NCBI GenBank assembly: GCA_025531455.1
Contig: JAMYHL010000067.1
Location: 62,001-126,000, forward strand
DNA: 64,000 nt
Source of the DNA: Apiotrichum sp. Y4204
Lineage: Eukaryota; Basidiomycota; Tremellomycetes; Trichosporonales; Trichosporonaceae
Direction: 5' to 3'
Shown: in pieces, positions 1 to 64,000 of the stretch
Numbering within the stretch: the first letter of the stretch is position 1
Layout of the letters: the number at the start of each line of letters is the position of its first letter
Notes under the pieces: generated by a model
Told to the model about the DNA's origin: nothing
Databases searched by the model: none
Seen by the model: only the letters and a program-made list of their open reading frames with translations
Made by a program: the position numbers and the translations under genes

Positions 1-221
1 ACTCTCTTCATTCACATTGTTGACCTAACGGCCCTGGCTCACACGTCGCACAGCGTGGGGCACCTCGCACTCCGCCCACACCCCATAAGTAATTGCCTCT
101 CACCACTTTTGGCACAAGTGAACCGGCCATATACACACGCGACTTGGAACGTCGACTTGTCTATTTCCCCCTCAACCTTTAAGTTGTTGGATACCTCCTC
201 TGACAGAGGACATTCGTCCCA

Positions 222-1961
222 ATGACTGTTACAAGTTACTTCTCTGTGAGTTGGAACGGCGTAGTTCGGTATCGCAGTGCAACGACGTACAACACTCACA
301 CGGCTGCAGCCGGTGGCGACTTTTATTGCGCTCCGAGAGACCTTGGAGGCAGGAATCATCAGTACGTTTGGCCTCCCGGTGCACCTTGTGTCGTTCCTCA
401 AACTTTCTGACCTTTGCCAGTTGCTGTGCTTCTAGGATTTGTGGAACAGCTTATTCCTCACAAACTTCCCCGCGCTGCCGAGAACGACTCTCGCACCGAA
501 CTGCTTCCTCAGAATGAGGGCCGCCGCGACACTTACTCAACCTTTGACCCTTCCTCGCCGGAACGCTGTCCCAATATTTCGCCAGAGCTCTTGTCTCCTG
601 GGGTTTCCGCCATTTCTCTGCGCGATGACAGCGATATAAGCGACGTTTCTGATGATGAAGGGCAGCAGGGCGGAAACCATGCGAGGAAAAAGTACGACCG
701 GGAGGCTCTTGTGCGCAATCTCAAGACGCAAGTTTGGACCGGTGCACTTCTCGGTCTCGCTGCCGCCGCCGCCATTGGAGGTGTCTTCCTTTACGTCGTA
801 CGTACAGGCGTCTGGAGTGCCGATTAACCGTGCTTACATGTAGTTCTATACTTTTGCCCACGACCTCTGGCAGGATGCAGAGAACCTCTGGGAAGGTATT
901 TTCTGTGGCATTGCCGCTTTGATGTGCGTTGAAAGCTTGAATTGTCGCTGGGGTCCCACTAACTGGCAGTATCCTCGTCATGGGCCTTGCTTTCCTCCGT
1001 CTTCCCCATGCTCGGACCAAATGGCGCCTCAAGCTTCTCAACGCTGTTGAGGGTAGCGCCGGTGTCCGCAAGGATGAAACTCGCGACCACCGTCGTCGTC
1101 GCAAAGTTCGCACTCGTGCGGCTCGTGGATGGATTCTTTTCGGTCTTCCGTTCATTACTGTTCTCCGTGAGGGTCTTGAGGGTGTTGTCTTCCTTGGCGG
1201 TATCGGCATCACCGACTCGCCCCACGCCATTCTTTTTGGCGCTCTCACGGGTTTTGCGATTGGCGGTGTCCTTGCATACACATTCTTCGCGAAAACCGAG
1301 AATCTCACACTCCAACGCTTCACTACGCTTTCGACCATTGTGCTTTTCATGATGGGTGCCGGTCTCGCTTCCCGTTCCGCCTATGGTCTGGAGAGGCAGT
1401 ATTTCATTAATGGCGTTGGACAGGCCGCCGCCGAGAGCGGTGATGGCCCCGGGTCGTACCGTGTCGCGGGTAACCTCTGGAAGTTTACCTGGGGCAACCC
1501 CGAACCAGGACATGAGGGCTACAGTGGCTTCTGGCAACTCGCACAGAGCCTTGTCGGTTGGAACAACATTGGCACCATGTGGACAGTGTGAGTACCCAAT
1601 CACCTGGATCCACGAACCAGGAGGAAGCACCATCCTGCCCATGGGCCTCCGGCCGAAGTTGCGCTGTGCCAAGCCTTGTCACTTCGGCAAGTTGCGTAGC
1701 AATCGCTGACATTACAGCGGCACCTACATCCTATACTGGGTATTCATCATTGTCACCCTTGTTAAGATGAAGTACAACGAGGGCCGCACCGAATTGTGCG
1801 GGCGTCGCAGCCGGCGCGGATGGGAGATTGAGAAGGCGCGCCGTCGGCTGCGTGGAGAGGAAGGTGAGGAGGAGGGGCTTCTGCTGGACGTCGATGGACG
1901 GAGCTCGCAAGAAGCCCGCCTGCCCGTCGCTTCAGGATCGGGTTCGCGTAGCACCGAGTAG
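222..1961 (+). CDS. FTR1: High-affinity iron permease (Ftr1 family)
   Basis: Exons 222-245, 310-361, 421-797, 844-923, 970-1587, 1718-1961 give 464 residues. The family is the plasma-membrane Fe(III) permease that works with a multicopper ferroxidase. Seen directly: two iron-binding REGLE-type motifs, RETLE at residues 17-21 in the first membrane helix and REGLE at about 244-248, and hydrophobic segments such as the one starting WTGALLGLAAAAAIGG. Between helices 1 and 2 lies a long hydrophilic, Asp/Ser-rich loop (about residues 40-120), and after the last helix a charged, Arg/Glu-rich cytosolic tail. The first coding exon has only 8 codons; the start is chosen because it splices in frame into PVATFIALRETLE. 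All joins were checked for phase. No ferroxidase partner is visible, but only 221 bases of upstream sequence are present, so a divergent FET3 just outside the window cannot be excluded. Confidence 0.93.
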
Positions 1962-3119
1962 GGCTAGACTTTGTACCATGATCCTCAAAACCGCTGTAAC
2001 ACACCTTCTCTGCTGAACGCTTCCACAGAAATGGGACCTTCAATCGCCTTACGAAACACCCCTCCTCGAGATCCCCGATACATACCATGGTTCCTTGCAT
2101 ACTGCCCGTCCATCCCATAGCATCCCAAATATGCAATTATTTGCGTCCACACGAGGCACAAAAACAGACTAAATGAGGCTCGTGTGATAGGAAAAGTGGT
2201 GCGGCATGGAAATTGCCTCATCTTGGCATCGTAATCTGATAAGACAAGCGCCAACATGGCTCTACCACTGTTGCTGGGCGTTGGGAATGAGGCCCTCAGA
2301 TAGTCACGTGCTACCTATGGACAATTGATGGGCCAACCTACATGCAGCAACAACGCAATCGACTTCGAGCCACAGGCCGAGGATTGCATGGTGAGCATGG
2401 TCCTGTGCCCGACATTAGCCCTTCGGATCGGGTCGACCACGCACGCCGAATCTTTGGTTCTACAACGTACTTGTGCATCGCATGCCTCGGCCGTCCACTA
2501 CTCCCACCACGGACACGAGAGCACATGCTACGCGCGCGCTAGCCCCGGCTATGGCACTTTAGAATGACTCAGCCACCATGGACGGCACAGGAAGACAGGG
2601 GATCATGGGAACGAATCAGTAGCGCCCGGATGCCGCAAATTCGCCGCATTGGCTGGGTGAACCACGCCAAAAAAGACAGGAGTTTCACAGCCATACACCT
2701 TACGAGCTGTTAGTGGTGGTTCGTGCCTCGGCTGCGATAAGCTACGCTCATGCATGCACGAGGCCCGCATGGCAAGGTGAGTAGTTCATCATAGGTCAGG
2801 CAGGTCAGGATGTCGTGATAGGAACGACGTTCTTGGGAGTCAGGTTTATTGCCGCCCATTCCCATCAGGCACCTGCACTTCGGGGAGCTCGCCGAACCGG
2901 CTATGGCCGACATTCCAACCCCCCACTACGCCGAGACTCGGAAACGAACTCGGAATCGAGTTAATGTTTTTCGCGTTGTGGAGTTGGTATGGCTTGCATG
3001 TATCTTTAAACTCCATTGCGCTATACTGATCATCAATCCGACTCGTTAGGAAGTGGGAGGAGCACATCGTGATCGTGTCCCAGCTTGTTCGGCCACGTAC
3101 ACCCACATCAACGATCAAC
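1962..3119. other. Intergenic, FTR1 to MFS transporter
   Basis: No convincing coding frame, RNA or repeat. The short open frames here lack splice-consistent extensions and family resemblance. The last part presumably holds the promoter of the transporter starting at 3120. Confidence 0.6.
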
Positions 3120-5204
3120 ATGGCTGCCCACCCGCCGAGTACGGCGCCACCTGTCGTGACACCGACCAGTCGACGATCGAGCATATCGAGCGCGCGCGGA
3201 GATGTCGACAAGGCGTCACGGGCAATACCATCGGAGCACAGCGAGGTGACGGCCGTGAGCGAACCTGGGGAAAGAAGCACACAGACCGGCGCGGTTGAGA
3301 AGGAGGAGATGGAACGACAGGACGAAAACAAGAAAGACGACGGGACGAGAAAAGAAGAGCACGCGAGTGACAGCCCGCTATCCAGTGGCCGACGGATAGC
3401 GCTCATCGCGATTGTGGCTTTTACGATGGTCATGTCGTCGGGCGGGCAGATGGGCCTAAATATTGCGCTGCCTGTCATTCAAGAGGAGCTCAACATGCTC
3501 GACAGCAACCTCCAGTGGATCGCAAGTGCCTACGCGCTTACGTTCGGTTGCCTCCTCCTCCTTTCTGGCCGGCTGGCGGATGTGTATGGGCGCAAGCTGT
3601 GCTTTATCTTCGGTATTGGCTGGTATGCTCTTTGGAACCTCGTGGGAGGATTTATGCACGTGAGTGACCGCTAAGGTTGACAATGCTGATGACAGTCCGG
3701 TTCAGCGCTTATCGTTACGAGAGCTCTTGCTGGAGGTGGTGCCGCGATGGGGTGAGTGGGAGCGTAACTGCTCAAGAGGGAAACCCGGTGGTCGTACTGT
3801 AACAGAACTCACGAACTAACAAAAAGAATTCCGGCTTCCATCGGCTTAATTGCCGCTAATGTTCATGGCAAACAGCGCTCAACCGCCTTCGCTGTCTTTG
3901 GCGCTGGCGCGCCGGTGGGAGGCGCGATGGGCATGACGCTCGGCGGTGTTCTTACCGCATTCACATCGCAAACGTGGCGCCCTGTCCTGTGGATATTCAC
4001 GGGCCTCGCGACGATCATCTGTGTCGTTGCCGTGTTCATCGTCCCTCCCGACTACAAGAAGAAGCGGGCCAAGGGGGAGCCCAAGCCCGAGGCGGAGAAG
4101 ATTGACTGGCTCGGTGCGGTCCTCGTTACTTCTGGTCTCGTGCTTGTGCTGTTCACTATCAGCGATGGTATGAATGCGCCAAAGGGATGGCGTTCGCCTT
4201 GTGAGTGGAAAGGAGAAGCGGAATAGAGTCAGTACTGACCTTGCAGACGTTCCGACTCTCTTCTGCGTCGGTGTCCTCTGTGTCGTTGCGTTTTTCTTCT
4301 GGGAGTATCATGTTATCCACCACACGCCGCGTGCCCCGCTCCTGCGACTGGCCCTGTTTACGCGTGGGCGCGGCCGCCTGTCGGCCATCTACTTTGTCGG
4401 ATTCGTCATGTGGATGGGCTTCCAGGGCGTCGGGTACCATGCCACTCTGTATTTCCAGCAGGTACAGATGACAGGCACCATCGGCGCGCTGTTGCGCTTC
4501 CTCCCCGCGCCGATATCGGGACTCATCTGCAACTTTATCCTCGCCAAGGTTGTGCACCACATTCCCGGCCAGTTCCTCATCTGCTTTGGCCTCGGCGCGA
4601 CAGGGTGGGTATCAACGCGGAAATATAATCGCTTGTGCTGTACTGACGGTCCAGACTGTCAGCGACATTCCTCGCCGTGTCGTCGCGCACGCAGAACTAC
4701 TGGACATTCCCCTTCAATGCCATGTGGCTTTGGGTTGTTGGAGCGGACTTGTGAGTAGGGAACTTGTTGCCGACGCTCATCCATAGCTTGATGCCCGCCG
4801 GCGCCATTTTTGTCTCGCGTATGGCGCTGCCGCAAGAACAGAGTGTCGCTGGAGGTAAGTGCGGGGTACAGCTTTGTTTGACCAGAACTCTGACGGCAGC
4901 CCTCTTCCAGACGCTACTTCAACTGGGCGGCTCGTTCGGTCTGACGCTCACCATGGTGATCGGAACATCCGTGTCGGAACGCTCGCGCGCCCCGGACCCG
5001 ATCGACGCGCATCTCGAGGGCTTGCATGCCAGTTTCTGGCTCTCGGCTGCACTGTGTTACACCGCCATGCTCCTCGCGGCTGCGACGCTGCACGGGATCG
5101 GAATTGTAAGCCGCGTGGTCAGCGAGGAGAAGCAGGATCCCGAGGGTGGGAGTGTGGTTGTCAAGGAGAAGAGCGGCGATCTTGCGGAGAAGGAAACAAA
5201 GTAG
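3120..5204 (+). CDS. MFS drug:H+ antiporter, DHA2/Atr1-like
   Basis: Exons 3120-3659, 3696-3751, 3827-4200, 4247-4604, 4655-4750, 4787-4854, 4900-5204 encode 598 residues. The first ~95 residues are hydrophilic, Ser/Thr/Glu/Lys-rich and presumably cytosolic. The major facilitator core follows, with the loop 2-3 motif A (GRLADVYGRK) and motif-C-like glycine-rich helices (GAGAPVGGAMGMTLGG). Multiple membrane segments and the pattern LNIALPVIQEEL at the first helix fit the 14-helix DHA2 branch (Atr1/aminotriazole-resistance type), which exports drugs or metabolites by proton antiport. The C terminus is a Lys/Glu-rich cytosolic tail. The introns are 36-75 nt; the first is only 36 nt. The substrate cannot be inferred. 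It converges on the DUF1770-like gene, with stop codons about 190 bases apart. Confidence 0.88.
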
Positions 5205-5393
5205 ATGTTAGATCTGGGTAGCTGGGCATTGGGCACTGTATGTATTAGAACACTCTTGTCTATCAGTTCAGTGAGCAAAAGGGCAGCGCCGAGAGAGTCT
5301 GGACGACAATCTTCTGTGTCTTCTGAAAGAATGCGTGTTTCTTCCGTGACATGCATACAAGTATCCGTATCGTATCCCTGCCCCAGACACAAC

Positions 5394-5993
5394 TTAGATG
5401 ATCACACTCGTCTCCACCGCTCCAACGCCCGTCTTTGCAAAGTCGCGCCACTGGCCTGCGTCCCGTTGGCGCACGTCTCCGGGCACCTTGGCCTGGCGCC
5501 GTCCGAGTCCAAGCCCGGCCTTGAGAGATGCGAGCGCGCCGCCGCCACACACCGAGAGCACACCCCAAAACATGCCTTGGAAGAGCGGCATTATGACCTG
5601 TGTGTGAGCATGTGAAATTGGTGAGAACCAGCGTGAAGCGTGGGTCCAGACGTTATACGGTTGCGAGGCTGAAGAGCTGGTACGCCGAGTTCTGCGCTAG
5701 CTCCATCGACTCACCTGGTCTCGCAAGGTGATCCACGCCGCGCTACGCCACAAGACATCTACCTCGCGCCCCTCCGCGATCGCCAGTGCTGCTGTCGGCG
5801 CCGAGTCTCCCTTGGCCGGACGGCACGCGGGGAGGACGGAGCGGAGATACGCCATCTCGAAGCGGAGCTCGGGGAGAGGCGGCATGGTCGCGCGCACGCG
5901 GTGGCGCACCTCGTCGCGCCGCCGCTGGTGCGCTAACGTGGCTGCGTCGAGCGTCGTCAGGTCCTCGAGTTCGGGGTACGTAGACTCAGACAT
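5394..5993 (-). CDS. Small membrane protein, DUF1770-like
   Basis: Exons (5' to 3') 5993-5715 and 5597-5394 give 160 residues. The N-terminal half contains a conserved-looking block, LPELRFEMAYLRSV, followed by ITLRDQ. Exon 2 continues VIMPLFQGMFWGVL and a short hydrophobic stretch rich in Gly/Ala, so one or two membrane-associated segments near the C terminus are likely. This arrangement (LRFE-SYL block, then RDQV-P-QG-W) is what I recall for the fungal DUF1770 family of unknown function; I could not run a profile search. The open frame extends upstream to 6317, but the ATG at 5993 is preferred because the family block begins soon after it. Divergent from the SNARE gene across a 346-base promoter. 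Confidence 0.75.
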
Positions 5994-6339
5994 GGTGGAG
6001 TGGAGATGAGACGCTGTTGTGTCGAGACTCCAAAGCAGTGATGCCATGCATGTCATTCCGACGGTGCCCAGCCGACCCAGTGTGTCCAGTACCCAGCCAG
6101 CCCAGATGGCCCAGATCCTCATGCAGCTGCATGCAGGTTCCACGTGAGTTTGATTCCGTAGCCTCTTCCACCTTTGGCGATCGGTTCCGTGCCACCCTGG
6201 GCTCACTGATCTGCGGTGATGATGACCGCACCGCACACCGCAGTCGCCACCCACAGAGCAACAAACGCATCCATCATCATCCGAGACAAAATCAATAGAC
6301 GTCTCGTAACCACTCACTCAACAGCCAGTATCGACCACA
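5994..6339. promoter_or_regulatory. Shared divergent promoter, DUF1770-like / SNARE
   Basis: This 346-base gap lies between two start codons facing away from each other, so it must hold both promoters. No clear TATA element or known operator was identified. Confidence 0.5.
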
Positions 6340-7702
6340 ATGAGCTTCAACGATCTTGAGAGGGGGCAAGGCGCACCCATTCGCGGGCTTCCGGGAGGTG
6401 AGTCTGCGATGCTACGGGCGATACAGAAAACTTGAACAGCGAGAACCGACTACACGTCATGCCCGATCACGACTGACACGCAGACGACCCGGAGTTCACC
6501 AAGGTCAAGGACTCGGTGTCTATCCAGATCTTCAAAATTCAATCGAATGTGCAGGGTATTCAGCGACTCATTGACAAGCTGGGTACTGCGGCGGACAATA
6601 AGCAGTTGCGGACTTCTCTGTGAGTCCAGGTGCACCTGCTCATCGCTGCAGGGAGCTACGCCTGCGCAACCTCGTCGCATCTAACATCAGACACAACCTA
6701 ACAGAGGCGACGCGTGATATGGTGAAAAGCTCGACAGGCAACGTCAAGACACTCGCGGCGTTCCCGACTGGAGGCGACGGGCAGGGCCACCGCAAAGCGA
6801 TCCAGACGAAGCTCTCGCGCGATTTCACCACCGCACTTCAGGGATTCCAGCGCGTTCAGCGCTTGTCGGCCGAAAAGCAGAGGGGAACCGTGGAGGTGCA
6901 AAAGCGTGCCGTTGTGGCCGCCGAGGAGGGGTAAGTAGTTGATGTTCGGACGCGGGTGGGCCGCTGTGTACTACCTGCAAGGGACTGTTTGGGACAAATC
7001 AACGGACTGAACTGACTTCAGTGCGACGAACGAGGACCGTAGCTCAGTAGAGCTCGCACCGGTGCAGATCCAGCAGCAGGTCCAAATTCCGCAGATAACT
7101 CAGCATGAGCTCGAGTTCCAGGAGCAGTTGATCGCTGAGCGGGAGAGCGAAATCCGCGAGATCGAGACAGGTATCCACGAGCTCAACGACATTTTCCGCG
7201 ACCTGGGCGCCATCATTCAGGAGCAGGGAGGACTCATTGGTGCGTAAAACAGGGCGTTGGCAACCTACGTTGCTAGGATTGCGGGGGACCGCGCGTCCAC
7301 CCACACCTCCGGAAAAACGTCCTGTATCCTGTACTGACGGCAGACAACATCGAGAGTAATATCATCAACGTGGCCGACCACACTACCTCTGCCGCCGAGG
7401 AGCTCACCACTGCGCACGAGTACCAGCGCAAGGCCGGGCGCCGTATGGCATGTCTCCTTATCATTCTCATTATTGTCGTTATGGTCATTCTTCTTGCTGT
7501 GAGTGGATACGAAGTGTCGGGCTGTATGGAAAAGGTGCAGCTGGGCTATGCGGAAGCGGTGTGGGGCCACGTGTTGGCAGCACAAACTGCTCCCAACACG
7601 CCAGCTGTTTTCGGACTGCCGATACTACGAACCTTGTCCCATCCGCTCCTCCGACCCAGAGCCATCAGGACACTCTCGCTGACACCTCAGATTCTGTCGT
7701 AA
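6340..7702 (+). CDS. PEP12: Endosomal/vacuolar syntaxin (Qa-SNARE), Pep12-like
   Basis: Exons 6340-6397, 6484-6619, 6691-6930, 7022-7239, 7344-7498, 7691-7702 give 272 residues. Order: a short N-terminal peptide, helical Habc-type region (VQGIQRLIDKLGT ... KLSRDFTTALQGFQRVQRLS), a Gln-rich linker, then the SNARE helix starting about ERESEIREIETGIHELN. The zero-layer glutamine falls in IIQEQGG, as in Qa-SNAREs. The C terminus is a membrane anchor (ACLLIILIIVVMVILLAV) ending ILS. Such proteins mediate fusion at late endosome and vacuole; assignment to Pep12 rather than Vam3 is by general resemblance. The last intron (7499-7690) is 192 nt, a multiple of three, and contains no in-frame stop, so retention would add 64 luminal residues. 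The spliced form is favoured because SNAREs end right after the anchor. Confidence 0.9.
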
Positions 7703-8729
7703 TCCCGGAGGGCGGGCTTGTTTGGTTGTAGTTGTTAGATGCGTATTGGACAATGCACTCTGCGGACTCCAATGTAACGAGTTGATTTGAAGTGGGAGAA
7801 CCATGTGCCGAAAGGAGGCGCAGGTGTGCTATGTTCAACGCGCGAACTCACAAGATATGACTTGTACCCAATGCCCGTGCGGCGGCACGCTCCACGCTCC
7901 ACAGGCGCGTAATCATAAACGCCCGGTATCAACATTCCACAGCGCCGAAAGCCATCCTACACCGTGGCAATGCGAGCCCGACTCGCGAAACTGGAACACG
8001 GCACACAACACCGAACTACAGCATTCTGTCGTCATGAATCTTGGAGCAGCTCGACTCGAATCTCGGCGTGTCGTAGCGGTGGCCAGGCCCGTATTGCTCG
8101 CCGCGGCGAGCGCGGCCCCAGCCCATTGGCAGGCGGCAGGCTCCACCGTCTCGGTGTGCGGGTTGTCGCATGTCATGTGATCATGTGCGCCGAGTCTGGC
8201 GCTTGTTCAACTTGCCGTACCTGCCGTACTGGCAAGGTGGCGGCTCATGGCGCTCATGGCCACAATGGGCTGGAATAGCCAGCTCACACAGCGGAATAAC
8301 ACTGCTCCACCCCGCCACCCTATGATCCGGAACAGAGTTGCTCCACTCCGCACAACCCGTGATCGTGAAATTGAGCAGTGCCAGAGCACAGCCTGAATCA
8401 GAGTGCGCGCCGCGCCACGCCTACGGCCAGCGCGTTTCTCGGTGATGCACACCAAGGAGATAGGGGATGTGTACAGATGCATCGATGGTACAAACAGCTA
8501 ATGCGACAACGTGGGAATGGTGATGTATGCTGGGTGAGAATTGGATCCCTGGGAAATGTCGATGCGTCGCAAGTGGGGCAGAAGCGCCCGTGTTGCAGGC
8601 CGTACAACAGTGCCCGACATAGCGGGTGTTGCTAGTCTTTCCGGCAGTGCGTCGTGAAGCTCAGCACTGGCGGTAAAACACCGGCCGCCGTCATGGACCG
8701 TCATGGAAGAAGGTGGCGAGTGGGGGTGA
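7703..8729. other. Intergenic region
   Basis: Nothing recognised. Short imperfect repeats occur around 8205-8270 (a TGCCGTAC pair and a TCATGGC pair) but no gene or RNA structure that I can support. Confidence 0.5.
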
Positions 8730-9304
8730 TTAAAGGAGGCCGTGGAGCTTGGGGTCGCGACTGGGGTCGAAGTGGGTTTGTCCGGGACGCGACATGCTGA
8801 GCAGCGAGAGGAGCGGGCGACGATCTGACTGGGGCTGGATAACGGTCTGCTTCTGCGCTGCCGCGGCGGCGGCGGTTGCTTGAGAGAGTTTTGTGGCCAT
8901 CGCTGACTGTCAGCATAAATCAAGGTGGGGAAAGAAGCACGAGAACGACAACTACAAGAAGCAGTGAGTGTGGGCAAGGCTGACCGCACTCGCGCGCTAA
9001 CAATGGAATGCAGGTGTGTCACGCGCAATCAATGCGCGATGCAACAACGCCCACTACCCACAAGAGCCACAGCTCGAACTGCTCATAGCTCCCAGATGTT
9101 CATCGTTCGTGCTGAGTGACACTCACCAAACTCAGCGGCGCTGGTGCGGTCCTCGCGGCAGAAAGCGTGAGTGCCCTGGTCGAAATGTGCGAGAAGTGCG
9201 TTCAGACGGTCCTCGAGGAATGTGGTCTGCGGCGAGGTCGAGGGAGTGTTTGTTGCACTCTGCACGAAAGAGGATGAGGAATCGCGACGGCTGATGGGCT
9301 GCAT
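8730..9304 (-). CDS. Small hypothetical protein, 116 residues
   Basis: Exons 9304-9127 and 8902-8730 join in phase at a GTGAGT donor and a CTGACAGTCAG acceptor. The product starts MQPISRRDSSSSFVQ, has a Leu-rich amphipathic block (FLEDRLNALLAHFDQGTHAF), an Ala-rich stretch, and a C terminus reading HFDPSRDPKLHGLL. No signal peptide, membrane segment or known domain is seen. A TATA-like element (9412-9418, minus strand) sits about 108 bases before the ATG, and the upstream 300 bases are pyrimidine/purine-biased like fungal promoters, which supports a real transcribed gene. Function unknown. The 224-base intron is longer than its neighbours, so a missed middle exon is possible. Confidence 0.55.
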
Positions 9305-9411
9305 GGTGGCGAGGTGGCGAGTGGTGGAAGTGGCAGTAGTGAAGATGGTTGTGGTCGTGATGATGTCAAAGACAAAAAGCTGACGATCGCGCAGGTGATG
9401 GCTTGGCGTCG

Positions 9412-9418
9412 TTATATA
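9412..9418 (-). promoter_or_regulatory. TATA-like element
   Basis: TATATAA on the minus strand, about 108 bases upstream of the ATG at 9304. Confidence 0.45.
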
Positions 9419-11410
9419 CGTGGGCGATGATGTGTGTCTGCTGGTGAAGCAGGTGTTGAGGATGATGATGATGGATTGATGGGATGTGGGGGAGAGGTAA
9501 AACGTGCTGCTTTTGTATTTTTATCGTGTTGCCAGAGTACCAGAGTATGAGACAAAAAACCATTCCATCCCATCAGATTGATGCAATATCGACGCATGCG
9601 TATCAGCTGTTCTTCTCCCAGCTAGCCCAGCTGTTGTCCCCTTGGCCCTTATCCCTCCCCCCTTATCCCTTATCCCTGTGTTATTGCGCTGCTAGGTGGC
9701 CACTGCTTGTTAGGGGTTGATTAATTTCGCGGACAGCCGTTGCGGTACCTTGCTGCCGAACAAGTCCGACGACCACCACTACTATACTACTGCGGCAAAA
9801 GGCAAACAGCAAGCCCCCGCCCCCGTCGGCTCCGTCTCCGTGGCTCCACCCATTCCAGTCAAGCCTCAGCTCCCAAGGGGGAAGGCACAAAGGAGCGCAC
9901 ATCCCGTGACGTCCGATCTGCACGGGCCCAGCCATACCGGAGACCCTGAATATGGATGTCGCGACTCCCCAACCACAACTCTATATCCAGGCGACTCCGG
10001 CGATCTCTGCGAAGTCTTGTCAAAAAGTTCACAGAACTGACAAAGAATGCAGAGCACGCGAGCACGCAGAGCACAAGGGCGTGCAATAATGTGTATGCAT
10101 GACGATGGAAGAAGCGAAGAAGTGTCTTTCCTCCTTCGAGTGCTGCCGATCACTGTTGGCAGGCGAATTGGATGTTCAGATAACGGACGACGGTAATCTG
10201 CTGCCATGCAATCCTCAGCTCTGAGACCATGAGACCGCCAGTACGGTGCTCCCTCTCAGCAGGTACACCGGCGATCCCGCAACCCTGGTGGCCTTCCGGA
10301 CATCAGGACCGTTTCTCCGTCTTCTGTGGTCCGCACTCCTAGTTCTCCCACGTTCGCAGTTGTTGTGGAACAGTGAAGAACTGTATCTGCAAGTCGGGAG
10401 CGGACATTCCCTGATGTGCGTGATGAGCCTAGACTGCATGGGCTGTATGCAGAGTGAGCCAAGGATTCGGAACACGTGCAACCGTCCCTGACCGCGCATG
10501 ACCGCGCAACCGCGGACTGGGCATGGCCGTGCAATTCGGCCCTGGACCCGAGACGCCCGTCGACCGTAGACTATCTGCAGGCCGTGGGCCGCATACTGTA
10601 TCCTTATCATCAACGTCCAAGCCACGCACTTCCAGGCTTTTGCATGGTTGTCTAGTGTGCATTGTCTTGGGGGGCTGAAATACTGAGGGCCTGGAGGTGA
10701 TTACGTGACTCACCTGCCCACGCGCCCACGAAAGCCACCGTGTGGCCACAATATGCCACAATTGCTGGCAATTTTGGCGCCATCAAACGAGCGGCGCCGA
10801 ATGCCGAGTACCGGGGTCCTCACCGAGAATGATCGATTCCTTGAGCATGCTGTCCGAGAATGAGGATGTCAAATATCCGGGACAGAGTGAGGTCGTCCAC
10901 TCGACTCCAGAGTCGTTATCGCGGTATCTGCCATGGAGCTCCGCATTCCGCTCTGCGCACGCAATTTCGGCGTTGTCTGGTTTCTGATTCTCGGCGTACG
11001 ATGCCACAACGGATATCGGCTTCTCCCGAGGCCCCGCGGGAATCCGATGGCCGGTATGGTACTTGGGAATTGGGCGGGGCTCGCCGCTAACTAACTTTTG
11101 ATTCCTGACTCTCATCGACTCCGAACATTCCTTATCTGTGGAGCGTGGGGCATACTTGCGGCAACCTCATCTCCGACTCATGATACCTCCAAACGTGCCC
11201 GCTTCTTGACAATAACTGACCAAAGTTGCGCTGGCCCGCGGTCCCATCGACGCTGTTGACAAGCTCTCTTCTCTTGAGCCTACGTCTTGAATTGTGCAAC
11301 AAGAGTCCCATCACACCGGCAAAACCGCACGGCGCACATCGCTGATTAGCGCAGACTCGAGCTCGCGGGTGCTGTGACTTTGGGGTACTCCAGGAAGTTT
11401 TGGCAAGTGC
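9419..11410. other. Gene-poor region
   Basis: Both strands contain several 60-136 codon open frames that overlap each other in different frames, with no family resemblance and no consistent splice joins. I see no gene. The right end carries the terminator of the tRNA-Thr gene. Confidence 0.5.
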
Positions 11411-11415
11411 AAAAA
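11411..11415 (-). terminator. Pol III terminator of tRNA-Thr
   Basis: A run of five T on the minus strand, 12 bases after the tRNA 3' end. Confidence 0.75.
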
Positions 11416-11427
11416 CAGGCGTTCCAA

Positions 11428-11517
11428 TGCCCCGTAGCCGACTTGAACGACTGACCTTGTCATATCCTGAAGATTCCAGGGTACTAGTGACACGCTCTAC
11501 CACTGAGCTAACGGGGC
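11428..11517 (-). tRNA. tRNA-Thr (anticodon AGU), intron-containing
   Basis: The 90-base minus-strand sequence folds as a cloverleaf: acceptor GCCCCGT paired with ACGGGGC, discriminator A, D arm GCTC-AGTGGTA-GAGC, anticodon stem TGTCA/TGACA with loop C-U-AGU-A-A, T arm AGTCG-TTCAAGT-CGGCT (one G-U pair). An 18-nt intron follows position 37, the canonical site. Box A and box B are therefore present internally. Confidence 0.93.
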
Positions 11518-14144
11518 TCACATTTCTGCACGCAATGTGCGCTTCAACAGCGATTGATTTGACAGACCTCATGGTAGGGCTTTTGTTTCTAGTCGAGTCC
11601 GTCGAACTTGCCGAGATGATGTGCACCAAATCAACAGCTCCGTATTACCAACTCGGGATGCGGGCACGGAGGACACCACAGAGTGAAGGCCAGTGACAGA
11701 TACCAAGGACAACCCATATCACCATCAGAAAGGGTTAAACGACAAGGCACAACATGGACGACAGTCGATGCGCTACCCCGTATACGCAGAACCTGCAGAC
11801 TACCTATAACTAGCGGCTCTGATGGGCGACGGAAGGGTGCAAATATTGAGACAAGAACAGTTGCAACACTGACGAAGGATCCCACGTCATCACACGCTTG
11901 TCACAACCGCCTCGCCGACCAAGCGCTGCAGACTGCAACCAGTCACTCTCCCCCGACCCCCATACAAACTGCTCAGACGTGTCCGTGCGTCTGGGACTGA
12001 AGAATCTGCGGTTCCAGGAGTTTCCTGGCCGCGACCGGGGATCCGTGGACCCAGGAATGGGATCATGGGACGCTTCTGGAGGACAGGGAGAGCTCGTCGC
12101 CCATTCGAACGCCTCATTTTGGTTCACAGCTACTGTACCACAACGGGGGAGCTGTTCCCGGTTGGTCCCCGGTCCTGAAAGGAAGTGAGGTCCAGACGCC
12201 GCAGCTGTAGGTGCGGACACAGCATTCGGCTACGGGAGAAGCTTTTTGTCAATCACGCAAGTCACCGTCCGCTGCTAGCCGGCGTATCAGGCGGCCAATG
12301 TTGGAGGTGGCGGTGTTTCAGCTCAATAAGGATCCGCCCATCCCGTGTTGGTGGATTTCTCGACTCTCAAGTGCCAGGCTGCGACCTCACTGACGATTTC
12401 CCAATGACATGATGTGGCTTGGAAAGAAGGGTGCTCGTAGCTCGCAGCTGATGGATCACAGAAATGCGGTCAAGTAATCGCTTGGCATCACTACTGCGTA
12501 AAGACACCAAAGGCAAAGCAGCTCTGCTTTGACGCTGATGCTCAGCTGTCTACCTTGCCCCTGCTCCACTCCACCTGCTTGGACGGTTCGTCCTCAGGGA
12601 GGAAAGTATTACCAGTGCAAAGTCAAGGGTTCTTTGCTCCGTGGCCCACCAATTACAGAAGCGCGTTTACGGGCCTTGAGACCCAGGTGGGTCTATCAAG
12701 GTGAACATCAAGCTTGCACAGTCGCATGGTTTGGTATCTTCTGGGAAAAAGGTGCCCGGACCCGAGCGTCGGGGATTGATGAAGCATCGGAACAGATTAG
12801 GGTGAGCATTGGGATGACTTGCAGAGGGCCGGTGCCCCGAGGAACGTGTCGCCGGAGTCGCAAGGTCGACGACTCCGTATCACGGATGGCAATCTTCTGC
12901 GGCCTCGAGGGGACAATGAGCCCCCAAGTAACGATACTTTCGCGCCGATGCAGACTTCTTAGGTCATCAACTGCTATCAGTTTATCGTGAGACAGCTCAG
13001 TATATCAAGGTTGCACTCTACTGCACTTCTTCCACTCCCCCCAACCACCTGTCCTCCACGCTTCTCCGCTCGGCTCCCTTGTCTCCACCACTGACAGTTC
13101 TCCATAGCCTCATCGTTGCAGAGAGCTCCTTAGCTACGCAGCTCCTCCCTCAACCGACAGCCATTACTTCACTTGTAGCACCACCCCAATTTACCTCCTG
13201 GCTTCGCGGGCGGACACATACCCTGGTGCACGATCCCACTCCTCTGTCCAGTTCATTCCGACCGCCGACTGGTTCATCGAAGGCCGATAACGGGCTGCCG
13301 AGGACTCTACTACTTTGCCCAGACGCTCATTCAAGTGGACACCGCAGAGACACTCCACCAGACCCTTGTGTTCCAGGAACTCTGTGTGACGGTGCGCACC
13401 GACAACCCTTCCATTTCGCCAGCTCTCCGCCAAACTTGAAAACGTTGCCTTCGAGCATCGGTTGCAGTTTGCGTGAATACGCACTGTTACGTTCTCGCTG
13501 GCAATTTCTGCGGCTGTGACCGGATTGTAAAGTGAGTTGTTGAGGTTATGAGCATCGTGTGGTGTCACAGTTGGTTGTGCATGGCCTGCATGGCTGCCTG
13601 TATGGATCGCATGGGACGAATGGACAGAACCTGAAGAAACTGCCCAGTGACGTTACGGAGGACGCCGCGTGTGGAGACCCCACATTCTGCTTTGGTTTTT
13701 TTTTTTCTGGACTCTGCCCTATTTTATTTTTTTTTGCCTTTTTTTTTTTCCGTCGTGTTCTGTGTCGTCGGCGCCGGCGCCGTCGGTCAGGTTGGCGAAG
13801 AGATTTTTTCGACGCGCAGACAAACGGCTGGGCCGGCTGGGCGGGTGGAACTGGGAAGTGAATGGATGTACAGGTATGCAGGAGACGGGAGGCTGTGGTA
13901 GCTGGCACGCTCAAGCCGGAGAGGTCTGTCCACTACTGTCGCTACTTGCATCTCACAAAAGTTGGTTGCTCGGTCGAGACCATCATTGGCCGGGCTCCTC
14001 TCTCCCTCTCTCATTTTGAGATCGTTTCTTCTTTCTCTTCTTTCTTTCTTCTCCTTCTTCAAAAAGGCCTGCTGCTGACATCGCTCTCTCCACCAGCACT
14101 GTCACGCAGCCGCTTGGCCACATCTCCATCTCCCCTTCCCCCTA
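11518..14144. other. Gene-poor region
   Basis: No gene supported. The longest open frame (12529-12990) has no domain, no homologue I recognise and unbalanced composition. T-rich runs occur at about 13697-13752, and 13990-14140 is strongly pyrimidine-biased, likely promoter/5' leader of the zinc-finger gene at 14423. Confidence 0.5.
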
Positions 14145-14184
14145 CCCCCTCACCCCCTCACCCCCTCACCCCCTCACCCCCTCG
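14145..14184. repeat. C-rich 8-bp tandem repeat
   Basis: About five copies of the unit CCCCCTCA in the pyrimidine-rich leader/promoter region, 240-280 bases before the zinc-finger start codon. Confidence 0.85.
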
Positions 14185-14422
14185 ACTCCCTCCCTCTTGC
14201 GCATCTCGACTCTTCAACTTCCCGGGAACCGTCGGTGTCGAGTCGTCTGCAATCTTCGCTCTCACCCAGATCCTGCCATCTCTGCTTCAGCTTGTCGAGC
14301 AGCATCGTCCCGCAGTCCCTGTAACGACAGACGTATTCCCACTCGCACCGTAGCGACCGTGTTCCGCACTGCATTCGCAGTAAACCTTGCCTCCGCGTCC
14401 GCCATCATCCACATCCTCCATC

Positions 14423-15652
14423 ATGAGCCTTCTTCCACCATTCGAGGACTTTGACGCAACCGCCTCCTGGGTGTCGTCCACCGCCGCGCAGCCAAAGTTT
14501 ATGGACAGCGACTTCCAATGCTTTCCCAGCGGTACGCCTCCTGGTCAGCCCATGGGGGATAGCGAGCTGGAGGCCCTCTTTGGCATAAAGTTTCCTTCTC
14601 CACAACTCCCCGAGGCTTCCGTCTTTGACACGGGCCTTTCTTCCGTGCCAGCGCCTCCGCAAGCGGCGCTCCAGGCTGCCCTTGCTTCTGTGAGCGGGCA
14701 CTCGACTTGTTCACCCCTCAACCCAAACCACTCTACGTCCATCCACCACACAACCGACAAAGGGCCCAACGCCCTCCAACTCGATATGCTTGACGCCCTC
14801 ACTCCTGCTGGCTCACCGCGGGCTATCTCAAGTGGATTTGATTCACCTTCGTTTCAGTTCTCCCCAACCCCCACCCTAACCATGTGCCCAACCGTCGACT
14901 CGACTCCTGCCCCGCGCTCAAACTCAAGATGCTCGTCGCGATCGTCATTCTCCACTCAGACCGACGATGTCAAGCCGTTCATGTCCCGTGCCGTGTCGGA
15001 CGGTTACGCTGAAGTCCAACAGCCTGTCATCCACATTGGACCCGATGGGAAGCCCAAGAAGTTGCACTTGTGCCCCTACGTTGAGTGTCCTCGCTCCGCC
15101 CGTACCTTCCGCTCCAATGCCGACCTGCAACGCCACGTTCGTTCCCACAGGGGTGAACGTCCTTATAAGTGCCCGGAGCCAGAGTGTGGCAAAGCGTATG
15201 GCCAGCAAAACAAGATGGTCAACCACGTCAAGCAGCAGCACCCTGCACTTTTGTCGAGCATTGAAGTGGGCCGTAGTCGTCGTCGTGCCCCCGCTTCGGC
15301 ACCAGTCTCGCGCGCCGTCTCGGTCTCTCGTGCGTCGTCCGTGATGCGTTCTGTTTCGGCTCCCTCTACTCCAGGGGGTTCTCGGATTCGGGGCCCCATC
15401 CGCACACCCATTACCTCCCCTGTAGCGAGCATCGGACCTTCTCGATTCTCATCGTCGACCTCTGGTCGTCCTGCGCCTTACACGCTTCCTACGACGGGTA
15501 CCACCGCGGCGGCTCACCTTGCCCGCTCGTCTCAGGGACTTACCATTCCCTCGGCTCGCCGTGACTCCCTTTCGAATCACATGCAGCTGCACCATGAAGT
15601 GTTCGGCCCATCGTCATCGACCTCGAGCTCCTCATCGTCTCTCTGGGGGTAA
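14423..15652 (+). CDS. C2H2 zinc-finger transcription factor, two fingers
   Basis: A single exon of 409 residues. The N-terminal ~200 residues are Ser/Pro/Thr-rich with hydrophobic-acidic patches (LLPPFEDFDATASW, FDSPSFQFSPTP), plausible activation regions. Two adjacent C2H2 fingers follow: finger 1 with C217, C222, H238, H242; finger 2 with C250, C255, H268, H273, joined by the classical linker RGERPYKC. After finger 2 comes a basic Arg/Ser-rich stretch and a disordered Ser-rich C terminus. The start is the first ATG in frame after the pyrimidine-rich leader. This layout is typical of fungal nuclear DNA-binding regulators, but I cannot name the orthologue. Absence of introns is unusual in this window. 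Confidence 0.88.
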   Translation: MSLLPPFEDFDATASWVSSTAAQPKFMDSDFQCFPSGTPPGQPMGDSELEALFGIKFPSPQLPEASVFDTGLSSVPAPPQAALQAALASVSGHSTCSPLNPNHSTSIHHTTDKGPNALQLDMLDALTPAGSPRAISSGFDSPSFQFSPTPTLTMCPTVDSTPAPRSNSRCSSRSSFSTQTDDVKPFMSRAVSDGYAEVQQPVIHIGPDGKPKKLHLCPYVECPRSARTFRSNADLQRHVRSHRGERPYKCPEPECGKAYGQQNKMVNHVKQQHPALLSSIEVGRSRRRAPASAPVSRAVSVSRASSVMRSVSAPSTPGGSRIRGPIRTPITSPVASIGPSRFSSSTSGRPAPYTLPTTGTTAAAHLARSSQGLTIPSARRDSLSNHMQLHHEVFGPSSSTSSSSSSLWG

Positions 15653-16822
15653 CTACCTCTTATAGACGCTCTTAGAGTACATTAGATGTCTCTTAGCCTC
15701 ACGGACTCTCAACTGTATATCACCTCCTGCGGCCGTCACACATGTCCCTACCCCCAACCATTATCAAAGAATCACCATAACTCGCTTGGCGACACTGCAA
15801 CTCGGTGAGCGCAAGTGCGAACCCAAAAGACGAAGAAGTATCGAGCATCCCACAAAGCAAAAGAGAAACACAGCAATGATACGGAAACAGCAGCAGCAAC
15901 AAAATCATTTCCCTGGCAGAGTCCCCAATAGCATATCCGCCATTCCATCTCCTCCCATGTGCATCACTTCCTACCCCATCCTCTACCACATCCATCCTGT
16001 CCATCAGCCTCCTACAGGCCCAATGCATAGTTCATCTGAACGCTTCTTACACACACTCACGCGCAGACCGCACAGGTCCAGGAAGCACAGCAACCTACTT
16101 GACATGAAAGCGCAGCCCTGCGATTTCTGTTCACAGAATATGCAAAGTGGATCCAGGTGGAGGGGGAATGGCGGGTCGGTGGAGGCGGGTCGGTGGAGGC
16201 GGGTCGGTGGAGGTGGTCGTGTTACTCCGAGTTATATCCGAACCACACAGCCTTATCACCGGCGATCAGGCGGATCTGCGTCCTCGGTGTAACGGCCGGT
16301 GCTTGATGTTTCCCCCTGCCGATCCTCAGACTGAGGGCGCAGAGCACACTGTCCCGTGCACCCCCTTTTCCCACCATCCAGTCAGTCGTATCACGCCTCT
16401 CGATCTCTCGGAACCTTCTGTCCCGCTTCTCATATCGCCAGATCGCCAGGGTAACCCAGGCACTCAGGCACGACGCATTCCTCCCTGCCGAGATCCCGGT
16501 CCCGCTACCGGCGGCCCCAGCGTCATCTTCCTGCGCTGCACCGTGACAAGTGAGCCTTTGAGCCTTTGGAGCTTTTTGATCCTGTGAGCCCACAAGCGTA
16601 ATCAGGCGCATGGTACGCCCATGTGCTCTGATAGTCCAGTCTCTACCAGGTTCAGCCTCCAGTGCTTGGACCACGTCTCTGTAGAGCATCTCGTACCCTC
16701 CCCATTCCCGCATGGCGACTTTCCACACAGCGCTGGACGCAGATCAGGTCAGTCGGTGCTACATGACCCATGCATGGTATGGCCTCTAAATTACTGACGC
16801 TTCAGATCACAACTGTCTAGCC
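15653..16822. other. Intergenic, zinc-finger gene to VAS1
   Basis: The 3' ends of two convergent genes flank this region. No gene is supported. It includes a short GT/GC-rich minisatellite at about 16170-16215. Confidence 0.5.
16170..16215. repeat. 14-bp minisatellite, three copies
   Basis: Tandem units of about GTCGGTGGAGGCGG repeated three times with a degenerate fourth edge. Confidence 0.8.
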
Positions 16823-19800
16823 TTAGAGGAGGAGCTTGAAGCGCTCCATTGCCTGGCGGAGAGTCTCAATCTCGGCCTCGTACTTGGCGATCTGAGGAGT
16901 AAGCAGCTGTTGCTTGCGTTCGTCCAACTCCGTCCTCCAAGACTCACCTTCTCAGTGTTCTGAGTGCGGACGTTCTCAGGAACGGTGCTCTCGTAGTTGG
17001 CCTGCTTGGTCTGCTTGACGACCTTGTCAAGACCCTGCTCGGAGAACGCGGCCTTCTTCTCAAGCTTGGCAATCTCGGCGGCAGCGTCGACCTTGCCCTG
17101 TGGACGTCAGCATACCACAACATCATGCTGGAGAATGTCGGACTCACCTTGACGGGGATGTGAACATTGAGGTCGGCGGTGACAGTCTCCGTGCCACAGC
17201 CGGCAGGGACCTCGGAGTCGTCGGAGATGAACTGGACCTGGCCGGCACCCTTAGTGAGCGCAACAATGATAGGACCCTGGGTCTCGAGCATGGCATGGGC
17301 CTTCGGGTTCTTCGCCTGAACGATGACTAGTATATCAGCAGGCTGAAATGCCTGGCAACTCACTGGTGATCTTGTCCTCAAGGGTCTTGCCGTTCGTGGG
17401 CAGGTTGTACGAGCTAGAAATGGAACGAGCGGACCGGATGCAGTCGTTGACAAGGTCAAAGTCGGCCTCGGCCTCAGGGAAGTTGAACTCGGGAACCTGG
17501 CATTAGCATCTGCAAACTTCGAAGCAAACTCACCTCCTCGGGGAAAGCGGCAACCATAATGGACTCGGTCGAGTCGCCGGCACGACGGGGAAGACGCTGC
17601 CAGAGGTCCTCAGTGACATAGGGCATGAAGGGGTGGAAGAGCTTGAGACCAGCGTCAATGGCGGTGTAGAGCGTGTTCTGGCACGACTCCTTGGCAGAGG
17701 CGTCATCGCCCTCGAAGATGGGCTTGGTAGCCTCAATGAAGACATCACAGAGATCGTTAAGGAAGAAGCGGTAGGCGTACGTGGTGGCGTCCGAGAAATC
17801 GCGGTTCTCCAATGCGGAGTTGACCGACGCCGCGGCAAAGTTGAGACGGTGGAGAAGCCACTTCTCAGCAATGCACTCCTTGCCAGTGGGCTTTGCTGAT
17901 GCCAACGGCTTGAACGTAGCCTCAAGACGCTTGCCGTCGAGGTCGACAAGGCCAAGGCGGAAGAGACCGAACTTGGTGGCGTTCCAGAGCTTGTTGCAGA
18001 ACTTGCGGTAGCCCTCAACACGACCAATCTCGAGGTTGATGTCACGACCACCGGTCGTGTAGTTACAGAGGGTGAAACGGAGCGCGTCGGTACCGCACTG
18101 AGGAATGCCCTTGGGGAAAAGCTTCTTCTGGCCGTCCTCCGCCTTCTTGATCTCCTTCTCCGGAAGGTTGCCGGTGCGGAGGTCGTTGTGGAGCTTCTGG
18201 AGGTTCTGACCGGTGATAACGTCAAGAGGGTCAATGACGTTACCAGTCGACTTGGACATCTTACGTCCCCAGGCGTCACGAACCATGGGGTGGCAGTAGA
18301 CCTCCGGGAACGGCATCTGGCCGGTGAGCTGGTTGCCGAAAAAGACCATACGAGCGACCCAGAAGAACAAGATATCCCAACCGGTCTCAAGAATGGAATT
18401 CGGGTAGAAGTGCTCAAGGTCCTTGGTTTTCTCAGGCCAGCCCATAGTCGAGAACGGCCAGAGACCCGACGAGAACCACGTGTCCAGGACGTCGTCGTCC
18501 TGCTTGAGGGTGTACTTGCGACCGTTGGCACGCTTCGAGGCCTCGACCTCGGCCTCCTCGAGCGAACGGGCAATGATCCAGTTGTCCTGGTTGCTAGACT
18601 AGCGACGTCAGTTCAGCTCAGCCAATGGGCTCATGGCGGATTACTCACATCCGAGGTCTCCCCCTCAAAGGTGAGGAGGTACGCAGGACAGCGGTGGCCC
18701 CACCAGAGCTGACGGGAAATGCACCAGTCCTGCATGTTCTCCATCCAACGGATCCAGTCGTTGGCGATGGTCTTGGGCTTAATGTCGATCTCACCCGCGG
18801 CAGTACGCTTAAGAACCTCCTCCGCCATGGGCTTGCAGCTGACCCACCACTGCGGCTTCATTATCTGCTCGACAACGTCGCCCGAACGCGAGCAGATGGG
18901 GATCTGCATCTCGTTGTCCTTCGCCTCGACGTACAGACCCTTCTCCTTGAGAGCCTCGAGGACAGCGTTACGAACGTGGAAGCGCTTCATGCCAGAGAAG
19001 GGGGCAGCGTTCTCGTTGTATGTACCGTCATCGTTCATCAGGGAGATAAACTCAAGGTTGTTGCGGACGGCGCACTCGAAGTCATTGGGGTCGTGGGCAG
19101 GAGTGATCTTGACGGCGCCGGTACCAAACTCCATGTCAACAGTGACGCCGTCGGTAACGATGGGAATACGACGGCCGTTGAAGGGGTGGACGACGAACTT
19201 GCCATGGAGGTGCTTGTAGCGAGGGTCGTCCGGGTGAACGGCAACGGCCGTGTCGCCGAGCATAGTCTCAGGACGCGTAGTGGCGACGATGATGAACTCA
19301 TCAGAGTCCTCGATGGGGTACTTGAAGGAGGTAATGACACCAAACTCAAACTTCTCTTTGGGATCGTAGCCCTTAACGTTCATAAGAGTACGGCCGGTCA
19401 GAGACTTCTGGTCAACCTCAAGGTTCGAGAGGGAGGTGTTGAGGAAGCACGACCAGTTGACCAGGCGGTTGGCACGGTAGATGAGGCCCTTCTGGTGAAG
19501 CTCAACGAAACCCTCAACAACAGCCTTGGAAAGTTGCTGATAGATTAGCTTTTGAGCATGGTAGGGCACTCACGTCCGACATCGTGAACGCAACACGGTT
19601 CCACTCGAACGATCCACCGAGGCGGCGCATCTGGTTCGTGATGTTGGCCTGGTACCTGGCGTCAGATATGGTCTATACAACGACAACTCACTGGTCCTTC
19701 CACTCCCAAACCTTCTCCAGGAACTTCTCACGACCGTAGTCGTGACGGGTCTTGCCCTCGTTCTTCATAAGACGAGCCTCGACAACGGCCTGCGTTGCGA

Positions 19801-20582
19801 TACCAGCGTGGTCGTAACCGGGGACGAAGAGGACCGAGCAACCCTGCATACGCTTCCAACGAATCAGACCGTCCTGAATAGCGATGGTGAGAGCATGTCC
19901 AATGTGGAGGTTGCCAGTGACGTTGGGGGGAGGGAAGGCCATCGAGAAAGTCCCACGAGCGAGAGGAGTGCCGTCGGCGTTGAACTTGGGCTCAAAGTAG
20001 CCCTGCTTCTCCCACCAGTCGTAGTGAGCAGCCTCGACCTTTGTCGGGTCGTAGCTAGAGGGCATGTCACCCGAGACATCTATCATCAGCGAGTAACTCT
20101 TGCAGCTAGACCTCACCCTTCTTCTCGCCCTTAGGAGTCGGGTTGACCCAGGTCTCGGCGGGGGTCTCCTCGACCTTCTTCTCCTCCTTCTTCTTCTCCT
20201 TCTTCGCGGAGGGCTGGGTCTGAACAGCGGGGCCCTTAGCAGCAGCCTTGGCAAGCTTCTCAAGACGCTTTGCCTCCTTCTTGGCTGTGATCTAAGTCAG
20301 TCACGGAACTCGGTGCTAGGCGAGGCACTCACCGCCCTTCTTGGAAGGCCTGTTCTCCTCGCCGGCAGCGGGAGCAGCTCCGTCGGCAGGGGTGGGCACG
20401 ACGGGAGCCTCGGTCTGAGGCTTGGTAGCCTCTGGAGCGGACATTATGGGCGAGGAATTAATGTAACGAGCCGTGAGGTAGGGCAAAGGCACAATGTATG
20501 GGGATCTGGCAGCGTAGAGTTGACGCACGGGGTATCCGCGTTGAAGCTGTTTTTGGGTGGCGAGGGCGAGGTGGCGTATCAT
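16823..20582 (-). CDS. VAS1: Valyl-tRNA synthetase, cytosolic and mitochondrial forms
   Basis: Ten exons, 5' to 3': 20582-20333, 20284-20117, 20079-19692, 19655-19574, 19536-18649, 18598-17534, 17496-17364, 17326-17148, 17097-16948, 16891-16823. From the first ATG this gives 1123 residues; from the in-frame ATG at 20444, 1077. It charges tRNA-Val with valine. Class I signatures are present: [15 protein letters not shown] (HIGH at 198-201 of the long form) and KMSKS at about 705-709. The editing and anticodon-binding domains follow, then a C-terminal coiled coil ending in KLLL. The first 46 residues are rich in Arg/Leu/Tyr/Ala, lack Asp and Glu, and look like a mitochondrial presequence; the short form starts with a Lys/Ala/Glu-rich eukaryotic extension. 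This matches the two-start, two-compartment arrangement known from yeast VAS1. Confidence 0.96.
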
Positions 20583-21184
20583 ACACCACCTTTTTATGTG
20601 AGTTCACTGGAGTCGAGTACAACTCCTTGTGGTGGTCCAAGATGGAGTAGAATAGTGTGGGTTGTTGGAGTCGATAGAGAATGTTGGACAGATCGCGAGC
20701 ACAAAGAGTCCCAATCCACCAATGTCGGCAGTCTCGGCACTCAGATGCACCTATTTTTTCGGTCAACCGATACTTTTTGACTCGCCAACCGTCAAGAGGC
20801 CACCAGAGGTGCATAATAAAGATCATCAAGGTCCTATTGCAACGGGTCCCAAGTATTAACATTGATAAGCTGGTACTAATAAACTTCTAAAATTCTAAAT
20901 TCTACATCCCCGTTGCCACGTGAATGGCACGTCCTTGCTCCCCAGCTATATGACGTGTACTTCGAAGCACTAGCCAGTTCTGATACGATACGATTCACGT
21001 GCTCGGCTGCGGCGATGAGCGTGCAGGGTGCGCGTGGGGGTGGTGACGACGTTTCAGCGTCGATTGCGTTGATGAGGGAGGACTTTACCGGGAACCGTGA
21101 ATTGACAACCTTCTCGTTTCGCAACAACAGTCTTACAATCGCAGTCTCCCTTCTCACGACACAGGCACTGGGACGCAGAGAGCC
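20583..21184. promoter_or_regulatory. Shared divergent promoter, VAS1 / AP-2 mu
   Basis: 602 bases between two divergent starts. A TATA-like CATAAAAAG on the minus strand lies only about 12 bases before the long VAS1 start, so some transcripts could begin downstream of that ATG and make only the cytosolic form (inference). Confidence 0.45.
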
Positions 21185-23051
21185 ATGATTTCTGTAAGTT
21201 TGTGCAATGCTGAGCTGCAGCTGACTCCAGGCGTTCTTCATCTTCAACCAAAAGGGCGAGGTAAGCCCAGCGCGAATCACAAGTCCATGACCGAGAAGCC
21301 GCCCCTAACCTCCTCGCGCAGGTCCTTATCTCACGTCTGTTCCGCGCCGACTTGAAGTAAGTGAATTGGGTGATTTTGATAGCACAGCGTGCTGACAGGT
21401 GTGCTTCGCGCTGCCTTGGCTACCATTTGTTTATCTCATGATGTCTCTCCGATCCACAGGCGGTCAATCTCGGACGTCTTCCGTATTCAGGTCATCTCTA
21501 ACCCGGACATCCGTTCGCCGATCATAACGCTTGGCTCCACTTCGTTCTTTCACGTACGAATCAACAATGTCTTCATTGTTGCCGTGACCAAGTGAGTACT
21601 CGTCTACATGATCTTACTCATTCCCAGATGCAATGCGTCGGCTGCTCTTGTCTTTGAGTTCCTCTACCGGTTCATCTCCATTTGCCGAAGCTACTTTAGC
21701 AAACTCGACGAGGAAAGCATCAAGAGTAACTTTGTGCTCATCTACGAGCTCCTCGATGGTGAGCACTTACGCTGCTTCTTTATTAACTGTTGCAGAGATT
21801 CTCGACTTTGGATATCCTCAGAACTCGGAGATCGACACGCTCAAGATGTACATCACGACTGAAGGCATCAAATCGGAGATGGCAGTTGTGAGTCTGTCCC
21901 TAAGCGTTGGCCTTGATCTATCGTCTTCTAACTGGCAGCGCGAAGACTCGTCCAAGATCACCATTCAGGCCACGGGGGCTACCTCGTGGCGACGGGCGGA
22001 CGTGAAATACCGGAAGAATGAGGCCTTCGTGGACGTTATCGAAACGGTCAACCTTATCATGAGTAAGGAAGGTGAGTGAAGACAAACAGGAACATGTGCT
22101 GAGATAACAGGCTCTGTGCTTCGTGCAGACGTGGATGGCCAAATCTTGATGCGCGCATACCTCTCCGGCATGCCGGAGTGCAAGTTTGGCCTCAATGACA
22201 AGCTTGTGCTGGACAAGCGGGGCGAACAGTCGACCAAATCGGATAGCGCTGTGGAGCTTGACGACTGCCAGTTCCACCAGTGTGTCCGTTTGGGCAAGTT
22301 CGACTCCGACAGATCCATCAGCTTCATCCCTCCTGATGGGGAATTTGAACTCATGCGGTGTGTTTCACAGTAACACGTCAGTAACTGACTGCGCAGCTAC
22401 CGATCCACGACCAATATCAATCTCCCCTTCAAACTGCAGACCCACGTCGCAGAACCCACCAAGTCCCGAGTGGAGTACACGATTCACCTCAAGGCCAACT
22501 TCGATTCAAAGCTCAACGCCAACAATGTCGTCGTCAAGATCCCCACACCACTCAACACGACCAAGGTGGACGCCAAGGTTGCGGTTGGGAAGGCGAAGTA
22601 TGTTCCAGCAGAGAATGTCATCATTTGGAAGTGAGTTTTACCCACATGCTGTTAAATCGCTCTAACCTTCAGGATCCCCAGGATACAAGGCATGCAGGAG
22701 TGCACTCTCACGGCCGACGCTGATCTCGCGATGACCACACATCGGCAGGCGTGGTCGCGCCCTCCCATTGAGATTGACTTCTCCGGTAGGTTCAGCTGGC
22801 TCGTATGTGGTCGACGAGCTGACCCCCACCAGTTGTCATGTTTACTGCCTCTGGCCTACTTGTGCGATACCTGAAGATCTTCGAGAAGAGTGGTGCCCCG
22901 AGTAAGTTGTTTCTATTATTATTGGCATGGCAACTTACTGGTTAAGGTACAAAATGGGTCCGCTATTTGACGAAAGCGCAGGGCTCCTACTTTGTTCGCG
23001 TACGTACAATCGGAGATACGCATGAACCCATCACTGACTGGACAGTTCTGA
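21185..23051 (+). CDS. APM4: AP-2 clathrin adaptor, mu (medium) subunit
   Basis: Thirteen exons: 21185-21193, 21231-21260, 21322-21356, 21460-21591, 21628-21758, 21796-21887, 21939-22071, 22111-22357, 22397-22630, 22673-22785, 22833-22901, 22947-22999, 23046-23051; 427 residues. The N-terminal longin-like domain starts [20 protein letters not shown]. The mu-homology domain holds [33 protein letters not shown] and [17 protein letters not shown] at the end. These blocks match the mu subunit of the plasma-membrane AP-2 complex, which binds YxxPhi cargo signals and PIP2 during endocytosis. The first coding exon is 9 nt (MIS) and the last only 6 nt (Phe, stop); both are needed to reach the conserved N terminus and the family-typical Arg-Phe C terminus. 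Confidence 0.94.
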
Positions 23052-26000
23052 GCGCTACCCTGGATGGCCTGTTTATCATTGGAAACACTTTAGGCTCATC
23101 TATTCTCACGGCGCTCGCCCGAGTGATTCTTTACGCTGCGACCCACAAGGGCAGCATGGGGGATTTTCTACCATCGACGAAGTGCCTTCCACCGGATACT
23201 GCAGTCTCTCCTTCTGACTTCTACCATTATACCCTGTGCTCCATAGCTTGTACAGTACTCTGCAATATACATGTCTGGCGATTGTGGTAGACCGGGGGCT
23301 GCAGAAAATAGAGAGTGCCTGTCAGATCCGCGATCTGGTTGCAACCAGAGATTGCACCCATTGTGTTACGACCTTACGGTGAAAATGTAAAACAATCGTG
23401 AAAACAGAAGAATCACTGCAAGGCTGCTGTCTGCTCCAGAGCTCCAGAGCATGGCACATGACCGACAGTAAAATATAGGTGGTCATAAGAGCTGAGCAAT
23501 GAGATATTACATGTCATGATGAGTGTGTTTGCTGACCGAGTGTGTCGCCTTAGTGTATTTGCGTAGTGACAAAATATAACACCGCTTGGGAAATCACGGA
23601 GAAAAAAGATTACATGCACAGTGACAAAAAAGATAAAAAAATAAAAAAAAAAAACCTTTGCTTCACTGTCGCGACGAAACTGATTGTATACCATCACACC
23701 TAGTTGTGCACTATACATAGTTGGGATGCCAGGTGGGCGGTCAGCTTGGATGGTGATTAAGAAACTGCACTGTGTTACTGTGGTCTTTGAGGTCAGATGG
23801 CAACATTTCTGACCACCAAGTGGCTTCTGCCCCAGCCTCTGGCTGCTGCGAGATGATTTCTACTGTGATGCATCTCATACAACGCTTCGGACTTGACTTG
23901 CAAACACGGGCGACAACGCGAAAGACTCCCACCAGCAATCCTTACGGTAACGCAATAGTCGAGGAATGAATTACGGCATTCTAACAAGCCCCGGTCTTGT
24001 CGAGTGCGTCATCGTGGAAGGCTGTCTGCAGACGTCAGTCGTCCGATCGTCCGACCTCCGCCGCTCTTGCAATCGCGCGATCGCGTGTTGTGCGACTTAC
24101 TCGAGGCCCACGCCTGATGTCCTTACGGCGCGCCTGCGCGACGGCAGCGGCATTCACACACGATGGGGGGAGGGAGGTGGGAATCTCCTTTGACTGTTAG
24201 CGCAGTTCCGCGGGCCGTGGGGTACGTACTTGGGTGAGCTGGGATGTGGACGGCTGCCACCGCAGCGGATCAGAGGACGGATTGCCAGAGTAGCACGGCT
24301 GCTTGACCCGGCGATTGCCGAATAGTGACAGGAAGAAGCGCATATCGTGGGGCGAAAGTCTAAGTGAATTGAAGCGGTGGTGCAGGGCCGGTGGCGCGCC
24401 TGGCTGTGTGGTGTTGTCGATGGTTGATGAGATTGAGAGACAGAAATGTCAAGCGGGCATCGTTCTCAGCGACCCCGAGATATATACATGCAGTATCTGC
24501 GAGATACGTTGCACCCACCAGAATAATGCTTGATGTGCATCAAGATTATTTCCCAAAGCGTACAAGCGTTGCAGAGTGTGTATGAGAATTGCACCAAGAA
24601 TCTCCGAAAGTGGATCCGATACCGTCTGAGCAGTCGTGTGCCACGGCTGTTTGGGGAGGTGCGGAAGTGGTAGCCTCCAGACTACACTAGTGCATTGGGG
24701 GGGAGCGCTGCCGCCGGTACGCGGGTGTGGCTGTCGCAGGTGGGAAAGAAATCAGTTTGACCAGCTCGAAAGAGAAGTGCACACGCAGATGGCTTTCACA
24801 GCGAGGCAGCAGGCCCCAGAACGCTCATCGTCGGCGCAGTTCGGTTGTAAGAGGAAATCCTGGATGGTTTCGCTGGACTGTAATTTTGTGCAGCCCGGCA
24901 GCCAAGCAGAGGACATGGCTGCACGGCCCGTGTCGTGTGCCGAGTTCTTGAGACTCGTTTCGAGGTGCGGTCCAGGCATGACCAGGCCTGCGCCATCGTA
25001 CCCCTGCGCCCTTGTAGCGCTGTGTCAAGTGGTGAATGGCTGGTGGCGAGGGGGGAGGACAGGTTCGCGTCGCTGGAGATTGTTCCTCTGCGGGCGCTGC
25101 ACTGGGACGAGTCCGCGACGCGTGAAAGACTTTGGGGACAGCCTCGTCCGACCCCCAAACTAGACGCGCTAAAAGAGATCTCACACAAGTCCAGGAGTCG
25201 CGACCTCAAGTAAGGAGAGGTTGCACAGCACGCACCGTGTTTGCCGGATTGCCGGTTCATCACGACGCGCACCTGCTTGATTGTCGACGGTCGCACGACC
25301 CGCGGCGCGTCCAGCATGTCGGGCTTGTTGGGCACAGTCGGGATCGTCGGGAACCCAGAAGCCTCACGAGTAATGGAGACTGGAGTCGTACACGATTATG
25401 AGACAGAGCGTGACAATTGTTGACGTGGGGTTGGTTAGGAAGTATGGTCGAAGAGGAGGGATCAGGCCTCCATTCGCTTCTGTCAGCACCTTTCCAGTTT
25501 TCATCGGCTTGCCGACTCCCATCCACCGTCTCTATTTTTTTTTTTTTTTCAATCAACCCATGTATGTACTGTTACGCACAGCACACGACATGTACTTCTG
25601 GACTCCAAACTCACAACACACCGACATCATTCTCGACGGAGTGCTGATCGCGCTGATCACGGAACAGATTCCCGGGATCCTGTGATCGACAGCCTTGGCA
25701 CATGTGATTGGGTTGCTTCGGGACCTTGGGTCTTGTGCCTTGCCATCCTAGTGACAGACCAATCTGAAACCACGCTTAAATTAGCGTGCATGCGCCACAT
25801 TCCTGACATTCCACAATGCGCGTTGATCACATCACCAACGGCTTGCTGATCCACCCGATGTATGCAGCGACGCTGGCCTCTCAACACGCTTTCTGAGGAG
25901 AGCACAACCAAGTGCAATTTGTTTGAGACTAGTCTGTCTCCCGTTCGCCCTGAGCTCTGAACAAAGGTGGGACGCGTTGCAGAAGGGTTGGTCCTCAGTG

Positions 26001-26133
26001 CGCACACCGTCGCGTCCATGGTGCCATGGGTAAAATCAAGGCGTACGAGCAGAACTCGGACCGGTCCAAGACGTGCTTGACAGAGTCGAGCGAGCCTTGT
26101 GTCGTCGAGAAAGCATCCCCCCCCATCCCCGCG
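23052..26133. other. Gene-free 3.1 kb region
   Basis: No gene supported on either strand. Open frames up to 179 codons overlap out of phase and look random. AT-rich and homopolymer tracts occur at about 23620-23655 (A/T) and 25533-25549 (T run). The right end is the promoter of the gene at 26258. Confidence 0.5.
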
Positions 26134-26140
26134 TATAAAA
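26134..26140 (+). promoter_or_regulatory. TATA box
   Basis: TATAAAA, 118 bases before the ATG at 26258, followed by a pyrimidine-rich leader. Confidence 0.6.
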
Positions 26141-26257
26141 CTACAGCTTCTTCGTATCCATCCCCCCAACAACTGTCAACTTCACCATTCCCTCTTCGTC
26201 TTTACTGTTGACTTATAGCCTTTTCCTTGTCCTCTTCACAAGAATACTCGTCTCAAC

Positions 26258-27478
26258 ATGTCTTTCCATCCCGGCATCATCATTGTGCCGGTGTTCCTCT
26301 TGTTCATAGTCTTTTGCGGTATTATTGCCGCCGTTATGGCGTGCGTCGACAAGCTCCGCAGCGTCATCAACAACACCCGCGAGCAAGACAACACCAGTCT
26401 CGAACAGTCAGTCAAACGCACATCCCGTCTAGCTTTCTTCTCCAACCTCTCTACTCTCTCGCTCTTCAGAACCACTTCACTTTCCGGTAATAGCCAAGAA
26501 AACATCGATAACGTCCACACGACTGGCGAGCTTCCAACCATCATGAACCAGCGCCCTGCAACTGCTCAGTCCTTGTACTCAGCGCACGGCTCCATCAAGC
26601 GCCCTGAGTCGACTTACAGCCCTTACAACGAAAAGATCTACTCCGCCGACATTGGCTACCAGACTCCGTCCCGTGGTGCGAGCCCTGACCCTTCCACTGG
26701 TGCCAGCGGCCAGGAGAAGGCCCTCCCCGGCTCCATGTCGCGATGGGCGGCGTTGCGCCGCTCAGTTTTCTCCGCGCTCTCGCGCAACACACTCCCTCTT
26801 CTTCCTCGCTCTGCCTCCGCCTTGTCGACCACTTCCTCCTTTGAAATTTCGACTGCTCAAGACTACGCGTCCATGTATGGCAAGGACAAGAACCCTGCCA
26901 ACCTCACCCCAAACTTCTCGCGCGTGAGTTTCAGCGTCTTGTTCACTGTTGACCATTTTCAGCACCGCGCTCCGTCGCCCCTCCGCCAAGTCGTGACATA
27001 CACTGGCACCCCTTCGGTCTTTGTCGTCGGTGACGAGTCGGACTCGGAGTCTGACTCGGCCCACTCCGACGCCAGCGGTGTCGCCCCATTCATCCAGGTA
27101 AGTGCCACTTGACCTTCAGCTTTATAAATGTTAATCCTCCAGTTCCCCAAGCCTGCCGCTACTAGCTGCCTCTCCGCGCCCCGCCGCCCTCGTTCTCTGC
27201 CGCCCGCTTCCACTACCGCGCCTCCTGCCTTCGCGCCCACCATTGCGTCCACCATCGCGCCCGCCACCGCGTCCGCCACCTCGGCCCCCGCTGGGCAGGC
27301 CGCGCTGGTCGCGGCCTCGCCCGCCGTCTGGTTTGCCCCGCCTGGCAAGTTCACTGCTTCGCTCCTCGCCCCCATCAAGGACAACCTTGACTGCCCCGCT
27401 CGTTCTGCCCGGATCTCCGGGCCCTCATTCTTCCAGGGGCGCCAGTATGAGGAGACCGAGTTCCAGAGCCACGTTTAA
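26258..27478 (+). CDS. Membrane-anchored hypothetical protein
   Basis: Exons 26258-26923, 26963-27097, 27143-27478 encode 378 residues. Residues 6-30 form one strong hydrophobic helix (IIIVPVFLLFIVFCGIIAAV), acting as a signal anchor, and the rest is hydrophilic. After the helix come basic and Ser/Thr-rich segments, then an acidic repeat (DESDSESDSAHSD) and an Ala/Pro/Thr-rich low-complexity region; the C terminus is FFQGRQYEETEFQSHV. No domain is recognised. The first intron is only 39 nt, a multiple of three with no stop, so a retained form adding 13 residues is possible. A good TATA box lies upstream. Function unknown. Confidence 0.78.
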
Positions 27479-27696
27479 ATGATTGCCCTTTGCCGTTTAC
27501 CCATATGCTCATACCCGCCTGTCATTCTCATACTACAGTACTGTATACCTGCTTGCTCATACCTTGTCACCAGATGAAAATTTATTTTGCAGTGTTGTTT
27601 TGGCGTTAACGGGCGAGCGTTGCAACTAAGAGCACCAGCATAAACCATCTGAATTGCCATGTCATAATGGTGAGTCTTGCATCACAAATTAGAGTG

Positions 27697-29427
27697 CTAT
27701 TTAGTGTCCATTGCCTCATCTTCGTCCTCATTCTTCCCTTGTACCTCCTGTGGCACCTGGGCCTTCTCGTCTCCTTCTCGATGCAGTCTCACCAGCTCAG
27801 TTGCCATCCAAGGCCGCTTGTCCAACGCGCGGGCGACATTGGGACCAAACTTGACAACCAGGTCATCATAAGTGGGCGGTGGCGGCACGTCTGTGGGTTT
27901 GGGACGGATGAGAGTGGCCAGGAGCTTGAAGCTGACCTTCATGAGAGGCGTTTTGCCCTTTCGGGTGTCGCCAGGGTAAAGGACGCCGACAAGATTGTCG
28001 ATCACGTCGAGCTTTTCACCCTGAGTTCCCCAAAGGGCGTCGCGCACCGCGTTTGGACCCAGGGCACCAATACCCAACACAGCACCCTCGAATCGTCCGG
28101 CCGGCGGGAACTCGGCGCCCAACGGTGAGGGGAACGGTGCGGAGTGAAGTGCACGCGTGAATGTGGAAAACAGACCTGCAGGTGAGCTCCGACCTGGAAC
28201 TTGTGAGTCGAGACTTACGAGGGACAAGGCCTGGATAGCTCTGACCGTAGAGACCGACGAGCTTGGCAAGAACATCTGCTGCCCGGGTACGAAGATCGAA
28301 AGCTGACGGCTGGCCGCTCGCGGGTGTTGGAGGGTGTGGTCCAAGAGGAACAGTGAGGATGATGGACAGCAGAGGACCAAGGAATTGGTGAAGCTGTCGG
28401 GTTAGCAATCGGGGACCGCTCTACACTCACGTAGGGCTCGACGAAAAGCACGTCGTTGTCTAGGATAGCCTCGACGACGTCAATGAGACATCCGATGGTA
28501 CCAGTCGCGCCGGTGAGAGTCTTGTTGATACTCTCAGCAACCCAGCGGACGAGGTACGCCAGTACTCCAGCCACTGCCGCGTCGGAGCGTACGCTTGCGA
28601 GCGCCGCCTGGCGGTGACGCTCTGCGTCAGGGAATGAATGGTTCGACGCCCCAGACGGCGGGTTGCCAGGAAGATGGGGAATGGTCGAGGTTGGCGGAAT
28701 AAGTGCAGCCGTGAGGCGAGAGAAGTACAGCTGAAGCTCAGTAGTAAGGTGGGCCTTTGCGGTGGGTCGCAATGAGGCAGACCCAGTGGTCGGGGTAGGT
28801 GGGGGCCGTGAAGCTGCAGAGTCAGCACATCTCCAAGATCCTTAACTTACGTCCGGCACGCGACGTTGGTGCGGGGTTCTCCGGAATCGCCGGTTGGACA
28901 CCTTCTACTGCGAGCCAATGTGCCTTCCACTTGACGCCGGCAGAGTTGGCCAGCGCGGGCGGTAGCGGTTCGCGCAAGTACGTCGCAAAGTCGATCTCGT
29001 CATCCATGACGTGGTAAAGCTGTTGTGCGGCGCCGCCTGGTCCGGCCGGCACAGATACGGCGTGGAAGGGCGCTTGAGGCAGAGGTCTCGGCGGCACCAT
29101 TACGGGCTGGGGTTAGGACGGCGGGAAGCGGTTGATGGGTCATCTCCGAAGTGCTCACCTCCACATTCAATGCCTCCATCGCGTGCTCGACATCCTCGAC
29201 AGTCAACGTCGTCCGCTTGCCATGCACCATGAAATTCTTGGCCTCTTGGAGGAGAAAATGAAGGCGGTACTCGACATCGCCAGCAAGAAGATCAGCGGCA
29301 CCAGGACCGAGCGGATCAAGAGGAAGCGACGAGTGGACCTCCTGTGAAGGGTGAGTTTTGTTCACGGTCGACCACCCACCAGTACCGATTCTGTGGGATA
29401 AATTCCCATCACTTGTGGAGCGGGCAT
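27697..29427 (-). CDS. TAF6: TFIID/SAGA subunit TAF6
   Basis: Exons 29427-29380, 29341-29159, 29106-28851, 28813-28431, 28393-28219, 28175-27697; 507 residues. The N-terminal histone fold (about residues 8-78) begins GIYPTESVL and contains DVEYRLHFLLQEAKNFM and TLTVEDVEHAMEALNVEP, the pairing surface for TAF9. A middle linker follows, then the HEAT-repeat domain (ELQLYFSRLTAALI, AVAGVLAYLVRWV, LHQFLGPLLSIIL, RAADVLAKLVGLYGQ) and an acidic, disordered C terminus. TAF6 is a core scaffold of TFIID and also sits in SAGA. All joins are in phase; the first uses a GTGGGT donor. It lies in tandem downstream of LIP5 on the same strand. Confidence 0.92.
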
Positions 29428-29817
29428 GTTGAGAACAAACCGAGTGTCGACGTGGATGGTCACGCAAGCTGGTGAATGAAGGGGAATGGGACCAAGAGTG
29501 GACGGTTGTGGATGCTGTTGTTCAGAGTTGAGAGATCAATAATAAGACGAGACGCGCAGTGCACGGTATCACGGAGATCGGATACTGATGTGGAGGGGGC
29601 CCGCGAGCCGCGAGCCATGGCAAACAACAACGCATGGAATTATGGAAAATACAAGACAAATGCCAATCAATAGCGGAACCAAAATTCGGATCATAGGTTA
29701 ACAGCCTGTTAACGGGACCCCCCGCACATTAATCGACCAGGGTCGGCAGCGAGTGTAATAGGTCCAGTCCCAAAGTGCACAATACATGAGTCTACTACGA
29801 TAACTACGGAAACATCA
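29428..29817. other. Intergenic, TAF6 promoter / LIP5 3' end
   Basis: 390 bases between tandem minus-strand genes. No further gene or motif recognised. Confidence 0.5.
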
Positions 29818-31248
29818 CTACGCACGCGTCTCAGTCTTGGAAACATCAGAGCCGGCAGTGGCCAGCTCGGCAGCTGCACGCTTAGCAGCCTCTGCCCGGC
29901 GCTTCTTGAGGACATTCTCAATGAAGAACTCGCCAGCCTTGTACGACGAACGCACAAGCGGTCCAGAGGCAACATAGAGGAAGCCCATTCCCTCCGCAAC
30001 CTCCTTCCACTTGGCATACTCGGTGGGCTCCACATAACGGTCGACCTTCATGTGACGCTTGGTCGGCCGCATGTACTGGCCAAAGGTCACGACGTCGACG
30101 TTAGCCTCGCGAAGACCTGTGATGTTAGAGATGACCGTGAAAAGAAACCCCAAAGTAACTCACACTGCAGGGCATGGTGGATCTCCTCCTCCTGCTCGCC
30201 AACACCCAACATGATGGAGCTCTTGGTCAAGATCTCCTTTCCAGCAGCCTCGGCGTGGACCTTGGCAGAGCGAAGGACCTCGAGGGAATGACGGAACCCA
30301 GCGCGGCGGTCACGAACGAAGGGGGTGCAACGCTCCACGGTCTCAATGTTGTGGGCAAAGACGTCAAGACCCGATGTGGCGACCTTGCGCACAGCATCGT
30401 CACCCTTGCCGGCAAAGTCGGGGGTCAGAGCCTCGACAAGGATCTTCGGCGCCTTCTGCTTGATCTTGGAAATAGTCTCGGCGATGTGGGAGGCGCCACC
30501 GTCAATAATGTCATCACGGTCGACAGAGGTCAGGACAATGTATCCGAGTCCCCAACGTGAGATCGCCTCAGCAGTGTTCTCGGGCTCGTGAATGTCCAGA
30601 GGAGGTGGTGCGCGCGACGTCTTCACCGAGCAGAAACGGCATCCACGAGTGCATGAGTCTCCCATGATCTGTAGGACGTCAGTATGCGGCCACTCACGGC
30701 CTATCGCTATTCTTGCTCACCATAATCGTCGCTGTCGCCGTTCCTTTGCCTCCACCCCAGCACTCTCCGATGTTCGGACACTTGGCCTCCTCACAGACGG
30801 TGTGGAGCTTCAGCTCGCGCAGGTCCTTCTTAATGTCGGTATATGAGCGGCCAGTCGGAATCGGGTGCTTCAGGAAGGACGGCAGGCGCGGTCTGCAGGT
30901 CAGTCAGATGCCCACTACAACGGCTCACTGTGAGGTGTTGCCGAGAACGATGCGGTCGGCAGGGTCTGGCAGCGGCTCGCCGGAGACAAAGTCGTCAAAG
31001 GAGAGTCCGTCATCGAGCTTGGGGAACTTCCGCTTCGGCTTGTCGGTCTCGGGGGCATTGGTAGTGGTGGCGAGCGTGCGGGAGCCGCTTGCGTGAATCT
31101 GCGGAGGTGTGAGTGGAGGTCCAAAGACGCCCGCTCTTCCAGGGCGTCGAGGTGAGGTGGGGAAAGGAGAAGTGACACATACGGCATTCACGACGCGGCG
31201 GTTGGCGGTCGCACGAGCGGTGTCGATGGCGGCAGTGAGGACGCGCAT
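29818..31248 (-). CDS. LIP5: Lipoyl synthase, mitochondrial
   Basis: Exons 31248-31183, 31098-30929, 30892-30721, 30668-30164, 30116-29818; 403 residues. This radical-SAM enzyme inserts two sulfurs into protein-bound octanoyl groups to make lipoate for pyruvate and 2-oxoglutarate dehydrogenases and the glycine cleavage system. The N terminus ([18 protein letters not shown]) is a plausible mitochondrial presequence. The auxiliary-cluster cysteines C112, C117, C123 ([12 protein letters not shown]) and the SAM-cluster CX3CX2C (C142, C146, C149 in SCTRGCRFC) are intact, as is the [11 protein letters not shown] block near the C terminus. A short Lys/Ala-rich tail ends the protein. Length fits the family. 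Exon 1 encodes essentially only the presequence. Confidence 0.96.
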
Positions 31249-32061
31249 AGTGAGATGTCGTTGAGGTATATGGTCAAGAGAGAAAGAGACGAATGGGGGC
31301 TGTCTCCCTTGTCAGATCATCGATCCACTCGGTATGGGCTGCTGCATAATAAATGGGGCGACACTCGGCGCGTGGGCAGCTGGGCAGACCACTGGGCAGA
31401 CCACTGGGCAGACAACTGGGTGATGGAACGGAGCTACGGCAACGGATCAAAGGCAGGAAAAAAGTGGAGGTTTCTCGGACTTGAATGGTCAACTATTGGA
31501 AAATAACAATAAATAATATCCATCCTATTACTTGCACGTTGGAAAAACAATGGCAGGATAGGACGGGAGAATCAAAGGCTAATATGCTAATGGCTTAGTG
31601 GCGAGCACACGCGAGCATAGAGAGCAGGCACGTGGACACCGGGCACAACGTACAACGTACAACTGAGCAACTCGACCACGCGACCACCACAATTGTACAA
31701 TATACAGTACGATATACGATCATACGCGATCATAATCTGCTTCCGTCCACACGCTTCCCCGAGCAGGACTCCCGTGCAGGGGTACAGTACTGTATAAGCT
31801 GCATGCAGAATGATATCATACACTCTGCAGCTCTTGTTTGGGCCCAGGAACTGCAAATCGAAAGTGTGCGAGAGAGTTGAGTCTTTGCTGCCCTTCATTA
31901 TCACACTTCCTGTTATCTACCATTATATCAATCCTCTACAGTAGCTCTGCAATACAAGATAACAAGCACGAACACATTGGCATCCAAAGAGGACATCGTG
32001 TGGGACCGCGACTCTTAGGGTCTTGCCTTACGACGACCCCAAGGTCTGATTCATCGCGACG
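31249..32061. other. Divergent intergenic region with 12-bp tandem repeat
   Basis: Between the LIP5 start and the zinc-finger gene start. At about 31379-31415 the unit GGGCAGACCACT is repeated three times. Remaining sequence is unremarkable and should hold both promoters. Confidence 0.55.
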
Positions 32062-34523
32062 ATGCCGGAGGCCGACGAGCTGCGTTGGGTGCTCGTTAAC
32101 AAGTGAGTCTCACGGACATATCCGTATTGATACTCAGGTCTCCAGTGTCACAGCCTGGCGAAGAAGGCGACAGTCGTCGTGATACACGCAGCCCAGGTGG
32201 AACATCAGATACAGCGACACAAGTCGCTCAGCGCAGTCTATCTGAACTGGTAGATGTGCAGCGCATCCTGAGACTTGATGCGGACGGCATCGTTCACCTC
32301 ACACCAGCTCCAGAAACTGAAGGTGATGTGACATTGGATGCCAAAGTGGACCAGAACACCACACATGCGTCCCACTGTCTCGAGAATCCGCCCTCCACAA
32401 CGCAGGAGTCAATCGAGGCAGCGTCAACCACGGCGGTCTCTCCGCATATCAACGTGCTGGAGGAATCACTGGGCTCACCCTTACGAGATTTGCCATTGAC
32501 TACACCGGCTGAATCGTTGACTAGCCAAGCCATCAAACTTCCGTCTCCCGTCCCAAGTCTCAGCCCTGCCAATGGCACGCCCGCATCGACCTCCACACCA
32601 TCAGAACGTCATGCGAACGAGCACGGGGACGATGCTGTGGAGAGAGCGCATCGCCGCCCACCGCCCTCACCGAGGGAACAGACGCCCACTCAAGGCGCAT
32701 CACATCTCTTTCGCGACGGTAAATACGAGCTCGTGCCCCTGTCGATGTCGCCTATATCTCCCGCTCGGCGTATTGTGTTATCGAGTGGCCCTTCCAGCGT
32801 TGGATACCTCAATAAGAAGGATGAGGCACCATCCCCGGTGTACATGGCCGTCCCCGTGCAGGAGGATGTGAAGCCGAGGGTTGCACTGACCGGGGAACCG
32901 GTAAATCAGGCGTTTGTTGTTCTGGACATCTCAAGGAAGACGCGTGATACGTTGATCGCTCGCGGAGTCTATGGTGAGTCATGACTTTCTCGATCATATG
33001 CTGAGACAGACCCATTCCGCGACGACTGGTACGACAACGACTCGCGCAAAAGGCGCTCAGGCATGCAGAAGTGGCTTCACGAATCGGGTGCGCTCGTTCG
33101 GGGCTCCAAAGGAGCGGCGTCACGCCCACGCCCTCCCGAGAGCATTCCCGACAGGTTTCTCCTGCGTTCGGGACCCGCGCTTGTCGAACCGTGGGCCAGC
33201 GTGCTTACAGCTGAGAGCCTGTTGAATCGAGTCGGAGAGTATGTGTGCGGGTGGAAGGGATGCGGGTCTCTTCTGAACAGCGAAAACAATCTTGTCAGAC
33301 ATGTTCGCCATCGCGAGCACGCCATGCAAGGCGTGTTCACTGTCGGGGTGAGTCTGGCCCTTGAAATCAAGCTCACCAGATAGCAATATGGCGAGATAGT
33401 TCTTTATCGGTGTCATTGGCGGGACTGTGATGGACCCTGCTTTGATTCGGTACAGGACCTGTTGCAACACATTACCGCGCTCCACACTTCCAAGGTCCTG
33501 GTCTGTCCCTATGGAGGTAAGCAATGATTACTTCATTCAGACATCCAATGTGCCCCATCATGAATGTTGCTGACATTAGACTGCAATTTGAGATCACATA
33601 ACGTCTCACATCTCCAACGTGTAAGCACAGATCCCCCAATGTTGCTCACTTCTCAGCATGTCATGAAGCAACACGACGATGGCACGGACGAGGTCCGTGT
33701 TCGTGTCGATATGCCTTGGCACCCCAAACCGAAGCCCTTACCGCCACTTCCGACTTCCATTCGTCCAGATGAGCTGGTTACGGCCCCTGTTCGCCCTGCG
33801 GCGTCACGCACGGCCGCCCGCGCCGAATGGGTGCGTAACCGCGTTCTCAACAACTGTTTTGCCGGCGAGGACCCCGTCCTGCACGTCGTCCATCCGCCGC
33901 CTATGTTACAACATATAGAGAGCGGAACGGCTACGCCTGTGTCTCAGGCACCGAGGAACTCGACCCCAATTGTGGATTCGGAAGCGGAGCTGGTGCCTGT
34001 GCGCCGGAAGAAGCGCAAAAGGGTGTTTGGCACCAAGGCGAAGTACGTTGCGAAGAAGTCGAAGCTCTCACACGCTTTCGACCTGCATGTCACAGACGAC
34101 GAGAGGGATGAGCTTGTCGACCTTACTGACGACGTCGACGAGGAGCGGTCACTACCCGTGGTCGCCATGCCCACGCGGCGGAAAGCTGTGTCCAAAGTCT
34201 ATGTCGACATCCCCTTCGTTCGCCCGTTTCGGCGACGCGGTGAACGCGTGCACTTCTACGACCTTTCGAACCCATTGGAGAGTGGGTCGTCTCAAAGCGC
34301 TTCACTGGCCTTGGATATGAACGGCGGAACTGGCGATGAGGGGCAACTGGGTGCAGAAGGGGAGGAGGAAGAGGAGGAAGAGGAAGAAGAGGAGATGTGG
34401 CAACCGGAAACGGCAAGTATGCCTATGCCCTCCAGGCAGCTTCCAACCCGTCCGACAAAGTCTCCGGCGAGCACGGCAGACCACGATGACGATTTTCATA
34501 GTTGCGTGTCCAGCACCTCGTGA
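32062..34523 (+). CDS. Three-finger C2H2 nuclear protein
   Basis: Exons 32062-32102, 32138-32973, 33010-33347, 33384-33516, 33580-33620, 33657-34523; 751 residues. The first ~290 residues are disordered and Ser/Pro/Thr/Glu-rich. Three tandem C2H2-like fingers follow: C372/C377/H390/H396, C415/C420/H434/H439 and C446/C451/H464/H469. Two introns interrupt this zinc-finger region, which supports the exon joins. Further on are a basic cluster (RRKKRKRVF, likely nuclear localisation), an acidic stretch, and a run of about 14 Glu residues near 34350-34395, with a Ser-rich end. This looks like a chromatin or transcription factor; no specific orthologue recognised. The second exon join to GDPFRDDWYDND was chosen by phase and reading-frame continuity. 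Confidence 0.82.
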
Positions 34524-34706
34524 TCTTTCGTTCAAGAATCGGTATAAGGTGACAGTTATCCGTGATAGCGGCTGTATGTGCAAGATGCGCCTATCTCTGC
34601 GCGTCTCTAGGTACAACTCAATTTTCGCATTGAGCCAGGTCCATTGTCCTTGTATCGTGATGCATACGTTGTACAGTACTTCTTCTACGTGATGAGATGG
34701 TCTCGG

Positions 34707-36892
34707 CTAGTTCTTTGTCGAGTCCGTAGTGTCCTTCTTGGCGGCCGGTGCCTTGGGTGACGGGCTGGAGCTCTTGGTCTTCGCAGTCTTCGCAGGGCTT
34801 TTCGGGCGATGGTCCTTTCCGCGATTTCGCTTCCCTGACGGCGACTGCTTGGGGGATACGCTGAGCAGCTCCGATTTGCCAGACGTAGGCGATGCAGGAA
34901 GAAGCGCGCTGGTGGTCTTGGGCGACACAAGAACTTCTGGGCGCGAGGCAGTGAGCTGCGACTTGGGTGACACACCCAGCGGCGGCGTCTGGGCCTTGGG
35001 AGGCGACGACCCCAAAACGGACTTCTTGTCCGCGGAGGGGTTCTTCGTCGGGCTCTTCGAGTTGGCTCGTACTGCCGAACCGGTCGCAATGGTGGAGACA
35101 GCGGGGGATTCCGTGGGGACAGGGGTGGCGAGACTGTCGTCCGGCGTGGGAGTCGACTTTTCGTCGTCCTTCGCGGGAGGAACCGAAGCAGTGTCAAGCT
35201 TGAGGGACGCCTTGTTTGGAGAGGGTGTCCGCCGCGGGACAGCAACATCCACAGCGGGCTCCGTGGTAGCGACCTCGTCACTCCCGTTCTCATTTGACTC
35301 AGAGGTGGGAATGTGGACGACACTGTCAACGCTTTCCTTCCGTGCCATGCCAAGGACCGACGCTGGTACATCCTCTGGGACTGTGGACGGCGTTTCAGTA
35401 GATGCGGAGGCGGCTGGCTGGGCCCAAACATTCGCAGCGCTTCCCCGTGAGCCCTTGCCTCGACTCAGTGTCCCCCTCCCTTGCACCGTAGTGGGGATTA
35501 CAGGCTCGGACATGTCAAGCTGTGCGCGGGTGCTCGGGGGAGAATGGCTGGCGGACTCCTGAGCAGGAGCCGGTTTACTTTTTGTCGCTGGCTGCATGGG
35601 CGACCATTTGGTGGGCGAGAAAGAGTGCCGGCCTAGTGAGTGCGACCTCCCTGATGAACCTGAGTCGTCCTTGTCTCGTCCCCTGACATTTTCGTTGGTA
35701 TCCTGATCGTGAATGTCGTCCTCGTCGTCGTGATCGTCGTCTTCATCATCGTCATCGTCATCATACGAGTCCTCATCATCATGGTCGCGAGCGTCAGATT
35801 CTTCATCATTGTCACCAGCCGTGATACCCTCGTACGCTTCTTGAGGTATGATAAGAAGGCTGGGGCCGACGAGTTCGTACTTGTGGCAGAGTGCCACAAA
35901 GCGGCGGTAGAGCGACGTTTCAGCTTCGGATGTCGCAAAAGCTTCGCGATGGTGGAAGTAGGCGTGGGAAAAGATACGCGATAAACGCCGGAATAGGGAC
36001 GGGAAGTGGGACAGGGAGGAATCCGGGATCTGGAGGCGGGAGGGGAAGTACTTGCTCGAATTGAGAAGCGAGGATGTCGAGTCCAGACTGTGGGCGGTCA
36101 GCTCGTCTGTTTGTGCGTGTGTCTCCACACAACTCACGTGTGAAGGATGTAGTCAATAGCACAACAACGGTCGGTGCCCTCGCCTCCATGAGCGACGCAG
36201 AGATACTGCCACTCCTCGGCCTTCATCTCGGGGCACGTCTCGCGGTTGCACAAGTGGAGAAGCTGCGTTATGAGGGGCGTGACGTCGATCGGTATGCGGC
36301 TGTGGTGTCAGAAACGGAACGTGAGGGGGAAAATATGGACCCCGACAACTCGATGTGGCCCTGTTCGAACTCGGATACGAACCGGAGATGCTCGTAGACC
36401 CACTGCATTGGTTAGAAGAATGCCACAAAGCCACAATCATGGTCAACTTACAACATGGCGCTCTGAAGCCTTCGTGATATCAGCCGGAGCATCGACCAGG
36501 GCTGAAACATTGTGTGGCTCGGCACGAACTTTGAGCGCGAGATATTCTGCCAGCTGGAAAGGACCGTCCAACGACGACAGCGGGGGGACCGGAACCTGAG
36601 GAGGAACAGGCGGCATTTCCTAAGTCGTGTTAGCAATCACGGTTCAAAAATGCAGTGAACACCGTGATCAGCGATCAGCGATCAGCCGCGAGGTGTCAGT
36701 CGCACGACCAGCTGTGAGGCCATTCGCGACGCGTCTCCTGGCACTTCCGTTGGAGCATGTTGTTGCGGTTCGTTGGCTGCCATCACATCCAATCATCCCA
36801 CTTACCGCCAGTCTTGAGCCGCGCCTGAAGCGATACTTGAGCGGGCCGAGCGGATTCTCAGGCGCGTCCGGGGCCGCGGGGGCCACGATCAT
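34707..36892 (-). CDS. MOB (Mob1/phocein) family protein with long disordered tail
   Basis: Exons 36892-36806, 36619-36452, 36402-36383, 36299-36138, 36087-34707; 605 residues. Residues ~1-215 form the MOB fold: WVYEHLRR, the zinc ligands C109 and C114 (CNRETC), EEWQYLCVAHGG, CCAIDYILHTLDS, and H187/H192 (HAYFHH). MOB proteins are co-activators of NDR/LATS kinases or, for the Mob4/phocein branch, STRIPAK subunits. The remaining ~390 residues are low-complexity: an Asp/Glu run, then many Ser-Pro sites and Lys/Ser-rich repeats. The third exon is only 20 nt and ends in a non-consensus donor GTTCGT; it is accepted because it restores the conserved block exactly. Divergent from TOA2 over 650 bases. 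Confidence 0.88.
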
Positions 36893-37542
36893 GGTCCAGG
36901 TTGTAGTGTCAAGATGGGGTCGGAAAGATTAAAGTCTGATGAAGTAGTTAATAGCGTCTTGGCTGGTTAGGGACCACGGGCGATGCGTGGCGCTAATGGC
37001 AGAAATGGGGAATGGGGATGGGGCTGAAGCGGATGAGAATGTAGATGGGTTGACGGCACGGTGGTTGTTGAGATGTGTGGTGTTGGTGTGTGTTTGGTGT
37101 CCCCGCGTTGTCGGTTGACGGAACGGGTTCGTTGATGCTGCAGGATGCGGTGATGGGATGTGCTCACAGTTGGACCAGTTGGCCCCGTTCCAATGTGGCT
37201 GCGCGCGTACGCCGCGTCCCCCCGTTGGCCCCACCCGTCGGCCCCGTCACTCTTCATTAACAGGCAGGAAGGGATAGGGTCCCTTTGCAATTCGAAAAAC
37301 TCAATACTTTCATGTCAAAAGTATTTGATGCACAAATTAGGAAAGAAGTGTAATACAATCCCAAACTTTACATAATCCACTTACTCCACCGGGCTGTTGT
37401 AAGCTGCATTCGCGGATCAGTCATCCCCTGTCCCCTTTAACCACCACTCCGCAACTTTGGTCGTCGTCAGTTGTTGGCGTTAGACTGTTCTCCTCATCCC
37501 CATCAACACCTCTGGAAATCACTCTGATTACACTTGAACAAC
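36893..37542. promoter_or_regulatory. Shared divergent promoter, MOB gene / TOA2
   Basis: 650 bases between two outward-facing start codons. No defined element recognised; a GGGGATGGGG-type G-rich patch lies at about 37010-37025. Confidence 0.45.
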
Positions 37543-38155
37543 ATGGCCAACAAGAACGAGACGTATTATGAGTTTTACCGTGGTTCCAGGTTAGCGGCAC
37601 GAAAATCGCAGACAGGGGAGGGGGCTGACGGAGCAGTATTGGCACGGCACTGACCGACTCGCTCGACGAGCTCATTACCTCTGGAGACATCCCTCCGCAA
37701 CTCGCCATGCGCGTCCTGCAGCAGGTGTGTTGGCTGACATTAGACGTGGTCGCTTTGAGAGATACAGCTGACTGGTTTTTAGTTCGACAAGTCGTTGACG
37801 CAGTGTCTCCAGCGGGGTGTCAAGCAGAAGACGCAGGTCAAGGTGAGTGTGTTTGCCACCCGCCTCGCTGCAAAGGCACAGTTCCTGCATCAAAAACATT
37901 CTATCGGCCCCTTCAGAGAGCTTCACAACTGACAGTTCAGGGCCACTTGTCGACCTACCGTCTCTGTGATGACGTCTGGACGTTCGTTGTCCGTGACCCT
38001 CAGTTCCGGATGGAGGGCACCGGCTCTTCGTGAGCGCTACAACTTGTATTCCAATGGCTGACAGCAGAACGTCTGGAGAGCTCGTCACTGCGCCGAAGAT
38101 CAAGATTGTGGCATGCAAGTCGGCCGACGCGACAGACGGGAAGAAGGGACAATAG
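37543..38155 (+). CDS. TOA2: TFIIA small (gamma) subunit
   Basis: Exons 37543-37589, 37637-37724, 37783-37842, 37941-38029, 38068-38155; 123 residues, close to the yeast length. The N-terminal helices ([22 protein letters not shown] and the block ending MRVLQQFDKSL) and the C-terminal beta-barrel ([15 protein letters not shown] and the block ending KIKIVACK) match the TFIIA gamma subunit, which with the large subunit stabilises TBP on TATA DNA. The last acceptor is a tandem ACAGCAG, so splicing could include or skip one codon (Ser-Arg-Thr or Ser-Thr) without changing frame. The first donor is GTTAGC. Confidence 0.95.
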
Positions 38156-38875
38156 GTGGCGAGGCCTTGGGAGTAGATGGAGCTTGGTGGGGCGAGGCGA
38201 GGGGCAATATGGCTTTGTGCTTGACAGTGGGGTCCGCAGGTGTGGCCAAGCTCTGAGCAGCCGTGTAAGACCAATTGTGTCGAGGCCGCTCAGCCCCCAG
38301 CCTGGTTGAAGATAGACCGATTGAGTGAGAGTACGGCCGTCGTCACAACGAGACTCGGGCCTGTGAATTCTAGAGAGCCGAACAGAAATTTCTATTACAA
38401 TAGCACCAGCATGGACATGTATGTACTGTACTTCACGAGCGGCAGGTCTGCGTGTGGACTAGCGCGGACTGTGTCAGTTGGTAGTCAAAACAGGAACGAG
38501 GATACGGAGCTATGTTGCTATGTCTCGTCTGTCGCGTTGAATTATGGGGTGCAGAATCCGGGCACGTCGTGGGACATGTATGTTCCGCTGGCAATATATC
38601 ATAATACACGCGGAACCTATGGTACATGGCAATGGCCACCTGACGGTGGTCATTCGACCACTCTGGTATCAGGAGCAGAGCGGTTGGTTGAGGGAGCGGC
38701 GTTGAAGAGAGTCTGTGCGGGTCGGATGCGAGGCGTTGAGAGGGAGATGTGTTGACGCAAGTTATGATCCCGATAATACCATCAACCCAACTAGATAACC
38801 AGACAATCCACCCTCCAGAGCTCCTGAGGGAATTAGAGTTTCGCAAGTTGAAACTAGCAAGAGTTCCTTTTGCGA
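38156..38875. other. Intergenic region
   Basis: Between the TOA2 stop and the stop of a small minus-strand gene. Nothing recognised. Confidence 0.5.
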
Positions 38876-39194
38876 TCATGCGCTCAACGCTCGCCGCCCC
38901 GCCCCAAGTCCACGCACGGCCTTGGGCACAAAATCGCGCGAGCCCTTGGCAGCGAGCAGCGAGATAAGCAGGCACGACGCGACAAATGCGGTGCTATGTG
39001 TCAGCTTTTCGGGAGGCCGCAACGGTTATCAATGAGAGGTGTGTGAGGAGGGATGTAGGTGATGGGGATGGGGATGTAGGCGTATCTTCTCACAACTTGT
39101 AGAATGTCGAGCGCGAGAGTTGGCGTTCTTCCTCGGACGTGCGGGACGATGCGAAGATCGCTGGCGTCAGTGCCGTTCGATTTGCTACCCACAT
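38876..39194 (-). CDS. Possible small single-pass membrane protein, 72 residues
   Basis: Proposed exons 39194-39094 and 38993-38876, joined by a GTGAGA donor and a GCTGACACATAG acceptor. The product begins MWVANRTALTPAIF, has a charged SEEERQLSR block, then a hydrophobic segment (FTAFVASCLLISLLAA) followed by a basic Arg/Lys-rich end, which gives a coherent tail-anchored-like layout that neither exon shows alone. No domain is recognised. The frame stays open upstream to 39425, so a longer N terminus is possible. Same strand as, and 250 bases downstream of, the TLS1-like gene. Moderate to low confidence; transcript data would settle it. Confidence 0.42.
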
Positions 39195-39441
39195 CGGAGG
39201 TTCGGGAGTCCCATTGTTGTTATCGGTGGGAGGATGAATGGTTGGCCTGAGGATGGGGGTAACGTCGGAATGATGCTGACCGAAATCTTGGAGATGCTTT
39301 CGACCTCCACAATGGGTTCCGCCACCCAGATCCTGACCCGGAAATCTCATGTTCCGATGCTTGTGCCCCGGATGCTCATGCTTCGGATCAATGCAAACGA
39401 CTCTGGTAGTCTGTTCTTCATGCATATGCTACAACTGTGGT

Positions 39442-40482
39442 CTACCGCCTCATGCGCTTCTTGAACCGCTCAAACACTACATCGTCAGTCGCCATCTCTG
39501 GTCGCGGCGGCCGTTCTCTCGCCTCGCGCGGCTCGATACCCGCTGCCTCTCGGCGCGCTTTCACCATCTCCCGTCCAATATCCTGTTCACGCTGATGGCC
39601 GCGGTAGACTGTGAAAACGTCAGTATATGGACATAAAGCCAGCACGTTCAACTCACAGCGCATACTGGCCAGCGGGTCATCCTCACGCCGTTCCTTCGAT
39701 TTCGCCTCGGCGCGGCGTTCCAAAAGCTCGCGCTTCGCCCGCTCCGTCTCTTCAATATTGCGCAAACGATTGCTTTACATTAGTCACATTCTCATTCAAG
39801 GAACTCACTCCATGCCGAGATCCACTTCCGGGATGGCCGAGAGCATACCAAACGAAGACGTAACATTCCCTTCCTGCTCTTCGTTGACACGCATCCCGGG
39901 GACCTTGTACCGCTCCGCAAGACCGTACAGTTCCGCCTGGGCATCGCGCTCCTGCTCAGCCTCCTCTTCTGTGATGCCTTTCCGCTTGGCCATCTCGCCC
40001 TCGATATACGCCATCCTGCTGGGTCAGTCCTCTCCGAAATGTAGTACCCACATGTGCTTGTTGACATCGAGCGCATTCGTCTGTTGTGTAAAGTTATTGC
40101 TCCGCACTTTCCGCGCCAGCTGCTCCTTCTCGTCCTCCACGGCCGCCGCCGCCGCCGCAGAAGTGTTAGATTTAGACTGCTGGAGGCCGTAGAGATCGAG
40201 GTCACTTGGCGTGCCTTTCGGCTTCTTCTTCTCCTCCCCACGATTAAACTTCTCGAGGTCAATGCCCTGCTGCCCTCGCCGGAGTTTGCGCACTAGCATC
40301 ATCTGTTCGATACTCTGCCTTTACGTGTCAGCCTGGACCACCAGGAGGTCCATTAATACTCACGTCTCGGGAGTGTCCTCGCGCGAACCCGGCTCGGACG
40401 AGGCCGCCGACGATTCAGCGTCGATCACGTCGGGGGTTAACCGGTCGCGCACGGAAGCCGGTCGCGAACGCTTCTTGAACAT
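39442..40482 (-). CDS. TLS1: TLS1/C9orf78 (HCA59) family spliceosome-associated protein
   Basis: Exons 40482-40364, 40318-40052, 40015-39809, 39772-39657, 39608-39442; 291 residues. The N terminus is basic and Ser/Glu-rich (MFKKRSRPASVRDRL). The family core reads MMLVRKLRRGQQGIDLEK, then ALDVNKHMMAYIEGEMAKRKG, and ends in a charged Arg/Glu-rich helix (MATDDVVFERFKKRMRR). This composition and order match the Tls1/C9orf78 family, which binds the Brr2 region of the spliceosome and in fission yeast affects telomere and heterochromatin factors through splicing. Two acceptors end in AAG rather than CAG/TAG, but phase and family continuity support them. Predicted nuclear; almost entirely helical or disordered. 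Confidence 0.85.
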
Positions 40483-42807
40483 GATTGTCGTGATGCCAAG
40501 AGAGACTTTCGAGGCAATAGGATGACGAATTGAAAGGGACTAGCTTGAAGGAAAGAGTGGAGAGTTGTCGACCCTTATAATTCCATGGAGTCCATTCATG
40601 TTCTTGACGATTGAGGTCCTTCCAAGCATTCGATGACGGCGAGAAACGGATAAGGGTCGCCACCTAGAATAAGTCACGTGACCACAAGACCTTTACGTAA
40701 AAATTTGTTTTTTGTACGGCTTTTGATTCACGAGTCCACGAGATCACGAGACTACCCTCCCTCGATATCGCGATATTCACCATTCCATCTCCTAGGTACT
40801 GTATCCCACGAACACTTCGGTATCTCGAACACCTGAGAACGGACTGCATACTGCATATTACCTGGAATTGATAAATACACCAGAGCAAGGAATGGAAGAA
40901 CAGAAGAAGACGGTACACAAATCCACTTGATTCAGGAGACTTGACGCCCCGCAGGTCTGAGCTTTGCGACCCTGGCGGTTGGGTGTTTTCTAGTTGGGGA
41001 ATCCGAGCCGTTAGTAACGGCACCGGACATGCATACTGGATCATACTGGATATCCGCACCAATGGGGGCCTCTCCGGATAATGATACAGAGAATATGGGT
41101 ACCGCTAGGGGTCGGGGAACGGAGGAACAGCAAAACACTCCTCTCCTCGGTCTGGGTCCGAGACGAGACGACACTGCTGGACAAATGACCATCGAGATAT
41201 CGAGGGAGGGTGGAGCGGCCGGACCAGAGCACTCAAGGCAGTGCGCTGCAATGCGACCGCATCGGAGGAAGCTAGAAAACTCTAAAAATCAATTCATCAA
41301 GGATTGTGCCCATGTGCATCAACGACGACGGCGATCTGCGTGTGAGCGGTGCATGCCCACTTCATTCACTGATCTAATGATCTACAAGCTACAAGCCAGC
41401 TTTCGTGAAAGTTCTGGGTGTGCACATCGTTGCATGGTTGCACCGCCACTGACCAGACATTCTATCAGGGCACCTCACAGTCTCACAGTCGTCGAGAACA
41501 TGTGCTGCGCATAGCATCTTACCTTGAGTAGGGTCTTCAAGCACACTTCCGACATCATGCCCCGGCGAGACCAGGCCCGATTACAGTCAACTGTAGAGGC
41601 AGTGTGGGAAGCAAGTGAAACTGACGTTCACGTTTTCGCGAGCCCGAAGAGTAACGAGAGGGAGTGGGAGCCCTGTCGCCGTCGCACAACAGCACGGATC
41701 ACCTCCGTTGTCCTTCGTTGGTAGTCTGATGTCCACTTCATGACCGGTGTGGTGAGGACGATGAGCCTGTCCCCATGCATAACCTGAACGTGCTGTACAT
41801 GCAACATGCTTACAGCTTCCGGGCTTTGGACCTTGAAGGCTGTTGCGGCGGAGTACATCCTCTGGCTTGGCAATTCTCTGGCTTGGCAATGCGGAACCTC
41901 AGGTCGGCGACCCCAGGAACCATTTCACAAAGTCAAACCGGCACAGCCTTTTCAGGTTCGGGGTAAGCATGTAAGCATGTCTGCATCAGAATGCCGAGCA
42001 TGCAGCGAAGTCCACTGGCGCCCTTCGCTCTCTTTGTCGCCTGAAGAAAAACTCAGGACTGCAAACGATGATGAGGAACGAACAAGCTTTAAAACACAGT
42101 GCGGAAGCCCCTCGTCGTTCCCTTAACTCCTTGTCGCTTTGTCAGTCCTGTAGCGATGCCGTCACAAAAGTCGGCTGAATAGACAGTCTTCTCGTGCCTG
42201 GGCCGCCCCGCGGCGCCACCACTTCCGCCCTCTGAAGCATGCATACAGAGAAATGCCTCCTGGCCTCTTCCTACCTCCATCCCCTCATTGTGGTCTTTGG
42301 CCGTTTGGCCTTTGTCTCAGACTAGCTGCTCAGACGGGCTCGCCAAACAGCGGCATGTCGGCCCTGCCGAGGTGAGGAGCACGACGGCAGCTGCACAATC
42401 CGACTCATTTTGTTCCACAGCCCTTGGGCTGTGAGCAATGCGTGGGAGCGGAAGGGGCCTGGGGATCGGTCGTAACCTGTAGGACCATCCGCAACTCTTT
42501 GCGACGAGGAAGCGTGGCTTTGTGGACGTGGAGCTGGCCGAGAGGCAATCGACTGGTGGTCAGTTTCTTCCGCCGTTGGTTGCGTGTCTCGGCTGAGGGC
42601 AGAGCTGCTGGAGACTGGTGCTGTACGTGCTGTGAGACATCAATCGAGTCCAAGCTCAACTTCAGGCTCGGTCTTCCGCCGGAAAACAGGCAAACGCTTA
42701 ACGCTCTGAACCCATGCACACGAGCGGCGCGAGCGGGCCGAGATCTACCCACATGCACATCTTGCCCTGCTCTTGTCGTGGGCAAAGATCTTCTGTGCCG
42801 GAGCCGG
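40483..42807. other. Gene-free 2.3 kb region
   Basis: No gene supported. Contains only short overlapping open frames. The right end is the promoter of the secreted-protein gene. Confidence 0.5.
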
Positions 42808-42814
42808 TATAAAG
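42808..42814 (+). promoter_or_regulatory. TATA box
   Basis: TATAAAG, 84 bases before the ATG at 42892. Confidence 0.6.
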
Positions 42815-42891
42815 CCATAGCGAGGTCGACTGGCCCTCCAGCCCCGTCCCCACTTCACTACATCCCAAGCTACTTTCCAGGACTGTTCACA

Positions 42892-44330
42892 ATGCTTGCT
42901 GCTCTGTTCTCTGCAGCTTTGCTGCTATCTCCCGCTCTGTCGGCTGAGGAGTCTTTGAGGGCTTCTGGCAGTATTGTCGCGGCCAAGGATAACAACCCTC
43001 TCGGCGCCGTTTCCTTCGCCAACAACTTCCTTGCTGGTGGCGGCGACGACCTGTCGGCGTTGGCGCTCCTGGCGCCCGGCTCTCTTGCCCGCCGCGGCAT
43101 GAACGGCACACACATGCTCGAGGCCCGGCAGAACTATCGGTGCAACGATCCGGGATACGTCCCCTGCCCTGATCTCTTGGGGTGCAGGCCCCCTGACGGA
43201 ACCTGCTGTGGCAATGGTGAGTGGCCGCGTCGTTTCGGACGGATTGCAAGGCTGGTGCTAACTTCAGGTCGCTCCTGTTGGGCGGGCACTTGTAAGTTGC
43301 TGAGCGAGATGGTGACATGCTCTCACCAAGCATATGACACTTGACACTGATCGGAAGACTGTATGAGCACGTCAAAATGCTGCCCCGACGGCGAAGTCTG
43401 CTCTGGAGGAAGCGGAGGCGGTGGTGGTGGTGGACGGACGTGCAATGACCCAGGCTTCGTTCCCTGCCCCAACATCCCCAACAAGTGTGCACGTCCTGGA
43501 TCGACGTGCTGCAGTGAAAGTGAGCTATCCGGGCAGGACATTTGAGCAAACTAACAACCTAGCGGTCGCGTGTAGATCCGGCTCACGCTGTGTGCAGCAT
43601 CAGGACGGTTCAGCCGGCTGCTGCCCTAATGGCAAGAAGTGCTATGGGAATGACGACTACTACTGTCGAAACGACGCTCTGGTTCCTTGTGACGACTACA
43701 GTGGTTGTCGTACGACAACTGGTGTCTGCTGTGGTATGTTTGATAGTACTTGGATCAGGCCCTGCGCCGGCCAAACAGTCGTTGATGTCTGGAAGCTGAC
43801 ACCGCCCAGGAGACGGAACTTACTGCCCAAGCGGGTACGTTACAATGCCATGGGAGATTGTCATTTCTAACTTGAAGCTATTCATGCTCGGCTAATAATA
43901 AGTGTTGCCCCAATGGGAGAACCTGTGACGGTAGGTTTGGAGTCTTGCAGTCAGACTGCTTACCACAGGCAATGACAGCGGTGGTGGTGTCGCACCCCCA
44001 CGACTTTCGACTGCCACGGTGGACACTACATACACCTCTGAGGTCTACGAAACGTCAACCATTCAATCTTCTACATCCACTCGGGCCACGTCCTCTAGCC
44101 CCCCGATGGAGACGGAAACGCCCGAGTTCGAGCTGCCGGACACCCAAAACACTACTTCCTTTAGCCGCGCCATAGGCACGCCAACTGCTGCTCGACCCAC
44201 AAACAACCTGCCAACCCTCGCCGCAGCGCCAGCGCCGCCGAACATGCCCGCCAACGGCGCTGTGCGGGACTGTGTATCTGCCTTCTCGGCGGCCATGGGT
44301 GTCCTGCTCGTTGGTGCACTTGTCGTGTAA
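42892..44330 (+). CDS. Secreted GPI-anchored cysteine-rich repeat protein
   Basis: Exons 42892-43216, 43268-43291, 43358-43519, 43563-43733, 43810-43834, 43878-43930, 43969-44330; 373 residues. A signal peptide (MLAALFSAALLLSPALSA) and a pro-like segment ending in a dibasic site (LARRGMNG) precede three cysteine modules of the form C-N-D-P-G-[YF]-V-P-C-P ... TCC / C-R-N-D-A-L-V-P-C ... VCC, each followed by a second half-module (SCWAGTYC, VACRSGSRC, YCPSGYSC) and a CCP-[DN]-G motif. A Thr/Ser/Pro-rich stalk follows, then a hydrophobic C terminus (AMGVLLVGALVV), consistent with GPI anchoring. Two exons of 24 and 25 nt are required to keep the module pattern. Likely cell-wall or surface protein; ligand unknown. 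Unrelated to any toxin family I can identify. Confidence 0.85.
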
Positions 44331-46367
44331 TCGCTCATCCGTGTGTGCCTGAACGTTCCGAAATTAGCAAGAACGAGAACGTATTGATTCTGGAAAGGAA
44401 AATTTCTACTACACCTTATCGTATTTCTAAGGACCCTGTCGTTTAGTATCCATTTAGTGAGCATTCCAGGAAAATGCAACTATTACTATGGTACTATGAG
44501 CTATCTGCCATGCCGGGCTGTCATGAGTCTAGCCTCATCTCCTGACTATCTTGTCCTTGTCAAGGTCATCGCCGATGACAGGCATGTGATGTCTGCCGAG
44601 GGTGCCGAGATAACGTTTGAAGCACCGCCTCCGCCTGCCAACCAGCCGAGATCCGCACAGTGTTCTAGCGCCAAGCCCGACTCCCCGTCAGGTCGGGCTA
44701 CTGGATGCAAACGTGACTGACCCGACTCGCGTATGTGGCTTGCAACAAAAGCATTCCACAAACGTGCATTGCGGTGATGGACGGTGCAGTGGCCAGAGGC
44801 AGCTTCCACTCGATTCTCAACGACCTCGGTCAGGTGAGACAACACCGCGGTATGGGCAGTGCAGCGGCTGGGCGGCGGACGCGGTGCAACCGTGCCTGTG
44901 CCTTAACGCGGATGACGGTGGGATCACAACCTGACAGCTGACAGTTGACTCCACGAGCCATGGCTCCGCGGCCCATGGCCGGCTGTGGCGGGTGGCGATT
45001 CCTGGAATACGTCGTTCGAGTTGCGTGAGTTATTTGAGAGAAAGATGAATTGCAGACCGAGTTCCGAGTTGTGACTGGCAGGGAGGATATTGCTGTGCTC
45101 TTGTGACGATAACACACACTGGTCACAGTGGAGAAGCGCACAAGCTCAGGATCTCAGGCCGCAGGCCTCAGGAGCCTTCAGACACGTGCCTCAACAAGGC
45201 AGGATCGGCAGGATCGGATCCCGGTAAGACACTACAGTCCATATTCGACCACCATAGGTCCCGAAATTGCCAAGAAGCAAAGGTGAGCCAAGGAGCAGAG
45301 GTGAGCAAGAACAGCGTTAACAGCATCACCCTCAACATCAACTTTGATCCAGTCGACAGGCTGAAGGGTCTCCAAAGTCGCGCAACACAGCGCGCACAGC
45401 TTGAACCTCCGGAGACACAAGCTGCCCGTTGGAATCTTGACATTGCAAGTATTAAGCGGTGAACTGTTCCTCACTGGTCATGCGGATGTCCGGAACTCGT
45501 CCATGATCCTTGTGAGGCCAGAGCTACACCACAGCCATCGACAGTTTGTTTTGCCCGCATGAAAGCATATGGACGGTTTGGCCATTGGCAGGTACTGAAT
45601 TGTTCTGTGACCCTGCAGCGGGCCGTCTACAGACTCGCCTGGTGGTCGTGTGTTCATGACGCGCCACTTCTTGTCTGACCGCCAAGACAAATCATACGCG
45701 CGAGTGGCCAAACCGTTTCGGAGAAGCTCCGAAAGTGCATCGCCTTGAAGCTCGGCTTGGTCCGTACTTCTCTCACAATGGTTGCGATGGAAGATGGGTG
45801 GCGTGAGCCGAGTGGAGGATTAGATATCGTCGGTTCGGTCGGCAAACTGCACCGCCGCGTCATTTTCCAGTCAGCCAAACACCAGCTGATAGCACCATTT
45901 TTGCCACCAACAACGTTTCATACCTTCACACCACCCAATCGCGTACATCATCCTGGCAAGCTCGACAACTTTTGGCGTCGGCCATGAACGTGAATGATAC
46001 AGAGACAACGAGAGAGATATGGCCTGAAGGGTACTGCAAGGAAGGGGGCAAAGGATCAGCCTGAATCTGCGATAACGATGTGTCTGTGGCTTCTCGAGGG
46101 CTTGCACCGCCTGTCAACGCACGGGCACGATGAACGAAAGCGGGGAATGGGCGCAGAGCTGTACAGCGTAGACACACTCACCCATACTGTGCACTAGTCC
46201 ACCTGTGTATCTTGAAGAGATAAAAGGAGAAGCATCTCTCGTCTCAACACCATATCCCCAACCTCCCATTCACATCTATCCCCATCCACATCTGGTCTTA
46301 CTCTCCAGCACTTACTGATCCTTCACCCAACTCGCCATCTTTTACCCACACGCCATTCTATCTCACC
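44331..46367. other. Gene-free 2.0 kb region
   Basis: No gene supported. The last ~170 bases (from about 46200) are pyrimidine-rich, with GATAAAAGG at about 46218, consistent with the promoter and leader of the band-7 gene. Confidence 0.5.
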
Positions 46368-48208
46368 ATGTACGCCAGCACATCCCGTGGTGCTGAGTCC
46401 GACTTTGATGGTGCCACCGCCGTTGACACTCCTCTCGGCCTTCGCCCTATGCCCCTTCCCAAGAATAGCGGCGAGTCCCGCTCCGCAAAGAGCATGGAAC
46501 CCATCAACGAGCTGCCAGCTTCCCTGCCCTTTGTGGACACTAACGACTACTTCCAGAAGGAAAGGTCAGTATCTGTGAGCAGTGATGCACTTGACGCCAT
46601 TCTCTAACGCCGCAGCTCGAATCTTCTCGTCCAGATTGGCCAGGGTGGTGTCCTCGAGGCCCTCCAAACTCTAGACCAAAGGCTCCGCGACGCCGGCCTT
46701 CCTGAGCTTATCTCGACAAAATCTCCACACGAGCTCATCGGTCGCGAAGTAAACCCCGGCTCCTTCGGTCTCTACGAGTATGCCTCGTCGCCCAAGCTTC
46801 TCCTCCAGCCTGGTCGCTACCCGGGCTTGCCGTTCTCCAACTGGATCGGATGCAGCTGGCAGGGTACTTTCGACATCTCGACCAACTTCCCGCCCCTTGA
46901 GCACAGGAGTGACCTTCTCGTTCCCAACGAGCGGCTTTCCAAGCTCGGTCTCACCATTGTTCAAGTGTCGCAGAACCAGGCGGCCGTTTGCCTCGACCCT
47001 CAGATGAGAGTGTTTGTTGTCTCGGACGGGGGCTTCGTCGCAATGGCCACCAAGGGAACGTACAAGGTGCTTGGCCTTGTTGACCAGACCCATTTGAAGG
47101 ATGCCGTGGTCGACAAGCACTCTAAGCAGGTGCTCGGTCACACCCAGACCGTCCGTCTCCCCAACGGCTACGTCGCTGCCACCTTCCTCGACATCCCCGC
47201 CAACAACATTGCTATCCTTCAGCGCGGAAACGAGCTCTACCAACTTACCGCCGGTCAGCACTACCTCACCACCCCCGGTGTCAGCATCCGGCAGTTCCTT
47301 ACTCTTGGTGAGGTGCAGCAGGAGCTCCAGGCGGACAACATTTACACTCGGTGAGTTTGAGCCATTCCTATGCGAGTGATTTACTGACATGTAGCGACTC
47401 AGTTCCCGTATGGCTCCGCATTTACCTGAGGTACCAGCTTCAGAAGCCTCTGCAGCTGGCCCGCCATGGTTATCCTACTCCCTTCGACGCTCTTCAGGAC
47501 AAGACACGTTCAATTCTCACGCAGATTGTCGCCCACCTCACGTACAGCAGTATGGCCCGTGCGCGCAATGCTGCGCCCGATGTTCATGAGGATGGCGACG
47601 AGGATGACGACCTGGGTGCCGTGTTTGTTTCGGCTGTCCGCACGCAGGCAATGGACGACCTCAAGGTTGTTGCCGCTGAGTATGGAATCAAGCTCGAGGA
47701 CTTGGCTATTATCGACCGCAAGTTCAAGGGTGAAATCGCTGCCAAGCTCGACAGCCTGACCACTCGTTCGCTCGAGGCGCAGGTCGAGTCAGCAAACCTT
47801 GATCGCGAGAATGCCAACAAGCGTCGTAAGCAGGAGGGTGAAGCCAAGGTCGTCGAGCTGCAGAACGCCATGTCGCGTGCCAAGATTGAGACCGATGCCT
47901 TCAACACCGTTGCCAAAGCCAAGGCTTGGGCCGACGCTCACATGATCGAGGCACAGGCGCGTGCCAATGCTACCAAGCTTCAGGCCGAGGCCGAAGCCGA
48001 GGCGGTCCGTGTTCAGGCCAAGATTGATGCGGAGATTCAGGACGAATTCGCCCGCTCCCTTGCCGCCAACCGCGTCGAGGTCCAGCGCACCAAAGCCTAC
48101 GGTTCGAACACTGTCTTCGCACCCATGGAGGCTCTCAACAATGGCGGCATGGTTGGCATGGGCCTCGCTCGCAACCACACCGTCTCGGGCGCTCACTCGC
48201 GCTCGTAA
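46368..48208 (+). CDS. SPFH/band-7 domain protein (flotillin-like)
   Basis: Exons 46368-46564, 46616-47350, 47395-48208; 581 residues. A hydrophilic N-terminal ~65 residues precedes a region without membrane helices. The band-7 core lies around residues 170-440 (MRVFVVSDGGFVAMATKGTY, NNIAILQRGNELYQLTAGQH, VWLRIYLRYQLQKP, AMDDLKVVAAEYGIKLEDLA). It is followed by a long Ala/Glu/Lys coiled coil (ARANATKLQAEAEAEAVRVQ), the standard SPFH-plus-coiled-coil layout that oligomerises on membranes. An Asp/Glu loop interrupts the SPFH region (DVHEDGDEDDDLG). Which subfamily (flotillin, stomatin or a fungal-specific group) is unclear. The first donor is GTCAGT. Well-expressed-looking codon use and a strong pyrimidine leader. 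Confidence 0.87.
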
Positions 48209-48660
48209 AGGATTGGAAACGTTACATCTCGTCCGAACCTGATTCGACAGTATCGATTGAGTGCCGAACGACATACCTTTAAACAAACAATTAAACGCCA
48301 GTGACGTCGATAGAGTTACGACCATAACCAACAATCTAATCAAATCGTTGAGCCCGAGTCACAGTAGGAAGCTCTTGTAGCAAGTGTAGTCATAGTACTG
48401 TTGAGATGCAACTGAAGTAAACTTGATTAGCCGTGCCACTTTGCAGCTTTTCGAAAATCTCTAGCCTATGGCAGGGTAGGGGAAAAAAGGAGGATACATA
48501 GGTCTTGCGCCTCTTATCTGGATCAAGAGGATTGCTACAGGGGAGTACAGAGTCAGGAGAAAGATGCTATCAGAAATGGCTCTCGGAGGAGCGGCTTAAA
48601 AGAGAGAGCGAAACGAAAAGCGCGTTGTGGAGAACGGCGAAACATTTGGAAGCTGTCGGC
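48209..48660. other. Convergent intergenic region
   Basis: The 3' ends of the band-7 gene and small Cys gene A face each other here. Nothing else recognised. Confidence 0.5.
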
Positions 48661-48875
48661 TTAGAGGCGGCGGTGGCAGTACTGGCAGCAAACAACGTTC
48701 TTGTTGTACCAGACGGGGAGGCACATTTCTTCCGTCAGCAACTCTTTAAACGGAACAGCGAAGAAAGACAAAACTTACGGCCGTTGTTGAAGCCCTTCTC
48801 GTTGCCAGTGCAGCCGAGGAGCCAGGTGTTCTTGGGAGCGGAGCCCGAGGCTTCGGCGTAGTTGGTGTAGGCCAT
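48661..48875 (-). CDS. Small cysteine-motif protein A, 54 residues
   Basis: Exons 48875-48779 and 48728-48661, phase-1 intron of 50 nt. The protein begins MAYTNYAEASGSAPKNTW and carries C22, C35, C46, C47 and C50; the end reads VCCQYCHRRL. Key spacing is C22-x12-C35-x11-C47-Q-Y-C50, with Pro-Val two residues after C35. No signal peptide or membrane helix, so probably intracellular; four cysteines could bind one zinc (inference). A minus-strand TATATAA sits 136 bases upstream. It matches proteins B (53192-53452) and C (50711-50889) in cysteine spacing, intron position and phase. Family not recognised. Confidence 0.78.
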
Positions 48876-50710
48876 TGTGAAGATGGATCTGTTGAGTTTG
48901 TGGTGGAGCTGGAGGGCTGGGAGTGCTGAGAGAGTTAAAAGCTAAAAGCAGGAGAGTTGTTGGGTTGGAGAGAGTTGTTGGAGGGAGGGAGTCGGGCCTC
49001 AGAGGTCTGTTTATATACACGAAAATGCGAAAGAGTCGCTGGACCTCCTCAGTTCGAAAACCTCCTCTAACATACACAACGTTGCCCTGTGTCGTCAACA
49101 GATACACGCTTGGTTGTTTCGTAATGGCAGATGGCCGATAGCAGATTGCCAGACCTGTGTGTGTGTGTTGCCGCGGAACGGTGCGAGCTCACACACACAT
49201 GTGACCAAGCCACGGGGACGTTATCTCGATCGCGTCTCACGTATCCTGTAGCATGTATCATGCATCCTGATATTTTCAGTCGTGTACAGTGCACGGTGGG
49301 AGCGGCGCCGTACTTGGGCTTCCAGACAGACGCGACTTGGTCTGAGACGGTCTGGACTCCGGACGTCGGAGTTCGGGGGTGCGGGACGATTGTGCCTTTT
49401 TGTGGGCGGGGTTGTTTCATGGCGGTGATAACAATAGGACGCGTCCAGGTCGTCGCACCCAGCGGGGCTGTCATGCTGTAAGAGATGCGGTACGTGGCAA
49501 TACCTGGTACCTTATATCCTTATGTCCGGTATCTGGATCAGGGCGAACAAAGACGCAACGCGTCCACTCGCACTCAATCTGAAAGAGACGACGGCAAAGG
49601 GAGCCGTCTGGCAGGCCGGTCTGGGCCCGAAGATTGACAAAGGATACGCCTCAGAAGCACTGGACAAAGGTCCACAGCGGGTGAGTACCCTTGACACACG
49701 ACGACATTTAGGCTTGTGCGTCGCAGTCTGTGACGCGTCCTCAGACCTCCGATCACCATTCAGCACTAAACAGTACAGTATGTAGGGAGCACAAAGGACA
49801 TGAGGACAATGATACAATGGGTTGATCTGCACCATTTGGTGCCACAGACCTCAATGCGAGCGGACCGCAGTTTTGGACGATCTGGATATCTGGAATGGAC
49901 GCACCGACACGCTTTGGCAAGCTCGCACTTAATTGCACTGACGTACTCAATATTAGTTTCACCCCGTCTGACGACCTGACACACCCTCCTATGCTTGGGA
50001 CGATTTTTGCTGAACGATCAACAAGTTCACATCCATTGTTGGCCCGCGTACGGCCCTTATACATGTGACTGCTGTGCACAGTACAATGAAAGCTCTGAAG
50101 TCCACACTCTCGGTTCCTCCTTGCAGCACTTGAGCCATTTCGGACTGCCGCCTAAGGGTCAACCGTTTCGTCATCCTGCAGCTCGGGCCAGCACCGTTTC
50201 CTGATTTCCTGAGGCCGGATCGATAAGTCACTGTTGACTACAGTACACTACGGGTGCTGTACTTGGAGGCCTGGAGACTTTTTTTCAAAGCCAAGAAAGT
50301 GGAACAGACACTCAAATGTACTGTATCCAAAAGGCCGGCCCTGGGGGACATGGACGAGCTGCGAGCACCAGTGTGATACTGTAGTACCAGTGTACTGGAA
50401 CACCAACACACCTGTGAGAGCTCTCACGCTCGGCCCTCCCCGGCCTTCCGGAGCTCCGGAAGTGTTACCTTGGACGGCTTCGATTTCTCTTTCGTTGTGC
50501 ACGCGTGCACGATCTCCTTGCTTCTCGGTATGACTGGTCAACAGTTATGATCATTGCGGTTCATACGTGTATATACAGAGGGTGGAGGATGAGAGACGCG
50601 ACTACTAAACGATCGGCGACGGGCCAACGGTCAAGTAAACATTATGGGATCGTCGCTATGCAAAGTTCTGTCGTCGCTAGAGGAGACGTGTTTGTTGGCT
50701 CTACTGCTGC
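48876..50710. other. Intergenic between small Cys genes A and C
   Basis: Contains the gene A promoter (TATA at 49011-49017). No further gene supported; I looked for another C-x-Y-C terminal exon here and saw none. Confidence 0.5.
49011..49017 (-). promoter_or_regulatory. TATA box of small Cys gene A
   Basis: TATATAA on the minus strand, 136 bases before the ATG at 48875. Confidence 0.6.
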
Positions 50711-50889
50711 CTAGTATGTACGGCCACAGTAACGGCAGCGCCAGTGGTAGTCGTAGTCGAGGATCGGGTCACACCAACCTGCTGTCAGTGAACGGATCTC
50801 GGGCACAAGAGTATGCAGGGCTCACCGCCGCGGTTGTACTCTGTCGAGGGGGCACCAACGCAACGGCGGGGGCTGCTAGGGGGGGTCAT
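50711..50889 (-). CDS. Small cysteine-motif protein C, 43 residues
   Basis: Exons 50889-50826 and 50778-50711, phase-1 intron of 47 nt with GTGAGC donor and CTGACAGCAG acceptor. The product has C10, C24, C36, C39: RCVGAPSTEYNRGG before the splice site, WCDPIL after it, and RCRYCGRTY at the end. The spacing C-x13-C-x11-C-R-Y-C and the intron two residues before the second cysteine match proteins A and B; exon 2 is 68 nt, exactly as in A. At 43 residues and split in two it falls below normal gene-finding limits, so its support is the family pattern rather than length. No TATA found upstream. It could be a decaying or silent copy, but no frame damage is visible. Confidence 0.6.
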
Positions 50890-53191
50890 TGGGAAAGGAG
50901 GTGATGGAGTAGAGGGGACGAGCGGTCCAGGCGGGATGTAACGGTGGGAGGAAGATGGGCAGCGACGGGCCGGGATTGTAAAGGTGAGGTGAGAGGGAGG
51001 GGGAGAACTTGTTGAGAGCTGTTTTCAGTGTCGAAGGATTAAGTACTGCAGAGGGTTGAGGTCTTTGTGGGGAACACTAGCACGGCGTTGTGTGTGCAGA
51101 ACTGTCGTGGTACAGTAGCTCAAACTCCCCAAAGGCCAAAGGATGGTGGCATCGTGAGGTGTGAAGAGCAACTGCCTTTCCTCGTCATACACTCCATACA
51201 TCCTGCATTCTGTCCAGTCCAGTGTCCGGCGTCATAGATCCATGGATTTCATGGAATCCCTACTGCGGGCTGCTGCTGCGCTACTACATACAGCATCTCA
51301 CACCTCCCAGGATCCCAGGATCTAGGACAGTCTGGACGCCAGGACTCTGGGCCAGCCAACCATGCGGCAATGCGGCCGCGGCATGCGGCACCACTGCCGC
51401 CGGCCAGCCGTCGCGCTCGTCGCGTCTCTAGGCCTCCCGTCTTCCTCCTTTCTCTTCCTGCATTCCGCTCTGCACCGTAGCGCGTTTCATCCCACATCCC
51501 ACATTCCACAACCTTTCGCACTCGCGCGCTCACTTGCCCGCCCGCGCGATGTCCGCTTGCGCGCTTGCACCCCCTGCCGCTTGTCCGCTCCAGCTTCCAT
51601 ATGCCATACACGTCGGCGAGTCTGCTCGTCGGGTGAGTCGCACGGTACTCGGGGTGGTCGTCCGGTCGGGCCTTGCGCGCCCTGCGCCCGTTTTTTGTAC
51701 AATTTTTGTGCCCGTGCGGTCACAGGTTCTGGACGTCCCGGTACTCCATGCCGGCGACGCCAGGAGAGCGCGAGAGGACGTGATACGTGCACGCAAAGCC
51801 CCTTGGTCAGCTGTCTGAAGCTGGCCAAAGCTGGCTATTTGCTACTAGCAGTAGTCCGAGCTTCTCGCGCGTCTCTTATGCTTTAGGCTCTCTGACGCCA
51901 GAGTAGCGTGATGCAAAAGTGGTGTAATCCCGCTCTTTGGCGCTTTTCTCTGTTGGGAGATTCGCGTCTCGTGCACGCGCCGATCCGAGCCTGCCCTGAG
52001 ACCTTGGCATCCTGGAGATCCTGATATCCTGGGCGCGCTGAGATCCCTCTTTTTTCCCTCTTCTCACGTGAAATCTGGGATCTGAGCTTTTGAGTAGCTG
52101 GATATCTGGATAAACGGTCTTTCGCCCTTTGACGGCCCTCGCCGCTATGAGGTTGCGAGTACATAACAAACCGTGAAGAATATGGAATATGGAATGGTGG
52201 ATGTGTGGACGCGCTGCGCTGCACAGATCATTTGATCGCTTTTTGTATGACCCAAACGGGCGAAGGAAGCCGACAGCGGACCGAGACATGTCTCTCCGCT
52301 TCACGGCCGTCGTCTAATCTCTGCAAAATGCCCCGAACAGTCGGAGTCGGAATATTGGTCTTCTGAAACTAGAACCACAGGACACGTAGCGCGGGCAGGA
52401 CGACAGAGGACTGCACGTGCACACGACCAACGCCGCTAAGAAGCAAGTTGTTAGCTTGGAATTTGGTTCACCCATGTCATGTGGGGGACTGGAGTCCGGA
52501 GTCCACTGTCCGTGCTCGAATGTGGGCTTCTGGGGCGGGGGGCACTGAGCATAGATCGTTTGCCACGAACTTTGACACTGTTTCCCCAAGAGCTCTATTA
52601 CTGCCAAACATCTTCAGTGGCAGTCCCTGAGGTGAGCGGAGTGACATGTGCCGTACGACCTACATATATGAAGCATTCCAGAATGTCGAGTCGGGCGGCA
52701 ACATCCTGAGATCCTAAGCGGTCCGCTGAGGCAGGGCGACAACATTGCCATTATGCTAACCGGATGACTGACTAGTCAGACGACCAGGGTTACCTGCCTG
52801 CATACCGAGAAGTGTCGGACCCTGGGACGGCAATCGAGGCCGAAATTGGGCGCAATTCAGTTGAGTCGGAAGCTATTGACACCTTACGTTACTGTTGACT
52901 GACGCTGTTGAATGTGGCAGCGGGGGTGCCACAAACACTCAATAAACAGCCATGCAGCCATGCCCGAACGCGACATCTGAAGACTTGAGGCAACGATATC
53001 CCACCCGGCCTCCCAAGTCGCTGACGCTGACTGACTTGTATGACCCTACGCCATCAGAGGCGTGTTCCTTCAAAGTTTCAAACAAACTCTCATAGTCTAT
53101 GAAATCAAAACTAAGCTCGTAGCCAGTATGGCACCAGGCCAACTGGGATCATCATCTGCGTCTGCCGAAAAGACTGCAGGAACCGGAGCGC
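50890..53191. other. Gene-free 2.3 kb between small Cys genes C and B
   Basis: No gene supported; open frames are out-of-phase and arginine/serine-rich noise. Short runs such as repeated GCGCG/CGCGCG at 51500-51560 are compositional only. Confidence 0.5.
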
Positions 53192-53452
53192 TTAGGCAGC
53201 CGCCTTGTACGCATCGATGTCGACCTTCTCCTCGCAGTAGAAGCAGATCCACATGTTGGCGTAGGTGATGGGGCAGTGCTCCTCTGGCCATCAGCCGTGC
53301 CGTTTGGTTGGTTACTAACCGTCCTTGTTAAGACCCATCTCGTCGCCCTTGCAGATAAGGGGGTTCTCCTCCTCCTCTCCCTCCTCAGGGATAGGAGTAA
53401 GGGGAATGGTGGGCGAGGTTCCGTTCTTGGTGGGGGAGTACTTCTTAGCCAT
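53192..53452 (-). CDS. Small cysteine-motif protein B, 74 residues
   Basis: Exons 53452-53320 and 53283-53192, phase-1 intron of only 36 nt (GTTAGT donor). The N terminus (MAKKYSPTKNGTSPTIPLTP) and an acidic run (EEGEEEEN) precede the cysteine core C34, C48, C58, C61: LICKGDEMGLNKD, then HCPITYANMW and ICFYCEEKVDIDAYKAAA. Spacing C-x13-C-x9-C-F-Y-C parallels A and C, with Pro-Ile after the second cysteine as in C. No targeting signal; predicted cytosolic or nuclear. A GATAAAAG element on the minus strand (53588-53595) lies about 137 bases upstream, the same distance as the TATA box of gene A. Function unknown. Confidence 0.8.
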
Positions 53453-54587
53453 TGTGGCTGCTTGCTGTGCGCTGGTGGTGGAGTAGTGGGCTTGGTGAGG
53501 TGGTGAGGAGCGCCGGCGGATGCGGCAGGTTGCAAGTAGCGAAGAGAGAGTTGAGAATTGGAATCCGCGGCTGTATTGGTAGAGCCGCTTTTATCTCTTG
53601 CAATAACAGCATGCTTGGCCATAGTTGGACCATGATGGGCGATGACGAGCAGGAGGAGACTTCACAATCTTGTCATGATGAACGATGAATGATGGCTGAT
53701 GGATAGCATGAATAGCGACGCGTGACGCTCGCGCGCGGCGCAAGGACATGAATACACACAGGTGAGTCGTTGAGCTTGCGGGCTCGAGGAGGAGATGCAC
53801 AGTTCGGCGTAGCCAGAAACCCGTAAAAACACGAGGAATGGAGGCCGGCACTGAGCATTCGCACGACGTATGCGACGTTCGCACCAACATGTACCCACGC
53901 GATCTTGCCATGATGCGAGATGGGATGATAGAAAACGACGCGTAACGCTCAAACACACGACGGATGACATGGACACACAGCTCCGAGTCCGAAAAATATG
54001 CGGGGCAGCTAAGGAGACAGCGTGCGACACACAATATACGGACGTTCGCACCGGGTGCGACTTTCGCACCGAAGGGTACTGTACCGGCGTCAGATATTTG
54101 TAGCTGCACACACCGCCGTCGACACTTCCGTTCTCGCACCCAGAAATACACCGGGACAGGGCAGAAAATGCGAACTTTGGTGGAATATTAGGATAGTACC
54201 CCGTCCCTCTTCCTTGTCCTGGGTCATTATGTTTCAAATGTCTCCGTGAGTTACGAAGCACCTATTCCTTACTCCCATCCTCTGAAACTCACTGGTCTAT
54301 TTGAGACACGCTTGCCTGTGTCGCGCGTTTCTCCATATCCCGCCTGTCGCCGAGGGAAGTTAACGTATGTCTACTTTTGTCAGTGAGGGTCATCAGTGAG
54401 AGTAAGGAGGAGCGTCAAGATGAATTGGTCTGCGACGCGGCCGGAAACAAGACAGACATGATACATGCCATGCCGTCAGACACTTCCAGTAGTCTTCCTT
54501 CTTTCTTGTTACACTTGTCATCACCACCAAAGACCCAAAGCTGGCACGTTCCTGTGCCGGACGCGTGACGCAAGACGCCTCCATAAC
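53453..54587. other. Intergenic with a diverged direct duplication
   Basis: Two related stretches, about 53712-53761 and 53931-53980, share CGACGCG-T-ACGCTC followed by GACATG-A-ACACACAG. Several TTCGCACC and GCGACGTTCGCACC copies occur at 53860-54075. No gene supported. Confidence 0.5.
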
Positions 54588-54591
54588 AAAA
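54588..54591 (-). terminator. Pol III terminator of tRNA-Ala(CGC)
   Basis: Four T on the minus strand about 27 bases beyond the tRNA 3' end. Confidence 0.5.
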
Positions 54592-54617
54592 GAAGAAGCA
54601 GCCTCTTAGAGACTGAG

Positions 54618-54703
54618 TGGACGAGTTAGGAATCGAACCAAAGACCTTTCCAACATCACAAGCTGATGCGAATGGAACGCTCTACCAACTGAGCTACACG
54701 CCC
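54618..54703 (-). tRNA. tRNA-Ala (anticodon CGC), intron-containing
   Basis: 86 bases folding as acceptor GGGCGTG/CTCGTCC with the G3-U70 alanine identity pair, D arm GCTC-AGTTGGTA-GAGC, anticodon stem TTCCA/TGGAA with CGC, a 13-nt intron after position 37, and T arm TTTGG-TTCGATT-CCTAA. The U6-U67 mismatch also occurs in yeast tRNA-Ala. Outside the anticodon arm and intron it is identical to the copy at 55007. Confidence 0.93.
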
Positions 54704-55006
54704 GACGGCGAGCGCGTTCCTGGGAGGGCTGCTGGGGATTTTGTGCTACTGATGTGGTTGCTCAAGTATCGAGCAGTGTTGGTTAGAAACAGAGGGCGAG
54801 TGGAATGAATTAATAGACGAACAGGGGAGATTACAGGGCTTCGGGACCTGCCTCGGTGCTCTTTGTATGATGCTGTCAGAAGACGTCCAAGTGGTCGAGG
54901 TGTGAGGGTTACGAGGGAAAGAGAAGGTGTGAGTGCGGAGTGAAGAGGATCGTCGTTCGAGTGGACAACGCCATCGCGATGCACCGCCCCCGACGCGACA
55001 TCCGTC
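54704..55006. other. Spacer between divergent tRNA-Ala genes
   Basis: 303 bases between the 5' ends of two tRNA genes facing away from each other. No other feature seen. Confidence 0.6.
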
Positions 55007-55106
55007 GGGCGTGTAGCTCAGTTGGTAGAGCGTGTCATTAGCAAGACGCGGCGACCCCGCGGTTCTTATCTTGACAAGGTCTTTGGTTCGATTCCTAACT
55101 CGTCCA
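55007..55106 (+). tRNA. tRNA-Ala (anticodon AGC), intron-containing
   Basis: 100 bases with the same acceptor (G3-U70), D, variable and T arms as the copy at 54618. The anticodon stem is TGTCA/TGACA with AGC, and a 27-nt intron follows position 37. Confidence 0.94.
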
Positions 55107-55771
55107 CTACGGCTTCTCTTGGAGGTCCTGTCCTTTTTCGGGTACCCAATGGTCGATGAGGGACAGAAGGAGGATGTTGAATTGTTGAATGAGTCTGCAG
55201 AGACGAGGGATCGTGTGGATCGGGAACAAATGGTCGGTTGCGTGATGGCGTGATCGTGCTGCCGCGTGACCGTGGGTGGAAGTGACAAGGTCCGTAGGCC
55301 CGTAGTGGCAGAAATGATGGATCAGGACAAGGTTGGGCGTCATTCTCCGGTGAGCAGTTAGTCGGGCAGCCCAGCATCGCTCGAGCAACTGGGTTACTGC
55401 ATGAAGGAGACCTGCCTGGACATCTGTTTCTAGTAGTGTGCGGCGGGATGCAGTGCTGATAAAGTTCAGGCGTGCGGCACTGTAATTCCGCGCTTGAGGC
55501 AGATAAGCATCGCTTCGGGAACAAGGTTTGCGATCTGCATCGGGAGACGATTGATTACTTGGCAACGTTGGAGCTCCCCGGCGATCAAGGTTTGGATGGT
55601 TGGGCGTTACGCTTGCACCAACTATATCATGTATGTCAATAATGCATGAATACAAAACGGTACGAATCTACACAATATACACTAAAGCTACTGTAGCGGT
55701 CTATGCCTGTATTTCTACGACACTCTTGTATCGTGTCTAACAATTGTATGCAGATGGTGCTGGAGAGACGA
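55107..55771. other. Intergenic, tRNA-Ala to hydrolase 3' end
   Basis: Begins with a pol III terminator (TTTTT at 55134-55138). No gene supported. Confidence 0.5.
55134..55138 (+). terminator. Pol III terminator of tRNA-Ala(AGC)
   Basis: Run of five T, 28 bases after the tRNA 3' end. Confidence 0.75.
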
Positions 55772-57382
55772 TTAGTCAAGGGCGGGTGGAGCCGACTTGA
55801 TCCTCTGGTCGAGGACACGGTTTGTAAAGCTCGGGTTGTCCAGGTATAGGTGGTGACCAGCATTGGGCACAACGTACGTCTTTACGTCCGTGTTGCCCTC
55901 CTTGGCCAGGATGCGTTGCGACATCCGGCCGCCCTCAACGTCCATCCAATCACCATCGCCGTACAAGAAGGTGACCGGCATGCGCAGCTTGTGGATGCGG
56001 TCGACAATCGGCATACGCGCATAGGCACCCGGGGCGAGGATGTGCGAAATGCAGAATTCGCCCGAACCCTTGAGGATCGATGTGGCATAGATGTACGAGT
56101 GCAGGTCGCGGATGTCGGCGGGGTCCTGGGAAGCAAAGCGGCGCGACGAGTACTTGCCGACAAGGAGCGGACCCCAGGGACCAAGACCACGAAGAATCGA
56201 GAACGGTGAGAGACCCTTCTCCCATCCCCAGAGGAATGCCTTGGTGAGACTGCGACGAACAAGAGACGCCTGGTGCTGCTGGGCACGGGCCATCTCCGCA
56301 TCACTGCGGGGGTCATGCATCTCCATTTCGGCGGCATCCGCAGCAGCGTCCAGCGAAGCCCGTGAGCTGGAGGTCTCGACGGGTTTGCCATCCTTCCACT
56401 CTTTGCCACCAGGGCCAGTCTGACCACGCGGGCCGAGGCCGGTCGGCGGAGTATCCGGTCCGTGGGGGATGCCAGCGGGCGACACGAGAATGAGGCTGCT
56501 CACGCGGTCCGGGTAGCGGAGAGCGTAGGCGGAAGCGAGGTAGCCGCCGAGCGAGTGGCCAACAAGGACCATGCGCTCGAGGCCCACGGATTCACGCCAT
56601 GACTCGAGGGAAGAGAGGAAGAAGTGCTCTGCGCGGGCAACACGAGCCTCGACGGGAGCGCCGGTCGGCGAGGCGAGGAGTGACGGGGAGGGACGCGATG
56701 AAACACCCATTCCTAGCCAATCGAGGAAGAATGTGCGGCGGCCGGTCGAAGCAGCAGAGTTTGCAATCGAGTCCCAGTTACGGAAGAAGAATCCAAAGGC
56801 GGCAGCGTATCCGTGAAGAACAACAACGGCTTCCTTTGAGTTTTCCAGGTCAGGACGAGAAATTTCGAGAGTGTTAATGTAGTCGACGAGTTCCCCATCG
56901 TGACACTTGGAGTTCAGCGTGAGGCGGCGACGTTTCTTCTCGAGGCTTGAGACAGACGACGAGGGCGACTCGGGCAGCTGGTCCGGGCGCTTCGGCGCCA
57001 TGTCGGGGTCAGGAGTAGGAATAAATACGCTCCGCAACGAGGCGACAAGTCCCGTTTCCGACGGGTTAGTAGGGGGAACCGGTGCGCTGTCGCTCGAAGC
57101 AGGAGCCGAGGCGAAAGAGAACCAGCCGCCTTTGGAGGGTGTTTCCGGCTGCGGGGTGAAGTAGCTCAGACGACGTAGGAGGCGCTCCTCGGCGACGCGG
57201 GCATCGCGGTATCCATTGGACGACCACCAGGCGGCGACGCTGCTCCGAAAGTCTGTGGGTATGGCGCGGGAAGGGGAAGGGGCGCGCGACTGTTGCGTCT
57301 TCTGTGAGTCGGATGTGTTAACGGGCGGAGCGAGGACGCCGCCGGAGGGCAGCGGCGTGGGCTGAGCGACAATGGCGGTCAT
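55772..57382 (-). CDS. Alpha/beta hydrolase, CGI-58/Cld1-Ict1 type
   Basis: A single exon; 536 residues from the only usable ATG (57382). The fold is visible as VVVLHGYAAAFGFFFRNWD (oxyanion loop, H190-G191), the nucleophile elbow GHSLGG (275-280), FLYGDGDWMD and the terminal HHLYLD (HX4D, 510-515). This set is typical of the CGI-58/ABHD5 and yeast Cld1/Ict1/Ect1 group, which deacylates cardiolipin or acylates lysophosphatidic acid. Inserts: a Ser/Pro-rich stretch before the fold and a lid insert with many Ala/Met/Glu residues. Upstream of the ATG the same frame stays open for 68 codons without one acidic residue (see findings). Lipid substrate not inferable. Confidence 0.9.
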   Translation of the reverse strand: MTAIVAQPTPLPSGGVLAPPVNTSDSQKTQQSRAPSPSRAIPTDFRSSVAAWWSSNGYRDARVAEERLLRRLSYFTPQPETPSKGGWFSFASAPASSDSAPVPPTNPSETGLVASLRSVFIPTPDPDMAPKRPDQLPESPSSSVSSLEKKRRRLTLNSKCHDGELVDYINTLEISRPDLENSKEAVVVLHGYAAAFGFFFRNWDSIANSAASTGRRTFFLDWLGMGVSSRPSPSLLASPTGAPVEARVARAEHFFLSSLESWRESVGLERMVLVGHSLGGYLASAYALRYPDRVSSLILVSPAGIPHGPDTPPTGLGPRGQTGPGGKEWKDGKPVETSSSRASLDAAADAAEMEMHDPRSDAEMARAQQHQASLVRRSLTKAFLWGWEKGLSPFSILRGLGPWGPLLVGKYSSRRFASQDPADIRDLHSYIYATSILKGSGEFCISHILAPGAYARMPIVDRIHKLRMPVTFLYGDGDWMDVEGGRMSQRILAKEGNTDVKTYVVPNAGHHLYLDNPSFTNRVLDQRIKSAPPALD

Positions 57383-59019
57383 CGCGGCGATGGACCGGGT
57401 AAAACGAAAAGTTGAGAGGAAGAGTGGGTGGCGACCTATGGAAGCGCGAGTGGCTCGGAGCCCGAGTCGAGACAACAATTTGAATGAGAGCCGACGCCGG
57501 AAGATGGTGGCGAACTGTGGGATGAAGCTTTGTGATCTTGCTCGATATCGAAGCGACTGTCTTATTATAGTCCTGTGGTAAGTCACTGCGGTTGACTCAG
57601 AAGACGGATTTTAGCTTTAGCTGGCTGTGCCCGGTGATTATTGACTTTTGCAGTGCTTTCCGGGGGGGGGGGGGGGGGGGGAGGCTGTCATGAGCCAAAA
57701 TAAACGATGGAAGGAGGAGCCCGACGGTCTCGGCAGATGCCCGGGGGGTTGGAGTACCCTCTGGTCCTCCACCCCAACACCCGGCGGGCAGACGCGGTGG
57801 GATCTACGTTCCTCTGGTACCTGGTACTGGGGTACATCTTTTGGGTTTTGGTTATCGTGGGCTGCCTGAGGGTGCCGGCGCGCTGATGCATTCGCCAAGC
57901 TGCTGGCCTCTCGGCCCGGAGGGCATGGCAACTTCGGCGGCCAGGCTGGAAGCCGAGGAGAGGAGTAATAAGCAGAGCGGAGCAGCCCGGCGGAAAGGGC
58001 AAAGTGGATGCCCATCGGCGAGTTCTTGGGACCATGCCCAGACCTTAACAACCTATTCAGTCCTTTGGAAGCTCTGAGGCGATCAGTACACGTCATTCAC
58101 ACTCGACCTCAGTGGCGCAAAATGACGTCGGCCCACAACCTTGACGGGCATAGCTGGCCTCAACTGGCCGACTGGGCTTGATTCGGCTTGATCTTGCGAT
58201 CTTGAAAACGCGATAGCCGTGTGACCTGCACGCGATGTTTCAGACAATCAAACTAGTACCGCGTATCCCGAAGAAAGAGCCAGCCATCGCGCCATCGAGA
58301 AACGCAAAACATGACGTTTGGACCCAGCGATCCAATGATCTCCAGATCGCTCGATCGCCGGTTTACTCCCGTTCAAAGTGGGGGGCATGTTTGAGAAGTG
58401 TAGCCGGGTTTCCTACGAGGTGACAGTCACATTATTAGTGGTGGCCGGTGGATTTATGCGCGGACGGCGTTTTTCGGGACTGGCGCACGCCACAGTGAGA
58501 GAATGAATGATGGCATCTGACTGGCCATCCCGTGCCAGCCATGACATTGAGAGTGGGCCATGGGATGGATTGCAGGCCGTGGCAGCAACAGATTGGAGAT
58601 AGAGCGCGAGCTTGGCACAATTAGTGGGTGGACAGTTGGGTTGCAACATATCTGGGCTGTCTGGGGTCTTTGCGAATTCCAAAGGCAGTTTGGTAGTCGG
58701 TGTACTCTGTACTGCAGGGAGGAGAGCCGGCAGGCACAGATGGAGATGCGTCATGATTCGAGGAAATCGAGGAGAAAAAGGGGCGGAGTGGGGGCGTTCC
58801 GGGCTCACCGTGTGCACTCCGAGTGTGCGGTGGGTGGGGGCTCAGATCTCAGATGGCAGGACAGGATAGGCGGAGGAGTTCATTTCATCAGCCCCAAGCC
58901 AGCGCTTGTCACTTTGGACATCCGTCTTCGTCTTCGAAACACCCCAACCACCACTTCACTCTCGCAGCCGTGCGTACCTTGCAGCAGCGTGCCGCGCACG
59001 TAACTAACGTCCGCAGACA
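57383..59019. other. Intergenic, hydrolase promoter to ADK1
   Basis: Includes an open extension of the hydrolase frame (57383-57586), a G homopolymer (57662-57681), and otherwise no supported gene. Confidence 0.5.
57662..57681. repeat. Poly-G homopolymer, about 20 G
   Basis: An uninterrupted run of 20 G on the plus strand, the longest homopolymer in the window. Confidence 0.9.
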
Positions 59020-60159
<1,140 letters not shown>

Positions 60160-61297
60160 GCGTCGGAGGTGCAGCAGTGTGGCTAGAGCTGAGGTAGCAG
60201 TTAGGAGCGCGGCGAACTGGCTGGGCGGCGCATACTGCGCTGCTCAACCGGGCACCCGTGTCCCGCATTAACAAAACATGCATAGATATGCATAGGATTA
60301 GAATGTCCCCAATTGCCGCGATAGATGTTGTGATTGTGACAAGAGCTAGCGGGTGTTGATCGCTGTGGAGGGGGTCCAATTTCCCCAGGTCTCGGGTGTG
60401 CCTGCCGAGCTCGGCAAACTTCCGGTCCAGATGGGCCGCTAGCTGGGCGTTGAGTATGCCCGATATGCTGCAAGCAGCCTAGCTAGAGACTGCAGCTTGC
60501 CAACCGCGATATCTTTCATCGCCAAAGCGGAGACAAGTTCGAAGCTGGAGCTGCCTCTGATGCAACTCGAGCACGCCCCAAAAGAGGGCGTCGACACTTG
60601 CACGCGTTGCCGAGCCCTAGTCAATGGGATCCGCGAATCATCGGCATGCGATCGGAGTACGCCGTCCAGTCCGTCCGTGCACCCAGTTCGACCCCCTTCG
60701 CATCGTTACCTCCGGTCGGCCCCGCCCTCCTGCCCCACACATGGGCAGCAGCACTGCCAGCAGTCTGGTTGCTGCTGCTCGCAGCGTGTCGGCGCTGTGT
60801 GTGGGCCGTGTGGGGCTACGGGTCTGGCGCTAGGGGATCTTTGGCGTCGGGCAGGCACGCGACCCATCTTTTTTTTTTCTCTTCCTCAATGTCTTGTTCG
60901 TTGGAGTGATCGTCTCTGACCAAACGAAGACTGACCAGTAGTTGAGACTGTTACTGCTGAAAGTGTGTAGACAGGGTGAGGCAGCACAAGATGCTCTTGT
61001 GTATCTCGCTCAGTGATACAATGCAATGGAACATATAACTACTGTATGGGATGGTGTCATGCGTGGGTAATGCTGGTGGACGTGCGTATGGTGTGAGTGT
61101 GTCGTGATGGGGATCTACGGTGAGCTACGGATGATACTACGAGAAAAGAGTCTGTAGGAGATGGGATGGGCGGTTAGTGAATGTTGGGATGGGATGGGAT
61201 GGAGTGAAGAGAGTTGAATGGAAGGGTGAAACGACTGGGGAGCGATGTACAGTACGTAGACACAGACTGGGGGGAATAAGGTATGGATAGGGAGCGT
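60160..61297. other. Convergent intergenic region
   Basis: Lies between the ADK1 stop and the ADA1/HFI1 stop. No gene supported. GGGATGGGAT-type repeats occur around 61187-61205. Confidence 0.5.
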
Positions 61298-62830
61298 CTA
61301 GCCCAGGATATCCTTCAAAATCAACGCGGGGTCCTCGTACTTCCAGTGCAGGTTGTGTTTCTTCTCGCGCTTGCGCTCGCCACCTTCATCGTCGCGGCCG
61401 GCTTTGTCGATCTTCAACAGCCCGGTGTTGATAAGCGCGGACGAGACGGCGTCGATCTTGCCCTGGCCAGCTGCCGCATGCAGGGCAGAAGCGGCCTTGA
61501 CAGGAGAAGCCGCCACCTGAGCAGGCGTGGAGGACAATGTCGGCGGTCCTGCTCCTGCAGCGGGTTGCGGAGGAGCAGCGAGGGAGAGCGGGTGTGGCGC
61601 TTTTGTCTGGGAAGGACGGCGACCTGGCGGAGGTGAAGCATTTTCATTCTCTGCCTGGGTCAAGCCAGACTCAAGCTTGTACAGTGTCGGCGATGCTTGA
61701 GGGTTGAGACCAGGGTGGATGGTGAAGAGATACTGCATGGTCTGCAGAGACGGGGGCGGGACGGAATGTTCCATGACACCGTTGACGACGCCGTTGGCAC
61801 CGTTCTTGTTAACTCCCAGAGGAACGCGCATGGATTCTACGCCAGGACGATCGCGGCTGGTGAGGTGCGTCACGCCATGGAGTACCTCGCCAATGTGAGA
61901 CGTGAGTCCAACTCCCATAAACTCTCCAACATCGCGTTGCGTGGCTTGTGGCACATCGAGGCCACACGACTGTGCCACCTCGGTGAGCCGGGTCGCCAAC
62001 TGGTTGGATGATGGAATCGTCCGTCCCGATTGCGCTAACGGCAGGTGCTGGGCATCTGATGGGTAAGTACCTTGCCGCTCTACATCGATCCCATGCAACT
62101 TACTCGAATTGAAGGTTGACCATTTGCGCTTCCTACCGTTGGTCATGACCTCATTTGGAACGGCTGGTGGACCATCCGCCTCGCCCTGCTCGACAGCACG
62201 GCGCACACGATCTCGTTCCTTTCCACCCATGCCCATGACCCAGTACTGCACGCGCTGCTTGGGCTCGATGAACGCCGCATCCGAGTCAAAGTCGGGCGCA
62301 TTGATGCCACCCTTCCGCTTCTTGTGCAAGTTGAGCGGTGATGGCGGGACGTGCGCAATCAGCGGCGACGATGCATTGTGCAGCAGTGATGTAAGGAGCT
62401 GGTTATGCAGTTGCACTGGACATTAGTAAAACAACCCCTAGTTTAAACATCTCATTGGAATACTGGGATGTGTGATGAAAGCAAATGACGCACAATTCTT
62501 GCCTTTGAGCCAGCCGCGGACCAACGCCTCAAGTTCGTGGCGGCCCACCTGTCCGAGAAGGTATCCATTAAGCGCCTTCCAGTACGGTAATCCAGCTTCA
62601 CCGAGTGCATCGTGCAGCTGCTGCTTAATCTGATGCGTGTCAATACGATGAAACGGGAGTGGGGCTGGTATTGGGGCTGGGACTGGGGCTGCGTGGCCGC
62701 TTAGTGTTGGCGGTGTAGGAGATGGCCGGGGCGCTGGGTGGTATGAGGCGGGAGTAAGAGCCGATGGGTTGGTGGAGGTGGATGCCTGCTGCGGTGGTGC
62801 CGATGTAGGGATTGCGACATGGTTGGACAT
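61298..62830 (-). CDS. HFI1: SAGA subunit Ada1/Hfi1
   Basis: Exons 62830-62494, 62415-62104, 62055-61298; 468 residues. The N terminus is Pro/Ser/Thr/Ala-rich. The family block begins HRIDTHQIKQQLHDALGEAG, continues YWKALNGYLLGQVGRHELEA and LVRGWLKGK, and across the splice site reads LQLHNQLLTSLLHNAS, the hallmark of the SAGA-Tad1 (Hfi1/Ada1) domain. The rest includes a GVGLTSHIGEVLHGV histone-fold-like segment and a Pro/Ala-rich linker, ending LHWKYEDPALILKDILG, which is well conserved. Ada1 pairs with Taf12 in the SAGA coactivator core. The 48-nt intron 62056-62103 is in frame with no stop, so a 484-residue retained form is possible. An upstream in-frame exon (ATG 62996, GTCAGT donor) could extend the N terminus. 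Confidence 0.87.
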
Positions 62831-63320
62831 GTACTGAAGCGCAGGCGGGTAAAAGACAGCGGACTGCTTTTGAGTCACTTGGATGCTTGTTTTGAGAGTG
62901 GATGGATGCCTGTGGATGGGAGTTGCAGGCTGTTGATGGTGATGGAAGACGACTGACAGACGTTATGGAGCCAAGAACGAACGACAAGTCGGACATTCAG
63001 ACTCAATCGTCTGCCACACGGGTTCCGGCGCGGCTGGGGGGAGGCTCGGACAAAGAAACCAAAAAGAACAACGGTCAGGGGGAGATGCAGAGATGCTAGA
63101 TAGCTAGAGATGAGCGGGCGCAGATCACGCGAAGACCACTCGGAAGCCATGCAAATCTCATGCATCCCTCCACTCGGATACCTAAGTCTCACAACTTTGA
63201 GCACTCGATGTACTTGACGAAATGTTTGGCCGTCCATCGTCATCAAGACGGTCAAGTTTGCAGCACACTCCATCAGCACCCTGCTTCGTGGCCTTCGACA
63301 CTCCGAACTGATATCTCAAC
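62831..63320. promoter_or_regulatory. Shared divergent promoter, HFI1 / RRP43
   Basis: 490 bases between outward-facing starts. Carries an ATG (62996, minus strand) that opens a 118-codon frame overlapping the HFI1 start in another frame: either an upstream ORF or an alternative first exon. Confidence 0.5.
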
Positions 63321-64000
63321 ATGGCTTCCGCAGAGGTCCAAGCCAGCCCCGCTGCCCCAGCCGGGGGTCCTTCAGCTGCCGCCGTCTTCCAGCGCCTCCA
63401 TCCTGACCAGTACCTCACCCGCTTCCTCGACAAGGGCTACCGCCCCGACGGACGGCAGATTGGCGACTGGCGCGACGTCAGCATCAATGTTGGTGGGTAG
63501 AGATAAAGGGACATTGTTGTTTATCTGCTAACTTCACACAGGCTCTATTGCGACAGCGGATGGCTCGGCGCTGGTGCGCATGGGCGACACGACGATGGTC
63601 TGTGGCGTCAAGGCTGAGGTTGCCGAGCCGACCGGATCGGCCCCGAACGAGGGTTTTGTCGGTGAGTACGCTGTGGAGAGGTTTGGACATGGCTGTTGGT
63701 TGCTTTGAAGAGCCGTTGGCCTATGCCTCAATCATCCCCGTACGGAGCAGCTGACCGCAGTCCCCAATATTGATCTCCCTGCGCTCTGCTCGCCCAAGTT
63801 CAAGCCTGGACCGCCGGTAGAGGAAGCTCAAGTGTTCTCACACTGGCTCAATGAGCTCATTGTCTGGTAAGCTGAAGGACCGTCCCCTAGAGCTTACGCA
63901 GCCAGTTCGCACACGCTCCCGCCCACTTCACTGGTCATCGCGCCCGGCAAGGCGGCATGGGCGATTTACATTGACGTGGTGTGCATAAACTACGACGGAA
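63321..64000 (+). CDS. RRP43: Exosome RNase PH-like subunit Rrp43 (partial)
   Basis: Exons 63321-63492, 63542-63661, 63761-63866 and 63906 to beyond the window edge. The start of a core exosome ring subunit: an Ala/Pro-rich lead, then HPDQYLTRFLDKGYRPDGR, DWRDVSINVGSIATADGSAL and RMGDTTMVCGVKAEV, the RNase PH fold shared by Rrp43/EXOSC8 and relatives. Then VPNIDLPALCSPKF and, in exon 4, SLVIAPGKAAWAIYIDVVCINYDG. In eukaryotes these ring subunits are catalytically inactive and thread RNA to Rrp44/Rrp6. Rrp43 is preferred over Rrp42/Rrp45 by the PNIDLPALCSPK block. The exon 4 acceptor GCCAG at 63901-63905 was chosen over the nearby CGCAG because only it keeps the family frame. Truncated by the window edge. 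Confidence 0.88.

Follow-up and report, generated by a model that had tools for sequence, protein, structure and literature searches.

A dispersed family of four-cysteine microproteins in an Apiotrichum genome, probably built around a single zinc ion

Three tiny genes, A, B and C, lie side by side on the minus strand of the window, the 64,000-nucleotide stretch of the Apiotrichum sp. Y4204 genome analysed here, and a fourth gene, D, was found on another contig pair. Judged from the sequence, A–D is a real, constrained and dispersed family, more than a cluster, since synonymous changes are in excess between the copies of each gene, the genes are conserved in a second copy of their region and D sits on other contigs. 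We estimate at about 0.6 the probability of a fuller reading, in which A–D form one small family that arose by duplication, with a Cys4 core that would hold one zinc ion, an adaptor-like docking function and tails that would give each protein its specificity.

If this is true, constrained and probably metal-binding microproteins hide under the annotation length cut-off in Trichosporonales, an order described as including opportunistic pathogens and oil yeasts. According to the text of PMC6642101, a study of Trichosporon hybrids, genes under 100 aa were discarded, and such a filter would eliminate genes of the kind described here. The exact motif and gene structure are now available as a search query, and a small Cys4 domain is simple enough for direct structural study.

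Three two-exon genes sharing one cysteine spacing

The original prediction placed three small proteins with four aligned cysteines in this region. When we re-derived the models, A, B and C came out at the claimed places and lengths (Table 1); the cysteine positions, the spacings and the C-x-Y-C agreed, and so did the phase-1 introns, the Asn that precedes the splice codon and the Pro-Val/Ile that follows the second cysteine. Each gene has a single phase-1 GT-AG intron and encodes C-x(12,13)-C-x(9,11)-C-x-Y-C; A has an extra cysteine, C46, beside C47. The splice models were picked from consensus donors and cysteine spacing, and further splice choices are open: with an alternative acceptor, A would encode 59 aa and have an intron of 35 nt, and with another, 3 nt upstream, C would encode 44 aa.

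Table 1. Positions of genes A, B and C, their introns and a promoter element in the window
Feature	Position	Strand	Details
Gene A, 54 aa	48661..48875	(-)	exon 1 48875-48779, exon 2 48728-48661; C22, C35, C47, C50
Gene A intron	48778-48729	(-)	50 nt, phase 1, GTAAGT..AAG
TATA-box-like site	49012..49017	(-)	142 bases before ATG of A; kept in second copy; consensus match
Gene C, 43 aa	50711..50889	(-)	exon 1 50889-50826, exon 2 50778-50711; C10, C24, C36, C39
Gene C intron	50825-50779	(-)	47 nt, phase 1, GTGAGC..CAG
Gene B, 74 aa	53192..53452	(-)	exon 1 53452-53320, exon 2 53283-53192; C34, C48, C58, C61
Gene B intron	53319-53284	(-)	36 nt, phase 1, GTTAGT..CAG

We scanned both strands for two-exon open reading frames with C-x(10,15)-C-x(7,13)-C-x2-C across a 35-95 nt intron. 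This strict scan returned 4 loci in the window, of which 3 contained C-x-Y-C, namely A, B and C. Thirty dinucleotide shuffles of the window gave a mean of 0.7 loci (max 3), or 0.03 (max 1) with C-x-Y-C; the scan criteria were borrowed from the earlier description, so this comparison is post hoc and conservation is the independent test. The second copy of the region (contig C2, 78 kb) gave 6 loci, with the same three carrying C-x-Y-C, and the remaining loci (1 in the window and 3 in the C2 stretch) did not recur between the two copies. A loosened scan that accepted every GT donor and a wider range of spacings gave 14 loci in the window (3 with C-x-Y-C) and 19 in C2 (4 with C-x-Y-C, the extra one being of low complexity). 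An initial candidate at 54458 was dropped as it is not conserved.

Gene B has a possibly TATA-like element, GATAAAAG, about 143 bases before its ATG. The start contexts are CACA-ATG for A and B and CCCA-ATG for C, both of which fit fungal starts. The share of C-ending codons is 0.88 in A, the highest of the frames compared, 0.69 in B and 0.70 in C, with 0.43-0.76 in seven frames of larger genes, which suggests that A may be highly expressed.

Conservation in a second subgenome and a fourth gene

The 48.9 Mb genome carries a diverged second copy of the region, in which A, B and C are kept with the same introns. The protein of C is identical there (43/43, with 4 synonymous changes), that of B differs only by A69L (73/74) and that of A only at residues 7 and 8 (52/54), all of these differences lying outside the cysteine core; the introns of A-C are changed at 13/133 sites. 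When A-D were pooled, we counted 18 synonymous and 4 non-synonymous changes (neutral P about 1e-8); the counts were compiled by hand from the copy comparisons, the neutral fraction came from A-C and a changed stop codon in A was excluded. The prediction that a close relative would keep the spacing at this locus was thus borne out by the second subgenome, which is one relative, within the same genome.

Gene D encodes 96 aa and has its intron at the same position and in the same phase as A-C. It is present in both subgenomes with an identical protein (7 synonymous and 0 non-synonymous changes). We discovered it with the pattern W-x-C-x-Y-C combined with the two-exon architecture. This pattern has 99 matches in the genome vs 73 for a control pattern, and being only slightly commoner, it is matched mostly by chance. 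Apart from window genes B and C themselves, 97 neighbourhoods of matches were scanned, and with C-x-Y-C closing the core the strict scan returned the copies of B and C, the D pair and one further locus, L058. The latter was not kept: its intron is in phase 2 and its partner L038, which shares the 18-base match, lacks such a cysteine. Also set aside were L048 and L069, whose models contain a C-x-Y-C although the matched C-x2-C is a different one, as well as L020, L034, L037 and L079 and, from L003, L004 and L011, stretches that neighbour gene B; these passed the strict C-x2-C scan without the motif. The pattern overlooks members in which the W or the Y is missing, of which A is one, so the family counted here is a minimum. 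Protein searches within the genome returned each gene and its second copy only, plus one weak match to C (L118, E 0.17), and a consensus query matched nothing but exon 2 of A, exon 2 of B and the corresponding copies.

Common ancestry and absence from known families

The spacing C-x(12,13)-C-x(9,11)-C-x-Y-C is present in A, B, C, D and all four second copies, and by sequence each gene is interrupted by a single phase-1 intron that lies 1-3 residues ahead of the second cysteine. Beyond the cysteines, A, B and D have in common the loop pattern C-x-G-x3-G-x-N-x-[GD], and for the likeness of their exon-1 cores only 33, 121 and 89 of 100000 shuffles were as good. These loop residues, which lie outside the cysteines, support a shared ancestry of A, B and D well. 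In exon 2, the knuckle of A is only weakly better than shuffles (830/20000 as good); for C, 1063/5000 shuffles were as good for the exon 1 loop and 1169/20000 for the exon 2 knuckle.

Gene C is thus placed in the family by architecture only, namely its spacing, intron position and phase, W-x-C-x-Y-C and location. It could be an unrelated small gene fitting the pattern by convergence or chance, as it is missing the second loop glycine found in A, B and D, and its loop residues do not clearly outperform shuffles; we consider this unlikely, because C shares with the others not only these features but also C-x-P-I and the strand, lies between A and B, encodes an identical protein in the second subgenome despite 4 synonymous changes, and has an architecture that is rarely reached by chance in the shuffled window. 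That the reading frames are artefacts and not genes is hardly credible: A-C have no protein homologue in the database searched, but the synonymous excess, the kept introns and the identical architecture in the second copy argue against it, and the view of A, B and C as real genes with shared architecture is supported. Of the tandem duplication from one ancestor proposed originally, common ancestry is upheld for A and B by their loop residues and for C by architecture only; the tandem cluster, with A, B and C indeed side by side, is incomplete because D sits on other contigs.

The protein database gave no candidate with gene B alone and, with the A-B-C alignment, 1 candidate and none at E<=10. 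As a control, the neighbouring alpha/beta hydrolase matched 281 proteins among the 7994 candidates scored in the same database; among the 120 matches listed were named proteins of Cutaneotrichosporon, Vanrija, Cryptotrichosporon and Trichosporon asahii, so the database covers the order. The result for A-C therefore means that there is no close homologue among the database's predicted proteins, and the genomes themselves may still hold one. In Pfam, full-length A, B and C had no match and D scored 12.7 bits against LPD24 (cut-off 27), while the cores of A and B had no match and that of C scored 9.7 bits against zf-C2HC_2 (cut-off 27). None of A-D exceeded a curated NCBIfam cut-off. A profile search of the PDB gave three non-significant matches with A-B-C and nothing at E<=10 with all four members. 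The view that no known family fits is in agreement with these Pfam, NCBIfam and PDB searches, none of which gave a match above threshold. Searches of viral contigs and prokaryote genome contigs, which are non-fungal collections, found no relative, and our literature search found no proteins of this description. It seems an even chance that A-D belong to a so far undescribed family of single-zinc microproteins, specific to the order or genus, strongly constrained yet missing from protein annotation, with a new topology C-x12/13-C-x9/11-C-x-Y-C, and that they are just those of its members that one motif reveals.

A probable single-zinc core and its relation to known systems

In the model we favour, duplication of an ancestral gene whose one phase-1 intron lay just ahead of the second cysteine would have given rise to A, B, C and the dispersed D. 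Each protein would have a cysteine core, about 28-30 residues long, preceded by a variable N-terminal tail. In the core, the first two cysteines and the C-terminal C-x-Y-C knuckle most likely hold one zinc ion in a Cys4 site; we propose that this binding is what allows so short a chain to fold. The folded core would most likely dock on a partner protein or nucleic acid, and the divergent tails would provide each paralogue with its own partner or regulation. A-D are presumably expressed and spliced. Overall, A-D are probably intracellular, single-zinc, adaptor-like Cys4 microproteins. Zinc binding, like the stress role also suggested originally, is inferred.

Two other roles were considered. 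The proteins could be buffers or sensors of zinc or another metal, metallothionein-like in function and induced by metal or stress; the cysteines are indeed the best conserved feature across paralogues, and TATA-like elements, found at A and possibly B, fit inducible genes. This is distinctly unlikely, since 4 to 6 cysteines per protein at fixed spacing is far poorer than metallothioneins, no match to the copper (Mac1/Cuf1-like) or zinc (Zap1-like) site patterns used occurs in the three 700-base promoters of either copy, and no 8- or 9-mer is common to all three promoters in both copies. Alternatively the cysteines might form disulfides in extracellular or compartment-targeted peptides, and small size, paired cysteines and paralogue divergence are common in effector, defence or cell-wall peptides. 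We find this quite improbable: by eye, A, B, C and D have no obvious hydrophobic N-terminal secretion signal, the C-x-Y-C of B, C and D follows an aromatic residue, as is typical of metal knuckles, and the proteins are almost unchanged between subgenomes, unlike secreted peptides of the fast-evolving kind.

The single-zinc microproteins proposed here can be compared with several known systems. Conserved fungal proteins of 80 aa or less that were overlooked by gene prediction are reported in PMC7394265, where getorf and sORFfinder were used; the proteins proposed here are likewise small and conserved, and no family with their motif is named in the available text of that paper. With zinc-ribbon knuckles such as those of the 60S ribosomal protein L37a they have in common an aromatic-x-C-x-x-C knuckle, and the second L37a knuckle was weakly touched by the A-B-C profile (E 2.7, not significant; no match at E 10 once D was added). 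Classic zinc ribbons have two CxxC knuckles, whereas the first two cysteines of A-D are 12-13 residues apart and the second pair alone is short (C-x2-C); we know of no zinc finger with the order long gap, long gap, CxxC. The RanBP2-type, A20 and AN1 zinc fingers are, like A-D, short Cys4 domains ending in C-x2-C, often with W-x-C, but their first pair is 2-4 residues apart and no Pfam model came near its cut-off. Metallothioneins, which are Cys-rich with CxC/CC clusters, are also tiny intracellular cysteine proteins; A-D differ from them in having too few cysteines (5/54 in A, 4/74 in B, 4/43 in C and 6/96 in D), a fixed spacing and aromatic residues.

Gene models of A, B and C and their second copy

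The original prediction placed three tiny two-exon genes, A, B and C, on the minus strand of the window. The window is 64 kb long and corresponds to G000:C147:62001-126000. Working with the 48.9 Mb genome (182 contigs), the one fungal genome searched, we regained all three models by sequence reading and by enumeration of GT/GC-AG junctions yielding open reading frames that contain four or more cysteines. The proteins are of 54 (A), 74 (B) and 43 aa (C), and a single phase-1 intron interrupts every gene, the donors being GTAAGT, GTTAGT and GTGAGC in A, B and C, respectively; alternative splices are also open, and these models were favoured for their consensus donor and spacing. When both strands of the window were scanned for two-exon frames with C-x(10,15)-C-x(7,13)-C-x2-C across a short intron, we observed four loci, and the three with C-x-Y-C were A, B and C. 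Thirty dinucleotide shuffles gave a mean of 0.7 loci (maximum 3), or 0.03 with C-x-Y-C (maximum 1), but since the scan criteria came from the original prediction, this is a consistency check and not a blind test.

Nearly the entire window aligns with about 747300-811700 of C2, another contig of the same genome; the alignment falls into nine long pieces, 87-96% identical. The genome thus contains two diverged copies of the window and looks like that of a hybrid or a highly heterozygous diploid; interspecies hybrids on record in Trichosporonales include T. coremiiforme, T. ovoides and C. mucoides, as named in PMC12820176. On C2, the start, stop, intron position and phase of the three genes are all kept. 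Protein C is identical, B has one changed residue (69) and A has two (7 and 8); all the differences fall outside the cysteine cores, and the cysteine spacing, whose conservation at the same locus in a relative had been proposed as a check, is preserved. In the introns, 13 of 133 sites are changed, with one 2-base indel, in A. For A-C together, we counted 11 synonymous versus 4 non-synonymous substitutions (P 6e-5, kappa 2), leaving aside the stop codon of A, which changes from TAA to TAG.

A fourth gene and kinship within the family

Genome-wide, the pattern W-x-C-x-Y-C has 99 matches versus 73 for a control, so most of them are due to chance. A two-exon scan of 97 neighbourhoods of these matches (L005-L101) returned copies of B and C and one locus pair present in both subgenomes, on contigs C18 and C180. 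This gene, D, has the spacing C-x12-C-x11-C-W-Y-C and a phase-1 intron of 43 nt two residues ahead of the second cysteine. Its two copies encode identical proteins, all seven codon changes being synonymous. In the C18 copy, the one for which the sequence covered extends that far, a TATA-like site precedes the gene by 260 bases. Pooling A-D gives 18 synonymous versus 4 non-synonymous substitutions (P about 1e-8). The genes represent a real family of microproteins that extends beyond the reported cluster: the three clustered genes stand, and D is dispersed.

The exon-1 loops are alike in D (CNGDRKGRNEG), A (CTGNEKGFNNG) and B (CKGDEMGLNKD), a likeness matched in 89, 33 and 121 of 100000 shuffles, respectively. 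Since D was selected by its knuckle and architecture, its loop is a fresh test of kinship. On the exon-2 knuckle, a test that takes in the motif's own Tyr supports B and D well (equalled by 42 and 66 of 20000 shuffles, respectively) and A weakly (830). The loop residues lend good support to the proposed common ancestry of A and B, and likewise of D. C has the architecture and is probably a member, but its loop residues are unremarkable, being equalled in 1063 of 5000 shuffles for exon 1 and 1169 of 20000 for exon 2.

Neighbouring features

Coordinates of features in the window and of the two copies of gene D
Feature	Position	Strand	Remark
Two adjacent cysteine-rich open frames	42376-43870	plus	similar Cys-rich stretches
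SPFH-like frame	47312-48208		Band_7 match below cut-off
tRNA gene	54618-54703	minus	Rfam
tRNA gene	55007-55106	plus	Rfam
Alpha/beta hydrolase	55772-57610	minus	close to fungal proteins
Gene D, copy 1 (L015)	about G000:C18:57632-57965	minus	96 aa
Gene D, copy 2 (L101)	about G000:C180:74852-75185	minus	96 aa

The three genes lie in the ~7.5 kb between the SPFH-like and hydrolase frames (48209-55771), where they and two tRNA genes are all the features identified, short of a full gene prediction. Most 100-base blocks there are 0.8-0.98 identical to C2, and similarity is lower around 54000. The tRNA genes, neither of which was listed by ARAGORN in its bacterial setting, sit in the gap that separates the cluster from the hydrolase gene. 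Among the matches listed, the closest proteins to the hydrolase are from Trichosporonales. The best match is an unnamed protein (P0001) that is 99% identical and encoded on a contig of 2.5 kb, and the best named relative is from Cutaneotrichosporon oleaginosum (65%; T. asahii, 54%). Some of the similar fungal proteins carry the name cardiolipin-specific phospholipase. The cysteine-rich frames, without a Pfam match at E 0.01, may by eye form one secreted multi-exon gene.

Relatives and proposed function

For A-D, nothing in Pfam or NCBIfam exceeded threshold (two sub-threshold touches), and PDB searches gave no relative (three non-significant matches in one, none in another), in agreement with the original prediction, whose author was aware of no family fitting the description. 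The protein database gave no homologue of A-C, a result limited to predicted proteins; one or more published annotations in Trichosporonales discarded genes under 100 aa (PMC6642101). As the open-access papers searched also held no description of such microproteins, the family is apparently undescribed.

In A, the share of C-ending codons is 0.88 (54 codons, a small sample) versus 0.76 in a comparison frame, presumably adenylate kinase; together with a TATA-like site, this suggests that A may be abundantly expressed and regulated.

The four fixed cysteines, the final C-x-Y-C after an aromatic residue (W in B, C and D; A has V-C) and the shortness of the chains, which leaves little room for a hydrophobic core, point to a single putative Cys4 zinc site. 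The small number of cysteines argues against a metallothionein, and the absence by eye of a signal sequence against secretion; a conserved core with divergent tails would fit a docking module whose tails are specific to each paralogue.
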